Source: Bactericera cockerelli (Eukaryota; Arthropoda; Insecta; Hemiptera; Triozidae). From it: a stretch of DNA of 64,000 nucleotides. The first letter of the stretch is position 1; each line of letters begins with the position of its first letter. The notes under the pieces are model-generated. The model was not told the origin of the DNA. It saw only the letters and a program-made list of their open reading frames with translations, and searched no databases. The stretch lies in the NCBI GenBank assembly GCA_024516035.1, contig CM044958.1, forward strand, positions 10,357,670 to 10,421,669. The letters run 5' to 3'. This document shows, piece by piece, positions 1-64,000 of this stretch. A program made the position numbers and the translations under genes.

Positions 1-88
1 ATCCAAGTCTTAACCTCGCTGGATGTCGCTTAACTTCGGTGTTCTAAAGGGAACCGGTGTATTCAACATGCCATCGACGCTGGCTTTG
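1..88 (-). repeat. 5S-headed SINE, cut by window edge
   Basis: Read on the minus strand this matches the first ~85 nt of the 5S rRNA-like head of the complete SINE at 28576-28837 (same GAATACACCGGTTC and ACCGAAGTTAAGC blocks). Only the head is in the window; the tail lies to the left. Confidence 0.7.
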
Positions 89-91
89 GCC

Positions 92-400
92 CAATTTACT
101 GGTATTTTGGGGAGACTAACTTTTTTATTATTCACCCTAGATGGGGTTTGCGACATATCAAATCCAATGATTTTGAGGTGCTGATTACGAATTTGGCACT
201 TATTTTTAACTATCTGAAAAAAAAAAAAAAAAATCTGTTACCGTTGAGTCACCAGTGGAGGATTTCGACTTCTTTTTGGGGGATAAGGAAAGTCGTGTGA
301 TGTTTACACCAGATTTTTTTATAATTTATTATTATTTTTTTGTCTGTTGTTGATGATTGTTTTGTAAAAAAAAGTGTAAATAAATAAATCTTTGATCAGG
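92..400 (+). mobile_element. 3' part of ~650-bp non-autonomous element (family A)
   Basis: Shares with 4606-5245 and 34085-35405 the stretch from the 'ttactggtattttgggg' block to the end 'tttacaccaga' followed by a T run. It has no coding capacity. The 5' half is absent; a 5S-headed SINE sits at that point. Confidence 0.6.
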
Positions 401-439
401 CTTTATTTATCAAACTTCTAATAAATTATAATTAGTACA

Positions 440-728
440 CTGTATATTGTCTGGCTGGGGGACGTTAAACAGGGAGAAGACCAGTGTCTCGCTAGAGGAC
501 TATAAACAGAGAACAGACTAGCCAACCCTTACAAGCCAGGCTAGCTTGCAGTTTCCTAAGGGTTTAATGGCTTGTACAGAAAAGTCCAAGTCCTCATGAT
601 GGTTGATCGCACATAGAAATATGTGGTTCAGGACGAGCCAACTTTGAAATAAAGTTGGCTGGAGACCATCACTCACCCCTCCAGCTGTAGCCAAGCTGGC
701 TACAACAACAACAACAACAACAGTACAC
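440..728 (+). repeat. SINE-like repeat with (ACA)n tail
   Basis: Ends in (acaacaaca)n. The body, containing 'ggttgatcgcacatag' and 'gacgagccaactttgaaa', recurs in reverse at 60467-60620 and 61185-61311 and weakly at 52780-52880. Its 5' part resembles the unit of the 38-bp minisatellite at 17687-17900. The pol III promoter head was not resolved. Confidence 0.5.
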
Positions 729-948
729 TGTATACAAGAGAAAAAAATGTAAATAAAGCCAGATCTGAATAATAAATAATGTAATCTCTTCTTTAAAGTA
801 AGATTCTCTTAATATAAAACACTGACTTCTACACTTTTTCATTAAAGCTTGAATTTTGCACGACAGTTTTTGATGAGAAATTAGAAAGGATTCTTTTTCC
901 TACTTCAATGTTGAATATCAAAATCATTGGAAAAAAACAGTGGCTCAC

Positions 949-3900
949 CTTTTTTCATTGATAAAATTGCATATTCCAAGCCGAGAATAAGTGTGCTCGT
1001 CCCAAGTTGAAACTTTTCAGGGAATCCCTTCCTCAGATAAGTGTTGTCAATGGGCAGCTCTTGAAGATCTGTGTAAGATACATAGTGAACTTTTACAGTG
1101 GACCCAGGGGTGGGATTATCTCCAAAACCTTTTTCTTTGATCTAAAAATAAATAAAAATGAGTTTATTTAATTAGTAAATCCCTATTATTTGATTTGAAA
1201 ATAAATATTTTTTTTCTTTACTAAATCCTTTTTATTTAATCCCCCTTTGTGGTTACAAAAGGAAGAACACCCACTCAAAAGAATGAGTAACAAAGGTAAA
1301 AATAAATATAAAAATGCTTTCTATTTCTCTGGACTCCTATCTGCATGTGTTCCTCTTAAGTTATCTTTCTTTAGCCTTGCTGAGGGTCATCCCAAACTTG
1401 ATTTCTCTTAAAATTTACTTGTTAATTGGCAATAAAAACTGGCAGCCAGAGTATGATTTTTCTAAACTTGTTTGAATTGAATGGAGAAAACTACAATGTT
1501 TTCACAAATTCCATTGTGAATATAATCCCAAAATAATGACAATATGCTGAGTTGCAGTATCTCACTTTCAGCCTCTGTGGCATAACGGTTGTGACTACTG
1601 CTCGTAGTCCAGAGTTCATTAGATCCCAGATTCAATCCCAGGTCAGAGCAGATATTTCACACAGAAAATTCTGTTTCCTCCGTAGATGTGAGGCTGGAAT
1701 TTCCGGCCCTACCCAGGCTTAGTGAGGTTAATGTAGTAAGCTGGTATGATTCCCAGCAAATGGAGGGTAAAATCTTCATCCTAATCCAGGACGCTAAATC
1801 AAATAGAATTGTTGATTAGAAAGGGCATCAAGCCGTAAAAAATGTGCCAAAAACCAACCAACCTCAACCATGAGGTTAAAGAACACTGACCTTACTCAAG
1901 TGGGATTAGACCAAGTAAAAGAAGAAAAAGAATGATAAATAAATAGCATACCTTTTTCATTAGCTTTCCATCTTGAGTCTGTTGTGGACCATATGGAATA
2001 ATCACCATATTTTGTTTGTATTTCTCAAGTGAACTCCCAGACTCATCCACATCAAGCAATTCCAGCTTGGTATATTTCTCAACATTGTCAAACTCATAAT
2101 ATTGATCTGCATCATAAGTCTCTTTGTAATCCTCAGCTGCCTCAGTAAATTCCAATGATTGGCCATTTAAAAATTTACTGTAAAATAGAAATTCAAGGTT
2201 TTATAAAGTCCTTTCACTTTTGAATTTTTCATATTTTGTGTAGAATGAATGAAGAAATTAAGATGAAACAAAATAAACAAGAATGAAGATATTTATATTA
2301 CTGAAGAAAAAGAAAAAGAAAAAAAACAACAAATAGAAGATAAGAAAAATAAACAAAATAAAATACAATAATGATATTGTTAAATAGTTACAAATACATC
2401 TCCTAGAAGCTTGAGTGCAAGCCAGAAAATTCCACAGAGAAAGGTTTTTCACATACATGCAACTTTAGGAGATACAAAAGAGCATATTAATGCTCTAAAC
2501 ATTTTCTATCACCTAATCACTTATCTTATTCTGAGGATACAAAAAGCTGTTACCTTTAATTTTGTGGATTATCCATGCTTTAAAGAATGTTAGCTTTTTT
2601 AAAACAACTTTCAATAGAAATTTTACTCACGATTAACACGTTTGTTACCGAATGGCCATATGTGGATGTTTTTGTGTTTTTTCTTTGGGACCAAAACACA
2701 CATGTGGCCGTTATCAAAATTTTATCGAGGGACCGGACATCCATGTATGGCCTTTTTGAGGTAGGTTGTTAGTATTAGAACAGATATAGGATCGATTCTT
2801 GTACAAATACGATGCCAAATATGCAAAAAAAATCATTTTGGTACCCAGGATGCAACAGCGACTTTACCGTCTGGTCCCTACGTAAAACTTGAAAAAATTG
2901 GCTTGGTAACGAACGTGTTAAAAGAAGTTAAAAAGGAAAAGCACTTTTTTGAATCCTTTCAGCTCTATTTTTGTTTTGATAGATTGGTTTTTTGCCTTGT
3001 CCTAAGAATTCTCACTCATTACAAGCTAGTCATAAATGCTCACAAACTGCAACAGAATAGACCAGTATCTCAATCTGGAGGAAAACAGGGATTTTGGCAT
3101 GACTTTTGAACAAAGAAAAATGCGGGTCCATCACTAGGTCACAAAATTGCTTCTTCTTGAAGGATTTTTATGAAACTTTCACAGAATACTTAGAATCTCA
3201 TTAGAAAATGATTTCACACCAAGAAAACCACAAATTTACACTATAAATTACTTTATTTGATTAAAATTTGAACTATTATATTATGAAGTTTTATTGTGAA
3301 ATTTAAAACTACTTTTTTCATTTTTAAATACTTGTACATAAAAACAAAGAATGCATGTTAGACAACCGCAAATATATTTAGTGCAAACAAATCCCAGTTG
3401 CATGGAAATGCCACATAGCGTGACAAGCAACACCATCACTAAGTCGTAGAATATTTCTCGCTATCTATTTATGTTTCTGTTTTGATATATTTATGTTTAC
3501 ATTTGATACAGGTGAGGGACAAGGAGAGGAGACTTCTTGTCAGACAGACGGTTGCCAGACTAAATGTTGTGTTTCGTTAGCTGGCTAGGATAGCTTGGGT
3601 GAGGGGCTTAGGTTAGGTTAAATAGAGTGCAGGGTTAGACCGGGTCACTGCGCGACCCGGCCTAACCACCTGCGCTAATTTCAACCTAACCTAAGCCCCT
3701 CACCCAACCATCCTACCCAACAAACGATTGTCAGTCTAAATGTTGTGTTTTATTAGCCGGCTAGGATAGTCTAAATGTTGTGTTTCGTTAGCCAGCTAGG
3801 ATAACCGGCTAGTATTCTGTGAATGTTTCATGTGAATCCCTCAAGAAACAACTGTTCACTCCTGCAGTGATAGAGCCGAAAAATGCCCCACTGCAAGTTA

Positions 3901-4219
3901 GGCTTGTAAATAATAGTTCATGAGGTGCCAGACGTGCAATTTAACACTTAGACGACCGGGTGTACCACCGGTGGTACACGCACGTTCGTACGGAATGGAC
4001 CGGGTGTACCACCGGTGGTACACAATGTCGGAGAGCCGTATTATCGCCGGTCCCACAAGAGAATTCACGAAAAACCATGCCGGTCGTCTAAGTGTTAAGT
4101 AAGTCCAATCGTTCAGGGAACACCCCGTAAAGATAACTAATCTTTATCACAACATACCTGATATCAACTGGTTTAACGGATATTTTAGAGTGACATGGTA
4201 AGTCTGCATTTGGGTCCAT
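949..4219 (-). CDS. FKBP6/shutdown-like inactive prolyl isomerase, 5' three exons
   Basis: Exons in transcript order are 4219-4158, 2177-1952 and 1141-949. All junctions are GT-AG and keep frame (phases 2, 0, 1). They give 160 residues that begin MDPNADLPCHS and end in LILGLEYAILSMKK. From about residue 95 an FKBP-type fold is readable: a GSTVKVHY strand, then GLEYAILSMKKG, which is where FKBP6 has its conserved SMRRGE. In known families FKBP6 (shutdown in flies) is a catalytically inactive PPIase with C-terminal TPR repeats that works with Hsp90 in piRNA biogenesis. The rest of the FKBP fold and any TPRs would lie left of position 1. The residue 25-90 segment is acidic and tyrosine-rich. Assignment to FKBP6 rather than another FKBP-TPR protein rests on about 60 residues. 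The start ATG at 4219 is the first ATG of the frame in exon 1. The 2-kb first intron holds a TTAA MITE and an inverted repeat. Confidence 0.72.
1571..1862 (+). repeat. tRNA-headed SINE with shared tail
   Basis: The head is tRNA-like, with an A-box-like 'tggcataacggttgtgac' and a weak B box 'agattcaatcccag'. The body 'ggaatttccggccctaccc...gtgaggttaatg...cagcaaatggagggtaaa' is the same tail found behind 5S-like heads elsewhere. It lies in the intron of the FKBP6-like gene. Confidence 0.65.
2178..3554. other. Intron sequence, no recognised feature
   Basis: AT-rich intron 1 of the FKBP6-like gene. Short open frames here (for example 2411-2593 and 2587-2772) show no family features, splice logic or codon signal. 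Nothing else was recognised. Confidence 0.5.
3555..3765. repeat. Inverted repeat / foldback in intron
   Basis: The arm 'gggtgaggggcttaggttag' at about 3599-3618 is matched in reverse at about 3684-3705. They enclose a loop with a smaller GC-rich hairpin (gaccgggtc...gacccggcc). A flanking 'ttagctggctaggata' block recurs three times nearby (3578, 3755, 3789). Confidence 0.6.
3944..4098. mobile_element. TTAA-flanked MITE (piggyBac-type)
   Basis: Outer ends are TTAACACTTAGACGACCGG and its reverse complement, so the element has a TTAA target duplication and ~15-bp TIRs, as in piggyBac derivatives. Inside, the perfect 18-bp palindrome TGTACCACCGGTGGTACA occurs twice. It has no transposase. It lies about 60 bp from the donor of FKBP6-like exon 1. 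Confidence 0.75.
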
Positions 4220-4450
4220 TGTCCAGGAATTTCACTAGTTCTTCTGGAATATCACAGAATCTGAGGACATTAGCGAATGGACCTTTACCAATAAACTTTT
4301 CACAACTCTAGGTTCTAGTTTCTTTTGTACTTCATCGTCTTCATCTTTAATCCAATCTGGATGATCTCCTGTGCTTACAGTTTTACCAATTTTCAAATTT
4401 TCCCGCTCAGAAGACTCAAATTTAATTGAGTTTTTTACTCTTGACTGATT
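4185..4450 (-). pseudogene. Degenerate coding-like stretch overlapping FKBP6-like exon 1
   Basis: On the minus strand an open frame of about 55 codons (contains GDHPDWIKDEDDEVQKKLEP) shifts frame and continues as about 40 codons (contains FANVLRFCDIPEELVKFL) before stopping inside FKBP6-like exon 1. Codon content looks protein-like but I do not recognise the family. It could be a 5' leader, a decayed upstream gene or chance. Confidence 0.25.
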
Positions 4451-4605
4451 ACTTCAGGAGATTTGAGCTTAATAACGGATTAAAATTGATAAATAACACA
4501 CGAATTTTCATTACTTTCAAAAGAATCTAAAGTTAGGTTTCATCCGTTTCACAAGTAACAACAGAATTTGGTTTTAAATCTACTTCTGTTGCTTGACGAT
4601 TCCTG

Positions 4606-5245
4606 AACAATTTCCTTATCCTATCATAAGGAAAGTATTGTATTCGTCGAAAATTTGACCTACCCAGGTTTTCACATTTCTGGACGAATTATATTAGCCT
4701 TAGGATACCAAAAAAGTTGTTTTCAGCCATTGATTGGTTCATGCGTCGACGTCTATCTGTGTGTCTGTGAACATGAACAAGATATTTCGAGAACGGTAGG
4801 AGCTAGAGACTTGAAATTTGGTATGAAAGTTCTATCTTATCTTGATTGTATACCACACGAAACTTTTGGTTGAAATTGTAGAACCGCAAAAAGTGGCCGC
4901 AGGAGCCGTTCCTCTGGATTGGTTAAAGATACAAAAAGCAAGTTATTATTCGAATGAAAAAATAATAGGGGTTCATTCTGATCATTTTTTTGATATCTTG
5001 AACTTTTTGGAACCCGGCCCCTATTTACCGGTATTTTGGGGGGGACCCGCTTGGACTAACATTTTTATTTATATTCACCCTAGATGGGGGTGTTGACATA
5101 TTAAATCTAATGATTTTGAGGCACTGATTACGAATTTGACAATGATTTTTAGCTAATGTTACCGTTGAGTCACCAGTGGTGGAATTTGACTTATTTTCGA
5201 GTGATAAGGAAAGTCGTGAGGTGTGTTACACCAATTTTTTTTGTT
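4606..5245 (+). mobile_element. Complete family A element, ~640 bp
   Basis: Begins with a palindrome (tttccttatcctatcataaggaaa) followed by TATTGTATTCGTCG and ends with gataaggaaagtcgtg...ttacaccaa and a T run. No TIRs or target duplication are visible. It resembles the other copies at 92-400 and 34085-35405. Open frames 4655-4873 and 4842-5096 belong to it and are not genes. The class is uncertain; insertion into T runs without duplication suggests a Helitron/Helentron-like origin. Confidence 0.6.
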
Positions 5246-6280
5246 GTTGTTAATAATGAATTATTAGGTACAGTTTACCCTAATTACCTAGCATTTGAGA
5301 GACATTATTTATAAAATAGAATTATAGGTAGGTAAAAAAAAAACAATAAATTACTGTGTTCCTTAGCCGAGTTATTTTGTATTGTACTTTTTTTTAACTT
5401 TTTTTAATTTATTATAGAATATTTGTAATTAGTTGTACTGCCCTGTGATGGCTTGAAAGTCGGGTCGGTTTTTTTTTTTTTCCTGTTAGGCACTTTAACC
5501 AAATAATGAATGGTCGTTCGTGCCGATCCTCACAAGGCCTACATAAGGTGAAGGAGGTTGATATTTCTTAGAAAGGTCATAAGTGAGTTCACTTCACTGG
5601 TAGAGTTCAGTAGAGATGGTTTTGGGTCACATGATTGGCGCTTTGCATTGTAATTGTGGCATTCGTTTACGATGTGACGAACAGACAGCGGATCACCACC
5701 AAGCAATAATTTATAAATTTGTAATCAGCCCATCAAAACGTTTGATTTGATACCCCACGTGATTAGATTATTCTTGATTTACCCAAGTTAGTCAAATATA
5801 AATTTCTAATCAGCCTGTCAAGACTTTTTGATTTGATACTCCACATGATTAAACTTACCTTTCAATGCTGGATATTAAGCATACCTGCGCTCCTTTGGGT
5901 TTCCCTCATGGGGCCTACCATGAGGGAAACCAAAAAACTTGTGTTTACCAATGATATGCAGATTTCCAATCAACTTTTCAATACCTTTTATTTGAGATAC
6001 CCCACATTATTATATTTTTCTTGACTAGCTCTTTGACCCTACCTTGCGAAGGAACTTGATTGAATTGATAAAAGTGTTTTTTATTGTGTTATTATATTAC
6101 AATTTTAGTGAGTGGCGCAGAATTATAACACCTTTTTTCCTTTTTCTTGAATAGTTCTGGGCTTAATAGATTTACTTATAAAACTTTGCCCTTATAAGAT
6201 TCTCTATTATTATTATTATTATTATATTTTAACGACTAACTTTTGCCAATAATTACGCCACTGATCGCTGTTCACGTTAA
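5246..6280. other. Intergenic, a hairpin only
   Basis: AT-rich sequence. A 15-bp perfect inverted repeat (ggtttccctcatgg at 5897-5911 against 5918-5931, loop about 6 nt) is the only clear structure. Open frame 5833-6024 spans it and is not supported as a gene. Confidence 0.5.
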
Positions 6281-6284
6281 AGCG

Positions 6285-6385
6285 GACACTCATTTTTCCT
6301 CACGAGATATGAGAGGATCGAACCCAGGTCACTATGCGTGCAATACCTAGCGCTATAACTCGCTCGACCACGGTGACCGTGTCTT
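6285..6385 (-). repeat. tRNA-derived SINE head
   Basis: Reverse complement carries a B-box-like 'gacctgggttcgatcc' and 'ccacggtgac', shared with 6525-6600, 24105-24190, 26640-26738 and 31318-31425. The acceptor stem does not pair, so this is not a functional tRNA. Confidence 0.55.
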
Positions 6386-6524
6386 GATTGAACTTATAAT
6401 AAACATACGCTAACATAATAAATTACAGTCCCAGCCATAATTTAAACCTAGGACTGAAGAGATGTATAAAGATACTGGTCGATACTCACATTAAATCAGC
6501 TATTCACTTTTCCTCCGAGTGGAC

Positions 6525-6600
6525 GCCTTACATCCAAGGACAGACCAGAAAAAATCCTGCCCCATTGGGAATCGAACCCAGGTCACCGTGCGTGCAAGCC
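6525..6600 (-). repeat. tRNA-derived SINE head
   Basis: Second copy of the same tRNA-like head, with 'ggtgacctgggttcgattcc' on the minus strand. Neighbouring sequence is otherwise unrecognised. Confidence 0.5.
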
Positions 6601-6877
6601 TATGATCTCTACTTTGCCATGATCTCTACTTTATGTCACAATTATTAGTGAGTAGCATCGATGTAACGAGTGCTAATAATGCATCATATTTTATCTCCAA
6701 ACAACCATCATCGTCCAATATCAATCTCGTTATGCCGCCACTGGTCGTTTACCCGTTCCAGAACTACTAGGTACAAATTTCTTCGCGAGGGTAACAGAGT
6801 AGTCATCAACATCAAATATAAAGAGCGGCAAATAAAAGCAATGTGTTAAGCCCAAAATAAAAAGAGCATAAAAATTC

Positions 6878-6952
6878 GACCTCGCCAGGAATCGAAACCT
6901 ACGTTACCCGGGGTACAAGTCGAGCATGCTACCGCTAGACAAAGTACTGAAG
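6878..6952 (-). repeat. tRNA-like SINE head
   Basis: The minus strand reads 'gtctagcggtagcatgctcg' and 'ggtttcgattcctgg', which resemble A and B boxes. The cloverleaf does not close properly, so I treat it as a SINE head and not as a tRNA gene. Confidence 0.45.
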
Positions 6953-7030
6953 AATGAGAGAGAAAAAATGAACTATCTAAATATTCTAAATCAACCTCTA
7001 GAGTCCGTAGACAATCAATATAGGTAAATA

Positions 7031-7825
7031 TCTTACACCTATAAAAGAAAGCTGTCTGTGTGTATGTATGTGTGTATGGATGTTCTTTCATAACTTGATA
7101 GAAATCAATCCACTGCAATCTATCAAAAAGACTATTACTACAAGTAGCAGACCTGATGAAGCACAACAACCCCAACAGAATCCAAACTCAACACCCCACC
7201 ATGATCCTGATGATCATCCAACACCACAACGACAACCCGGCTTAGAGATTATACTTCAATGCAGAGCTTGTGGCAGACAATGTAGAAGCAAGGCGGGCTT
7301 GCTCAGTCATCAGCGAAAACGCCATCTGCAGACGTCATCTGGAGGAGATGGAATCGTCGGAATCCCAATAACATCCATTGTTCTTCATACAAATCCACAC
7401 AGTTTGACCGAGAAACTTGAAATTTTGCACATAGGTTTGGATCTGGGAATTCTTCTAGGCTAGGTTATATTTCCCTAGGGTTAAGCTACAATGAGTAAGG
7501 ATAAAAAAAATGATGGGTGACTAAAAAAACATTCACTTTTTTCGACCTAAATGACATTTTATCTCGAAATTTGACACGGCGACCTATCAACTCAGAGCGA
7601 GAAAGTTTTATGCAAGGGTTTGAGCTTTCATTTGACATATGCATCGCGAAATTCTGATGAGCCATTCTTGAGATAGATAGGCGACAAAAAAATATTCACC
7701 TTTTTTTTAAAACCTAAATGACATTTTGTGTATGTGGGTGTGTGTGTGTGTGTGTGTGTATGGTGTGATGTGTGTGCGTTGTGTGTGTTTGATCGGCTGG
7801 CGAAGCGGCGTGTGTAACCCGCTAG
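7031..7825 (+). mobile_element. Non-autonomous Helitron carrying a C2H2 zinc-finger fragment
   Basis: The left end is A|TCTTACACCTATAAAAG. The right end is a GC hairpin region (gcggcgtgtgtaacccg) followed by CTAG|T. No target duplication is visible, as expected for A-T insertion of Helitrons. The same 3' end occurs at 36181-36206. Inside, the open frame 7068-7463 encodes CRACGRQCRSKAGLLSHQRKRH, a C2H2-like finger typical of mobile-element proteins. No Rep/helicase is present. Confidence 0.72.
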
Positions 7826-8490
7826 TTATTAATAATAACAGACTAGTAGTACTGTGAACCTCACATAGATTCTACAAATCGATGTCTTCATGCCATCGAA
7901 ACCTGTGATACAATACCCCACTCGAAATTCAAAAATATCAACCGGCCCACAGAACAGAAAAATAATTGCTGTTGTAAACGGGGCTTTTTCACTAGATTTA
8001 CTATTTAATTATTTTTGCACTCGAAAGTAAAAGGTAGTGCTTTTGTTTTAGCCATGCAATATTTTAATATTAGTTTCACGAGGAAATCATCTTAGCCAGT
8101 TCAATATTTCCGCAGCCACTTCATTCATAGTTCACTTGAAAAAAATCATTCAAACATTACAAACATATTTTCGTAACATTAATTCCATTCGAAACAAAAT
8201 CAAAATTACCAGTCATGTCAAAATTTCTGTCACCATCTTCAGTTCCTCAAGACTTTGGAAGATAATGTTGTCACATTCAATATGTTCCATGTTCCTGTTC
8301 AAGTAATTTTCGTCAATGTTCCCGTTTTGTTCCGTCATGTTCAAACTCTCGTTAATATTTCTCTCGTTATTTTGTATGAGATTTTTTTGTTCCTGCTGTT
8401 TTGTTCGTCTTGCTTTTCATCAACTTTTCGTTCTTGTTCACTGTTTACTGTGACTTAAAATAGTCAAAATAACCACATCAAGATTAAGAG
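7826..8490. other. Intergenic, nothing recognised
   Basis: AT-rich sequence with no homology I can name. Open frame 8255-8458 is hydrophobic but lacks support. Confidence 0.4.
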
Positions 8491-8494
8491 AAAA

Positions 8495-10330
8495 AAATAA
8501 TCTAGAGGAGGATAGGGTCGGCTATAAGGGGTGATGAGGAGGCCGAAGGGGGGACCACCAACTCAACCCCCCCACATTAAAAATAAAAATAAGAGAAAAA
8601 TAAACAAGACTCAGAATTACCACAAAAAGAAAAGAGAAAAAAAAAATCTAGAGGAGGATAGGGTCGGCTATAAGGGGTGATGAGGAGGCCGAGGGGGGAA
8701 ACCAACATCTCAACCCCCCGTAAAAAAATAATGCAAAAGAAGAAATAACAAAAATCCCGATAAAAAGCAAATAATGAAGAAAAAGGAAACATACACAGTA
8801 CACACATCAAGAAACAATAAACACAACTCAAGACAAAAAACTAATAATGATAAAAAAGAGAGAAATACCAGAAAATAATCAAAGAAAAAAGAAGAAAACA
8901 AGAATCCAGATAAAACGCAAAAAAAAAGAAAAAGGACACATACACAGTACACACATCAAGAAACAATAAATCTACACAACTCAAGACAAAACAAGAACAT
9001 AGAATTACCACAAAAAGGAAAAAAGAAGAAGAAAATAAAAGCTACAGGAGGATAGGGTCGGCTATAAGGGGTGATGAGGAGGCCGAGGGGGGAACCAACA
9101 TCTCAACCCCCCATTTATACAAAAGAAGAAATAACAAAAATCCCGAGAAAAAGCAAATCATGAAGAAAAAGGAAACATACACAGTACACACATCAAGAAA
9201 CAATAAACACAACTCAAGACAAAAAAAAAGAGAAATAGCAGAAATAAATCAAAGGAAAAAAGAAGAAAACAAGAATCCAGATAAAACGCAAAAAGTTTAA
9301 GAAAAAGGACACATACACAGTAAACACATCAAGAAACAATTAACACAACGCAAAACAAAAAAAAGAGAAATACCAGGAATAAATCAAAGGAAAAAAGAAG
9401 AAAACAAGAATCCAGATAAAACGCAAAAAATTAAGAAAAAGGACACATACACAGTAAACACATCAAGAAACAATAAACACAACGCAAGACAAAAAAGAGA
9501 GAAATACCAGAAATAAATCAAAGGAAAAAAAGAAGAAAATAAGAATCCAGATGAAACGCAAAACAAATTAAGAAAAAGGACACAAACACAGTAAACACAT
9601 CAAGAAACAATTAACACAACGCAAAACAAAAAAAAAAGGAGAAATACCAGAAATAAATCAAAGGAAAAAAAGAAGAAAATAAGAATCCAGATGAAACGCA
9701 AAAAAAAATTAAGAAAAAGGACACATACACAGTAAACACATCAAGAAACAATTAACACAACGCAAAACAAAAAAAAGGAGAAATGCTAGAAATAAATCAA
9801 AGGAAAAAAGAAGAAAACAAGAATCCAGATAAAACGCAAAAAATTAAGAAAAAGGACATATACACAGTTAACACATCAAGAAACAATAAACACAAGACAA
9901 GACAAGAACATAGAACTACCAGTACAAGAAAAAAATAAAAGAAAAAGCTACAGGAGGATAGGGTCGGCTATAAGGGGTGATGAGGAGGCCGAGGGGGGAA
10001 CCAACATCTCAACCCCCCATAAAAAATACAAGAGAAGTAATTACAAAAGTCCCGATAAAACGCAAAAAATTAAGAAAAAGGACACATACACAGTAAACAC
10101 ATCAAGAAACAATAAACACAACGCAAGACAAAAAAGAGAGAAATACCAGAAATATATCAAAGGAAAAAAAATCTAGAAAGTAGAGGAGGATAGGGTCGGC
10201 TATAAGGGGTGATGAGGAGGCCGAAGGGAGGGAACCAACATCTCAACCCCCCACATTAAAAATAAAAAGAAGAGAAAAATAAACAAGACTCGGAACTACC
10301 ACAACAAGAAAAGAGAAAGAAAAGAGAAAG
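8495..10330. repeat. Two-level tandem repeat array, purine-rich
   Basis: A ~70-bp module (contains gagggtcggctataagg-like 'gatagggtcggctataagg' and ends in a run of C) occurs at about 8500, 8646, 9041, 9951 and 10183. Between copies lies a ~130-bp A-rich unit (contains acacatacacagtaaacaca and atcaagaaacaat) repeated about ten times. The plus strand is nearly all purine plus C. Minus-strand open frames here are phenylalanine/leucine artefacts of the repeat. Confidence 0.85.
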
Positions 10331-11030
10331 ATCGCCCTCACCGAAGAATGGGAGAGGTTGCCCCAAGAAATTGTGGTTACTTTGATCCACTCAATACCAA
10401 ATCGAATGAATGCTGTGATCAAAAGCTCGGGGAGGCAACACAAAATACTGATTCAAAATTAATATGAATGAATCTTGTTGATTTCTCAGGTTATAACGTC
10501 TTTTGTTAAAAATAAAAAAAATCATGTTTTTCTTTTTTTTGACATCCTGTGGTAAAATTTAATTTTGACGGCTTCTGGTAAGTTTTTTTTAACAATCAAA
10601 TTATGAAATTGTAGAAAACAAAATTTACAACATTTTGAGATATCATATACGACTCGATAGAAATAGTAATTTCGAAGATATGGCAGATTAGGTGGAGGAA
10701 AAAGTTTGATTCGCTTTTTCTACTCTCAAGTGTACTTAGGTAAGTAGAAAGTAATTGAAGTCAAGAATATATTGAAGTCAAATTTAAATCTTACAGAAAA
10801 AGAGCACAGGCCCGCTGACTTAAGTCACTAGTCACTACGCACTGATAAAAGAAATACCGATTGTACCAAGGTTATAAGAGGAGAGGACGCTGTCACGTGA
10901 TTTTTGGTTGCTGTTGATGACATCACATTAAGCTATTTATCTTTTCTGAATATAGTCGTTGGTGCAATAGTGACAATATAGTCACTGGTGGAGGAGTTGG
11001 TTATTTTTGGATTATAGGATGATTAGCTTG
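10331..11030. other. Intergenic, nothing recognised
   Basis: AT-rich spacer between the tandem array and a hAT-like end. No open frame, hairpin or known repeat was found. Confidence 0.4.
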
Positions 11031-11182
11031 TCAAGCCAATTCCATCGCCCCCTTATTGCCCAAAATAATTTCATCGCCCCTTATTGCCCAAAATAATTTC
11101 ATCGCCCCCCGACTGCCCAAAATATACTCATTGCCCCCCAGCGCCCCCAGGGGGCGATATCGCCCACGTTGAGAATCACTGA
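11031..11182 (-). mobile_element. hAT-like element end with short tandem repeats
   Basis: The minus strand starts CAGTGATTCTCAACGTGGGC, the form of many hAT-type termini. Four imperfect ~32-bp repeats of 'tgcccaaaataatttcatcg' follow. The opposite end was not found. Confidence 0.45.
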
Positions 11183-11467
11183 TCTAAATTAATACTTAGG
11201 TGCTCCTCAAAGAAAATGAAAAGCCCACCCAGTGGACCGGATGAACGAATAAAGAGAGGGAGAGGTGAAGCAGTAAAGCAAGCGGAACTAAAAAAGTGCC
11301 CTAAATTCAAAGATCTGAAGAATCTTTATTTTATTTATTTATTTTATTTTTACAAATCAACGGGACAATGCCCCAAGTGTACAATTTATTAACCTACGAT
11401 TAAGATTAAATATTAAAGCTATAATTATATAATATATTCTTAAAACTATCTTTAAAGCTAGGCTATG

Positions 11468-13815
11468 TTATAGAATAAGTTTGTCGATAGAAGACAATAG
11501 TTGAGCTTTCATCTTTGATGGTGAGTCAAAGAAAAAATCTATGTCTATTGTTCTTTGTGCAGCGTTTCCCAACCTTGAAATACGATGTATTGGAGAATTT
11601 GCACTGATATTGCAAAGTGCAACTTGGGGAGCAAATAGGTCAGTATTCCGTGTGTTTCGAGAATTGACCCGGATATTAATTTGGTGAAGAAGGTCAGGGC
11701 AGTCAATGGTGTAATTTAGTATTTTATATAGAAATATTATGTCTTGTATGTTGCGTCTTTGTTCTAGAGTTAAGATTTTAAGTGAAGCAAGTATGGGATT
11801 ATAGTTGTGATTAATGATTTGAGATTTCTGTTTGAAGGCTAAGTGTCTAAGGAATTTTCTCTGTACAGATTCAATTTTATATATCTGATTAGAGTAATGT
11901 GGGGACCAGATATTTGTGGCAAACTCGAGGATGGGGCGAACAAGGGAACGATAAAGTGTGAGTAGAGTGTTAGGGTTTTTGAAGTCTCGAGTGTTGCGTA
12001 TGATGAAGCCAAGTGTTCTTAGGGATTTATTTCTGGTGTTTTCTATGTGTGTATTGAACTTTAAGTTTTGCTGGAAAGTTACTCCAAGGTCCTTAATGGT
12101 GGTTAATCTGACTAGGGGGACATTATTGATTTTGTAGTTATATTCAATGATGGATTTTTTTCGATGAAATGTTATAGCGTTGCACTTTGAAATATTCAAT
12201 TGCATTCTATTTTTTTCAGACCAGATTAGCAGTGCATTTAATGCTGATTGAAGCAGCAGGCAGTCATCCTCTGTTTTAACTTTTATAGCCATGCGATAAT
12301 CATCAGCATATTGCCAGTATTGTAGCCCCGTCTCGGATGACCCCTGGATATTGGAGATTTCCATGTCTTCAGCTATATCTAAACTATATATGTCAAATAA
12401 TAACCCAGACATGTGCCCACCTTGGGGGCATCCTGAAAAAACGTCGAAACTATTTGATAGTAAGAATTGACTTTGGATTTGATTGTTGTTGTTTAATGGG
12501 TTGGGATCTTCAATGTCAGTATCTTGGGGTTTGACTATTACTATTTGTTTGCGGGTGGAAAGGAAGCAATAAAACCAATTTAATAGGGATCCTGATATAC
12601 CGAGAGATTGGAGTTTCGAACATAGTATGTTAACATGAATCATATCAAAAGCTCGTGAAAAATCACAATTTACAACATCAAGTTGGGAACCGCTGTCCAA
12701 AGTATTAGATGTATATTGTGTGAACGAGGCTAGATTTGTGATGACTGATTTTTTACTTATAAACCCATGCTGATTAGGGTTGATTATGGGGGATAGTATG
12801 GGTTTTATGGAATCATAAATTAGGGATTCAAAAACTTTGGGAATCGCTGAAAGCTTTGAAACAGGCCTATAATTTTTTATATTACTTTTGTCCCCTTTTT
12901 TAAATATAGGTACAACATAAGAGAGCTTCCACAGCGAGGGAAAGGTACCTTCAGAGAGAGATTTATTAAATAATATGTATAAAGGTAAGGTAAGAGAAGA
13001 GGCACAATGTTTAAGTAGGACTGGTGGAATGTCGTCTGGTCCGCTGGAGGAAACACATTTTAGTTTATTTAATTTATTAAAAATGTTTTTTGGACTTATA
13101 TGTAAGAGGTTAAGTTGTGATGGTAATGTTGGGTCTAAAGAAAATGATGGAGAGGCAAGTAGTTCATTTGAGTATACTGAAGAAAAGTGTTTGGCAAATA
13201 AATTTGGTATTTTGTTTGGGTCATTGGTACTAGTTGAGTTGAGAAAAAATACAGATGGGAGTGTTTTTTCTTTTCTTTTGTCATTGAAGTGTTGGAAAAA
13301 TTTTCTAGGATTAAGCTTGCAATCATTTTCAATATTAGAATTATATTTTTTCCAATCTGATTTTGATTTTGTTTTACATTCTTCACGAAGCTTTGAAAAT
13401 TCGATCCAGTAGTTATGATCACCAGTGATTTTGTATTTTTTATGAGTTATTTTTTTTGTAAAAATTAAGTCCTTCAATTCTTGGCTCATCCAAGGTGGGA
13501 ATTTAAAGTTTCCGATGCTAGTTTTTGGGACATATTTTTCAATTCCTAATTTTAACATTTTGTATAGTACATTACATGCTTCATCCATATTTAACGATGT
13601 TAGTAGTTCGGGCCAGTCAATGTCGTTTATGTAGTTATTTAGGCTGGTAAAGTTGCATTTTCGATAGCTATAGGTCAAGTAAGGTGTAAAATTTTTTCTA
13701 CTGTTGTTTTTGTCCCTTGAATTTTTATTGTGAAGAACAGTGATGTCGAGGGGGGGATGATATGGGTCTATTTTTAGTAAAGACTCAGATGATCTAGATA
13801 CATTAATATTAGTAA
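11468..13815 (-). CDS. LINE reverse transcriptase region of ORF2 (element protein)
   Basis: About 780 codons open on the minus strand, ending at 11468. It runs from the end of the endonuclease domain through the reverse transcriptase. RT motifs are readable: FSRAFDMIH (catalytic Asp), GCPQGGHMSGLLF and QYADDYRMAI, the YADD active site. A C-terminal region rich in Ile/Asn follows. The open frame extends to 13870, but its first ~20 residues are read from the inserted mariner element and are not original. The protein would not be made intact because the endonuclease half lies beyond the insertion. Confidence 0.85.
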
Positions 13816-13817
13816 TA

Positions 13818-14763
13818 CAGGGTGCGGCGCGGTAATGTCCCATTTTGAATCGCCCAGTGTGAAGCCGCACTTCTAATTAGACAAGTTCAAACAAAGTTAG
13901 AAGATGCACAAACTACTAATTTTTTCGATTCAATTTAGCTCTATTGTCAAAATGATTTTATCAAAAAAATAGAAAGCTTATTGCGTGGAGAGTTATTTTT
14001 CGAAAAAATAAGTGTATAAGTGTTTTTCGAAAAAATAAGTGACATTGCACACCAAACTGTAACTCGATCTGCATGGAGGGGGTTTTCATGAAGTTCCCTA
14101 GGGTTGTTGTTTGTTGTCACTCCAATAACGCATATTTTGTTTATTAACACAGCCTGAAATGTGAAAATGGGCTTCATCACTGAAGAAAACTATCGCATCT
14201 GGAAGTAAGGAGTCAATCAGGGTTTCACATGCATTTTGTCGTTGAATAAAGTCTCGCTCGAACAATTCCTGCACCACTACCATTTTGTAGGGATGAAAAT
14301 GCAATTCTTTATGAAGTATCCTCCGCAATGAACGGTCTGATATGCCAAGAGCAGCAGCATGCTTGCGGGCTGAGCGCCTAGGTGACCGCAATATCGTCTC
14401 ACGTACTCGTTCAACGTTTTCGGGGGTTGACACAGGCTGTGTTAATAAACAAAATATGGGTTATTGGAGTGACAACAACCCTAGGGAACTTCATGAAAAC
14501 CCCCTCCATGCAGATCGAGTTACAGTTTGGTGTGCAATGTCAAACTCCCGCTGCACTGCTACGATACACTTATTTTTTCGAAAAATAACTCTCCACGCAA
14601 TAAGCTTTCTATTTTTTTGATAAAATCATTTTGACAATAGAGCTAAATTGAATCGAAAAAATTAGTAGTTTGTACATCTTCTAACTTTGTTTGAACTTGT
14701 CTAATTAGAAGTGCGGCTTCACACTAAGCGATTCAAAATGGGACATAACCGCGCCGCACCCTG
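13818..14763. mobile_element. Mariner-type foldback element, 946 bp
   Basis: TA duplications at 13816-13817 and 14764-14765 flank ends beginning CAGGGTGCGGCGCGG. The arms 13818-14150 and 14435-14763 are near-perfect inverted copies of ~330 bp, separated by a ~280-bp spacer. Each arm holds the same piece of transposase gene in opposite orientation. Confidence 0.85.
14098..14433 (-). pseudogene. Mariner transposase fragment
   Basis: About 110 codons with an N-terminal helix-turn-helix part (ALGISDRSLRRILHKELHF) and the second catalytic region FFSDEAHFHISG. The rest of the catalytic domain is replaced by an inverted copy of the same end, so it cannot encode an active enzyme. Confidence 0.75.
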
Positions 14764-14765
14764 TA

Positions 14766-15245
14766 TTTGAGAACACCAAATCCAATTGGGAGCCTCTGTC
14801 ATTATTATGTATATTGTGTTGATTTAAACAGTAAGTCTCAATATCAGACTTCAGACAGTCAACTTGGTTTGAATTTGTATTTGTATCATTATATTTGGGT
14901 AGATTGTAATCTCCTATAAGTAAAACATATGATTTTTTGGTTTCATCTTTTGAAAAAATTTCATCAAGGGAAGTGGAGTAATCTTCGAAATTTGATAATG
15001 ATGACTTAGGAGGCAAGTAGCATGCATTTAAGATAAAGGATTGATTGACATATTTAAATTTTATAAATATTGACTCAAGATTATTCAGATTAGTTTTTAC
15101 AACTTTAGGTTTATAAGTATGTCTTATTGCAATTAAGACTCCACCTCCTTCAGAAAGGGTTGAATTATCTTTATTGCGATCTAGTCGAAAAATTTGGTAA
15201 GCATGAAATCCAAGTTCTGAATTAGTAATGTGATCTTTTAGCCAA
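14766..15245 (-). pseudogene. LINE endonuclease fragment
   Basis: Minus strand encodes an APE-type endonuclease part: EGGGVLIAIRHTYK, then ACYLPPKSS, then YVLLIGDYNLPKY (GDYN motif), then SQLDLVFSNT where the mariner element begins. Across the insertion the frame resumes in the reverse-transcriptase ORF with DPYHPPLDI, so both halves were one protein. The first ~60 residues of the domain are missing. Confidence 0.8.
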
Positions 15246-15249
15246 GTTT

Positions 15250-15520
15250 ATGATTTCATTCCCTTCGCCGTTGAAACCTTTGGCTTTTTTGGGCCAAGTG
15301 CTTTGGAAATGTTTAACTGCATATCCAAAACCTTGGTCCTTGAGACGGACGAAGGACAAACGCGCGGTTGAATATTTCAGGCAAAGGTTTAGTTACGCTG
15401 TTCAAAGAGGCAACGCTGCTTCAGTGTTGAGTACACTGCCTCGGGAAGATGTCATTGGAGAAGTTTTCATGTGTTGTGAAAAGAAAAAACTTAGAGAATC
15501 ACAAGTATGTATTTACTCAC
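15250..15520 (+). other. Unrecognised coding-like segment
   Basis: An open frame encodes a basic segment with VEYFRQRFSYAVQRGNAASV and ends near a donor-like 'caa|gtatgt' at 15505. A related block ([14 protein letters not shown]) is encoded at 57368-57410 in the PNPT1 intron, so this is probably part of a repeated, mobile coding sequence and not a host exon. Function unknown. Confidence 0.35.
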
Positions 15521-15534
15521 TTAACCTTCTAGGC

Positions 15535-16870
15535 CGAGTTTACACAGGTGCAACATGCAACACGTTGCTGCAACATTTGTGTGGTAATTGGAACACTGTT
15601 GCAGCAACAAGTTGCAGTTCGTGTTCGTCAGTGATTCATTCTGTTTCTATGTTCAGGTGCCGTCCACACACGTGCAACATAGTAGCAACAAAGATCAATG
15701 ATGTTCGGTAGAAAACCGACATCCTCATGAACCGATAATTTTTGAACATTCATGTTCGTGTTCAGAAGCCACACAGAGTGAATTCATGTTGCACCTGATG
15801 TGTGGACCCAGATTTTTTAAATTCATGTTGAACGTTTCGCTGGCTGAAAGTACATGAAATTCATAAGAACTATGTTTTCCGTTACCTTACACTCTGCCGC
15901 GCTGTCTCTTTTTTCTATAGGACGTTCTTCACACCTCGGCCGAGGTGTTTGATGGTGTACTTATATACTGTTTCATGTCTATACCTATTAAGTTGTATTA
16001 GAGCAAAAGGACATACACATACATATCATTTTGATTTCAAAACTTTTCATTCAAGTGAATTTTTTTTCATATTTTGAAAAATTACGTAAGATTTTTTTTT
16101 ATCAGAATATCTTCTAAAGTTGATTCTGAAATTTTCTAACTGTAAAACTGGGACACCCTGTACATAATTATAACGAAAGGTCCAGGGGTTATTATACCCA
16201 CTAAACTGTTACCAACGTACCTCAACGATGGCTGAATCGTGAAACGTGGCTGAAATCGTGAAACTGTGAAACGTGGAACGAATTTTTTTATATCAATGCA
16301 GGTGCGCCGTAAGAACGTAAAAAGATCCTTTTTTTGTAGTAGAAGATTTTTTTTTTTTTCAATTTTTACAAACTCTCAAACATTAACATTCCCGCCCCAT
16401 CTTCACATTCAACACCTCGCACTTTCTTTCTCATCCCCCTCATTCTTATTGTTACAGCTCTGTAAAAAGATCCTACCTTCAACGGGAGTCATAATATAGT
16501 TTTGAATGACCATATTCCGTCTTACTCACAAAATAATAGTAAAATAAAAATAGTCCTATTCCGAACAATCATATCAATTGAAACCTTTTTGTAAGTGATC
16601 TACCCAGGTAAGGATCTAGATCTAGAATAACCCACATGAAACTACGACATTGACAAAAACTGACAATTTGGTGTGGAACACGAAACCGTTGCAATAATAT
16701 TAGTCTAAATTTCTAAAAGTTATGAGCTAGCAGTGGGATATATTAAATTCTTTTATTAATAATGAAAGGGAAGTGTGTGTGTAAAAAAAAAAAACGTTTT
16801 GATACTCAAAACAAAATGCGTTTTATTGTCGTTTTAAAGTGGGCTGTTCTTAAGGAAAAAAGACCTTGCT
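15535..16870. other. Non-coding, partial MITE ends
   Basis: 15540-15860 has internal repeats of 'gcaacatgcaac' and 'gttgcacctgatgtgtgg' and may be a hAT-like MITE. 16010-16160 ends 'gggacaccctgta' and matches one arm of the foldback MITE at 17985-18390. Nothing was recognised from 16170 to 16820. Confidence 0.4.
16822..16827 (-). terminator. Polyadenylation signal AATAAA of the 241-residue secreted-protein gene
   Basis: Minus-strand AATAAA lies 45 nt past the TAA stop at 16872. Confidence 0.55.
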
Positions 16871-16871
16871 A

Positions 16872-19800
16872 TTACCTTCGACCTGCCACTCCTGCTCCAG
16901 TAAACCATTGTTGAATTTGTTGAAAGAATTGTTCCCAAGTACTGGAAGGATCAAAAGTTTTAGGCACCGTGTCATTTTGGTTTTCTGCTGCAGTAGCGAC
17001 TTCATTTGCTTTTAAATAAGCTGCATCACCCTTGGCAGCAGCTTTGAGATCTTCCGCGCTCCTCCTCCCTCGAATAGTGGTGAATCTGTCTGTAGCTGCA
17101 TCTTTCTCTGCAGTTTTGTTCGAAGAGATTTCAGCTTGAGATTGGGTTTTATCAGCGCTGTGTTGAGTCTTGTCAGTTGCTGTTTGGGTCTTATTGGCGC
17201 TGGTAACATGTTGTTGGTTTCCTAACGTATTTGCTTGATCTGTTGAATAAGGGAAATTGTTGATATAGACAATGTTGTTCTTCGGAAATATGTATAAACT
17301 CTCGCTTTTGAAGTCTTTTGGACCATTTTATGGTGATGGTTGACCTTTTTGATTAATTAATGATATGTATTAAATCAAATAATATGATTATTATCTTATT
17401 GAATATCTCATTTATTCTTAGATGTGTGCAAGATCATCAATTAAAGTTCTCTTCACTGTTATTCAGTTTTTAGTGCAGAGCGTCATTAAGTTGTGGTCTT
17501 TGAAGTACACCTATCAGATTAAATTTAATAAGAAAAACTTGCAATCATTCTTAAATTAGTTAAATTTCATCATCGTAGGTTAGTGTCATCGTGAACGATG
17601 GTAGCCAGACAGTGGAGGAATGACTCAGCACTTCTACCACTGTCTTTACAAGGAGGCTAACCACCAGAACCAAACCAATGCTGGTCTAGTCCCTGTTTAT
17701 AGTCCCCCAGCCAGACTGCTAGTCTACTCCCTGTTTATAGTCCTCCAGCCAGACTGCTAGTCTACTCCCTGTTTATAGTCCCTCAGCCAGACTGCTAGTC
17801 TACTCCCTGTTTATAGTCCCCCAGCCAGACTGCTAGTCTACTCCCTGTTTTTAGTCCCCCAGCCAGACTGCTAGTCTACTCCCTGTTTATAGTCCCCTAG
17901 TGAAATTTACCAAGAGGATAATCTATGAAAAACCCAAGTAGATGAATGATAAAACTGATTCCCTTTCAACCGATCAAATTAAACAATATACAAAGTCTCC
18001 ACATTTTTAATAGAAAATTTCAGAATCAACTGTAGTAGATATTCCAAGACTAAAATAAGGTAATTTTTCCAAGAAAAAAAAATCACTTGAAGAAAAAAAA
18101 AGTTTACGCCTGAAAAATAAACTTGAAATTGTTGTAGAGAAGTGAAAATTGTTCTCATGTCTTTATTATATATTTACTGAATACCTATTCAGTAAATTTG
18201 CCAAGTAAACATCAAATATCTAACATTTTGTACCTATTCTTATTTAAAACTGAGTTATTATTATTTTGTTCGTTCGACGGCATTTTTCGAAAAATGGTGT
18301 GAGATTATTTTAGTCTTAGAATGTCACCTAAAATTGATTCTGAAATCTGAAAATTTCTATAAAAATTACTTGGACAACTTGTATGTATAGATATTGACAG
18401 TGGACACCCGGATTAGCCTAGGGCTCTCTATACATATTTATAATCATTGGTTTTACCATTTAAGATATATTATAACGTTTTGTTCAGAGTCTGTAGATTG
18501 TATTACAACTTACCATTTTCTAGTCCACCCCCTTGAGTGGGTCCATCCTCCAGAAGTCTCCTAATAAAGCTGGAGAAGTTGGCTCTGGCTGCTCTGGCTC
18601 CTTCAATCTGCTCCTCTTCCAGCGACACATCCAAGTTGTTCATTGTATCCTCCCACTCCTTCAACACCTCGCTAAGCTGACTCCGCATTCTCGCCCAGTT
18701 GTCTTGCGACGTGCCCTGTGCTCCGGTCATGGCTCTGATTGCGGAGACAACGGGATTGCCGTCCAAATTTTCATTTCTGCCATCGATCAGTGCTCGACCG
18801 AGAACAGCTTCTATTCCTCGTAAATATGCAGCTGAAATATCAAAAAAAAGCGTCAAGTTTTTAATGTTGTTTCACCCATATCTGCATGACAATTAAACAC
18901 TCAGTATCCCTCGAGTAGGAGTGAACACTCAGGGCAAAATTAATAGACAAATTCTTTAACTCAAATCATTGCTAAGCTTCGGATTTCCCCATTTTTGGTT
19001 TTGGTATAAGTAGGGCTGTCGGCTACGAAAGCTCTCTGTCACTGCGACCTTAAATAGAACTTGTCTGACATGCCTCTGTAACTCTAAAAGAAATCAAAGC
19101 TATTAATGTAGCTTAAGATTCTTTTAAGACTGATTTCGATAACTTCTGCAGGTGTTAGAATCAGCCTTCAGAAGTGTTTCAGTCGAGCGTGTGAGGCTGC
19201 TCCACATTCACAGAGAATATGATCCGCTATCTCTGAGGCTCCTTTACAGAGACTGCATTTTAGGTTTTGAGCAATGTCCATTTGTTCAGACGGTAGTTGA
19301 GGCCACAGTGGCCTGTTAATTTTTTTTTTAAAGGATTCCTCTTTGCTCAGACAGAGCATTTCTTTTTCTTTTTTGGGCAAATTGGTAAGGAGCATTTTCG
19401 CCTGCCTATGGCCGGGACTAATTTATGAAGTTCTTCAGAATTACTCCCACTTTCAAAGACTTCAGATCGTTTATAAAGCTTTGAGAAGCAGTTGGGGTTT
19501 TGAAAGCCACCTCTGAACTATCTCTACAAGAGAGTGTAGTTGAGGTTGTTGGCATCTTCTGCTTATTCTGCTCCATTAGCTTCTCACCCTAATGCTCTGA
19601 ACGAGTCTTCTTTTTGGTGCTTTTTTTTTACTAGAAAGTGGCTCTACGGCTTTGAGCAGCCATTCGAACCGCCTTCCAGCAGCTCCTGAGAGTTTTATAA
19701 AAAATCTTTTTTTATGTAGCATTTCAACAGCTTCTGAGAGATGTTCCTGTTAGTCGCCTTTTACAACTGGGGGAACAACCCGTGGTCTTATTCTTAGCCG

Positions 19801-19983
19801 CGAGCCACACGGACATTTCCCTATCTTACACAGTACGTAATCCGTGACTTAGCGCCACAGAGGTATTAAAGATACGTCTATTAATTTCGCCTTGAATCTT
19901 GAAATTTGAAGTAAAAAATATCAAAAGATACGTTTGCACTTACCAATTGATACCAGGAACACTATTGTGTGTCGGAAATTCAT
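16872..19983 (-). CDS. Secreted helix-rich protein of unknown function, 241 aa
   Basis: Exons 19983-19944, 18831-18514 and 17239-16872 join at GT-AG sites with matching phases (1, 1) to give 241 residues and a TAA stop. The first 40-nt exon encodes a signal peptide (MNFRHTIVFLVSIA). Exon 2 encodes a charged, apparently helical domain (WARMRSQLSEVLKEWEDTMN). Exon 3 encodes a low-complexity Gln/Thr/Lys/Ala linker with 'TQxxxDKTQ'-type repeats and then a tryptophan/Gln-rich end (WEQFFQQIQQWFTG). No cysteines were seen. I do not recognise a family. The gene at 30080-33517 has an identical-length signal exon with the same junction phase, which suggests a diverged paralogue. A secreted structural, salivary or reproductive role is possible but unsupported. 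Intron 1 contains a MITE split by a LINE fragment; intron 2 contains a minisatellite and a foldback MITE. Confidence 0.75.
17687..17900. repeat. 38-bp minisatellite
   Basis: About 5.5 copies of a 38-bp unit containing 'ctccctgtttatagtccccc' and 'agccagactgctag'. The same words appear in reverse in the SINE-like repeat at 440-728, so the array probably grew from such a copy. Confidence 0.85.
17985..18390. mobile_element. Foldback MITE
   Basis: The arm with 'atttcagaatcaac' and 'aagactaaaataa' at 18010-18060 is repeated in inverted form at 18310-18350. No open frame. One arm-like copy lies at 16010-16160. It sits in intron 2 of the secreted-protein gene. Confidence 0.55.
18935..19905. mobile_element. 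AATTAATAGAC-family MITE split by a LINE fragment
   Basis: Left end 'agggcaaaattaatagac' at 18935 and right end 'gtctattaatttcgcc' at ~19888 are the TIRs of the ~125-bp MITE seen intact at 33118-33241. Here ~830 bp is inserted, and 'atttccc' is repeated at both borders (18986, 19818), as expected for a target duplication. Confidence 0.65.
19140..19820 (-). pseudogene. LINE 3' fragment (R1/Jockey-like C-terminus)
   Basis: Minus-strand frame 19395-19168 encodes LKCSLCKGASEIADHILCEC, the CCHC-like C-terminal motif (C-x2-C-x(n)-H-x4-C) found after the RT/RNase H of several LINE groups. The upstream part reads 'gtaaaaggcgactaac', also common in such elements. The rest is decayed. Confidence 0.6.
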
Positions 19984-20162
19984 GTCTAAAAAATTACGAA
20001 GCAATTTCAGGAAATAATTGAGTTAACTTGTCGACACCAACTTATCGGTAACTCGTCTAGAATGGAATGAAATAATATCACCTGCTTACTTATAATTACC
20101 TAAAATATATTATGCAAATATGTTTTAATTCTGACCATATAATCAGTATCTAACTATTTATA

Positions 20163-20561
20163 CAGGGTGTTTCAGAAAAGTGTGCATTAATTTTAGCCAC
20201 GTATTTTATGTATCATTTTAGGGGGGGTCAACTCTATAACAAAATGGGCGAAAGTGCTTCATAAGGGAGATACACATCTCTAAAGGTTCTTTAAAAAAAT
20301 CTTAGATTTTGAATTACGCCTTACCTGTTAGAGTTATTGAAACGCGGAAAAAAATTGACTCCCAATACAAGATGACGCCGTTATTTTGATGTGAGAATTG
20401 AGGTCATTGCACTTTCAGGGACGGCCACAGGGGGGTTAACTGAAAGATGTGTATCTCCCTTATGAAGCACTTTCGCCCATTTTGTTATAGAGTTGACCCC
20501 CCCTTAAATGGTACATAAAATACGTGGTTAAAATTAATGCACACTTTTCTGAAACACCCTG
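20163..20561. mobile_element. Mariner-type MITE, 399 bp, long TIRs
   Basis: TA duplications at 20161-20162 and 20562-20563 flank CAGGGTGTTTCAGAAAAGTG and its reverse complement. The inverted arms extend ~120 bp. No transposase. Confidence 0.85.
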
Positions 20562-20611
20562 TATTTAAGACATTCAGTCAGTGTCGACTCTTCCATAATA
20601 AAAAGAGAGTC

Positions 20612-20782
20612 TAGTCGCTGGGAGTCGTACCAGCTATATACGTTAACCTAACACAGCCTCAATTCGGCCGGAAATGTCTATACTTCGGAAGAAGCAGAAT
20701 TTTTTGTAAATGCTTCCTAATCCTTGGATCGAACCCAAGATCTCCGGAGTACGGGCAGTAGTCACATCACCACGGTGGCTCT
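20612..20782 (-). repeat. tRNA-headed SINE with shared tail
   Basis: Reverse complement has a head with 'gatcttgggttcgatccaag' and a body with 'ggccgaattgaggctg'. It is the same arrangement as 1571-1862 and 32861-33088. Confidence 0.6.
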
Positions 20783-20945
20783 ACTAAAAAAATAATGTAA
20801 ATGATTCATGAGGGTGAAAGAGACTCTTTGATATGCTGAGCTTTTTACAAAATAACTAAAGATTCTGCCTGAGCACAATTTTTAATTTACCTACTATGTA
20901 TCTAACTTTTTTCCAAAAAATCTTAACCAATTATTTTATCGTTTT

Positions 20946-21182
20946 CTATGAGTAAAAGTACTCATGATTAATTTTTTTCTTGGTGCGATATACGATTTTC
21001 TTACCATTCTTTGATTTTACCTCATGTAGATTTAGCGTCACATGATTATTTTGGAGCTCTGTAATTGGTGGAAATCTACATGAGCTGTGACCGATCATTC
21101 GAGTCTCGACCCGGCCATTAGAGTCCTGGATAAAAGAGAATTCGAGGGACCGAATTTTGTTTCTCTTATTAACCGAACACAA
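20946..21182 (-). other. Open frame with a good splice donor, unassigned
   Basis: A 78-codon minus-strand frame contains GHSSCRFPPITELQNNHVTL and runs into 'aatg|gtaag', a good donor. No partner exon or family was found. It may be a stray exon or transposon relic. Confidence 0.2.
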
Positions 21183-21189
21183 TGAGGAA

Positions 21190-21720
21190 GCGAAGCGACC
21201 TTTCTAGGTGATGTTCTGTTTTAACTTGCATACTGGACGATTTGACTTTCGTTTGTCTGTCTGTCTGTTCCGCAATAACTCTTGACCAAATTGTTAAAAA
21301 ATGTTGAGAATTGGTACACATGTTAATTGGGGTCCTAGAATTTTACCTATTGTTTTTAGGTCGATTTGGGCTACTTGGGGCCAAATGGGGGCCGTTATAG
21401 TGTAAATTGAAAACAATTTTTCTATTTATATTGAAACAAGCAAGGCTCTTAAAATTTTGTAGAGTTGTTGAGAATATATATTTGAGTTCAGTAGTAAAAT
21501 TGGTCATCGTGAAAGCTAAGGGGGCTGCACTGTGGGAAAAAATTGAAAAAGGGTCGTATATTTTTAATTAAAACCTATCGAGTTGATATTTTTTAATTAA
21601 AACCTATCGAGTGGGGTATTGAATGAAAGGTAGCGATGTCCTCATGCTTGATTGTACATTTATAATCTCATAGTTGAATCTGTGTGAGGTTTACAGTTTA
21701 CAGAACCACTGGTACTTTCC
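21190..21720 (+). repeat. Unclassified repeat with (GTCT)n core
   Basis: Has the layout 'gtttgtctgtctgtctgttc' followed by 'gcaataactcttgacc', as in family A and 57500-58140. The block 'aattaaaacctatcgagt' is duplicated at 21567 and 21596. No reliable ends. Confidence 0.35.
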
Positions 21721-22183
21721 AGTATTTTCCTTTATACTGAGGTAAATATGTTTCCTTATATTGTGGAACAACAACAAGCCATCCCCTTTTGGAGGTAGTT
21801 TAGGCATTAGGTCAATACTCCTGTACAAGAGAATCCTATTGTATTGTTTTGGGAACCACCAATCAGTGAACCATCAACCGCACAAGCCTCAAGAATGAAG
21901 GCACAAGAAATGACTGCCAAAACCTATATGCACAAAAGATTAACAGGTCTGTAGAGTGGGTCCCCGCAGACCGTTATAACCCAGTAGGAACAAGAAATTT
22001 GACTTGGATTTTTTCTCTTTCATCCATATTTTATTTATATCCAGTTTTCTTATTTACTTCTCGACTGTTTTTACTTTTATCATTAATTAACGGTAAAAGT
22101 AATGTACAATAATAAATATGTACATACTCACCTCCACTATTAAGTATCTCGTATCATTATGGTGCCTACAAATAATTAAAAAA

Positions 22184-22236
22184 AAATCTTAGCAGGAAAA
22201 TAGTCACCATGGGTGACTATTTTCCTGCTAAGATTA
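22184..22236. repeat. Perfect 24-bp hairpin
   Basis: 'aatcttagcaggaaaatagt' continues to 'caccatgggtg' and is followed by its exact reverse complement with a ~3-nt loop. It could be a MITE remnant or a transcribed hairpin. Confidence 0.75.
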
Positions 22237-22488
22237 TTTTACTACCTTGGATGAATTAATTTCAAACTCGGCTTCAACAATAAACAAAAATGCGCAAATT
22301 TAATTGCAATGAGCTGATACTTACCATTTAGCAAATAATACAGGTATGTGTTTGCCATTATACTTAATTATAGAAGTATACTCCCGAGTGGTGTAGTGCA
22401 TTTTGCTTGCACGCACGCACAGAGAGGTATTTTTCAAATCTGGGGGGACAAAATTATTTTTTGGTGAAAATAGCTTCCAATAATGCTA

Positions 22489-22542
22489 AAAAGTTCTTTT
22501 AACCCTATAGGGGTTAAAAAAAACTTTTTAGCATTCCTCTGA
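22489..22542. repeat. Near-perfect ~24-bp hairpin
   Basis: 'aatgctaaaaagttctttta' pairs with 'aaaaaaactttttagcatt' around the self-complementary centre 'ccctatagggg'. Confidence 0.65.
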
Positions 22543-22635
22543 GCAAATTACCCTTCTAGCAGGCTGCTACCTACTTGGGACAGCATTGGAGCGGCCGAAT
22601 ATTTGCGTATTTTTATCACTATTCTTTTGTTGGTG

Positions 22636-22636
22636 T

Positions 22637-22671
<35 letters not shown>
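22636..22671. repeat. (GAT)n microsatellite
   Basis: About 11 uninterrupted GAT/ATG triplets. Confidence 0.9.
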
Positions 22672-22673
<2 letters not shown>

Positions 22674-22763
22674 GGAAAATAAAAAAAGAAACAACAATTT
22701 TATACAAAACGCAAAAATGCAATTTTATTTTATGTATAGGTACCATATTTTACATACAAGCTA

Positions 22764-23017
22764 TCATTCGTCGTCGTCTTCTTCTTCTTCTTCTTCTGAG
22801 TGGAAATCATGGAGTGGTAAATGATCAGACGCAGACAACATCTCTATTATCTCTCTTGATAAGGGCTGAGAGTATTTGTTGCGGTGAGGTCGCATCTCTG
22901 TCATCAGAGGGTCCGAGTTGAGCAGAGATACATTTCCCTTTGAAGCAATGTACGCTTTCTTTATTTTTGTTGCTCGTTTTGGAGTGGAAGTCAAGTCTTT
23001 GAGCAGTAAAGATACAT
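22764..23017 (-). CDS. Putative terminal exon of an unrecognised gene, acidic C-terminus
   Basis: Minus strand: a pyrimidine run ending 'gaacgag' could be an acceptor at 23018. The following 84 codons contain PLMTEMRPHRNKYSQPLS and end in an acidic tail (SEEEEEEDDDE) and TGA. Composition is more protein-like than its surroundings. A candidate upstream frame lies at 23398-23255 (MDEKLDQMEEFLLNLGSFLE, 47 codons), but no clean donor joins the two. Family not recognised; an intronless or decayed gene is possible. Confidence 0.35.
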
Positions 23018-23254
23018 CTCGTTCGGGGGGGAAAAAATGTAGGTGGGTTTTAATTTAAGCATAATTTCAGTCGGTAGTAGGTAGTAGGCAGTGTAGGCAC
23101 CAAGTATCATTATTTGGTTAAAACAAACGAAAGAAGAAGATTTTTAAACTTAAACATGGTATGCAAGCCCCTAATTACATATTTAGGTTCCTCTCAGAAA
23201 TGTCAGCGAACAACTTCTTTGGACGTCCGGGTCCTTCTGATTATTATATCTCGT

Positions 23255-23398
23255 CTACGACTTGCGTTTCCGTATCGGGTCTTCATATCTGATTTCAAAC
23301 GTCTTATGTCTCTTTTGAATTAAGTTAATAAATTCATCTTCTAAGAATGATCCGAGATTCAGCAAAAACTCTTCCATTTGATCAAGCTTCTCATCCAT
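23255..23398 (-). CDS. Putative small ORF, 47 aa, unassigned
   Basis: ATG at 23398 opens a frame rich in Glu/Leu and then Arg/Lys (RYEDPIRKRKS) that stops at 23255. It lies 238 bp upstream of the putative exon 22764-23017 on the same strand. The two may be parts of one gene whose splice donor I could not identify. Confidence 0.25.
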   Translation of the reverse strand: MDEKLDQMEEFLLNLGSFLEDEFINLIQKRHKTFEIRYEDPIRKRKS

Positions 23399-23419
23399 GT
23401 GACCCCTCCAGAATCAATA

Positions 23420-24100
23420 CCTTATTGAAAGAGGTGTCTTCTACTGATGAGTTGACACTCAGATGCATCTAAGATTTAAAAAATAATATATAACATTATA
23501 CGATTACATCTCTAAACTAAAGAATAGTAAAACTCAAAATTTTCTGATCCAGAGGTTGCTTTGGTTTTTGGCACTTTTAAAAAAAAATCGCACCGATTCG
23601 CACCCAATTTTTTAGTTACGTTAAAACCAAGAAAATTACCCATTCAGTGATACCCATATCAAAGCCGAACAAAGCCGGGAACTACTACTTTTACACCTTT
23701 GAAATTTAAATTTTGAAAAAAATTGCCTTGAAAAAGGGCCATTATTAAATTAATCGTAGAACATCAAGTATTTGATCTATGAACTTAAACTCTTATGAAA
23801 TAAGAGCATATTTACCTACTTCAACAGCCTTCATCGTTATTGTGACGAAAAAAATATTTAAAGCAAAGAAACCAAGGTATCAAGATTGACGTCTCACTCC
23901 TCAACTAGGGAACTACTACAAGCAATAAACATACGGACAACTTGAGAGTGACCGTGTATTAAAAGTATGAAAGCTAGATAATTAAACTTTCTATATTAAA
24001 ATGCACTAGGGTCTTGGCTACCTATGCATATCAGTTAAATCATCCCACGGTCGATTTCAGAAAAAACCTTTATGTCCCCGCAGATTTGAAAAATACCTCT
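23420..24100. other. Intergenic, nothing recognised
   Basis: AT-rich sequence without supported open frames or named repeats. Confidence 0.4.
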
Positions 24101-24104
24101 CTGT

Positions 24105-24195
24105 GGCACGGTGACCTGGGTTCGATTCCCAGCAATTCATGATTTTTTTTCTCTCTGCCTGTATGTCCGAGGTATAATTTTACCTCGCGAGGAAA
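24105..24195 (+). repeat. tRNA-derived SINE head
   Basis: Contains 'ggtgacctgggttcgattcc' (B box) preceded by a short, incomplete A-box half. Not a full cloverleaf. Confidence 0.55.
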
Positions 24196-24289
24196 AATGA
24201 GAAGCTACTTGTAGGATTAAAGACCTTTCATAGCAGATTCATAGCAGTTTGACCCACCAATTTAAGGGTCTTCCTAACCACATGGATTT

Positions 24290-24490
24290 AATATTTGGGG
24301 ACGTAAGTTCTTCCGTAGTAAGTAGTTTGGAGTATATGAGGCGAAATATAGGAGTGATTTATAAAATGGGACTCGAACTTTATCCATTTCCGTGAGATAG
24401 CAAAATCCCCATACTTCGGAACCATATAGGATGGTTACAGACACTATACTGTGAAATATTTTTTCACTTTTTTTTAATTTTATAAGTTTT
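24290..24490 (-). pseudogene. LINE reverse-transcriptase C-terminal fragment
   Basis: Minus strand reads SVTILYGSEVWGFCYLTEM and then FYKSLLYFASYTPN, the conserved thumb-region pattern of LINE ORF2 proteins. Stops and truncation on both sides. Confidence 0.6.
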
Positions 24491-25033
24491 AGCGTTTAAA
24501 ATAATTTGTTTCATTCTGTTAATTCAAGGAGTCCATTTCGGATTGCCTTTATTCGCTCATTGCGGAATTCCACACCACATAATTATCTATGTTCCACTGA
24601 TCCAAGTTTGACTGAATATTTATAGTAGTACCTACCTTAAAGTTTTGATAATAGAGAAGATGCAAAACAAGACGAGGAACACCTAAACTCAATAACAACT
24701 TGTGGTATTCACTATTGTTTATCAGTGTAAATTTGTTGCAAATAAAACTTTTTGTTCTTAGTATGGGAATATTATTGCGCATTGTATAACTAAAAAGTAA
24801 CACGGCGTGAATAAAAATAAAAAATCCCGAAATTTTCGAAACCATTACTTATTCATCTGCTTATTTTTTTAAAAAAAGTTAAAATACATATAAATTTTAA
24901 TATAATGTATATTTAACAACCGCACACCCAATGATATGTTGCCTGTTGGCACGGTATACTCGAATTTTTTTTTTATACATATTTTCAGGATGTTGTCTTA
25001 GACTGTTGTTTTTTTTTTAAATTCTTACTATTC

Positions 25034-25219
25034 TTTAGTTTAAATTATAGAGGTGGTGAATTATTTGAATAGTGTATTTAACTGCTATGAGGGCAACTTC
25101 CTTGGCAATGGTATTTTCTAGGTCGAAAAGTTTCAAGACATCAAGAAATCTTTGAGTGATTGTGCCTCTTGCTCCAATGAGAATTCCCTCAACTGAGATG
25201 TCTTCCAGTCCATAACTTT
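25034..25219 (-). pseudogene. LINE C-terminal fragment
   Basis: Minus strand encodes GILIGARGTITQRFLDVLKL and then TIAKEVALIAVKYTIQII, matching the 'GARGT...F...F' C-terminal block of a group of LINE proteins. Short and isolated. Confidence 0.55.
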
Positions 25220-25344
25220 TCTATGTAATAATTTATGGTAAGATTATAAATCTGGCACTTTTCCGAGTGTACCTCTTCCGGTTGATTAAGAGAAGACTAC
25301 ACTTAAGTTGTTGATAATAGCATCAGAACATGACGTGATAAAAC

Positions 25345-25502
25345 TCCATAGGCAATAACCCCGCCCTTTAGTTAGGACATATGTATATATTTTTTTTTTT
25401 TTTTCTTGTATATATTATTAATACTGTCAATTTTATATTTAATTTTTACCATTGTTTGTCTGTATATATGTTCTGCTAATAAAGAGTTTCTAAATAAATA
25501 AA
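25345..25502 (+). repeat. LINE 3' end (GCAATAACCCCGCCC family)
   Basis: Carries 'ggcaataaccccgccctttag' split words, then 'taggacat', then 'taataaagagtttctaaataa'. The same 3' end occurs at 38985-39100, 52350-52545, 53270-53455 and 53790-53970. Confidence 0.6.
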
Positions 25503-25674
25503 TATGGTGGCTTGGAGTCCATGTGGCATCCGGGTAAATATCCTATCGTAAATGACCAAAATAACTCTATGAATCACAACACTATTATCAACCAAAGATT
25601 CCCCATGACTGTTTTGGATCTCTCGATGAACATAACTATATTCCTACAACAGTAAATAATATAAATAAGAAAAA

Positions 25675-25903
25675 TCTTAATATATAAATGTCAAAGTCAC
25701 TGACTGACTGACTGATCATCGCTCTACATCCCAACCGTAAGTCCTAGGAAGCTGAAAGTTGGTAGGTAGCTTTGTCTTATAGTCTAGATGTGCAATAAGA
25801 CGGGATTTTTCGAAATTCCCACTACAACACCTGCCATGGGCGAAAAAGGATTTTTTGCTTTCACGGCCATGCCTCGGCCGCAAAGCGGGCGACAGCCCGC
25901 TAG
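25675..25903 (+). mobile_element. Complete 229-bp non-autonomous Helitron
   Basis: A|TCTTAATATATAAATGTC at the 5' end. The 3' hairpin GCGGGC-GACA-GCCCGC is followed by CTAG|T. No target duplication. Two further copies lie in tandem at 59692-60162. Confidence 0.85.
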
Positions 25904-26164
25904 TAATATATACTCGTACACTGGAGAGTCGTTGTTGTGAAGGACTACGGCTGAACCTGATTTGAGTACTACCATAAAATGAAATTAACCTTTGATTTGA
26001 GTACAGAAAATAGAATAAAGATCTGCGATTTGAGTTACGGGTCATTTCTCATTAAGTAGTCACATTCGTTACACCACGGTATGTGGCAACTCCTAAATTA
26101 GGTGCTGGGTCAACATTATTCTTAGAGCTTGGCAACTATACCGTCACTAAGCTGATGATATAAT

Positions 26165-26374
26165 AATAATAACACTCTTTAGTGGAAGGTAACCAAAAGG
26201 CGAGGTTAATGCTCAAAGCATTTTCTACCACCTCGCCCTCACAGAGTCTTATTAGTATGTGGTCACATACTCAAATTAATGAGGAAAAATTCATGCACTG
26301 GGTGGGATTCGAACCAATGGATCCCTACGCTACCTGGATTACCAGACTAGCGCGTTAACCACTTGACTACCAGT
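26165..26374 (-). repeat. tRNA-headed SINE, second family
   Basis: Minus-strand head has 'ggttcgaatcccacc' (B box) and 'agtggttaacgcgctagtc' (A box). The body includes 'atgaatttttcctcatta' and ends 'aaagagtgttattatta'. Full copies also at 38568-38778 (-) and 48688-48871 (+). Confidence 0.75.
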
Positions 26375-26639
26375 AAAAATAACATCAAACTCAAGCACAG
26401 TTTTTTTTTTTCTGTAATATACCATTGGAAATAAAATCTGTCTAATGTTCTTCTTGTAAAGCATTAATAGACATGGTTCTGGGGGCCCTTGTCAATTATC
26501 AGCCCCCTAGTAAAAATTCAATGGTGGAGCGCAACACAAGGCTGCACTATTGAATATGTCACCTGTTGACATCGACGGAGTTACATGTACACAATAATGA
26601 TAATGAAGAAGCGAGTATCTAACCACTAGTATGGGTGGA

Positions 26640-26738
26640 ACGCGGGAATCCTATTACAGAGCAGAAAATATCTGCTCTGTCAGGAATCAAACCCGGGTCA
26701 CCGTGCGTGCAACCCAATGCGCTACGCCACGTGAATAC
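26640..26738 (-). repeat. tRNA-derived SINE head
   Basis: Minus strand has 'ggtgacccgggtttgattcc' preceded by 'gcgtagcgcattgggttgc'. Same family as 24105-24195 and 31318-31425. Confidence 0.5.
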
Positions 26739-26749
26739 TTGTTTTAAAA

Positions 26750-27290
26750 AAAATATAAATGAAATGATTTTTCCTGGTAGGTACCATCGTAAATTTCCTT
26801 AATTTTTCTGTTACTTACATGTTGCTTAGGCAAGACATAAATCATAGAACCAATGCTGTCGGAGGTCAAAAAACGATATGTGCCTTCTTATTATAAAAAC
26901 AAAGTGCTGTACATAAACTTCCTGGAAGATACCTTATCATTGAATTTTACAATTAGGGTCTACGTGTCTAACACATCAAAGAAAAACTTGGCGACACCAT
27001 GTAAATTTTGGCAAACCCGTATACAGGATGACCTAGCTGACAAACATTTACATATTTAATGCAAATTAGACCTAAGATATTAGAGGGGCAATGTTCGGAA
27101 ATGTACACATAAAAAAATCCTGATCATTTTCTTAACAAAGGAGAAATATGAAATTCGAAGCAGTAACTAGTGTTCCAGGTTATACATATTGCGAACTAAA
27201 AGAATTTTTGGAAAGAATATTCCCATGATGGTAGAAGAAGCGAGTGAGAAGTTTTTGAAAGATGTTGTGGCGGAGGCATACCTAGGTAAT
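26750..27290. other. Intergenic, nothing firm
   Basis: Open frames 26853-27059 and ~27218-27290 (MVEEASEKFLKDVVAEAYLG) look slightly protein-like but have no family match or splice context. Confidence 0.35.
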
Positions 27291-27293
27291 ATT

Positions 27294-27945
27294 ACTTCCG
27301 AGAAATTTCTAATATTAGAAATCGGAAATATGTATGTATTGTGTTTTCTTTAGCATGAATGTTTCACAGACTTTTTTTGTTTCGTAGCCATGAAACAGCT
27401 ACTGTAGACGCTTGTGGTCTGTGTTGTAGTTTGCCCTCACAGAAATATCTCCATCTCGAGGGTCATAGAGTTATGTACGCTATTTAGAAAAAAAACTACT
27501 TGGTTGTTTTCTTAGATCTATCATAGTTGAATTAACCTTTTGTATTTTTGTTATCCGTTTTGTTATTCCGTTTTATGGTGCATTGAATTCGACAAATCCA
27601 CCAAACCCCCTGTATAAAGAAAATAGTAGACAGTAGACACGAGTTCTTCAGAAATGTCTTATCATCCTTGGTCACTGTTTGTTCCAAAATAAAAACACTG
27701 GATTATACATTGAGCGGGTCCTAATTGACATTATCAGTATTGTGACAATTATTTATAATATTTTATTCCTTCATATATTTTATGGACATTTGTACATATT
27801 TTTTACAAGGACATTTGTACAAGAGAATATATTTTTTTAATCACCAAAAGTACTTGATTTATAGGTGATGCAAAATAGGAATTCTAATGTAATAATTAAA
27901 TAGTTTTACTTCCGAGAAATTTCTAATATTAGAAATCGGAAGTAT
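27294..27945. repeat. Two copies of a hairpin-ended repeat
   Basis: 'acttccgagaaatttctaat' followed by 'attagaaatcggaa' occurs at 27294 and 27907 in the same orientation. The reverse form closes the element at 57500-58140. 27375-27460 also matches 63895-63960 ('ctgtagacgcttgtggtctg'). Confidence 0.5.
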
Positions 27946-28029
27946 GAATTATTGTGTATTTTTAATAACCTTTCTTTCTTCTTTCACATAAAATCATTCG
28001 AGAAAGGGCGGGGGTTTTATCCCGCATTT

Positions 28030-28095
28030 GCTAGACACTCACGAACCAGCAACCCACATTAACCTCAACCAGGACATGGCAGCAGCATCAAGAGG
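28030..28095 (-). repeat. SINE shared-tail fragment
   Basis: Contains 'acccacattaacctcaacca', the core of the tail used by both 5S- and tRNA-headed SINEs. Confidence 0.5.
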
Positions 28096-28142
28096 TCTCC
28101 AACGTTCCTAATCATTGTTATGTAGTTCTGTAGCCCATTCTA

Positions 28143-28418
28143 GAAACACTTTCTACTCCCCAAATCTCCGTTTCAACCGTCACACAACGCACTCTGACAG
28201 CCGTATTTATGAACAGAAAACGCCGTCTGAGCATGGTCTGAAGCATGATTTCCTTTAATATTATTGGTCAATACCTTGCTTGAGACATTGTTCAGACAAA
28301 ATTCGCTGTTCATCATAAATACGGGGGTGTGAGTGTTTATGGCGTTCAAATTTACCAATCAGAGTGCATTGTGTGACGGTTTGTAACGGAGATTTGGGGA
28401 GTAGAAAGTGTTTATGGA
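28143..28418. mobile_element. MITE with ~57-bp inverted ends
   Basis: 'aaacactttctactccccaa' to 'cgcactctga' on the left is mirrored by 'tcagagtgca' to 'ttggggagtagaaagtgttt' on the right. No coding. Confidence 0.75.
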
Positions 28419-28575
28419 ACGGGTTACTTGACATTTACAAAATTTCTCAACATCTCTAGGCGGTGTATTCACATTTGTATTTTTATATTCCATTCCAATT
28501 TCCTGCATCACACAAAAGTATTTATTTTTTCAAGACTAAGGAGCGAATTATAAAACAGGATTAAAGTTAAGATAA

Positions 28576-28837
28576 GCCAGCGTCGATGGCATGTTGAATA
28601 CACCGGTTCCCTTCAGAACACCGAAGTTAAGCGACATCCAGCGAAGTTAAGACTTGGATGGGTGACCATTCAAATTCTAATTCTCGTGACGCTGGCTTTT
28701 CCCGGCCCCACTCAGGCTGGGTGAGGTCAATGTGAGTAGCAGGTTTGTGAGTTTCCTGCGAATGGAGGGTAAAACCCCCGTCGTGATATGACCATGGCAG
28801 TTGAAAGCGACGTTAAAACCCCACTTAAAAAAAAAAA
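28576..28837 (+). repeat. Complete 5S rRNA-headed SINE with target duplication
   Basis: 28576-28698 follows 5S rRNA nearly end to end: a GCCAGCG start, GAATACACCGGTTC, ACCGAAGTTAAGC, CTTGGATGGGTGACC and a GACGCTGGC end that pairs with the start. The tail is 'ggccccactcaggctgggtg...gtttcctgcgaatggagggt' with a poly(A) end. The 18-nt direct repeat 'aaagttaagataagccag' (28563-28580 and 28838-28855) is the target duplication, so insertion was fairly recent. 5S rRNA carries an internal pol III promoter, which would explain mobility. Confidence 0.9.
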
Positions 28838-29039
28838 AAAGTTAAGATAAGCCAGACTGTCCCTCAACTCGGGCTATAGTGCGCTGTGATTGGTTGAAAC
28901 TCCGATCTGAAGGCTTGTCCGTCTCATGAATTCATCTCAATTTTAATCCTGGCCCTAATTCCTACCTACTCACACATGGCCCGAATTCATTTGACAAAAT
29001 GAAATACATGTTGATCTATGTATTACCTATCTAGGTATA

Positions 29040-29440
29040 GGTAATGTTTATGATTAAATACATAGGTACTAAAATACAGGGACCGGCATAAGTACGGCAA
29101 AGGCTGAATATCTTCCGATTGGCTTTAGTTTCAGAATCGAAGCTTTGCATGGTCAAATGGTTTGTAAAAAAGTACTTGGAGGAAACTTTTTAATACCAGG
29201 GGTGGACCCCCATGTAGGGGCTACATATTTGGGACTTGCAAAGGACTTGCTTATTATGCTAGGAGTTTGATCTCACAATAAGCTTACAACACTAGTGGTT
29301 ATCTCAATAGTCTAAAACCAGGTTTAAATTCCAGCTTGGTTGAAAATTTTCAGTCCTATATCTTGGGTCGTCTCTCTAGCTTTGGCGAAATATTAGAGAA
29401 GCTATTTTGATATTTTCAGTATAGATCAGTGGCGGCACAA
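29040..29440. other. Intergenic, nothing recognised
   Basis: No supported gene or known repeat. Confidence 0.4.
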
Positions 29441-29560
29441 GGAATTTTTGGAGAACGCAACGCTCGGTTTTATTTTATACAGTTTTTGGGTTTATTCTAA
29501 CAGCAGAATCAAAAAAATCAGACAAGAAGTTACTATACGTTTCTCCCTTGTACGCTTCTT

Positions 29561-29567
<7 letters not shown>

Positions 29568-29602
<35 letters not shown>

Positions 29603-29608
29603 TCTTTT

Positions 29609-29639
<31 letters not shown>

Positions 29640-29646
29640 TTCTCTT

Positions 29647-29679
<33 letters not shown>

Positions 29680-29682
29680 CTC
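29568..29682. repeat. (CT)n / (CTTT)n microsatellite
   Basis: About 115 bp of almost pure pyrimidine on the plus strand. Confidence 0.95.
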
Positions 29683-29967
29683 ACACACTAATAAATAATA
29701 AAAAGCCATATTTTTATTATATTCAAAACCTGATATAATTTATTCACATATGGGCAAAACACATTCTCAAAAAATTAAAAAAATAAAAAAAAAAAAAAAA
29801 AAATCGGAAATGCAGGGGAGTGTTTGCTACCACAGTTTTTTTCTACTCAAATCCCTGAAGCGCATGAAATGCTCCTATCTCACCAGCCCCCCGACACTGG
29901 TGCAATTGGAACCCCAATATTTTCACTTGACCTAATTTTTGACAGTAGGTACCTAATTTCAGCATAA

Positions 29968-30005
29968 TATAAATATGCTAGGCTTTCAGTTATTTGGTAC
30001 TCAGT
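29968..30005 (+). promoter_or_regulatory. TATA box and arthropod initiator
   Basis: TATAAAT at 29968-29974 and TCAGT at 30001-30005, about 35 bp apart and 75 bp before the ATG of the small secreted-protein gene. The layout suits an arthropod TATA-Inr promoter. Confidence 0.5.
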
Positions 30006-30079
30006 GTTCTCAAGTCACAATTAGAGTTTTAGGTTAAGGTTTAAGTGTAATATTTTTGTTGGTAACTTTTGTTTTGACC

Positions 30080-33000
30080 ATGTGGTTCCACGCAGCAACT
30101 CTCCTTGCTATCTCAGTCGGTAAGTGAACTTATTGATTGACTTTTTCCTATTCACTCTACGAAAACCAAAGACGAAATTAATAGACAAAATCAATAACTT
30201 AATTCGTTGCTTAAAATCGGGTTTCCTCATCTAAGGACGAAATTAATAGACAAATTCTAATCACAAGTGATTACTAAGCGTCGGGTTTCCCTATCTTACA
30301 CAGTATGCAATCCGTGACTTTTATTGCCACAGAGGTATTACCAAAACGTTTGGTAATAATTTTGCATAGGGTGTTAAAAAAACAATAGATAGCCTCACTT
30401 TCTCGTAAACTGTAAAAAATTTAGACACCCAATATAGAAGCTTTTGTAAAGGAATTTCAAATTTTTGACTTTAGCAAGGGCCCCACGGCTCCAGGGGGAT
30501 CAACTTTGAAATTTTAATTAAACTTCCCATGTTAAGATATATTTTTAAAAAGACTAATTTTCTAACTTATTACAAGAATTTTTAGCTTTCTGTCTAAAAC
30601 AGGGCCGGAGTTATGAACTCCTAAATTTGAGTATTATTTTTTTATAATCAGGGTCTTAACCTAATATTTATCATGTAGAGGATCCTAAAATGAATTATGG
30701 GAATAATTTAAGTATTTTTAATTTACTCGTATTTCTGTCATTTCTCTCCCACATTTTTTTTTTTCTTCTATTTTATCATTTAATGTAATTCTAATAAATA
30801 TACCATTAGATACATTGATTTTCTTAATTTCTGATAATAGGTACCTACGTGTTTTTCCGTTTCTCTTTCTTTTTTATAGTTTAATTGGGGCTTTTTTTTA
30901 ACACTGTACACATATATTCAAACTTACGTACCTAGTTAGTGAGGTTTATAGTTAACAAAATATAATCAATAACTTTTTTGACCGTCTCTTTTTTAACATC
31001 TCTGTAGTTTATAATATTATAGGAGTTTTACCCTCCATTCGCTAGAAACACGAGTGTTCAAATTTGAGTGTTCACCCTCCAAGTCATGCCCTTGCTGGAC
31101 GTTGCTTAACTTCACTGATCTGACGAGAACTGGTGTATTCAACGGGTCATCGACGATGGCTCTTATGCCTCTTATTAACTTTACTAAGAATGGCTTAGCA
31201 TTATTCATTATTGAGACATATTTTATCTAGGCATACCTACAGCTTGGAGAATAATAAAACTCGCTTTTATTATTCTCCAAGGTATATACTTTTTGAACAA
31301 GTAGTATGTTTATAATAGTAGTCACTGTGGCAGAGTGAGTTAGCGCGCTAGGAATTGCACACACGGTGACCTGGGTTCGATTCCCAGCGATTTGATGTGA
31401 AGCAGCGACCAGTGGCAGAATCATAGGCAAAAAAATAATACAAGATATTGTAAATTAAAGTGGTAAAGTCCTATGATTCTGCGCTACCCTATAAAATTGT
31501 GACATAATACCACAAAGAAAAAGCATTATTATTATATATATTATTATAATAGTAATGAAAAGGTACACTACTATTATAAACATACTACTTATTCAAAAAG
31601 TATTTTCTTCTTACTATATATTCTTTACTTTTACAGGATTTGTCCTCGGTTCTCCTGCTTCTAGAAACACTCAAGTAAGTTTTTTTTTTTTTAATTGGGT
31701 ATCTAATAGAAATAGACGAACCACAGTTCAACGTTCACTGCATTGGATATTAAATTATGATGTTGGTCTCTAAGCGTTCAAGTCTACTCTGTGTCAAATA
31801 TACAACATACAACAGAGATTATTCAGAGCCTAACAGCCTGATTATCTGATAAACCCCTCTTCGAACAGCCCATATTGCTGGTACCTACTATGATTAAAAT
31901 ACTTTTCTACCCCAGAAAAAGTCAATCTTAAATCTATTTAGTAGTAAAACTTAATATTCTAGAGTCTTCACATTACAAAATACTGATTCTAGATAAGATG
32001 ACCTGGATGTTTCTATATATTTTCTTCCAAATTGCAGGAAGCCGTCCAACAAGACATTTCAGAAATAGCCCAGAACTTGTTCATGGCAGGTCGGAGCACC
32101 ATGCCAGATTTCGAAAGCTTTGCAAAACTCTTGAATTCTGACCAAGCTAAAGAGGCTGTTAGTAATCCGAGTGTGAAAAATCTAGAGGGTCTCGGCAGGA
32201 GCGATGTGGAGAGTTTGCGGCAAATGTTTGATCAGAGTTTGGATAGTGCCAAGGTTACGGCAAGTGAGTATACATACTACTAAGACCACTGCACTACTAA
32301 TACGTCACATTAGTCCTAATAACTGACCTCAGTACTTTCAGTAGCTTGATCTTAATTATTATTATCTGACCCGGTTGCAGGGTTTTCAGTGAAACCCTTA
32401 CAATTAACACTGCGACCTAATTAGATCTATTGTGACCAGTTGATTCTATTTGGTTTTAACGTCCTGATTTGAGATAGTCAGGACGGGGGTTTTACCCTTC
32501 ATTCGCTGTGAATCGTACCAGCTACCCACATTAACCTCACCCAGCCTATTTGATCTTAATACTCTCAGTACATTAATAGGGCAGGGCCCATCCCTGCCCT
32601 ATTATTTAAGACATTCCCTATTAAGACCATCTACGGAGACATTCCGTAGATGGTAAAATTATGGAAACACATCTGATAATTTCATTGGAGGGAGAAAAAA
32701 TCGTTTGGAATACAGGATTTCGTCTTATTGGCGGGAAATCTGGTGGTAATATACTTACCGCGGCCTTATTAAAGGTTGGTGGCGGCTTCGTACCCTGGAG
32801 ATCGGTGTTTCGAGTCCAAAAATCGGGAAATATAACGTCCTGCTTTCTAATATTAGAAATTGGTTTTAACGTCCTGACTTGAGGTAGAGAGGACAGGGGT
32901 TTAACTCTCCATTCGCTGGGAATCGTACCAGCTACCCACATTACCCAGTCTGGGTAGGGCCGGAATTGCCAGCCTCACATGTTCGGAGGAAGTAGAATTT

Positions 33001-33517
33001 TCTGTGCAAAAAGTCTGCTCCAACCGGGAATCGAACTCAGGATCTCTGGACTACGGGCAGTAGTCACAACCGTTACGCTACAGAGGCGTACGAGTATTTA
33101 TAGTAGTGTAGGTGTATAGGGCGGAATTAATAGACAACATCAATAACTTAAGTCGGTGGTAAGTGTCGGTTTTCCCTATCTTACATAGTACGCAATCCGT
33201 GCCTTAGCGCCACAGAGGTATTACAAAAACGTCTATTAATTCCGCCCTTAGTGTCGGTTTTCCCTATCTTACATAGTACGCAATCCGTGCCTTAGCGCCA
33301 CAGAGGTATTACAAAAACGTCTATTAATTCCGCCCTTAGTGTCGGTTTTCCCTATCTTACACAGTACGCAGTCCGTGCCTTAGCGCCACAGAGGTATTAC
33401 AAAAACGTCTATTAATTCCGCCCGTAATCTTTCATCCAATGTCAGCTGGTGTGTACTCTTTCGCTCTATTTTATCTCAACAGATTTGATGCAGCAGCGGG
33501 AGAGACGGGCTGTCTAG
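30080..33517 (+). CDS. Small secreted helical protein of unknown function, 112 aa
   Basis: Exons 30080-30119, 31637-31674, 32038-32263 and 33483-33517 join at GT-AG sites in frame (phases 1, 0, 1) to give 112 residues and a TAG stop. The first 40 nt and the start of exon 2 encode a signal peptide (MWFHAATLLAISVGFVLGSP). The mature part is cysteine-free, charged and predicted mostly helical by eye (ISEIAQNLFMAG, DVESLRQMFDQSLDSAKVTA) and ends in a basic RERRAV. No family recognised. The signal exon has the same coding length and phase as that of the gene at 16872-19983, suggesting a shared origin. AATAAA lies 81 nt past the stop and a TATA-Inr promoter precedes it. Intron 3 is filled with SINE and MITE copies. 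Confidence 0.72.
30165..30350 (+). mobile_element. AATTAATAGAC MITE with doubled left end
   Basis: 'gacgaaattaatagacaaa' occurs at 30171 and again at 30237, followed by the MITE core ('tatcttacacagtatgcaat', 'gccacagaggtatta'). The right TIR is degraded. In intron 1 of the small secreted-protein gene. Confidence 0.6.
31025..31161 (-). repeat. 5S-headed SINE, internal deletion
   Basis: Minus strand has the 5S-like head ('accagttctcgtcagatca', 'gaagttaagcaacgtccagc') and a shortened tail ('gcgaatggagggtaaaac'). Confidence 0.75.
31318..31430 (+). repeat. tRNA-derived SINE head
   Basis: 'gtggcagagtgagttagcgc' (A box) and 'ggtgacctgggttcgattcc' (B box) are the best-preserved copy of this head. 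The acceptor ends do not pair. Confidence 0.55.
32455..32560 (-). repeat. SINE shared-tail fragment
   Basis: 'ttcgctgtgaatcgtaccag' and 'ctacccacattaacctcacc', the tail common to the 5S- and tRNA-headed SINEs, without a head. Confidence 0.6.
32576..32653. repeat. Two adjacent short hairpins
   Basis: 'aatagggcaggg' / 'ccctgccctatt' (32576-32603) and 'ccatctacgga' / 'tccgtagatgg' (32627-32653), each with a ~5-nt loop. Confidence 0.7.
32861..33088 (-). repeat. tRNA-headed SINE, nearly complete
   Basis: Minus-strand head: 'gcctctgtagcgtaacggtt' (A box) and 'gagttcgattcccggttgg' (B box). The tail is 'gccggccctacccagactggg'-type followed by 'cagcgaatggagagttaaac'. Best evidence here that this head shares its tail with the 5S-headed SINE. 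Confidence 0.75.
33118..33425. mobile_element. AATTAATAGAC MITE with right half tandemly triplicated
   Basis: A complete MITE (33118-33241; TIR agggcggaattaatagac) is followed by two more ~90-bp copies of its right half ('gtgtcggttttccctatctt' to 'tctattaattccgccc') at 33242-33330 and 33331-33423. Confidence 0.85.
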
Positions 33518-33597
33518 GCTCAGCCCAGCGGGGGCCTTCCACTATCTGAGGAAGCTATGAACTTACTCACGGAGATGTTCCAATTAAGAAAAAGAAC

Positions 33598-33603
33598 AAT
33601 AAA
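33598..33603 (+). terminator. Polyadenylation signal AATAAA
   Basis: 81 nt after the stop of the small secreted-protein gene. Confidence 0.55.
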
Positions 33604-34084
33604 TTAAGTTCTCAGAGGCCAGTGCTGGATAGGACCCTTAATCCTGACGTCTCCTCGAAGATGAGAAACAAATTCTTTTTATGATTCCTTGAATCAGGCA
33701 GTTTTCAAGTGGTTTTTACGTTGCTGTGTGAAAAGGCATTGAAGATTAACGAGAAACTAGGAGGGAACAAAACTTGTTGTTACAATAAAAAATATCAAAA
33801 TACATACATTTCTGTTTTTACAAAATATCAAAATTCTTCTTTATTTTTTGGTTTTTTTAGTCCTCTCGACTATCCGAACTTTTATATGGGACCTCAATTA
33901 TCCGGAATACCCTAGCAGACATTAATCCGGATAATCGAGGTTCTACTGTACCTACCTTTAATTTATTTATTATTTGGTATGAGTAGTACAATTTGGTATG
34001 TCTCTGTGGCCGAATGGAGTTGCGCACTAAGCTTTCATGCAAGTGACCTGGGTTTGAATCAGGTCTGGATGAAAAAAAAATCTG

Positions 34085-35405
34085 GTGTAAACATCACACG
34101 ACTTTCCTTATCATAATTATAAGGAATTGGAACAGGACCAAAAGCCACTGGTGACTCAAAAGTAACATTTAGCTGAAAATCAATATCAAATTCGTAATCA
34201 GCACCTCAAAATCATTGGATTTGATATGTCACAACCCCCATCTATGATAAATAATAAAAAAGTTAATCAAAGCGGGTCCCCCCCAAAATACCGGTAAATT
34301 GGGGCCGAGGTCCAAAAAGTTCAAGATTTCAAAAAAATGATTAGAATAGACCCCTATTATTTTTGCATTCTAAGAAAATGTTGTTCTGCAACTTTTTTTG
34401 TATCTTTAACCAATTCAAAGAAGCGTCGCTTGCGGCCAATATTTGCGGTCCTGCGGCCGCAGTCTGCGGCCGATTGCAACCAAAAGTTTCGTGGTTCGTC
34501 TGGTGTATAAAAATAATTAGCATACCAAATTTCAAGTCTCTAGCTCTTACCGTTCTCGAGATATCCTGTTCACACACACACACAGACAGACAGACAGACA
34601 GACGCACGGACCAATGGCTGAAAACAACTTTTTTACTTTCCTTATCCTATAATAAGGAAAGTATTGTATTCGTCGAAAATTTGACCTACCCAGCTTTTCA
34701 CATTTCTGGACGAATCATAGCCTCAGGATACCAAAAAAGTGGTTTTCAGCCATTGGTCCGTGCGTCTGTCTGTGTGTCTGTCTGTGTGTCTGTCTGTGTG
34801 TCTGTGTGTCTGTGTGTGAACAGGATATCTCAAGAACGGTAAGAGCTAGAGACTTGAAATTTGGTATGGTAATTAATTTTATACACCAGACGAACCATGA
34901 AACTTTTGGTTGAAATCGGCCGCATTCTGCGGCCGCAGGGCCGCAAATATTGGCCGCAAGCACCGCTTCTTTGAATTGGTTAAAGATACAAAAAAAGTTC
35001 GAGAACAACATTTTCTCAGATTAAAAAAATAATAGGGGTTCACTCTGATCATTTTTTTGATATCTTTAACTTTTTGGAAACCGGCCCCAATTTACCGGTA
35101 TTGTAGGGGGACCCGATTGGACTAACTTTTTTATTATTCATCCTAGATGGGGGTTGTGACATATCAAATTAAATGATTTTGAAGTGCTGATCACGAATTT
35201 GGCATTGATTTTTAGTTATCTGTTACCGTTCAGTCACCAGTGGCGGAATTCGACTCCTTTTTGGGAGATAAGGAAAGTCGTGTGATGTTTACACCAGATT
35301 TTTGGTATCCTGAGGCTATAATTCGTCCAGAAATGTGAAAAACTGGGTAGGTCAAATTTTCGACGAATACAATACTTTCCTTATTATAGGATAAGGAAAG
35401 TAAAA
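34085..35405. mobile_element. Family A element inserted into another copy in opposite orientation
   Basis: The outer copy (minus) has its first ~100 bp at 35405-35305 and its remainder at 34636-34085. The inner plus copy (34637-35304) begins actttccttatcctataata and ends tttacaccaga inside a T run. Removing it rejoins the outer copy. (GTCT)n tracts sit in both. Open frames here are artefacts of the repeat. Confidence 0.7.
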
Positions 35406-35740
35406 ATCTACTCATACCTCGTAAGGTTAAAAGTACCTTGGTAACAGGCGCAGCCGGTGCTGCGGAACTGCAGCACCCCCAGACGAAAGGGAAAAAAGGT
35501 TTTTTTTCGTGTCCTAGCTCGTACAAAGTGAAAATCACTGCACAATCTACACATATTTTTCCAGCAATTATTCAAATATTAATGTTTCATGAGTTGCGAT
35601 GTGGCGGGCAGGGAAGTTTGAAATTACGTAAAAAAGATGACATTTTTGACCATACCTACGTACTTCTGTGGACAAAACAGATTTTTCGTATTGTTTTAAA
35701 TAGAGAAGCAAATCAACAGATTCAAAATTTGTGAATCTTG
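35406..35740. other. Unassigned, probable repeat relic
   Basis: Open in both strands for ~100 codons (35438-35734 plus, 35230-35538 minus) but with no recognisable family. Confidence 0.3.
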
Positions 35741-35744
35741 GGCT

Positions 35745-35876
35745 AAATTAATAGAAGTTTTTGAAATATGTCTCTGGCGCTAAGTCACAGATTGCGTACT
35801 GTGTAAGATAGGGAAAACCAAACCTTAGCACTGACTTGTGATATAGAATTTGTTTATTAATTTCGCCCTTAATATT
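35745..35876 (-). mobile_element. AATTAATAGAC-family MITE, diverged
   Basis: 'ctggcgctaagtcacagatt' and 'gtactgtgtaagatagggaa' with end 'ttattaatttcgccctt'. Confidence 0.6.
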
Positions 35877-36099
35877 ATAGTTTCGACCTGAATATTATAG
35901 TGACGGTTCTTCTGCATAATTTATAAATATGAATATGACCATGCAGAAAAATGGGCCTTTCCAGGCAAACAGGACTTTCATTGAATCTGTCGTAGACATA
36001 CGTATATGTATAATTAATTACAAATATTACAAAGAAGAAAGTACCTATAAAAAGATGGGTAGTACCTACTGACATCAGATAAATTCAAGCTGGAATAGC

Positions 36100-36206
36100 C
36101 ATAATATGTGTGCGTGTGTATTTCTTGCGTGTGTGTGTTGTTTGTGTGTGTATATGGTGTGGTGTGTGTCTCATGGACTGGCGAAGCGGCGGGTGTAACC
36201 CGCTAG
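36100..36206 (+). mobile_element. Helitron 3' end
   Basis: 'gcgaagcggcgggtgtaacc' forms a hairpin (gcggg / cccgc) followed by CTAG|T. Same family as 7031-7825 and preceded by (GT)n. The 5' part was not found. Confidence 0.65.
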
Positions 36207-36222
36207 TAAATAATAATTAATA

Positions 36223-37450
36223 GGGGAAGGTTTGCTAAAACCGGGTAGTCTGCTAATACCGGGTACCACTGTTTCCGACGATACCGTTAATGCCATCAAT
36301 GAACTGATTACAGAAACTAAAATCTCTTCCTAGCAGAGCGTAACTTTTGTAAACAAACCAATTTCATTTCGAGTCATTTCGCTCTGATTTGAGGTTCAAG
36401 TTTTGCTCGTGTTATTTCCTTATTTTCGAACCCACAGTTACCGAGTGACTTTTAACAGCTATTTGTGCTGAAAATTCATGGTAAGTGTGTAAAGCTGTTA
36501 CTTAAGAAGTGTTATTTCATATCATAATTAAATCTTTTTAATATCGTTTTGCATGTCTTGGTTATTCATTATTTTTTACAGAAAGTCATGAGTCTGTTCA
36601 TACCGGGTACTTTGGGGTTGATAAAACCGGGTAAATATCAGTACAGATTTTCAGGTACCCGATTTGAGCAGCCTATTTTTTCCTTATTGTTGTGTGTTTT
36701 TTAAGTACTTACATTTTTTTAAGTTGTCTTTGATATGTCTCTGGAGATTTTTTCAGGGAAGGTATTGAAGTTAAGTAGGTGAGCAAGTTGGGACCTGCTA
36801 CATATTATTTTGTAATGCCATTCAATTATTTTTTATATTTTAATGTAACTCAAGATGATCAATATTCTTTAAGTGTGTGAAATCACTATTATTTCTCCTT
36901 TTTTATTACCTACCTATTGTTTTTTTTAAACAAATATTCTAATATTTTAGTACAATTCCTATTCTAGTTATTTTTTACAATGTCAAGAAAGATAGTTGTA
37001 AGTTTTCCTTTATGAATACCTAGAAGTGTGTTTCCTATTTTATTTTTCTAAAATTTAGGTTCAAAATTTGTTTGCCATTCGAAAAATAATTATTTTTTAC
37101 ATTGAAATTACTTGTGCTCATAAATAAAAATAAAAAATGTTAAAGTTCGTTTCAATAAACATTATTGAACTTTTTATCAATGTCTTTCATAGGAAATATA
37201 GGGGTACCCGGTTCTGTCATACCCAGTACCCGGTTCTGAAAGACCGGGTTGACAGAACCGGGTACTTTGACTTTTTTTGAATAAAATAAATTTAACAAAA
37301 AATGGCAATACATAGTGACGTATCGTTTTCAAATTTAGATAGCCAACAAAGTTGTGAATGTTTTTCAGTTTAATTTGCTTAGCTGATGATAATGGCTTTT
37401 CCGCTAGATGGCCTAGAAAACTAAGTACCCGGTTTTCGCAGACCTTCCCC
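36223..37450. mobile_element. 1.2-kb TIR element with repeated ACCGGGTA motif
   Basis: TA-flanked ends 'ggggaaggtttgctaaaacc' and reverse 'ggttttcgcagaccttcccc' mark a Tc1/mariner/pogo-like non-autonomous element. The octamer ACCGGGTA or its reverse occurs about ten times, clustered at the ends and near 36602-36656 and 37204-37262. No open transposase. Confidence 0.75.
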
Positions 37451-38565
37451 TAAATATAAGAATGTAGGTACATATGGGTGGCAAGCTAATGAATAAACAG
37501 CAATTTCATTTTCACCGTTCCCCACGAAATGAGCATCGTGTTGAAACGTCCTTTTTCCAAATTCATAAACAATTCAAGGCGCCTAAATTTGAAAAAAACG
37601 AAATTTAAAATCTTGAATAAATTTGCAAAAAAAATATTCTGATGTTGCCCGTAAACTTAACATAATTTTTATTTTTGGCCTATGAAAAATTAGAAAAAAT
37701 ATTTTGCATGAATGAAATAGATGCGTATTTATTTGTTGCTCCAAAGTAGTCAAAGGACTCTCAAGATGACTTGTGAATATTTCACCATTATCATCTCAAA
37801 ATAGGTGAGAATCTTGTTGAATTTACTTAAATATCCTTCAGACCCACTGACTTAGTTTTTTCACACAAGAGCTCTATTTGAAGACAGATTATATGCTTCT
37901 ATTTTTAGATTCTTTCATTTCCCGGCGGCTGACCCATGTGATAACGCCCAGACTACATTTTCTTCCAAATTAAACACTTGAGCTCATACTTATACCTACT
38001 ATCATAAATTCTCTAATTGACAAGTGCTGTCATTCTTCAATATTAAATAGGTAGTTACCTACTCACATAGGCTGTAGTAATGTACCCATTAGCTAAAGTA
38101 CTTTTGTATTTTTGAATAATTAAAGCATTTCTTTTTAAATTTATGTGCAGGTACCTAATGATAAAGATAGAACGATCAGTCAGTACAGGAAGAATTTTTT
38201 TTCTAACTAAATGAGGGTCTATATTTTAATGTATTTCAAAAAAAGTTTTCCTGAATAATTACAGAATAATATTCATTATTCTGTTATGGAAATTGGTCCT
38301 GTGAAATTTCAATTATTTCTAGTGAACCATAAACAATGCTTATGTTTTTTTTTTAAGCTAAAAATATTCAACAGAATCTAATATCAATCAAACAAATTAT
38401 ATTAGTGAAATCAACTAAGTTTTGACTGGGAACGTAAACATGAATGTTTTTTGTTCTTGTTGAATTTAAAATACCCACCCCCAAGATGTATAGAGTTGTT
38501 AGTGGATAGATTGGTACAGCCAATAAAAGTTCACAATTAAATGTGTCTTTTAGTGACCATGTTAC
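37451..38565. other. Intergenic, nothing recognised
   Basis: AT-rich and non-repetitive as far as can be seen. It may hold the TMEM161 promoter and a 5' UTR exon, which I could not place. Confidence 0.4.
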
Positions 38566-38567
38566 TT

Positions 38568-38778
38568 ATAATAATAACACTCTTTAGTGGAAGGTAACCA
38601 CCGGGCGAGGTTAATGCTCTCAGCATTTTTTACCACCTAACCCTCCAAGTCTTATTATTATGTGGTCACAAACTCAAATTCATGAGGAAAAATTCATGCA
38701 CTGGGTGGGATTCGAACCAACGGATCCCTACGCTACCTGAATTACCAGACTAGCACGTTAACCACTTGACTACCAGTG
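38568..38778 (-). repeat. tRNA-headed SINE, second family
   Basis: Nearly identical to 26165-26374. Ends ~75 bp before TMEM161 coding exon 1. Confidence 0.75.
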
Positions 38779-38853
38779 CACATTACTTGGATGTACTAAT
38801 TTAATAGCTACTTTTATTTAATTTCTAGATGAAAAATTCTTCTGGAAAATCAA

Positions 38854-39931
38854 ATGGCACTGCTTGGAGCTCAGCTGGTTGTTACTCTGGTAACAGTAAG
38901 CATCATTCAGAAACTGAGTCCTCACTTTTCATTTTCCCGATGGCTCTTATGTTCCACAGGGTTAGTACATTTTTAACATACCTTCTATTTTATTCATTTA
39001 TTTATTTATTTACACTTTATTAGATAGTAGGACATATACAATACAAATAATTACAAATGAAAATACAATATACAATAAAAAAAAAATAAAAAAAATTGTA
39101 TTACCATTATTAAACTGGATTTCAATATTCTGGGGTCAAGTTCTTTATCAAGAAAATATTTGAAACATTTATAAGAACTAATGCAAACTTAATGTTGAGC
39201 TTTATTATTATTCCTGGAAAAAGATTATTTCTGCTGGACTATTGAAGATGTAGACTCCCGCACCACTGATTAGGTCAACAAGATCTTGAACATCAAAAAT
39301 GTAACTATTTCATTGATGAAAAGAAATTTCTTATTTAGAAATATCCTTTGTTTCATAGGCTTGTCCGATACCTCTATCCCACTAATGATGAACTGAGAAC
39401 TCTAGCTGGAGTACCCAAAGAAAAATCAAAAAGCAAGAGGAACAACAAGGACAAGAAATATGAGAGGAATGGTAGCGGAGATGCATTCTCTCATAGCAAA
39501 GAGACATTTCATGTTCCCAAGAACATTAATCTGGAGGTAAATTAATAATAAGGGAAAATTAATAGCTTAAGTCATTCCTTACCATTGGTTTTCCCCATCC
39601 AAGACAGAATGGAATCTGACACTTAGCCCTACAGAGGTATTATAAAAATGTTTATTAATCAGTACTTATTATTATGAAGTATGAATAACTTTTCTTAATT
39701 GAATGACTACTATGTGTTTACAGTCAAATAGTTAATTATTCTAATGATTTCTGTATGTCCACAGCTGCAAAGTGCCAAAATCACAGCACTGGATGTTGTT
39801 CACTTGAGGTACTACTCTGAATACCAGTGGCTCCTTGACTATTCCCTCTATTCTCTCTTTGTGTATACTCTGACAGAGGTAAGAGTACTCTTTTATTGTT
39901 CTAGGGGTTTTATGTTGCTTTATAATTTGAT

Positions 39932-39967
<36 letters not shown>

Positions 39968-42900
39968 GAGAGTTTTATCAAGAAGCTAGTGGAATTGAAT
40001 TGTCATTGTTACTACATTCAAAAATTGATTGATTCAAAACAAAAGTGAACATTGCTTAATGTCAGTTTTTTTTAGGGAGCCAGTAAGATGAAAACTTCCT
40101 GATGCTTGCATTCTGACCCAACCCAGACTGGGTGAGGTTAATCTTGGTAGCAGGTTTTTGAGTTTCCTGCGAACACCCCCTTGGTGTTATGACCATGCAG
40201 TTGAAGGTGATGTTAAACCTCAAAAAAATATCTACAATAGTCAATTATTGTGATTCCAAAATAATCTATTTGTAAATGATAAACAACAGATGATTTGATA
40301 ATCATCTTTCTTTTCATGACCAATAAAATAAATCTATGATTTCTCAATTTATTCTTTTTCAGATTTACACTTCATACATACCCCTGGAGCACGAGATCAA
40401 TCTGAGTATGCTATGGTGTTTGGTGGTGCAATGTTTTACACTGTATCCTTTATTTTATGAAGCCTTGGGTTGGGAAGGCCTAATTGTAGGTAATTTTTTT
40501 GCCAAAATTCTCTTGGATTTGTGGGTTTCATGTAAGGCTAGTTTCAACTGGTATTTTTTTTTTTGGTATTTATTTTTATTGTGAAATTATACAAAAATGC
40601 ATGTACACAATGTTACAGAGAAGTAGAACAAAAGACAGAAAATACAGATAAGATAACATAAAATTAAACAGAAAAAAAAAAAAAAAAAAAAAAATTAAAA
40701 AATATTAATAATAATAATATATATAATTGAGCTAATATTTATATGGGTTCTATGTGACATTTGACTAGATGGAGGTAAAGAAAGGAGAGATGACTAGATA
40801 GAATGGAGGGTTGACTGATTATGAAGCGAGAGATTGGGTCAAATCCTGTAGACTGTAGGGAGACACATTCATGATAATCTCCTTGAGTGAAGTTTTGAAT
40901 AAATCAATGTTATTGTTCTCCTTTAGTGCGTTTGGTAATATGTTGTATAATTTAATACCTGCACTCAGGTAAGATTTGTGGAAGAGTGTCTCCCCACTAG
41001 TAACAAGATTATCCCTTCCTCTTGTGTTGTAGCCATGGATACTGCTATGGCGATTAATGGATTCTTTGGTTTTATGTATAAGAACACATGTATCCAAGGC
41101 TAGTTGACCCCACATGGTAATAATATTTTTTTCTTTAAAAATTGGTCTGCACGACACATCTCTCTTTAGATCAAATACAGATCGAAGGGCCCTTTTTTGG
41201 AGCAGAAAGACATCCCTAGCATAGCATGAAAACCCCCAGTAAACAATTCCATAGGACATAATACTATGGAAATAACCAAAGTAGGAGAGGAGGGCAGGTT
41301 CAGATCCCACGTTTTTTTTTACAGATGATATAGCATAGATGGCCGAAGAAAGTTTTCCCTTGATGTATTCAACATGGGACTTCCATTTGAGTCTATCGTC
41401 AAGAAGCATGCCTAGGAATTTCACTTCTCTAGAGTGAGAGACAGTTAGGCCGCCACAGGTGATGGGGTGTAGACTATCGTTTGTGTGGGGATTAAAATAC
41501 ATGTATGTGGTTTTGTTGGAGTTTAGCTTCAGTTTGTTTGTTGAGAACCATGCCTGTATTTTTAGGAGTAGGGAATTAAGTTTTTCGTAAACCAGGGTTT
41601 TATTTTCTCCTGTTATAAGGACCGTGGTATCATCAGCAAACATTGTGAAGCTACCTTGATCAGATGAGGAAGTAAGGTCATTCACATACAGTATGAATAA
41701 AAGTGGCCCCAAAACCGACCCCTGTGGGACACCCGACATGACCAGCTGTGCTGCTGAGTACTCAAAAGTCCTGGTTCCATGTTTGATACAAGGTACCTTG
41801 GTCTTTTGATGCCTGTCCTGAAGGTAGGATCGAAACCACTCCAGAGCAGAACCATTTACGCCAAAAGTTGGGAGTTTGGACAGGAGGACTGAAGAGTCAC
41901 AACAGTCAAAAGCACGAGACAGGTCACAGAATAGACCTATTACATGCTTTTTAGAGGACAGAGCACTCTCGAGAGTAGACAGAAAACATGCCACGGCATC
42001 AGCAGTAGATTTGCCGGCCCTGAACCCAAATTGTTCCCTTATGAGTAGATTATTTTCTTCTAAGTAGGTTGACAGTCGGTAGTGGACAATTTTTTCTAGG
42101 ATTTTGGAAAAGTTACTCAGGAGAGATATTGGCCTATAGTTTGCTACATCTTTTTTAGAGCCCTTTTTATGTATTGGTGTAATGACTGAGTATTTGAAGC
42201 ATTGAGGAAACTGACCAGATGAGAAGGAATTATTAAAAATATGTGCGAGTGGTTCAGCAACGAGTGAGATTATATCTTTAATAAGAGTTAATGGTACAGA
42301 GTCTTCACCACTCGACATTTTTCTCTCCATGTTACCTACGATCTTCATAATTTCGACGGGGTTAGTTGGATAGAGTCTAAAATTTTGAATTAATGGAGTA
42401 GAAGTTGTAGGATGTGAGGTGAAATGTGGAGAGGTTAGGAAAGAAGTAGGGGCATATGTGGTAGAGTGAATAGTGAGAACTGAAGAGGTAGAGTACAGTG
42501 TAGGGACAGATGTGGTAGAGTGACTAGTGAGAACCGAAGAGGTAGTGTGAAGTGTAGGGACTGTTGTGGTAGAGTGACTAGTGAGAACTGAAGAGGTAGT
42601 GTAAGGTGTAGGGACAGATGTGGTAGAGTGACTAGTGAGAACTGAAGAGGTGGTATAAAGTGTAGGGACTGATGCTGTAGAGTGACTAGTGAGAACTGAA
42701 GAGGTAGTGTAAAGTGTAGGGACTGATGTGGTAGAGTGACTAGTGAGAACTGAAGAGGTAGTGTAAGGTGTAGGGACTGATGTGGTAGAGTGACTAGTGA
42801 GAACTGAAGAGGTAGTGTAAGGTGTAGGGACAGATGTGGTAGAGTGACTAGTGAGAACTGAAGAGGTAGTGTAAGGTGTAGGGACAGATGTGTTGGAGTG

Positions 42901-45900
42901 ACTAGTGAGGACTGAAGAGGTAGTGTAAAGTGTAGGGACTGATGTGGTAGAGTGACTAGTGAGAACTGAAGAGGTAGTGTAAAGTGTAGGGACTGATGTG
43001 GTAGAGTGATTAGTGAGAACTGAAGAGGTAGTGTAAAGTGTAGGGACTGATGCTGTAGAGTGACTAGTGTGGACTGAAGAGGTAGTGTAAAGTGTAGGGA
43101 CATATGTGGTAGAGTGACTAGTGAGAACTGAAGAGGTAGTGTAAAGTGTAGGGACATATGTGGTAGAGTGACTAGTGAGAACTGAAGAGGTAGTGTAAAG
43201 TGTAGGGACATATGTGGTAGAGTGACTAGTGAGAACTGAAGAGGTGGTATAAAGTGTAGGGACTGATGCTGTAGAGTGACTAGTGAGGACTGAAGAGGTA
43301 GTGTAAAGTGTAGGGACTGATGTGGTAGAGTGACTAGTGAGAACTGAAGAGGTAGTGTAAAGTGTAGGGACTGATGTGGTAGAGTGATTAGTGAGAACTG
43401 AAGAGGTAGTGTAAAGTGTAGGGACTGATGCTGTAGAGTGACTAGTGTGGACTAAAGAGGTAGTGTAAAGTGTAGGGACTGATGTGGTAGAGTGACTAGT
43501 GAGAACTGAAGAGGTAGTGGAAAGTGTAGGGACAGATGTGTTAGAGTGACTAGTGAGGACTGAAGAGGTAGTGTTAAATGTAGGGACTGATGTGGTTGAG
43601 TGACTAGTGAGAACTGAGGGGTTAGTGTATAGTGTAGGGACTGATGTGTTAGAGTGACTAGTGAGAACTGAGGGGTTAGTGTATAGTGTAGGGTCTGATG
43701 TGTTAGAGTGACTAGTGAGAACTGAGGGGTTATTGTAAAATGCAGGGACTGATGTGGTAGAGTGACTAGTGAGAACTGAGGGGTTAGTGTACAGTGTAGG
43801 GACTGATGTGTTAGAGTGACTAGTGAGAACTGAGGGGTTAGTGTACAATGTAGGGACTGATGTGTTCGAGTGACTAGTGAGAACTGAGGGGTTAGTGTAC
43901 AGTGTAGGGACTGATGTGGCAGAGTGGCTGTTGATGGATGCAGTAACAGAGACAGGCGTGAGTGATGTAACAGGCTGTGCCCGACACTGCAGAGGTATTT
44001 CAATGAAATATTTATTAAACATCTCTGCCACGTCCCGGGGGTTCCTCACCTCTCCCCCGTCTCCCAATAGCCTGAGATCTACATGTTGCTTGTTGCTGGT
44101 CTTACTGTAAGTACTTACTATACTCCATATAGTTTTAATTTTCTTGTGTTTGGGAGCTGTATTTATGAGATCTGTTGTATGCCTTGTCTTGGCTGCTCTC
44201 ACCACTTTGGCCAACATATTTGAGTACTGTCGATAGTGAGCGTGTACCGCTGGATCTCGACTGTACTTACATAGATGGTGTAGTGAACGTTTTTTTAAGC
44301 AAGAGGTCTTTATACCCCGAGTCAGCCAGCTTTTATTATGCGTTTGATTAGAGCTTCTTATGGTTTTATAGGGGAAAATCAAATGAAACAAGTTGAAAAA
44401 CGTGTTGTGGAATGCTTGCATTTTTTCATTTAGATAGGTGAGTGTGTAAACTTCAGAAAAGTCTGCTGAACAAAGAGCATTCCTAAAGAGTTCTACTTGT
44501 GAGTGTTTAAAGGTACGTGTAATAATCTTTTTGGCTTCGCTCATACTACCAACCTGAAATGAGATTACTTGGCCATATTTGTGGTCTCCGAGACCACTAA
44601 ATATGTTTGTTTCAGTGTTTAGGAGATTATTGATAGGAAAGTTTATGATGATATTATCTACACACGAGATAGATCCATTCGCAACACGGGTAGGAGAATG
44701 CACTGTAAGCTTCATATTAAACATTTCCAGGAGAGATAGAAATTCAGACCTTTCTTTGGAGTCTTTAAGAGTATCAATGTTGTAGTCTCCACATAGGATT
44801 AAAAATTTGTATTTATTCAATTTTTGTAAGATTAGCTCAAGATTGTGGAAGAAAACAGGAAAACTGGAATTCAGATTATTAGACCTGTAGATACACAGGA
44901 TTGCAATATCTAAAGAGCAAGAGGTTACAGCGCAAAACTCAAAAGAGAACTCTAACGGTTCCACTCCAGTGTCAAGGGGGATGAAGTCCAAGTTATCCTT
45001 GACGAAAATGGAAGTTCCCCCGCCCAAGCGATTTGGTCTATAGTAGCTCGAGACATTAGTGTACCCTGGGAGATTTGTACATTGGTAGTTTTGAGGAGAT
45101 AACCAGGATTCTGTCACACAGAAGATCGCAGGTGTATGGCGATAGTAATCATATAATATGTGGAAGAAGAGCTCAACGGATGGTATTTTATTTCTGATGC
45201 TTTGTAAATTGTGGTGTAAGATTGTAAGCGTTTGCAGCTTTGAATTATGACTGTTTAAATAATCATTGATATGTGTATAGGATGTGGGAAAATATGGGAT
45301 GGCTAGTGCAGAAAGCTGAGATCTGGGTGTGTTGACTGGTGTGTGGTGTGTGTGTGTTACTGTCACTTCTGGCGAGCTGGACGAGTAATTAATTCTTTGT
45401 GAGGGTTGGATATAAGAGGAAGGAGTACAAGTTATGAGATTAGTTTTTATGTTTGGGTTAAATTTATGAGCGGGATAGTAAGGCTGCGCGAAAGGTGAGA
45501 GAGACGAATTATTATAGAAAAAACTGGGTACCTGCTTCGTCGTTACCTAAACTGAAAGTTTCATCTAATTCTAGATTATTTTTGCCAATGGTTATGATAG
45601 TATTTCCAGGTTTATTGTTAAAAGACTTCAGATTTACATTTTGACTAGGCTGAGTAGTGCTGGGACTTAGAATTAAGAGGGAATCATTAATTAATTCATT
45701 CATAGAGGTATCTTGATAGTTTACAGGGCAGGTAACATTTGATAGAGAGGAGGGAATATCTAACTGTGTAAAATGACTAGAGTTTGTAGCTATGAATTGA
45801 CCAGTTGAACTTACAGGAATATTGTAGAATGATTTAAAGAGTTTAAAATTATTGCTAGAGATCGATAAAATAATTCTTACTAGGCTGTTGCATATTGTAG

Positions 45901-48900
45901 ATTTACCTATGACATTGAGGTGTAAGCCATGCCTAGTATACATTCTACGTGACAATATAAAATTACAATTAAGGTAGTGAAACTTGTACTGGCGACTAAT
46001 ACGAAACAAATTAAGATTAGTAGAAAATATATTAGAATTAAAGCGACTAGTGTGAAACATAAAGGGCACACTTGATATAATCACTGATGTTCGAGAGAAA
46101 ACATTTTGAATTCCTTGGAAAATTTGGTCCAAGAGCTGAGGATGAAGATAAGGTATATCATTGCAACCTGCAAGAATGAAAACAAAATCAGCTTTAGTGA
46201 AAGATTTGGTCTGTGAGTCGAGGTTGTGAACAACTCGAGAAAAAGATGCACCTGGATAGGTAAGACATGTAACCTCATACTCAGGGAGTAAGTTTGAAAG
46301 AATTGAGCCAAAGTCACGTGACATGCTGTCGCCCACTACTAGCACGCGTTGCTTCTCAGGGGAACAATCATGTTGAGTGAGGGAGGGATTTGACTCAGAT
46401 GAGAAGATATTGTGAGGAACTGCAGGTCCAACCGCTCCGCCGGGACCGCCAGTGCCAGGAGCCGCAGGTTCAACCTCAGCAACCGCTCCGCCGGGACCGC
46501 CAGTGCCAGGAGCCGCAGGTCCAACCTCAGCAACCGCTCCGCCGGGACCGCCAGTGCCAGGAGCCGCAGGTCCAACCTCAGCAACCGCTCCGCCGGGACC
46601 GCCAGTGCCAGGAGCCGCAGGTCCAACCTCAGCAACCGCTCCGCCGGGACCGCCAGTGCCAGGAGCCGCAGGTCCAACCGCAGCAACCGCTCCGCCGGGA
46701 CCGCCAGTGTCAGGGGCCGTAGATCCAACCGCAGAAACCGCTCCGCCGGGACAGCCTGGGATTACAGGTTTCGACTTGAGTAGATTGGTGTACATAGCTC
46801 TTATATGTTCAAGTTCTGTTTGTAGATTTTCCAGCTGATTGTGAAGACTGGCATTTTCCTTTTTTAATGATATTAAATCATTCGAGGATTTCAAGCTCTC
46901 TTTTTTGTATGTAGCATGTGTGGAGTTGCTAGCAGAAGGGTGAGGTGTATACACATAAGGTCTATTTCCAACTTTCTCAATTGGTCGTGACTGAGGAGGA
47001 CGGGGTGAGCTTGATGTTGGGGTATGTGTAGAAGTCTTTGCAGTTCTGTTAGTGGCCGCAGTAGCCTTAGGGGTTCTAGTCCTCGCGTCCAATTTAGGGT
47101 TTGATTTGACCTTAAGAGCAGGCTTTGAATTGTCCTGAGGTGTTGCAAGCTGATCTCTTGTAAGGGATGTTCTTGGTACTGAGTTCCGATTCCCCAATGT
47201 CCCGCCCCCAGCACGCCGCGCCTGAGCTGCTCTTGTCAACATTGTTCAATGAGGTGCTTGTATGCTAGGTTTGGTAATTCGGTATAGCTATGTGCTATGG
47301 ATGAAGTAGATAAACAGTTATGTAATGTATTGATAGAGATAAGTAAAGCGAATGATATAGGTGATAGGTATCGAGCACACAAAGAGTCTAGGGTCCAAAG
47401 TCCGATTTTATAAAATCAGTTAGAGTAGGTAATGATAGAACCAATACATGGATAGGTATATTATATAGTATGACTACACAATTTACATAGCGGACGGTAC
47501 AGATAAAAACTTTTTTGGTTTAATTTAAATTACACAAAAATGCGAAAAGATAAAAGTATTTCGATAACACAGAATAATAACACTAATTATTTTACAGATA
47601 CTGACTAAGGTTTGTTTTTTTTTGTGGAAGATTAACAAAGAAAAACATAAAGATATAAAAATAATATTACGAAAATCACGATAGTTAGTTCACTCACTGT
47701 AACTCACTCGTGTTGAACTTTTCAACTCTCATACAATTTTTGATATCTTCAACAGCTTTGCCAAAAACTCAAAATCAAACTAAAGTTTGTATATTGGTGG
47801 TTTTTCATGGATTTTTGGCTAAACGGTTGAAGATATCAAAAAAATCAAAAAGTTAATCACTCCATTAACCACAAACAAAACCCTCAAATACAAGAGAATT
47901 TTATCAAAAAAATAATTTGTGAAGCATATGGAAATTTCCACCCCCAATGTATAGGTTGAACAATGTAGGTATTTGTAAAAATCCAAAAATAGTACTTCTT
48001 TTCACCTACCTTTAAGGGGGCCCGCCTAAAGCTATTGAAAAATTAATAATATATTAAATCGTACTTGTAAATGCTCCTTAACTTTAATCTTTTAAAAATC
48101 AGAAAAATCCTGTTCTCCCTCACCTGGGAATATTTCAAGGGCGAAGAATCAGTGGGGGAGCGCTCCACAGTAATAGTGACTGGTGCTGCCTATCTTGTGC
48201 TTGCTATGATGATGCTCATAGTAGATGAGGCTAAACTGGAAACAGGGGTCCACTCAGCATATGCAAGTTTCAACCGAAGTGCTGCTACCTTTCTATCCAA
48301 CCAGGGACTGAATTCTGAGTAAGAAAATGATAGATTGGATGCTTTTTGGAGGTTCTTTGGTCACATTAATTCTACAGTAAGATCGATGTAGGTATCTTCA
48401 CATTTAGAAATTTCAATATCTTATAATATTTAGAAAATCTTAGGTTATAAAATAAATAATTTATTTTCAGCGGGGGTGTTACTCTCCATTTTAAGGAAAC
48501 TCACAAACCTGCTACCCACATTAACCTCACCCAGCCTGGGTTGCGCCGGAATTCCAACATCACAAAGTCTTCATCTCGCTGGACGTTGCTTAACTTCGGT
48601 GATCCTACGAGAACGGGTGCATTCAACGCGCCATCGACTCTGGCACTGAATGTTTGGTTCTTTGGATGTATAGAGCTCAGAGAACCAAAGATTCCATTCC
48701 ACCAAGGCATAATACATGGTTCGAATCCCACCCAGTGCATGAATTTTTCCTTATTAATTTGAGTTTGTGACCACATAATAATAAGACTCGTAAGGGTTAG
48801 GTGGTAGAAATTCTTTTAGCATTAACCTCGCCTGGTGGTTACTTTCCGGTAAAGAGTATTATTATTAATACAGAATTTCTTCTTTTTAAAATTTATACCA

Positions 48901-51900
48901 GCCAACATATTTCCTCTTCTACAGGGGTCCAGCATCCAAGATCATCATAAACTTCTGCATTGCCTTATGGTGCGCCCTCATAGGAGCTCTCTTCACCTTC
49001 CCAGGCCTTCGCATGGCCAGGATGCACTGGGACTCTCTCAAGTAAGTCTCTTCATTCATGTGAAATCAAGAGTTAATTTTAAATTTAGTCCTGTTGCAAA
49101 TAATGAGAAAATGGCTAGGTGGAATAGAATAGAATAACCTTGTTTATACTATCTGGTAAGGACTAATAAATCATCCTAGCAGTCTTGGTACCTTCATGTA
49201 AATTATTGCACCTCAGTCACTTGATTGTCAAGCAGACTGAAATTTGAGGTCGGAGATTTGAGCCTGAGAATTTTTTCTGAATTGTTTCGACAGGTCTTGA
49301 TTTTTAAAAAATTCCTTCTTTCAGGTACTGTGGTGATAGACTCATCCTCAAGCTGATTCTAAACATTAGCTTCATAACTCCGCTTGTTCTCATCATCCTC
49401 TGGATCAAACCCTTAGCTCGCTACTACCTCACGAGTCGTGTGTTCCAGGGTATGGACGCTCCTTTGTAAGTAATTTGTGCCTGAAAAATAATCTTCTAGT
49501 TTTTTTTTAATTTAAAAGATGAATGTTTTATTGCCCACCCCTCTGATAGGGGAGAAGTGTCATAATACTTCTTATTTAGGTGCTGGGTCAACAAGAGCGC
49601 ATAGCGCATAGGAACTCTCACAAACAACTGTAACCAAATTTATATACAATTATATTGTTAGCTCGGGGGATCGAAACAAGGACTTTCTGCATGGCTTGCA
49701 AGTGTTTGTTTTCTGAGATGAATCGCGTTTTTCTCAATTTTTTTTTTTTTTTCTTTTCTTAACATCTTAAGTGAAAACGTTAAATGTTAAATAAATTAAA
49801 AAAAAAAATATCCAAAGAATCGTGAATTTAAAATTCAACCAATGAATGATTTTTTTGAAGCAATTTTATAAATCCACCACGTTATGTTATTTGTCCCGGA
49901 TTAAACGTCAAACTAATATAAGGAATATTGTTATTTTATGGCACCAAATAAAGATACCAGGAAATCACATGGGCCCCAGAGAGTCCCCACCTCCAGTAAG
50001 AAAAATCAGATATAGTCGAACCTGGATATTAGAAGCCCTTCAAAGTTTAGGAGAAGTACCTTTGTATAAATGTTTCTTTATAAAGAAAATAAATAAATAA
50101 ACTATTATTATTATTATTATCCTTAAGAGAAACACCTGGATATAAGAGTACAATTTCTAAGTCCTATTTACTTCTCTGTAAGGGAAAATAACCTCTTTAT
50201 AAGAAAAACAACAATTTCTGATCCCTCAAGTTATCTTATATCCAGGTTCGACTTATAATTCATTTTATTATTATTTTGAAATAAAACTCTTCTCTGTGGC
50301 TAACTTCTCTCTCTTGTCCCAGACTGACACAGGCCGGGTTCGATAGTCTGAAATAAAACTCTTCTCTGTGGCTAACTTCTCTCTCTTGTCCCAGACTGAC
50401 ACAGGCCGGGTTCGATAGTCTGAAATAAAACTCTTCTCTGTAGCTAACTTCTCTCTCTTGTCCCAGACTGACAGAGGCCGGGTTCGACAGTCTCCGCCTG
50501 ATCCTCATCGTAGTTCTCGTCTTGCAACGTGTGGCCCTCATGCCAGTCTACCTGCAGGCCTACTTAAACATGGCTTACGCTAGGATAGAGGACCAGAGGA
50601 AAGAGGCGGGCCGAATCACAAACGTGGAGCTGCAGAAGAAAGTAAGCGGGTCAGATCGCCTCTGATAACACAAAGAGGCATAAACCACAAATTTTTGAAA
50701 TCGGTTTTATTGCTTGGATTGAGTCTACTTGTGCTATATTTTGTTCTCACAAATAGACGTAATCCAATTATAATCCAAAGAAAAAATACAACAAAAATTG
50801 AAATCAGGCATATCCCTCATTTTCTCTTTTTCAGACAGTTCAAATAGGCGTAAATCAATAGTCACAGTTAAATAATCAAATTTGGCAACAGAAAAAGTTC
50901 GTATGGTCATTCACGGGTACAGGGAAGTGATAATGTTCCTACCGTGAACAGAAAATTTATGCACAAGAAAACTCATTTTGGCTCTCCTGTAAAATTTCAA
51001 AAATGTTGTTTACGCCTCTTTGTGTTATCAGAGGCGAGATTATTCTGATAGTTACTATTTTTATATTGATCAAATTCTATAGTGCTGTACTTATTGCATT
51101 CGTTATGACCATTTCATACATGAATTTACACCGAAAGGTTTGTCTTGGGGCGAAGTTAATGGACAAAGACAAAAGAGATCCTTTTCGGACTTACGTATTA
51201 GTTTCACCATATAAAACTATACGCAAAAACCGACCTCAGTAGCTTGATCGATAAGGCGGCGGACTTGTAACCTGGAGGTCGGTGGTTCAAGTCCCGGTTT
51301 CAGCGAAGATTTAGTAAAGCGAGTTAGAGTAGTCGTGACATCACGAAAGTGATTAACACAAATATGATAACTTTTTTTTTTAACTATACGCAAAATGAAG
51401 ACTCAAGTCGACAGAGATATAACAAAAACCTCTATTCATGATTCCGCCCTAGATGTTCTTGTTTTTAAACCCTAGGTCAAACATTATAACAAATGATATT
51501 ATTATTACAACAAAGAAACTGAGTACAAAAGTACTGAGAATTCTCCTATAAATCGGATAAATATTTTTTTTGTGTTGACATTTATTCAAAAAAAAAAAAA
51601 AAAAAAAAAATGAAACAGACAACGCACCGAGGCCCAAGTACATAGTCACTAATAAACAGATTATACTCACATTTATATACATAATCAAATGGCTAATGAC
51701 CGTGCTTCATCAAGCTGTTAGTGACTATGGTATTTTTTTTTATTATTTTTTTTTATTAAAAACATAACATTGTTTCAAAAATTCTTAGAACTATAAATTG
51801 AAACAACAATACCAATGTTCACATTAAAATAAAATAATTAAGAACTTAAAACTATAGCGAACTAAAAACTAATTGTCTTACATTTGCTTTAAAAGCTTCC

Positions 51901-54566
51901 TTAGACAGTAAAAAGTCGTCTGTACTTAGGTGTACTTCATTACATAGAGTCATTGCTCTGTTCAGTGGCGATTCATGAAGTTTAGTAAGTCTATTATTAA
52001 ACATATTTAAGTCTAGGATGAGGGACTGTGAAGGTTTCAATATTTGTATTTCTTAAAATGGGGTTTGGTGTTTTTTCCAAACCTGCCTCAATGTATTATT
52101 TACTGACACGGTCTGAGACAGAACAAATTCACGCCGCGCCGATGTAATACCATACGTTAACCACTTGACTACCAGTGTACGTTATGTCCAATGTCTTGTT
52201 CCAGATCGCAGCTGTCTTCTACTACCTCTGTGTGGTGACTCTGCAGTACCTGGCTCCACTCCTCATGTGCCTCTTCTTCGCTCTCATGTACAAATCCCTG
52301 GGTAAGTTGGATTATTTTGAGGGCTTTAACGTGGCTTTTATTATTATTAATATACAATTCTTTATTAGATACAAAAGGACATTATGTACATACAAATATT
52401 AATTTTAACAGTGAAAAAATGAAAAAAACAATATATACAATAAAAATGAAAAAGAAAAGAAAATATTTGAAAACATAATATGTCCTAACTAAAGGGCGGG
52501 GTTATTGCCTATGGCAATCTCTTCCACCCAACCCTTTCAACTGCATGATCAATTGATCATATCACGACGGGATTTTAGCATTCATTCGCTGAAAACTCAG
52601 AAACTAACTACTCAAATTAACCTCACCCAACCTGAGTTAATCCGGAAATAGCCAGCATCATGAAGGTTCTACTTTGAATGCTCACCCATTGGAAGTCCTA
52701 ACCTCGCTGGGCGTTGCTTCATTTCAGTGACAGAACGAGAACAGGTGCATTCAACGTGCCATCAACGCTGACCTAAGTTGGATTTAGTTTTTAGTCACTC
52801 AAACCGCGTTGTAGAGAAAAGTGCGTCCCAGTTTTCACTATGGTTTATCGCACACAAGGATAAGCGGTTTAGCCATGCTGGTTACAATAACTCGTACCGC
52901 TACTACGATTTGTTAAACTAGTGATCTCTCACTTAGCAGATAATAATAATTGAACTATTTTATAGGAGCAAGGACTCTGATTTTTAAGTCTCCTCTGTAA
53001 AAAAATATCATTAAAAAAAGAACTATTTTATTAAGTTTTTTTTTTTTAAACTATTTTATTATTTCATTCTCATTCGCCAGGGGACTTCTCATGGACTGGT
53101 ATGCTTGGTCAGGACAAGTGTCCCCTCAACTCTACTCTCTCCCCTGTTATAGAAGAACTGCCCCCGTCAAGTCTCCCCGAGTCTCCCCCTATGTCACTGG
53201 CTTTGGACTCGCTCAAGTTGGTAAGTTAAGAGTTTTTTTCTGTAGTGATTTATTGCTTAATATATTTATTAAGGGTTGGGTGGAAGAGATTGCCTAAGGC
53301 AATAACCCCGCCCTTTAGTTAGGACAGAATTATATTATGTATATATTTATTTTTTTCTTCTATTATATTGTATTTTCATTTGTAATTATTTGTATTGTAT
53401 ATAATATGTCCTATTACCTAATAAAGTGTGAATAAATAAAAAAATTAATAAAATAAAAATAAAAAAATTGCTAAACTATTTTCATGTATAGGTACTCGAT
53501 GTAAGCATGAGTTTTCTAAATTCCCTTGCTTTTTTCCTAGTGCTCTGTAACGTCATAGATCATCCAAATTCGGTAGAAACTTACAAACCAGCAGCTATCC
53601 ACATTATCCTGACCAAGCCTGGGTGGGCCCAGAAATAGCCAGCGGGGCCTTATTCCGGAAAGCACTTTCACTCTCAAAATCCCAAAGTCCACTTGTCAAC
53701 CGTCAAATTTCGATCAAATGTTGATTAGTATGTTGATTAGTAGTTCGAAGGGAGATTTGGGGATTATTAGAGCGAGAAAGCTTTATTATTATTATATTAG
53801 GTATTATATTGCTTTATTAGGTAAGACAAAAACATGTATACAGTAAAATACAATGAAATTATAAAGAAAAAATAAATAGATTGAGCAAAGAAACGAGAAC
53901 AAAAAAGAGAATGAAGCTACCTAAAGGACGGGGTTATCGCTTGTGACAATCTCTTCCACCCAACTCTTTCTAATCACGAGGTTTTGAATATCTTGCTTAC
54001 TTGTAACCTAAGAAGTCCCGTTTCATAAATTAATGTGTTGGAATATTTCAACTTGACCTCTACGACAGAACATCTTTTTTTTATGAAGAATATATTCATT
54101 TTGTTTTGTTCACATGCTAGTCATAATCAGGTCATGTCACAGAAAGTTTTTCTCTTTGGCGATTCAGAAAGAACACTTATGCATTATAGTCGTTTTTTAT
54201 ATTAATATTGTATTTACTTGCTATTTTATTTTATTTTGTTCAATTGATTTTATTGTTCAATTGTTTTTTTTATGTAGGGACTTTGTAAAAATGGGTAGTT
54301 CCCGTAGAAACATTAAAAAAAAATTACCTCTCTATATCGCAAGAGATAATCTTTGTGTGACATACATATTTTCGATTGGTTTTTTTTTTCTTAACTTTTT
54401 CTTTATAGTTGTTTATTTAACATCTGATTTTATTTCATTTCAGATATTCACCACGGATGTGTTTCGTGGTATTCTCGGGTTCGCCACATGGTGGGTGAGC
54501 TTCGCGTGGTTTGCCTCCTCTGCGCTGGGTATGGTCTACCTCAAGTATTTCGCCAACTCCACGTAG
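38854..54566 (+). CDS. TMEM161B: TMEM161 multipass membrane protein, 495 aa, 11 coding exons
   Basis: Exons: 38854-38960, 39359-39536, 39765-39878, 40363-40442, 48103-48318, 48925-49041, 49325-49465, 50467-50641, 52205-52301, 53081-53220, 54444-54566. All are GT-AG and the total of 1488 nt stays in frame to TAG. The length fits the 480-490 residues usual for the family. Family hallmarks: MALLGAQLVVTLVTVSIIQK start, PTNDELRTLAG, EYQWLLDY, FTFPGLRMARMHWD, FDSLRL, YLQAYLNMAYARIE, VFYYLCVVTLQYLAPLLM and a GILGFATWWVSF last membrane segment. About eight hydrophobic segments. Vertebrate TMEM161 proteins are linked to cardiac rhythm and stress responses; the molecular role is unknown. Paralogue A versus B is not certain. 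Intron 4 (7.7 kb) holds an antisense LINE. A likely acceptor at 38828 implies an upstream UTR exon; an out-of-frame ATG at 38829 precedes the chosen start. Confidence 0.95.
38985..39110 (-). repeat. LINE 3' end fragment in TMEM161 intron 1
   Basis: 'tttacactttattagatagt' and 'aggacatatacaatac' match, in reverse, the LINE 3' end at 53400-53455. Confidence 0.55.
39545..39672. mobile_element. AATTAATAGAC-family MITE, diverged
   Basis: 'agggaaaattaatagc' start, core 'ccctacagaggtattataaa', end 'tgtttattaat'. In TMEM161 intron 2. Confidence 0.55.
39932..39962. repeat. Poly(T) tract
   Basis: About 31 consecutive T in TMEM161 intron 3. Confidence 0.95.
40105..40232 (+). repeat. SINE shared tail with A-rich end
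   Basis: 'acccagactgggtgaggtta', 'gtttcctgcgaa', 'gaccatgcagttgaaggtga' then poly(A). The head is missing. Confidence 0.6.
40819..45366 (-). CDS. LINE ORF2: endonuclease and reverse transcriptase with a repeat linker, 1515 aa
   Basis: Residues ~45-270 form an APE endonuclease (HHNLQSIRNK, CVTESWLS, LILCGDYNID, and SGLGDHKYGQ where SDH is usual). A lysine/arginine-rich spacer follows. Residues ~480-970 are an 18-residue repeat (SVLTSHSTTSVPTLYTTS type) in about 27 copies. Residues ~985-1450 are the reverse transcriptase: VITPIHKKGSKKDVANYRPI, FCDLSRAFDCCD, SGVPQGSVLGPLLFILYVND, FTMFADDTTVL (active-site FADD) and a C-terminal thumb. Without the repeat the protein would be ~1025 residues, the ordinary size for the class. 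The two extra minus-strand frames inside the repeat are stop-free by-products of a 54-bp period. Confidence 0.92.
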   Translation of the reverse strand: MTVTHTHHTPVNTPRSQLSALAIPYFPTSYTHINDYLNSHNSKLQTLTILHHNLQSIRNKIPSVELFFHILYDYYRHTPAIFCVTESWLSPQNYQCTNLPGYTNVSSYYRPNRLGGGTSIFVKDNLDFIPLDTGVEPLEFSFEFCAVTSCSLDIAILCIYRSNNLNSSFPVFFHNLELILQKLNKYKFLILCGDYNIDTLKDSKERSEFLSLLEMFNMKLTVHSPTRVANGSISCVDNIIINFPINNLLNTETNIFSGLGDHKYGQVISFQVGSMSEAKKIITRTFKHSQVELFRNALCSADFSEVYTLTYLNEKMQAFHNTFFNLFHLIFPYKTIRSSNQTHNKSWLTRGIKTSCLKKRSLHHLCKYSRDPAVHAHYRQYSNMLAKVVRAAKTRHTTDLINTAPKHKKIKTIWSIVSTYSKTSNKQHVDLRLLGDGGEVRNPRDVAEMFNKYFIEIPLQCRAQPVTSLTPVSVTASINSHSATSVPTLYTNPSVLTSHSNTSVPTLYTNPSVLTSHSNTSVPTLYTNPSVLTSHSTTSVPAFYNNPSVLTSHSNTSDPTLYTNPSVLTSHSNTSVPTLYTNPSVLTSHSTTSVPTFNTTSSVLTSHSNTSVPTLSTTSSVLTSHSTTSVPTLYTTSLVHTSHSTASVPTLYTTSSVLTNHSTTSVPTLYTTSSVLTSHSTTSVPTLYTTSSVLTSHSTASVPTLYTTSSVLTSHSTTYVPTLYTTSSVLTSHSTTYVPTLYTTSSVLTSHSTTYVPTLYTTSSVHTSHSTASVPTLYTTSSVLTNHSTTSVPTLYTTSSVLTSHSTTSVPTLYTTSSVLTSHSNTSVPTPYTTSSVLTSHSTTSVPTPYTTSSVLTSHSTTSVPTPYTTSSVLTSHSTTSVPTLYTTSSVLTSHSTASVPTLYTTSSVLTSHSTTSVPTPYTTSSVLTSHSTTTVPTLHTTSSVLTSHSTTSVPTLYSTSSVLTIHSTTYAPTSFLTSPHFTSHPTTSTPLIQNFRLYPTNPVEIMKIVGNMERKMSSGEDSVPLTLIKDIISLVAEPLAHIFNNSFSSGQFPQCFKYSVITPIHKKGSKKDVANYRPISLLSNFSKILEKIVHYRLSTYLEENNLLIREQFGFRAGKSTADAVACFLSTLESALSSKKHVIGLFCDLSRAFDCCDSSVLLSKLPTFGVNGSALEWFRSYLQDRHQKTKVPCIKHGTRTFEYSAAQLVMSGVPQGSVLGPLLFILYVNDLTSSSDQGSFTMFADDTTVLITGENKTLVYEKLNSLLLKIQAWFSTNKLKLNSNKTTYMYFNPHTNDSLHPITCGGLTVSHSREVKFLGMLLDDRLKWKSHVEYIKGKLSSAIYAISSVKKNVGSEPALLSYFGYFHSIMSYGIVYWGFSCYARDVFLLQKRALRSVFDLKRDVSCRPIFKEKNIITMWGQLALDTCVLIHKTKESINRHSSIHGYNTRGRDNLVTSGETLFHKSYLSAGIKLYNILPNALKENNNIDLFKTSLKEIIMNVSPYSLQDLTQSLAS
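42462..43935 (-). repeat. 54-bp coding minisatellite in LINE ORF2
   Basis: About 27 units of 54 bp ('gtagagtgactagtgagaac', then 'tgaagaggtagtgtaaagtg', then 'tagggactgatgtg'), in register with 18 codons. Units near 43560-43930 form a distinct subtype (ggggttagtgta), which suggests expansion from at least two founders. Confidence 0.95.
45512..47242 (-). CDS. LINE ORF1 with coiled coil, Gly/Pro/Ala repeats and SGNH hydrolase domain, 576 aa
   Basis: The N-terminus is basic and Thr/Pro-rich. A heptad-like coiled coil follows (SLKKENASLHNQLENLQTEL), then six or so 17-residue repeats (GPGGAVAEVGPAAPGTG), residues ~165-275. Residues ~300-465 form an SGNH/GDSL hydrolase: VLVVGDSMSRDF (nucleophile Ser), YPGASFS, ILAGCNDI (Asn block) and TRHGLHLN (His block). 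Esterase-like ORF1 proteins are known in CR1-type LINEs, where they may aid membrane or RNP handling. The last ~110 residues are Asn/Ser-rich. Confidence 0.88.
   Translation of the reverse strand: MLTRAAQARRAGGGTLGNRNSVPRTSLTRDQLATPQDNSKPALKVKSNPKLDARTRTPKATAATNRTAKTSTHTPTSSSPRPPQSRPIEKVGNRPYVYTPHPSASNSTHATYKKESLKSSNDLISLKKENASLHNQLENLQTELEHIRAMYTNLLKSKPVIPGCPGGAVSAVGSTAPDTGGPGGAVAAVGPAAPGTGGPGGAVAEVGPAAPGTGGPGGAVAEVGPAAPGTGGPGGAVAEVGPAAPGTGGPGGAVAEVEPAAPGTGGPGGAVGPAVPHNIFSSESNPSLTQHDCSPEKQRVLVVGDSMSRDFGSILSNLLPEYEVTCLTYPGASFSRVVHNLDSQTKSFTKADFVFILAGCNDIPYLHPQLLDQIFQGIQNVFSRTSVIISSVPFMFHTSRFNSNIFSTNLNLFRISRQYKFHYLNCNFILSRRMYTRHGLHLNVIGKSTICNSLVRIILSISSNNFKLFKSFYNIPVSSTGQFIATNSSHFTQLDIPSSLSNVTCPVNYQDTSMNELINDSLLILSPSTTQPSQNVNLKSFNNKPGNTIITIGKNNLELDETFSLGNDEAGTQFFL
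46420..46756 (-). repeat. 51-bp GC-rich coding minisatellite in LINE ORF1
   Basis: Six to seven units containing 'gcaaccgctccgccgggacc' and 'gccagtgccaggagccgcag'. Far more GC-rich than the surroundings. Stop-free in several frames on both strands, hence the spurious open frames here. Confidence 0.95.
48469..48646 (-). repeat. 5S-headed SINE in TMEM161 intron 5
   Basis: Minus-strand head 'tcaccgaagttaagcaacgt' and 'ccagcgagatgaagac', and a tail with 'ccaggctgggtgaggttaat'. Confidence 0.8.
48688..48871 (+). repeat. tRNA-headed SINE, second family
   Basis: 'catggttcgaatcccaccca' (B box), then 'gtttgtgaccacataataat' and 'taacctcgcctggtggttac'. It lies directly next to the 5S-headed SINE. Confidence 0.75.
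50277..50492 (+). repeat. Triplicated 72-bp intron/exon boundary of TMEM161 exon 8
   Basis: Three exact-period 72-bp copies (50277-50348, 50349-50420, 50421-50492). Each has a pyrimidine tract, 'cttgtcccag' acceptor and the first 26 exon nt. The inner functional copy (third) reads LTEAGFDSL. The first two are identical to each other and carry CAG for GAG. Splicing to them would read into TAA after ten codons. Confidence 0.95.
50650..51225. other. TMEM161 intron 8, possible foldback around 'acaaagaggc'
   Basis: 'gatcgcctctgataacaca' + 'aagaggc' near 50658 is mirrored by 'gcctctttgtgttatcagag' at 51013, so 50655-51035 is probably a MITE. Open frame 51003-51242 is not supported. Confidence 0.55.
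51226..51375 (+). repeat. tRNA-headed SINE, third family
   Basis: 'cagtagcttgatcgataagg' (A box) and 'gtcggtggttcaagtcccgg' (B box), an anticodon-loop-like 'cttgtaacc', then 'gtgattaacacaaatatgat' and a T run. The acceptor stem does not pair, so this is not a tRNA gene. Partial copies at 32740-32830 and 57235-57295. Confidence 0.65.
51730..52150 (-). mobile_element. 5'-truncated LINE
   Basis: T-rich 3' end at 51731-51760. The minus-strand frame 52040-51852 encodes a LINE C-terminus (LHESPLNRAMTLCNEVHLST, SKEAFKANVRQL). In TMEM161 intron 8. Confidence 0.6.
52350..52775 (-). repeat. LINE 3' end followed by a 5S-headed SINE
   Basis: 52350-52545 is the minus-strand LINE 3' end ('cctaactaaagggcgggg', 'ttattgcctatggcaatc'). 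52555-52773 is a minus-strand 5S-headed SINE ('gcgttgcttcatttcagtga', 'cattcaacgtgccatcaacg'). Confidence 0.7.
53270..53455 (+). repeat. LINE 3' end
   Basis: 'ggtggaagagattgcctaag', 'gcaataaccccgcccttta', and 'ctaataaagtgtgaataaat' with an A-rich tail. In the last intron of TMEM161. Confidence 0.6.
53560..53645 (-). repeat. SINE shared-tail remnant
   Basis: 'aaaccagcagctatccacat' and 'accaagcctgggtgggccc'. Confidence 0.4.
53790..53972 (-). repeat. LINE 3' end
   Basis: 'ctaaaggacggggttatcgc' and 'caatctcttccacccaactc', the reverse of 53270-53455. Confidence 0.55.
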
Positions 54567-54608
54567 AAATCATCGGCGGCTCAATGTCTAATCAAGTAAT
54601 TTATTTCC

Positions 54609-54812
54609 CACTTAAGACGGGGTTACCCTCCATTCGCTGGAAACTCACACATTCTACGCAAATAAACCTCATCCAGCCTGGGTTGAAGCGGGAAGCATCA
54701 CAAGGCGAGGGTTCAAATTATAGTGATTAGGTACCCAGCAAGTTCTTATCTCGCTGAATGTTGCTGAACATCAGTGATCTGATAAGAACTGCTGTGCTCT
54801 CTACGTTAGCTA
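54609..54812 (-). repeat. 5S-headed SINE in TMEM161 3' UTR region
   Basis: Minus strand: a diverged 5S-like head near 54740-54800 ('ttcttatcagatcactgatg'-type) and a shared tail. It begins ~40 bp after the TMEM161 stop. Confidence 0.65.
54661..54666 (+). terminator. Candidate TMEM161 polyadenylation signal AATAAA
   Basis: 95 nt after the stop and inside the antisense SINE, where other copies read 'cattaacctc'. A point change has created AATAAA. Use is unproven. Confidence 0.35.
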
Positions 54813-54814
54813 GT

Positions 54815-56405
54815 CAACTCTTTGTTTAGTGAATTTTGAATTAAATATTTTCCGAGCCCTTAACTTTTTTTTCAATAATATTTGGAGGCATGCTATCATT
54901 GAAGCTAATTAACAACTATACGGACAAGGGCATAAGAAAGCAAGCTTATTTTAAATGACAGAATTTTCGGATGTAAAATGAATGACACAATATTTTCTTG
55001 ATATTTTGAAACCATGCTGGGACATAGCAAGTTATCTTTCCAATTGGGATTTTAACCACATAATGCTGCTGGAATAATAATGGAACTTTTAGTCCTAGTC
55101 GGTCAGTATATATAAAACAATATTTATTATTATCCTATAGATATAAACCAATTTCATTTTCATGCATTAAAGAATCTTGAGACTTTAATCAGACACATTC
55201 AGGTCATTCAGTGTACTGGTGATAAATAAGAATCTCTAATCTTAGCTTGCAGTCGTTAGTAATTATATCCGTATTATTTCGATTTTATTACTTCTTTATT
55301 ACGTTTTTGTTTATTCAAACGAATTAACAAAAAAAAGCCTATGGATTATTTTTCAATAACTTTTTTATAAAAATGTTTAGTGGGACGATTTTTGGAATTC
55401 CAACCTATCCAACCACAATTTGTGGTTGGATAGGTTACAAAAATAGGACCGCCAATTATTCTCCTGACCTAAACCATCAATCTCATCGTCTATCATTATC
55501 TAAAATATCCAACTGAAGATAGCAGCTATTTCAACAACACGTCTTGAGTATTATATTTTTTTCATAATTTATTTTAAAAGTGAAGAACACTTTTGTGTCA
55601 TACAATACCTAATTTTGTAAATAAAATTTAGTCACTTTTTAGTTTTACTCGAATTTTCCCACCGAGACTTGATTGGTTTTATTTCTTTCTCACAGAATTT
55701 TCTCAGCCAGCCACCAATCCAGGAACAAAATCTTCTGTAAGGAATTTCGAGAAGAAAAAAAAATGAGCTTTGATTCGAGTCAAAAGTTCTGTAAAAATTG
55801 GCAGGGTGAATTTGAGTAAAGTGATTAATTCCAATATGATAACATTCAACTGAGGTAGTCATTTTATTTTTAAAATTAATCAAAAACCTAAAGAGAACAT
55901 CTACAGGATAGCAATATTAAAATATTCTTCAACTTAGATTTAAAGTTTCGAGTAAAATTGTAATGCCATTAGTGTTAGCAGAATTAGATAGTCAAAATGG
56001 GTAAGTATTTGGATTCGTAGCCAAAAAAGATCTGCTCTAGCTTTAAAACAATCTCACGACACGAGTATTATATCAATTTCGATGAATATCACAGTCAGTC
56101 TTGTCTCTCTAAATGCATTTCTCTTTTTTATTACACCTGGATACCTACGGAAATTTCCTAAAACTCAACTAAAACCTGACATTACACCTAAAAAATTTGA
56201 ATCCGTAAAACTGTAAGTCGTGTTCAGCAACTTGCTTTTAATAGCAACTTGCTTTAATGCTTGGCCCTAATTTTGCGGTTTTTTCGCATATTTTATGTAT
56301 ATATTGGAGGAAACACAATCTGCCCCTAGAAGATTCCATCAGCCCGATCAGTACAACTTACATACAATAAACCGCTCAATCTAAGGTTTGTTTTGGCAAG
56401 AACTT
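54815..56405. other. Space between convergent genes; one hairpin
   Basis: Contains a perfect 16-bp hairpin at 55402-55436 ('aacctatccaaccaca' against its reverse, loop 3 nt). Nothing else recognised. Confidence 0.5.
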
Positions 56406-56407
56406 TG

Positions 56408-56615
56408 AGGGCGGAATTAATAGACGTTTTTGTAATACCTCTGTGGCGCTAAGTCACGGGTTGCGTACTGTGTAAGTTATTGATGTTGTCTATTAATTCC
56501 GCCCTTTAGTTATTGATGTTGTCTATTAATTCCGCCCTTTAGTTATTGATGTTGTCTATTAATTCCGCCCTTAAGTTATTGATGCTGTCTCTTAATTCCA
56601 CCCTGAATGTTATAG
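56408..56615. mobile_element. AATTAATAGAC MITE with end repeated four times
   Basis: Starts 'agggcggaattaatagacgt' and contains 'ggcgctaagtcacgggttgc'. Its right end ('agttattgatgttgtctatt' + 'aattccgccctt') occurs four times in tandem, period ~34 bp. It lies 45 bp past the PNPT1 stop. Confidence 0.85.
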
Positions 56616-56658
56616 ACCTCTCTTAAATTAAATGTTCATAAAAAAAGGTCTGTTCACA

Positions 56659-59600
56659 TCAGCTCTTATCAGCCGCGGGTTCGAAGTTCTTGACGGCCCC
56701 CGTGCCTTGCAGTACCTTGCGGGACAGTCGCATGAGCCCTGACACAGGATCCCGGCCGAAGTATTTCACCTGGATATCCTGGCCCTCCTCGAAGCCCAGG
56801 ACACTCGGGTGACCGATCTGGAACACAGGGAGTGAAAGTGATTTTCAGTATCTTTAAAAAGGACTGTGTTCCACCCGAAGAGATAATGTCCATTGGTTGA
56901 TAGGGTACCGAAAATAAATAATAAATCATAATGGTCTCTATAAGTAAATTAATTAAGTTTCTCAAAGAAATTTCAGAGGTAAATAGTGTGATTGTGTCCC
57001 ATGATTTATTCATTTATCGATACTGCTTTTATTCATGTTCCATGTGTTGGAAATATAAGAAATTTGAGGAAGAACTTGGTATATAGATCCACTATACCCG
57101 GGTGATCCACGGATACCCGTTTGTTGGTTTCTTTGTTCTTACGTCCAAATTCCAAGTTCTACCTCAAAATTCTTATACTTCCACACTAACTTGACCAGAA
57201 GACAACAAGAACACTAATAAGCACACACGCAACTCATAGTTATCATATTTGTGTTGATCACAACCTCGCCTCGCCTTACTAAATTTCGTTGCATTATTAA
57301 GACGAGCTAGGAGCAGTTGTGTTCATAATTATCTATATTGTTAAAAGAGACATAAAACTATTATCTTTAATGCCACCCAAAGAGGCAATGCGGCGGCCAT
57401 ACTTGGCACATTGCCTGTCAATCAAGGGGTCGAAGAGGCTGTGATTGAAACCGAGGGTACTGTGATTAAAAAAAACACTGCCAATTATGAACACAATAGT
57501 TCCTCGTGATTGCTTCACATTGTAAACACGTGCCAATTTTGAGATTTTATAGAAAATTACCTGTATCTCCAAAACGGCTCAACCGATTTTCTTCAAATTT
57601 GTTTTATATGGTAGAATATCGTTTTTTCTACATTCTAAATTCCACAAAAAATTCTGTATCGGCGAGTCGTGGTCCTTATTTTTTTAATCTTTGTCCAAAA
57701 TTTCGAATTTTCTTAAATATCAGAGTCAAATTATAATTAATTTAAAAATAAATATAAATAACCTATGTAAAACAATAATATGCATATTCTTACAAAATTT
57801 CATCGAAATCGGGTGTACCGTTCCGTACCGATATAAGCGTTTAAGTAAAAAGTTAGAGGTCAGGCACATGGTCTCTTTCACCCAGAACGGCTGGTATGAA
57901 TTCGATGAATTTAAAATGGGACTATCGACAGAATGTCTCCTAGATGTGAGCAAAATTTCATCAAAATCGGTCGAGTAGTTTCCGAGATTTGCGCGTTACA
58001 AGGAATCGTTTTAACAGACCGACGGACCGACAGACGGACACAAAACCACAATTTTGTAAAAAAAAAAAAAAATATTTTTTTTTACAAAAACGAACACAAT
58101 ACTTCCGATTTCTAATAATAGAAATTTCTCGGAAGTAATATATATAACTTTAATCTACGATTAAAAATAAAATAAAAAATATGTATATCTAGTGACCCGG
58201 CTAGAGACCACTCAAAAAAAATCGGCGTAGCACACGCCGCAACCGCTACCTTGGATTTTTGCCTTACTTGGAGTTCGAATCATTGAACCAGGTTACCAGC
58301 ACGCGGTCAGTAGTTAGTATCTTTTTGTTTTCAAAGAAACTATACTGAAAATCATACAACAAGGTAGGAAAGTTCATATTTACCAGACGATACCTCAGAA
58401 TAGACATGCAAGTGTGGCTACCCACCTTTGCACACCCATTTTGCCAGGTTATGTTGGACTTACTGGTAATTTCCTTACCAGCACCTACTAACTAAAACCT
58501 CTCCTAGACGTATGACCACTCATTATAGGAAAATCGCCCTGGAACCGCGTGAGCATTTCATCAGGATTAGTAGTTAGTATCTGTGGTACCTGAAGAAGTA
58601 GCGACCTACTTTCCGCTGATCCAGCTGTGAGTTGTGCAGCAAGGCGGGTTGCATACCCGGGTACAGAGTCACCATCACACCCATGTCCCTCACCTCCACG
58701 ACTTTTGCCCCACTCTGTATAACTTTCAAGCGTAGGTATTTGCAGTAAAAAAAAAAAAAAGTTGTAGTAGCTAGTACAAAAAAAGCAACTTACTTTCCGC
58801 TGATCCAGCTGGGAGTTGTGCAGCAAGGCGGGCGTCATACCCGGGTACAGGGTCACCATCACACCCATCTCCCTCACCTCCACGATGCGGGCCGAATAGA
58901 TAGCGCCGAACTCCAGGGTGGGTTGGGTGGAAGAGCACAGCAGTGCCTCTATCAGCTCCCGGGCCTCGTCCACCGCCGCCTGATTGGGGGCGAACATCTG
59001 CAGACTGTCGTCCTCGCTGGAGGTGATCTGAAGTAGTCACAAAAAAATTGTCAATTGACAACATAAATCAAATTTTATTATACATTTTGAAACGGAACAG
59101 TGCGAAACGGAACGGAACAAGTCTTAATAAGATGCACTGTTTCTCTCAAAATGTAAACAAACCGAGGAACCGAGTTCCTTTTGGAGAAACGGATTCGTTG
59201 TCATTCTGCGTCTTTTTGATAATGGAATATTAAATGAGAACGCCAAATTTTGAATCTGCATTTTAAATTTATTTTTGAAATGAGATGAGCTTAGAACCAA
59301 TCAGAGAAGACCTACACAAATACAGCTGATTACAGAAATTTCACTTCTGTTGATCACTGAAATGACCTTGTTATATTTTCTTTATCTTCAACCATTCAAA
59401 TGGCCCGATGTTCCGTTCCGTTTCGCTCTGTTCCGTTGCAAAATGTATAATAAAATGTGACTATACATCGTACATATTGATAGAAATCTTATTAGGTAGG
59501 TACATAGATGGTAAGCGAATATAACATATCATTTTTCTTACTATCTCAGTATTCAATTACCTTTTATATTTGTTACCTAACCTACCTACTTAACATTCAT

Positions 59601-62600
59601 TTATTTTTTTAATGTATTATCTACTATTGTATGTACTTTTGATTACTTTGTATATATTTTTGATGTCAAATACATTGCCTTTTATTACAAACAAGCAGGC
59701 TGTCGCCCGCTTTGCGGGCCGAGGCATGGCCGTGAAAGCAAAAAATCCTTTTTCGTAAATGGCAGGTGTTGTAGTGGGAATTTTGAAAAATCTCGTCTTA
59801 TTGCACATCTAGACTATAAGACAAATCTACCTACCAAATTTCAGCTTCCTAGGACTTACGGTTTGGGCTGTAGAGCGATGATCAGTCAGTGGTCAGTGAC
59901 TTTGACATTTATATATTAAGACTAGCGGGCTGTCGCCCGCTTTGCGGGCCGAGGCATGGCCGTGAAAGCAAAAAATCCTTTTTCGCCAATGGCAGGTGTT
60001 GTAGTGGGAGTTTCGAAAAATCCCGTCTTATTGCACATCTAGACTATAAAACAAAGCTACCTACCAAATTTCAGCTTCCTAGGACTTACGGTTTGGGCTG
60101 TAGAGCGATGATCAGTCAGTGGTCAGTGGTCAGTGAGTGTCTTTGACATTTATATATTAAGATTACAAACCAGTATCAATGTCCGATAAGGCAGAATTTG
60201 ATATAACTCGGACCTCGTTTATCCGAGGCTCAACATATTATAGTCACAAGATGCGCTTCGAGCTACTCTATCTTTTGCCCCCACTTCCAGCCCACCTACC
60301 TCAATTTTAACCCTCCTAGGGAGGTTTATGTAAATTGCTGAGCCTCGTTTGTCATTTCTCCACAGTCGTGAATATTTTATTCTTATATTCTGTCACTCAG
60401 ATCAGGTATTTATGTCTGAATGCAAAAAAGATACTGATGATTACTCTGTACTCGCTGCGAATACAAACAACAACAATATTCATATTGTTGTTGTTTGTAG
60501 GCAGCTTGGCTACAGCTGGAGGGTTGAGTGATGGTCTCCAGCCAACTTATTTCAAAGTTGGCTCGTCCTGAACCACATAATTTCTATGTGCGATCTATTC
60601 ATATTCACCTCACTCGGCCTGGCTTGTTCAAAGTTCATTCACCCAACTTACCTGGACTCCAGTCTGCAAGAGAATCTTCTTCATATTCATCCCCCCGTGT
60701 CCTATGAGCTTGCCCCTCTGATGAGCGGGCACATCTAGGGTCTGTACCACCGGCCAGTTGGACTTGGCCCCTTGCACTCTGGGGAAGGCATGAAAAAGAT
60801 ATTTCAACACATTTATTTAATTTAAGGAATTACATATGGATGTACAATTGTACATACCCATTTTTTTTTTTTTTTTTTTTTAAACTAACGTCTACAGTCT
60901 ACACTGTTACCCGATTCACACAAGGTATTGTGTGTCAATAAGTAACAGCAATAAGTGACTTGAGATAACAATCATTACTGATTTGCCTAATTAAATAAGG
61001 CCATGGCTTTGATGATGGGGGATTTATGCATATATGTTTCTTTTTTGTTAGGATAAAGCACCACATAACATAACAACTCCGTTATTAAATACTCAAGGTA
61101 GAAACGTATAGGAGAATTTTAGTTATACTATGCTACACACAAAATTTGTGAAATGTTAATGGACTTTTAACCAGTTCAGCTAAAGCTGGGAGGAGTTATG
61201 GCTAACAGCCAATTTAAGTGGAACGTTGGCTCGTACTGAACGATATGTGCGATCAACTATCGTGAGAACTAGGACTTTTTCTTTATAAGCTATTGAATCC
61301 TTGGGAAATTGCAAGCTAGCGTCTCGTTCATAATAACCTCAGCTCACCTGGGGGAAGCTAGCGTCTCGTTCATAATAACCTCAGCTCACCTAGGGGAAGC
61401 TAGCGTCTCGTTCATAATAACCTCAGCTCACCTAGGGGAAGCTAGCGTCTCGTTCATAATAACCTCAGCTCACCTAGGGGAAGCCAGCACCTCGTTCATA
61501 ATAACCTCAGCTCACCTAGGAGAAGCCAGCGTCTCGTTCATAATAACCTCAGCTCACTCACCTAGGGGAAGCCAGCGTCTCGTTCATAATAACCTCAGCT
61601 CACCTAGGGGAAGCCAGCGTCTCGTTCATAATAACCTCAGCTCACCTAGGGGAAGCTAGCGTCTCGTTCATAATAACCTCAGCTCACCTAGGAGAAGCTA
61701 GCGTCTCGTTCATAATAACCTCAGCTCACCTAGGAGAAGCTAGCGTCTCGTTCATAATAACCTCAGCTCACCTAGGAGAAGCTAGCGTCTCGTTCATAAT
61801 AACCTCAGCTCACCCAGGGGAAGCTAGCTGCAGCGTCTCGTTCATAATAACCTCAGCTCACCTAGAAAAAGCCAGCGTCTCGTTCATAATAACCTCAGCT
61901 CACCTAGGAGAAGCTAGCGTCTCGTTCATAATAACCTCAGCTCACCTAGGGGAAGCCAGCGTCTCGTTCATAATAACCTCAGCTCACCTAGGGGAAGCTA
62001 GCGTCTCGTTCATAATAACCTCAGCTCACCTGGGGGAAGCTAGCGTCTCGTTCATAATAACCTCAGCTCACCTGGGGGAAGCTAGTGTCTCGTTCATAAT
62101 AACCTCAGCTCACCTGGGGGAAGCTAGCGTCTCGTTCATAATAACCTCAGCTCACCTAGGGGAAGCTAGCTGCAGCGTCTCGTTCATAATAACCTCAGCT
62201 CACCTAGGGGAAGCCAGCGTCTCGTTCATAATAACCTCAGCTCACCTGGGGGAAGCCAGCGTCTCGTTCATAATAACCTCAGCTCACCTAGGGGAAGCCA
62301 GCGTCTCGTTCATAATAAGTCCCTACCTAGATCTGGGTTCAAGGAGGCGGTAAAAAGCCTTGATTTGGTTGATTTGGTTCTCCTTGATTTGGTTTCTTAT
62401 TTTTTTCAAGATATTCTCGACCAACTGTGACGGACATTGTTTTCTATCCTTCCTCCTCTACCCCCTCCTGTTCCTTCCTCTTTCTCTCGGCCTACGGGAA
62501 ACAAAATAGAGCTTCTTTGTTTAAACTATTTTGTTTAAGTTTAAGCTTAAACTTTTTTGCTATTGTTTTAAGTATTCCTTTCTTTTAATAATTTCTTTCT

Positions 62601-62896
62601 AGTTTATATAATTTCTATATTTGTATAATCTCTTAATGTGAAACACATACTTATTGTATTGAACCATTTTTCACAATAAATAAATTGAATTGAATTGACC
62701 TCAGCTCACCTGGGGGAAGCCAGCGTCTCATTCATAATGCCGATGATGTCACTCTTGGCGTCACAGGCCGCCATGACCGCCTCCATGACTATCTTGAGCG
62801 GCAGGCCGGGGATCTTGACGTCCGCCTGAATGGCGGTGATCCCTTTCTTGGTTCCCGCCACCTTGAAGTCCATGTCGCCCATGTAGTCCTCAATCC
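56659..62896 (-). CDS. PNPT1: PNPT1, polynucleotide phosphorylase, last four exons
   Basis: Exons in transcript order: 62896-62710, 60778-60652, 59027-58794, 56817-56659. All are GT-AG and in frame (phases 2, 0, 0); TGA at 56659. The 234 residues cover the end of the second RNase PH domain ([28 protein letters not shown]), a KH domain ([16 protein letters not shown] with GHGG loop), and an S1 domain ([47 protein letters not shown]). PNPase degrades RNA 3' to 5' using phosphate and in animals acts in the mitochondrion. The N-terminal exons lie right of the window. Odd points: the donor of the first exon listed is amplified ~24 times in the following intron, and half the S1 exon is duplicated at 58714-58610. 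Exons are GC-rich compared with the introns. Confidence 0.95.
57300..58140 (-). mobile_element. Non-autonomous element with hairpin end
   Basis: The minus strand starts with a hairpin ('acttccgagaaatttct...agaaatcggaagt') then TATTGTGTTCG, parallel to family A's palindrome plus TATTGTATTCG. It contains (GTCC/GTCT) words near 58015-58040. The block at 57368-57410 encodes [14 protein letters not shown] on the plus strand, related to 15395-15440. Confidence 0.45.
58610..58714 (-). other. In-frame duplicate of the 3' half of the PNPT1 S1 exon
   Basis: 35 codons, no stop, preceded by 'ttatacag' and followed by 'gtaggt'. It encodes [20 protein letters not shown] and then [11 protein letters not shown], differing from the true exon mostly by silent or conservative changes. 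Phase 0 on both sides, so inclusion would keep frame. Could be an alternative exon or a young duplicate. Confidence 0.85.
59692..60162 (-). mobile_element. Two Helitrons exactly abutting head to tail
   Basis: Copy B 60162-59922: 5' TCTTAATATATAAATGTC, 3' hairpin and CTAG. Copy A begins at the very next base (59921, TCTTAATATATAAATG) and ends near 59692, where CTAG has decayed. Same family as 25675-25903. In the PNPT1 KH-S1 intron. Confidence 0.85.
60467..60622 (-). repeat. SINE-like repeat with (ACA)n tail
   Basis: Reverse of 440-728: 'gttgttgtttgtaggcagct', 'gtctccagccaacttattt', 'atttctatgtgcgatc'. Confidence 0.55.
61185..61311 (-). repeat. SINE-like repeat, 5' part, bordering the donor array
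   Basis: Reverse of the middle of 440-728 ('gtgcgatcaactatcgtgag', 'ccttgggaaattgcaagcta'). It ends exactly where the 42-bp array starts. Confidence 0.5.
61312..62319 (-). repeat. 42-bp minisatellite of a PNPT1 splice donor, ~24 copies
   Basis: Unit on the plus strand: 'aagctagcgtctcgttcata' + 'ataacctcagctcaccta' + 'gggg'. On the coding strand it is 29 nt of exon end, then GTGAGCTGAGGTT. It matches the true junction at 62699-62738 with few changes. Two units carry a 4-bp 'tgca'-type insertion and one a 4-bp duplication. A plus-strand open frame over it (61309-61659) is an artefact of 42 being divisible by three. Confidence 0.95.
62320..62698 (+). mobile_element. Retroelement 3' end inserted between the array and the true donor
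   Basis: Non-coding sequence ending '(aataaataaattgaattgaattga)'-type short repeats, as in LINE tails. Removing it joins 'ataataa' to 'cctcagctcacc', restoring an uninterrupted array up to the real exon. Confidence 0.6.
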
Positions 62897-62949
62897 CTGG
62901 GGGAAGGTAAATAAATAAATAGAATAGAATAGAAATTACCTTGTTTATA

Positions 62950-63165
62950 CTGCCGAGGTGAGACTGAAAAGCCCCTTTATTCCAGCAGTCTAAACAAGGT
63001 CTCTTGTTTATTTTCAAATTTAAATAGACATTTTGTACGTACATTTAATATTTAATAAATAAATAATTTCTAGGTCAAATTTACCTCTCTGTAAGAGAAA
63101 ATAGCCTCTATAAGAGAATACTTTCCAGGTCAAATTAATAATAATGATAATTTTTTATTGTAATA
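62950..63165. other. PNPT1 intron, nothing firm
   Basis: AT-rich, no further PNPT1 exon recognised. Confidence 0.4.
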
Positions 63166-63169
63166 ATAA

Positions 63170-63413
63170 CTAGCCGTTTGCCCGTGCTTTGCAACGGGAC
63201 AAAATTTCAAATTTACTAAGGCATGGCCGTACTGCTGGACATCAATGCCTTTTTGAACTTTTTATAATTTTTCTGGACAAAGCAATAATGGTTTTGGGGG
63301 GGTCAATTCTGAGACATTTTTCGCTATCTCTTACCGTTTTGGCTAAACAACTCCGGACAAACAAACAAACAAACATAGGTAGGTAGTCCTTTTTTCTGTT
63401 TTATATATAGAGA
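63170..63413 (-). mobile_element. Non-autonomous Helitron, different family
   Basis: Minus strand: A|TCTCTATATATAAAACAG at the 5' end; a 3' hairpin cccgttgcaaagcacggg, then 'caaacgg' and CTAG|T. Length 244 bp. No target duplication. Confidence 0.7.
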
Positions 63414-63419
63414 TAATAA

Positions 63420-64000
63420 CTATTATTTGACAAGAATAATATGTGTTGACAAAGGGCGTAATTATTGCCTGAGGCAATATCTGCCATCAAACCCATATTG
63501 TATTTTGCCTTGCAGCGTTCACAATTCGAGTAATTTCTTAAATATAAGTATTTAATTTTTATAATAAAAAAAAAAAAAAAAAATATGAATAAGAGATAAG
63601 AATCCAGATAGACTTTTAAAGAAATTTAAGGATGTTCAATCCGCAACCAGTCACCCTCAGACCAATCCCCAAAGGAGTAGGGCATCGTTACTAAGAGCCG
63701 CTCTTTTAGTGATGAATTAAATTGTGTGTGATTTTAACACTTTAGATCATCTGAAGGATCGTTAAATAGTTTCATACACTCTTTCAGTAAATATCTGTCC
63801 ATGACTTTGTTAGAACTTTGTATGAGTTTGTTCCTATTTTTCTCTTTTTTTTTCTTCTTAAAAAAAAAAAAAAAAAAAATGAGTGGTTCACAGCCGTTTT
63901 TATTTCGCAGCCATGAAACAGGAGCTACTGTAGACGCTTGTGGTCTGTGTTGTAGCCTGCCCATCCCGTGGTATGCCTCCCCTCTGATGAGCGAGAAGTG
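63420..64000. other. Repeat relics at window end
   Basis: 63455-63500 is a diverged LINE 3' end ('gggcgtaattattgcctgag'). 63895-63960 matches 27375-27460. No gene recognised. Confidence 0.4.

Follow-up and report, generated by a model that had tools for sequence, protein, structure and literature searches.

The 3′ part of PNPT1 lies on the minus strand at the right end of the window, by which we mean the whole stretch of 64,000 nucleotides that was analysed (C4:10357670-10421669 of a 565-Mb assembly). Four exons, all on the minus strand, were placed in it. Exon A (62710..62896), which encodes GIEDYMGD..., was found by tblastn and by alignment to PNPT1 homologues, with its boundaries taken from the sequence. 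It is followed by exon B (60653..60778), which carries the KH domain, by exon C (58794..59028) and by exon D (56660..56817), which contains the stop codon; exons C and D were located by homology and sequence. Upstream exons (X2, X1, E7 and more; these labels are our own) are outside the window. The conceptual product of exons A to D, a 235-aa C-terminal part of the protein that includes the KH domain, matched the solved mitochondrial PNPT1 with an E value of 3e-81 over query residues 1-222. In a protein search, fragments from Homalodisca and Graphocephala (69% identity) ranked first, and a beetle and a termite protein came next; full-length proteins fell outside the length filter. The intron between exons A and B, as defined by the exon boundaries, is about 1.93 kb long (60779..62709, minus strand). 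It begins with the true splice donor of exon A, CAG|GTGAGC (62708..62709, minus strand), which was placed by the exon frame and the GT.

An array made from the exon A junction

This intron holds a tandem array (61313..62318, minus strand) of 23 complete units and a truncated last one. TRF gave a period of 42, 23.6 copies and 93% matches over 61313-62318. The complete units are 42 bp (20 units), 48 bp (two) or 46 bp (one) long, and the final unit stops after 22 nt. With some changes, the units follow the pattern ATTATGAACGAGACGCT(G/A)GCTTCCCC(C/T)AG|GTGAGCTGAGGTT, and GGTGAG is present in 23 of the 23 complete units, whose donors run from 62287 to 61347. Each unit consists of the end of exon A (29 nt) and the start of the intron (13 nt), so that the last 29 nt of exon A can be counted as unit 0. 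Because every tandem unit joins a piece of the neighbouring exon to a piece of its intron, the array is a junction-spanning minisatellite. The original prediction had described about 24 donor-like units, derived from the end of a PNPT1 exon and the head of its intron and lying in that same intron; TRF, the unit-by-unit reading and the sequence of the junction bear this out. Among the 42-bp units, 11 of the 29 columns in the exon part are variable, against 2 of the 13 in the intron part; these are raw counts, and selection to keep the donors was set aside as a reading. A 251-nt piece of the array (about six units) folded no better than its shuffles (z +1), and no Rfam family reached the gathering threshold in a search of 60600-64000.

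The true donor had been expected at the exon end of the array. It does border the array in origin; however, its present place is 62709, some 390 bp away from the array edge (62318) and beyond a dispersed repeat of 379 bp with an (AATTG)n end (62319..62697, plus strand) that is inserted between unit 0 and unit 1. Removal of this element from the sequence rejoins the flanks into one unit with one extra A. Among the matches listed, 19 other places in the genome match the element from base 1 to 379 with 77-93% identity; the search listed 52 matches, including the element itself and short pieces, and 40 of 204 candidates were scored. Beside one copy, at C7:33711853-33712605, positions 5-41 or 10-41 of the element were matched 11 times in a row.

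Other repeated sequence was observed in the window. The part of the PNPT1 intron past the array (60778-61311) has a relative at 549-705 on the opposite strand (72% over 158 bp). Separate tandem arrays at 33162-33423 and 56475-56604 have the unit part GTCTATTAATTCCGCCCTT in common. On the minus strand, 42456-43926 and 46429-46756 are in-frame tandem arrays (54-bp x27 and 51-bp x6) within stop-to-stop frames of 1575 aa and 577 aa; these long frames look like those of a LINE-type element.

Two versions of the locus and the choice of donor

PNPT1 and its array are also present on contig C616 (117,087 bp). C616 and C4 are collinear from end to end and mostly about 84-97% identical in blocks of at least 350 bp (83-94% in the blocks near the array), with unmatched gaps such as that at 50-71 kb of C616. 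When a few flanking bases are included and indels are counted, the exons differ at 3/208 (X1), 5/163 (X2), 5/193 (A), 6/152 (B), 18/257 (C) and 8/172 (D) positions. Exons B (111266-111416) and D (113830-114000) of C616 each show two mutually compensating one-base indels relative to C4, which are assembly errors or real. In the C616 array we counted 39 complete units. GGTGAG is intact in 34 of them; the other five read AGATGAG and have lost the GT. An insert also separates the true donor from the array in C616. Its sequence is other than that of the C4 insert, only the CAATTCAATT-tail end being clearly alike, and a search for its relatives gave none in the sequence covered.

Judged from the sequences, C616 is probably the other haplotype, retained in the assembly; a segmental duplication could also account for it. 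The copy number, which had been expected to vary, is thus 23 units in one version of the locus and 39 in the other, and the collinearity suggests that the two versions are alleles. Because both carry the array, at these different lengths, the array seems to predate the divergence of the two versions and to have changed in length since. The original prediction had also allowed for a collapsed or artefactual assembly. We reject this, because another contig with diverged flanks has its own, longer array; these flanks and the copy number also rule out a chance origin of the array. Exon A shows 3 differences between the two versions within the 29 positions of its repeated tail, and 2 within the other 156 (P 0.03). 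This difference is only suggestive of gene conversion between exon and array, which may have taken place at exon A.

Exon A ends in phase 2, and the intron therefore starts AG|G TGA. Since the TGA sits at the true junction itself, any later donor would retain it and the transcript would stop at once. The in-frame TGA that had been predicted for later donors was found both in the sequence and by script. In the calculation of U1 pairing, the true donor gave -11.1 kcal/mol. The 23 array donors of C4 gave -9.5 (16 units), -11.1 (5), -9.3 (one) and -11.4 kcal/mol (one, which also has a weak shifted site of -4.6), and the GT-bearing units of C616 gave -9.5 (33) and -8.3 kcal/mol (one). The calculated pairing of the true donor is therefore at least as strong as that of 22 of the 23 C4 units and stronger than that of all 34 GT-bearing C616 units, so that pairing strength slightly favours the true donor. 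Its position, at the exon border and at a distance set by the inserted element, may add to strength in the choice. All PNPT1 exons seen in C4 have an open coding sequence; presumably, therefore, enough transcripts are spliced from the exon-proximal donor.

Duplicated splice junctions elsewhere in PNPT1 and in the genome

The edges of twelve PNPT1 exons were compared by blast with their own locus, and exact counts were made. Across C4 and C616, five junctions besides the exon A donor are duplicated. The exon A donor itself has 24 copies in C4 and 40 in C616, including the true one, and five of the 40 are without GT. The X1 acceptor has 10 copies in C4 and 1 in C616, the X1 donor has 1 in C4 and in C616 2 exact copies with one diverged third, and the X2 donor has 25 and 1. 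For the E7 donor the numbers are 2 and 4; the blast test did not pick up the extra copy in C4, which is diverged. The exon C donor has 2 copies in each version. Its extra copy, which comprises the 3′ part of the exon and the donor region, lies in the next intron (58600..58701, minus strand; blastn 92% over 102 bp) and is also present in C616. No junction copies were found for exons E1 to E4, E6, B and D; several of these ends (E2, E4 and E6) come from protein matches and may miss the true splice site, in which case a duplication could have escaped detection. The exon for human residues ~253-297 was not found. If they were used, the nine upstream copies of the X1 acceptor in C4 would have various consequences: the five closest to the exon would insert 15-residue repeats in frame, three others would run into a stop seven codons on, and the most distant would lead into a diverged exon-like copy with a stop after 227 codons. 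A second gene in the window has a duplicated acceptor. In TMEM161, identified by an exon translation that matches PF10268, the splice acceptor region forms a 72-bp unit of about 46 nt of intron and 26 nt of exon, which TRF and the sequence show three times (50277..50493, plus strand). As read from the sequence, use of an upstream copy would give an in-frame TAA.

Kinase exons were used as a wider sample. From 134 Pkinase matches in the genome, 36 places were taken, which represent 30 separate exons and six second copies; the choice was not random and mostly favoured short matches free of stops, and one of the places (L065) was partly masked. Five of the 30 exons had junction-spanning duplications, which affected 6 of at most 58 edges. 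Counted with the true site, the donor of L033 has 17 sites (16 of them beyond a spacer of about 270 bp), that of L036 has 12 (a run of 11, then one at a distance) and that of L041 has 2; the acceptor of L044 has 2, and L046 has 7 acceptor and 6 donor sites. L033 (4 intron bases overlap) and L044 (where the rule picked another AG) were added by eye; under the strict automatic edge rule, applied to the first 20 exons, 4 of 40 edges qualified. L050, in which the duplication ends just short of the donor, was left out of the count. For two of these loci, copy numbers differ between the exon and its second copy: L036 has 12 sites and its second copy, L059, has 8, of which two precede and six follow an inserted repeat; L046 has 7 acceptor and 6 donor copies, and its second copy, L060, has 3 and 2. 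In L049 (C12:22774721-22776614), a diverged tandem array runs from near the kinase stop codon into the 3′ flank (~1156-1894, minus strand). This array spans the stop codon and not a splice site, and it was left out of the count as well; coding ends besides splice sites may also be duplicated.

The significance of the kinase count depends on the null. Since an array that reaches an exon edge must have the exon as its terminal copy, points in terminal copies were used as the null. When 1200 random points were placed in 261 kb, 62 of them fell within a local duplication of any kind and 39 within a terminal copy; the latter corresponds to 1.6% per direction. Against this rate the P value is 4e-4 for 6 of 58 edges and 0.004 for the strict 4 of 40. 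At 1752 points of the kinase loci away from the exon, the terminal-copy rate was 2.5% (P 0.003). The kinase edge rate is thus 4-6 times the terminal-copy background. In contrast, comparison with any local duplication (62/1200) gave a P value of 0.08, or 0.03 if L050 is counted, and the first control, in which 64 of 800 points lay in any local duplication, gave 0.32 for 6 of 58 and 0.40 for the strict 4 of 40. Therefore, the excess at kinase junctions is weak or absent against all points in local duplications. In PNPT1 without the exon A junction, 3 of 22 edges are duplicated by blast in each version (P 0.005 each at the 1.6% rate), PNPT1 being the gene of discovery. The terminal-copy rate was 2.1% at GC-rich and 1.9% at GC-poor control points (700 each), and we reject GC-richness as the cause of the junction excess because these rates are similar. 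A detection bias is possible, since a constrained exonic copy would stay recognisable longer.

The paired donor motif CAGGTGAGT N20-45 CAGGTGAGT was found 2870 times genome-wide (1441 + 1429), against 65 (22 + 43) for the reversed pattern; the 2870 are a raw count of pairs anywhere in the genome, at exons or not, swollen by large arrays and not normalised to the single motif. The first pairs listed, about a hundred, come from some six arrays on C1 (for example, C1:5100919-5102453), and the number of arrays must therefore be far below 2870. This wider pattern is the more interesting result; it rests on one large unnormalised count and on small samples that depend on the null. Among the papers listed in searches of the open-licence literature, none reports genome-wide splice-junction arrays, which does not mean that no such report exists.

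Origin of the arrays and comparison with known systems

The anatomy of the array, its junction origin, the different copy numbers of the two versions, the recurrence at other junctions and the excess of paired motifs have a good explanation in common. We consider it quite probable that the array is a minisatellite that arose from a junction-spanning duplication, that its exon-proximal copy is the one spliced and its extra units are mostly passive decoys, and that it is one of many at splice junctions. A tandem duplication across the PNPT1 exon-intron junction would have started the minisatellite, and unequal exchange or slippage may have lengthened it. As long as the spliceosome uses the intact exon-proximal copy, the protein would be unharmed. 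The extra units would then be decoy donors, mostly unused and removed with the intron. We infer a mutational cause for the junction duplications.

A wider reading is possible, which we hold only tentatively. In this lineage, transcribed splice junctions may be the preferred sites of a mutational process that makes tandem duplications. About a tenth of all splice sites would then have extra copies; the spliceosome would reliably pick the exon-bordering copy among up to about 40, and the arrays may feed changes into coding ends by conversion. Our confidence is lower here because the kinase edges show no excess over the 64/800 background (P 0.32).

Insertion of elements might instead have been the trigger, if long target duplications carried the junction and later expanded in tandem. 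The dispersed element exactly at the border of units 0 and 1 in C4, the other insert at the same border in C616, and the repeat-like spacers, which separate the junction copies of L041 and follow the second unit of L059, would fit such a trigger. However, the arrays of TMEM161, L036, L046 and, in C4, PNPT1 X1 and X2 run head to tail from the exon with no insert at the border, the apparent target duplications at PNPT1 exon A are only 1-5 bp, and neither the C616 insert nor the L033 spacer has relatives in the sequence searched. We therefore regard this as improbable.

The original prediction had raised the possibility of regulation, in which the units titrate U1 snRNP or act as alternative donors that yield NMD-targeted transcripts and so tune the PNPT1 level. 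As judged from the sequences, such a role would agree with the donor being kept in most units (23/23 in C4 and 34/39 in C616), with the TGA retained by every later donor and with the array in both versions of the locus. A device specific to PNPT1 finds no support, however, since similar duplications are present at unrelated junctions, in PNPT1 itself, TMEM161 and kinases, five of the 39 C616 units are without GT, most units pair with U1 more weakly than the true donor, and the array length is not constant (23 against 39). Regulation by decoys is thus an unlikely account. A strong pyrimidine tract belongs to the definition of a recursive splice site. That the units act as acceptor and donor at once (CTTCCCCCAG|GTGAGC) and the intron is removed stepwise is very improbable because, despite a short pyrimidine stretch with AG and GT in register in intact units, just 10 of 17 upstream positions are pyrimidines, units with CTAGC have an extra upstream AG, and the intron is of 1.93 kb, whereas in flies most introns longer than 40 kb are reported to have recursive sites (PMC6110457).

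If the pattern of passive arrays at many junctions holds, the genome is full of natural tests of splice-site competition, which could be addressed by RNA-seq alone. It has long been asked how the spliceosome distinguishes an authentic splice site from a neighbour of equal quality, and the usual approach is minigenes that have few sites. Such a genome would also point to a bias of mutation or survival at exon-intron borders, with relevance to intron growth and intron gain.

Fly recursive splice sites resemble the units in that AG and GT are juxtaposed (PMC8605326); they belong to very long introns (PMC6110457), whereas the PNPT1 intron is of 1.9 kb and its units have a weak pyrimidine tract. 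As in competing 5′ splice sites, one exon has several donors to choose from. SRSF1 and hnRNP A1 reportedly promote intron-proximal and intron-distal donors in a human system (PMC5585400), and in view of these preferences long decoy arrays strongly challenge the rules of donor choice. Two donors compete in that system; here there are up to 40, and the exon-proximal (intron-distal) one is presumably used. The Rogers model, in which introns are gained by tandem duplication of AGGT segments, with a fission-yeast example of several 24-bp copies (PMC4974935), likewise involves a tandemly duplicated segment with AG|GT. In that model an exonic segment becomes a new intron, whereas in PNPT1 an existing junction was copied into its own intron. 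In genes of human segmental duplications, variable internal tandem repeats with units of about 30 bp are described at exon-intron boundaries, with an average of 4 repeats and 27 intron modifications, and are linked to novel introns (PMC2812944). The arrays reported here are likewise variable minisatellites at exon-intron boundaries with units of a similar size. Unlike the human repeats, they reach 39 copies, involve donors and acceptors, and occur at several junctions of one gene and in several genes, and the exon structure is apparently unchanged. Thus, by its defining feature the PNPT1 array belongs to the exon-intron boundary repeats, and it differs from them in scale, in the involvement of acceptors and in the recurrence within one genome.
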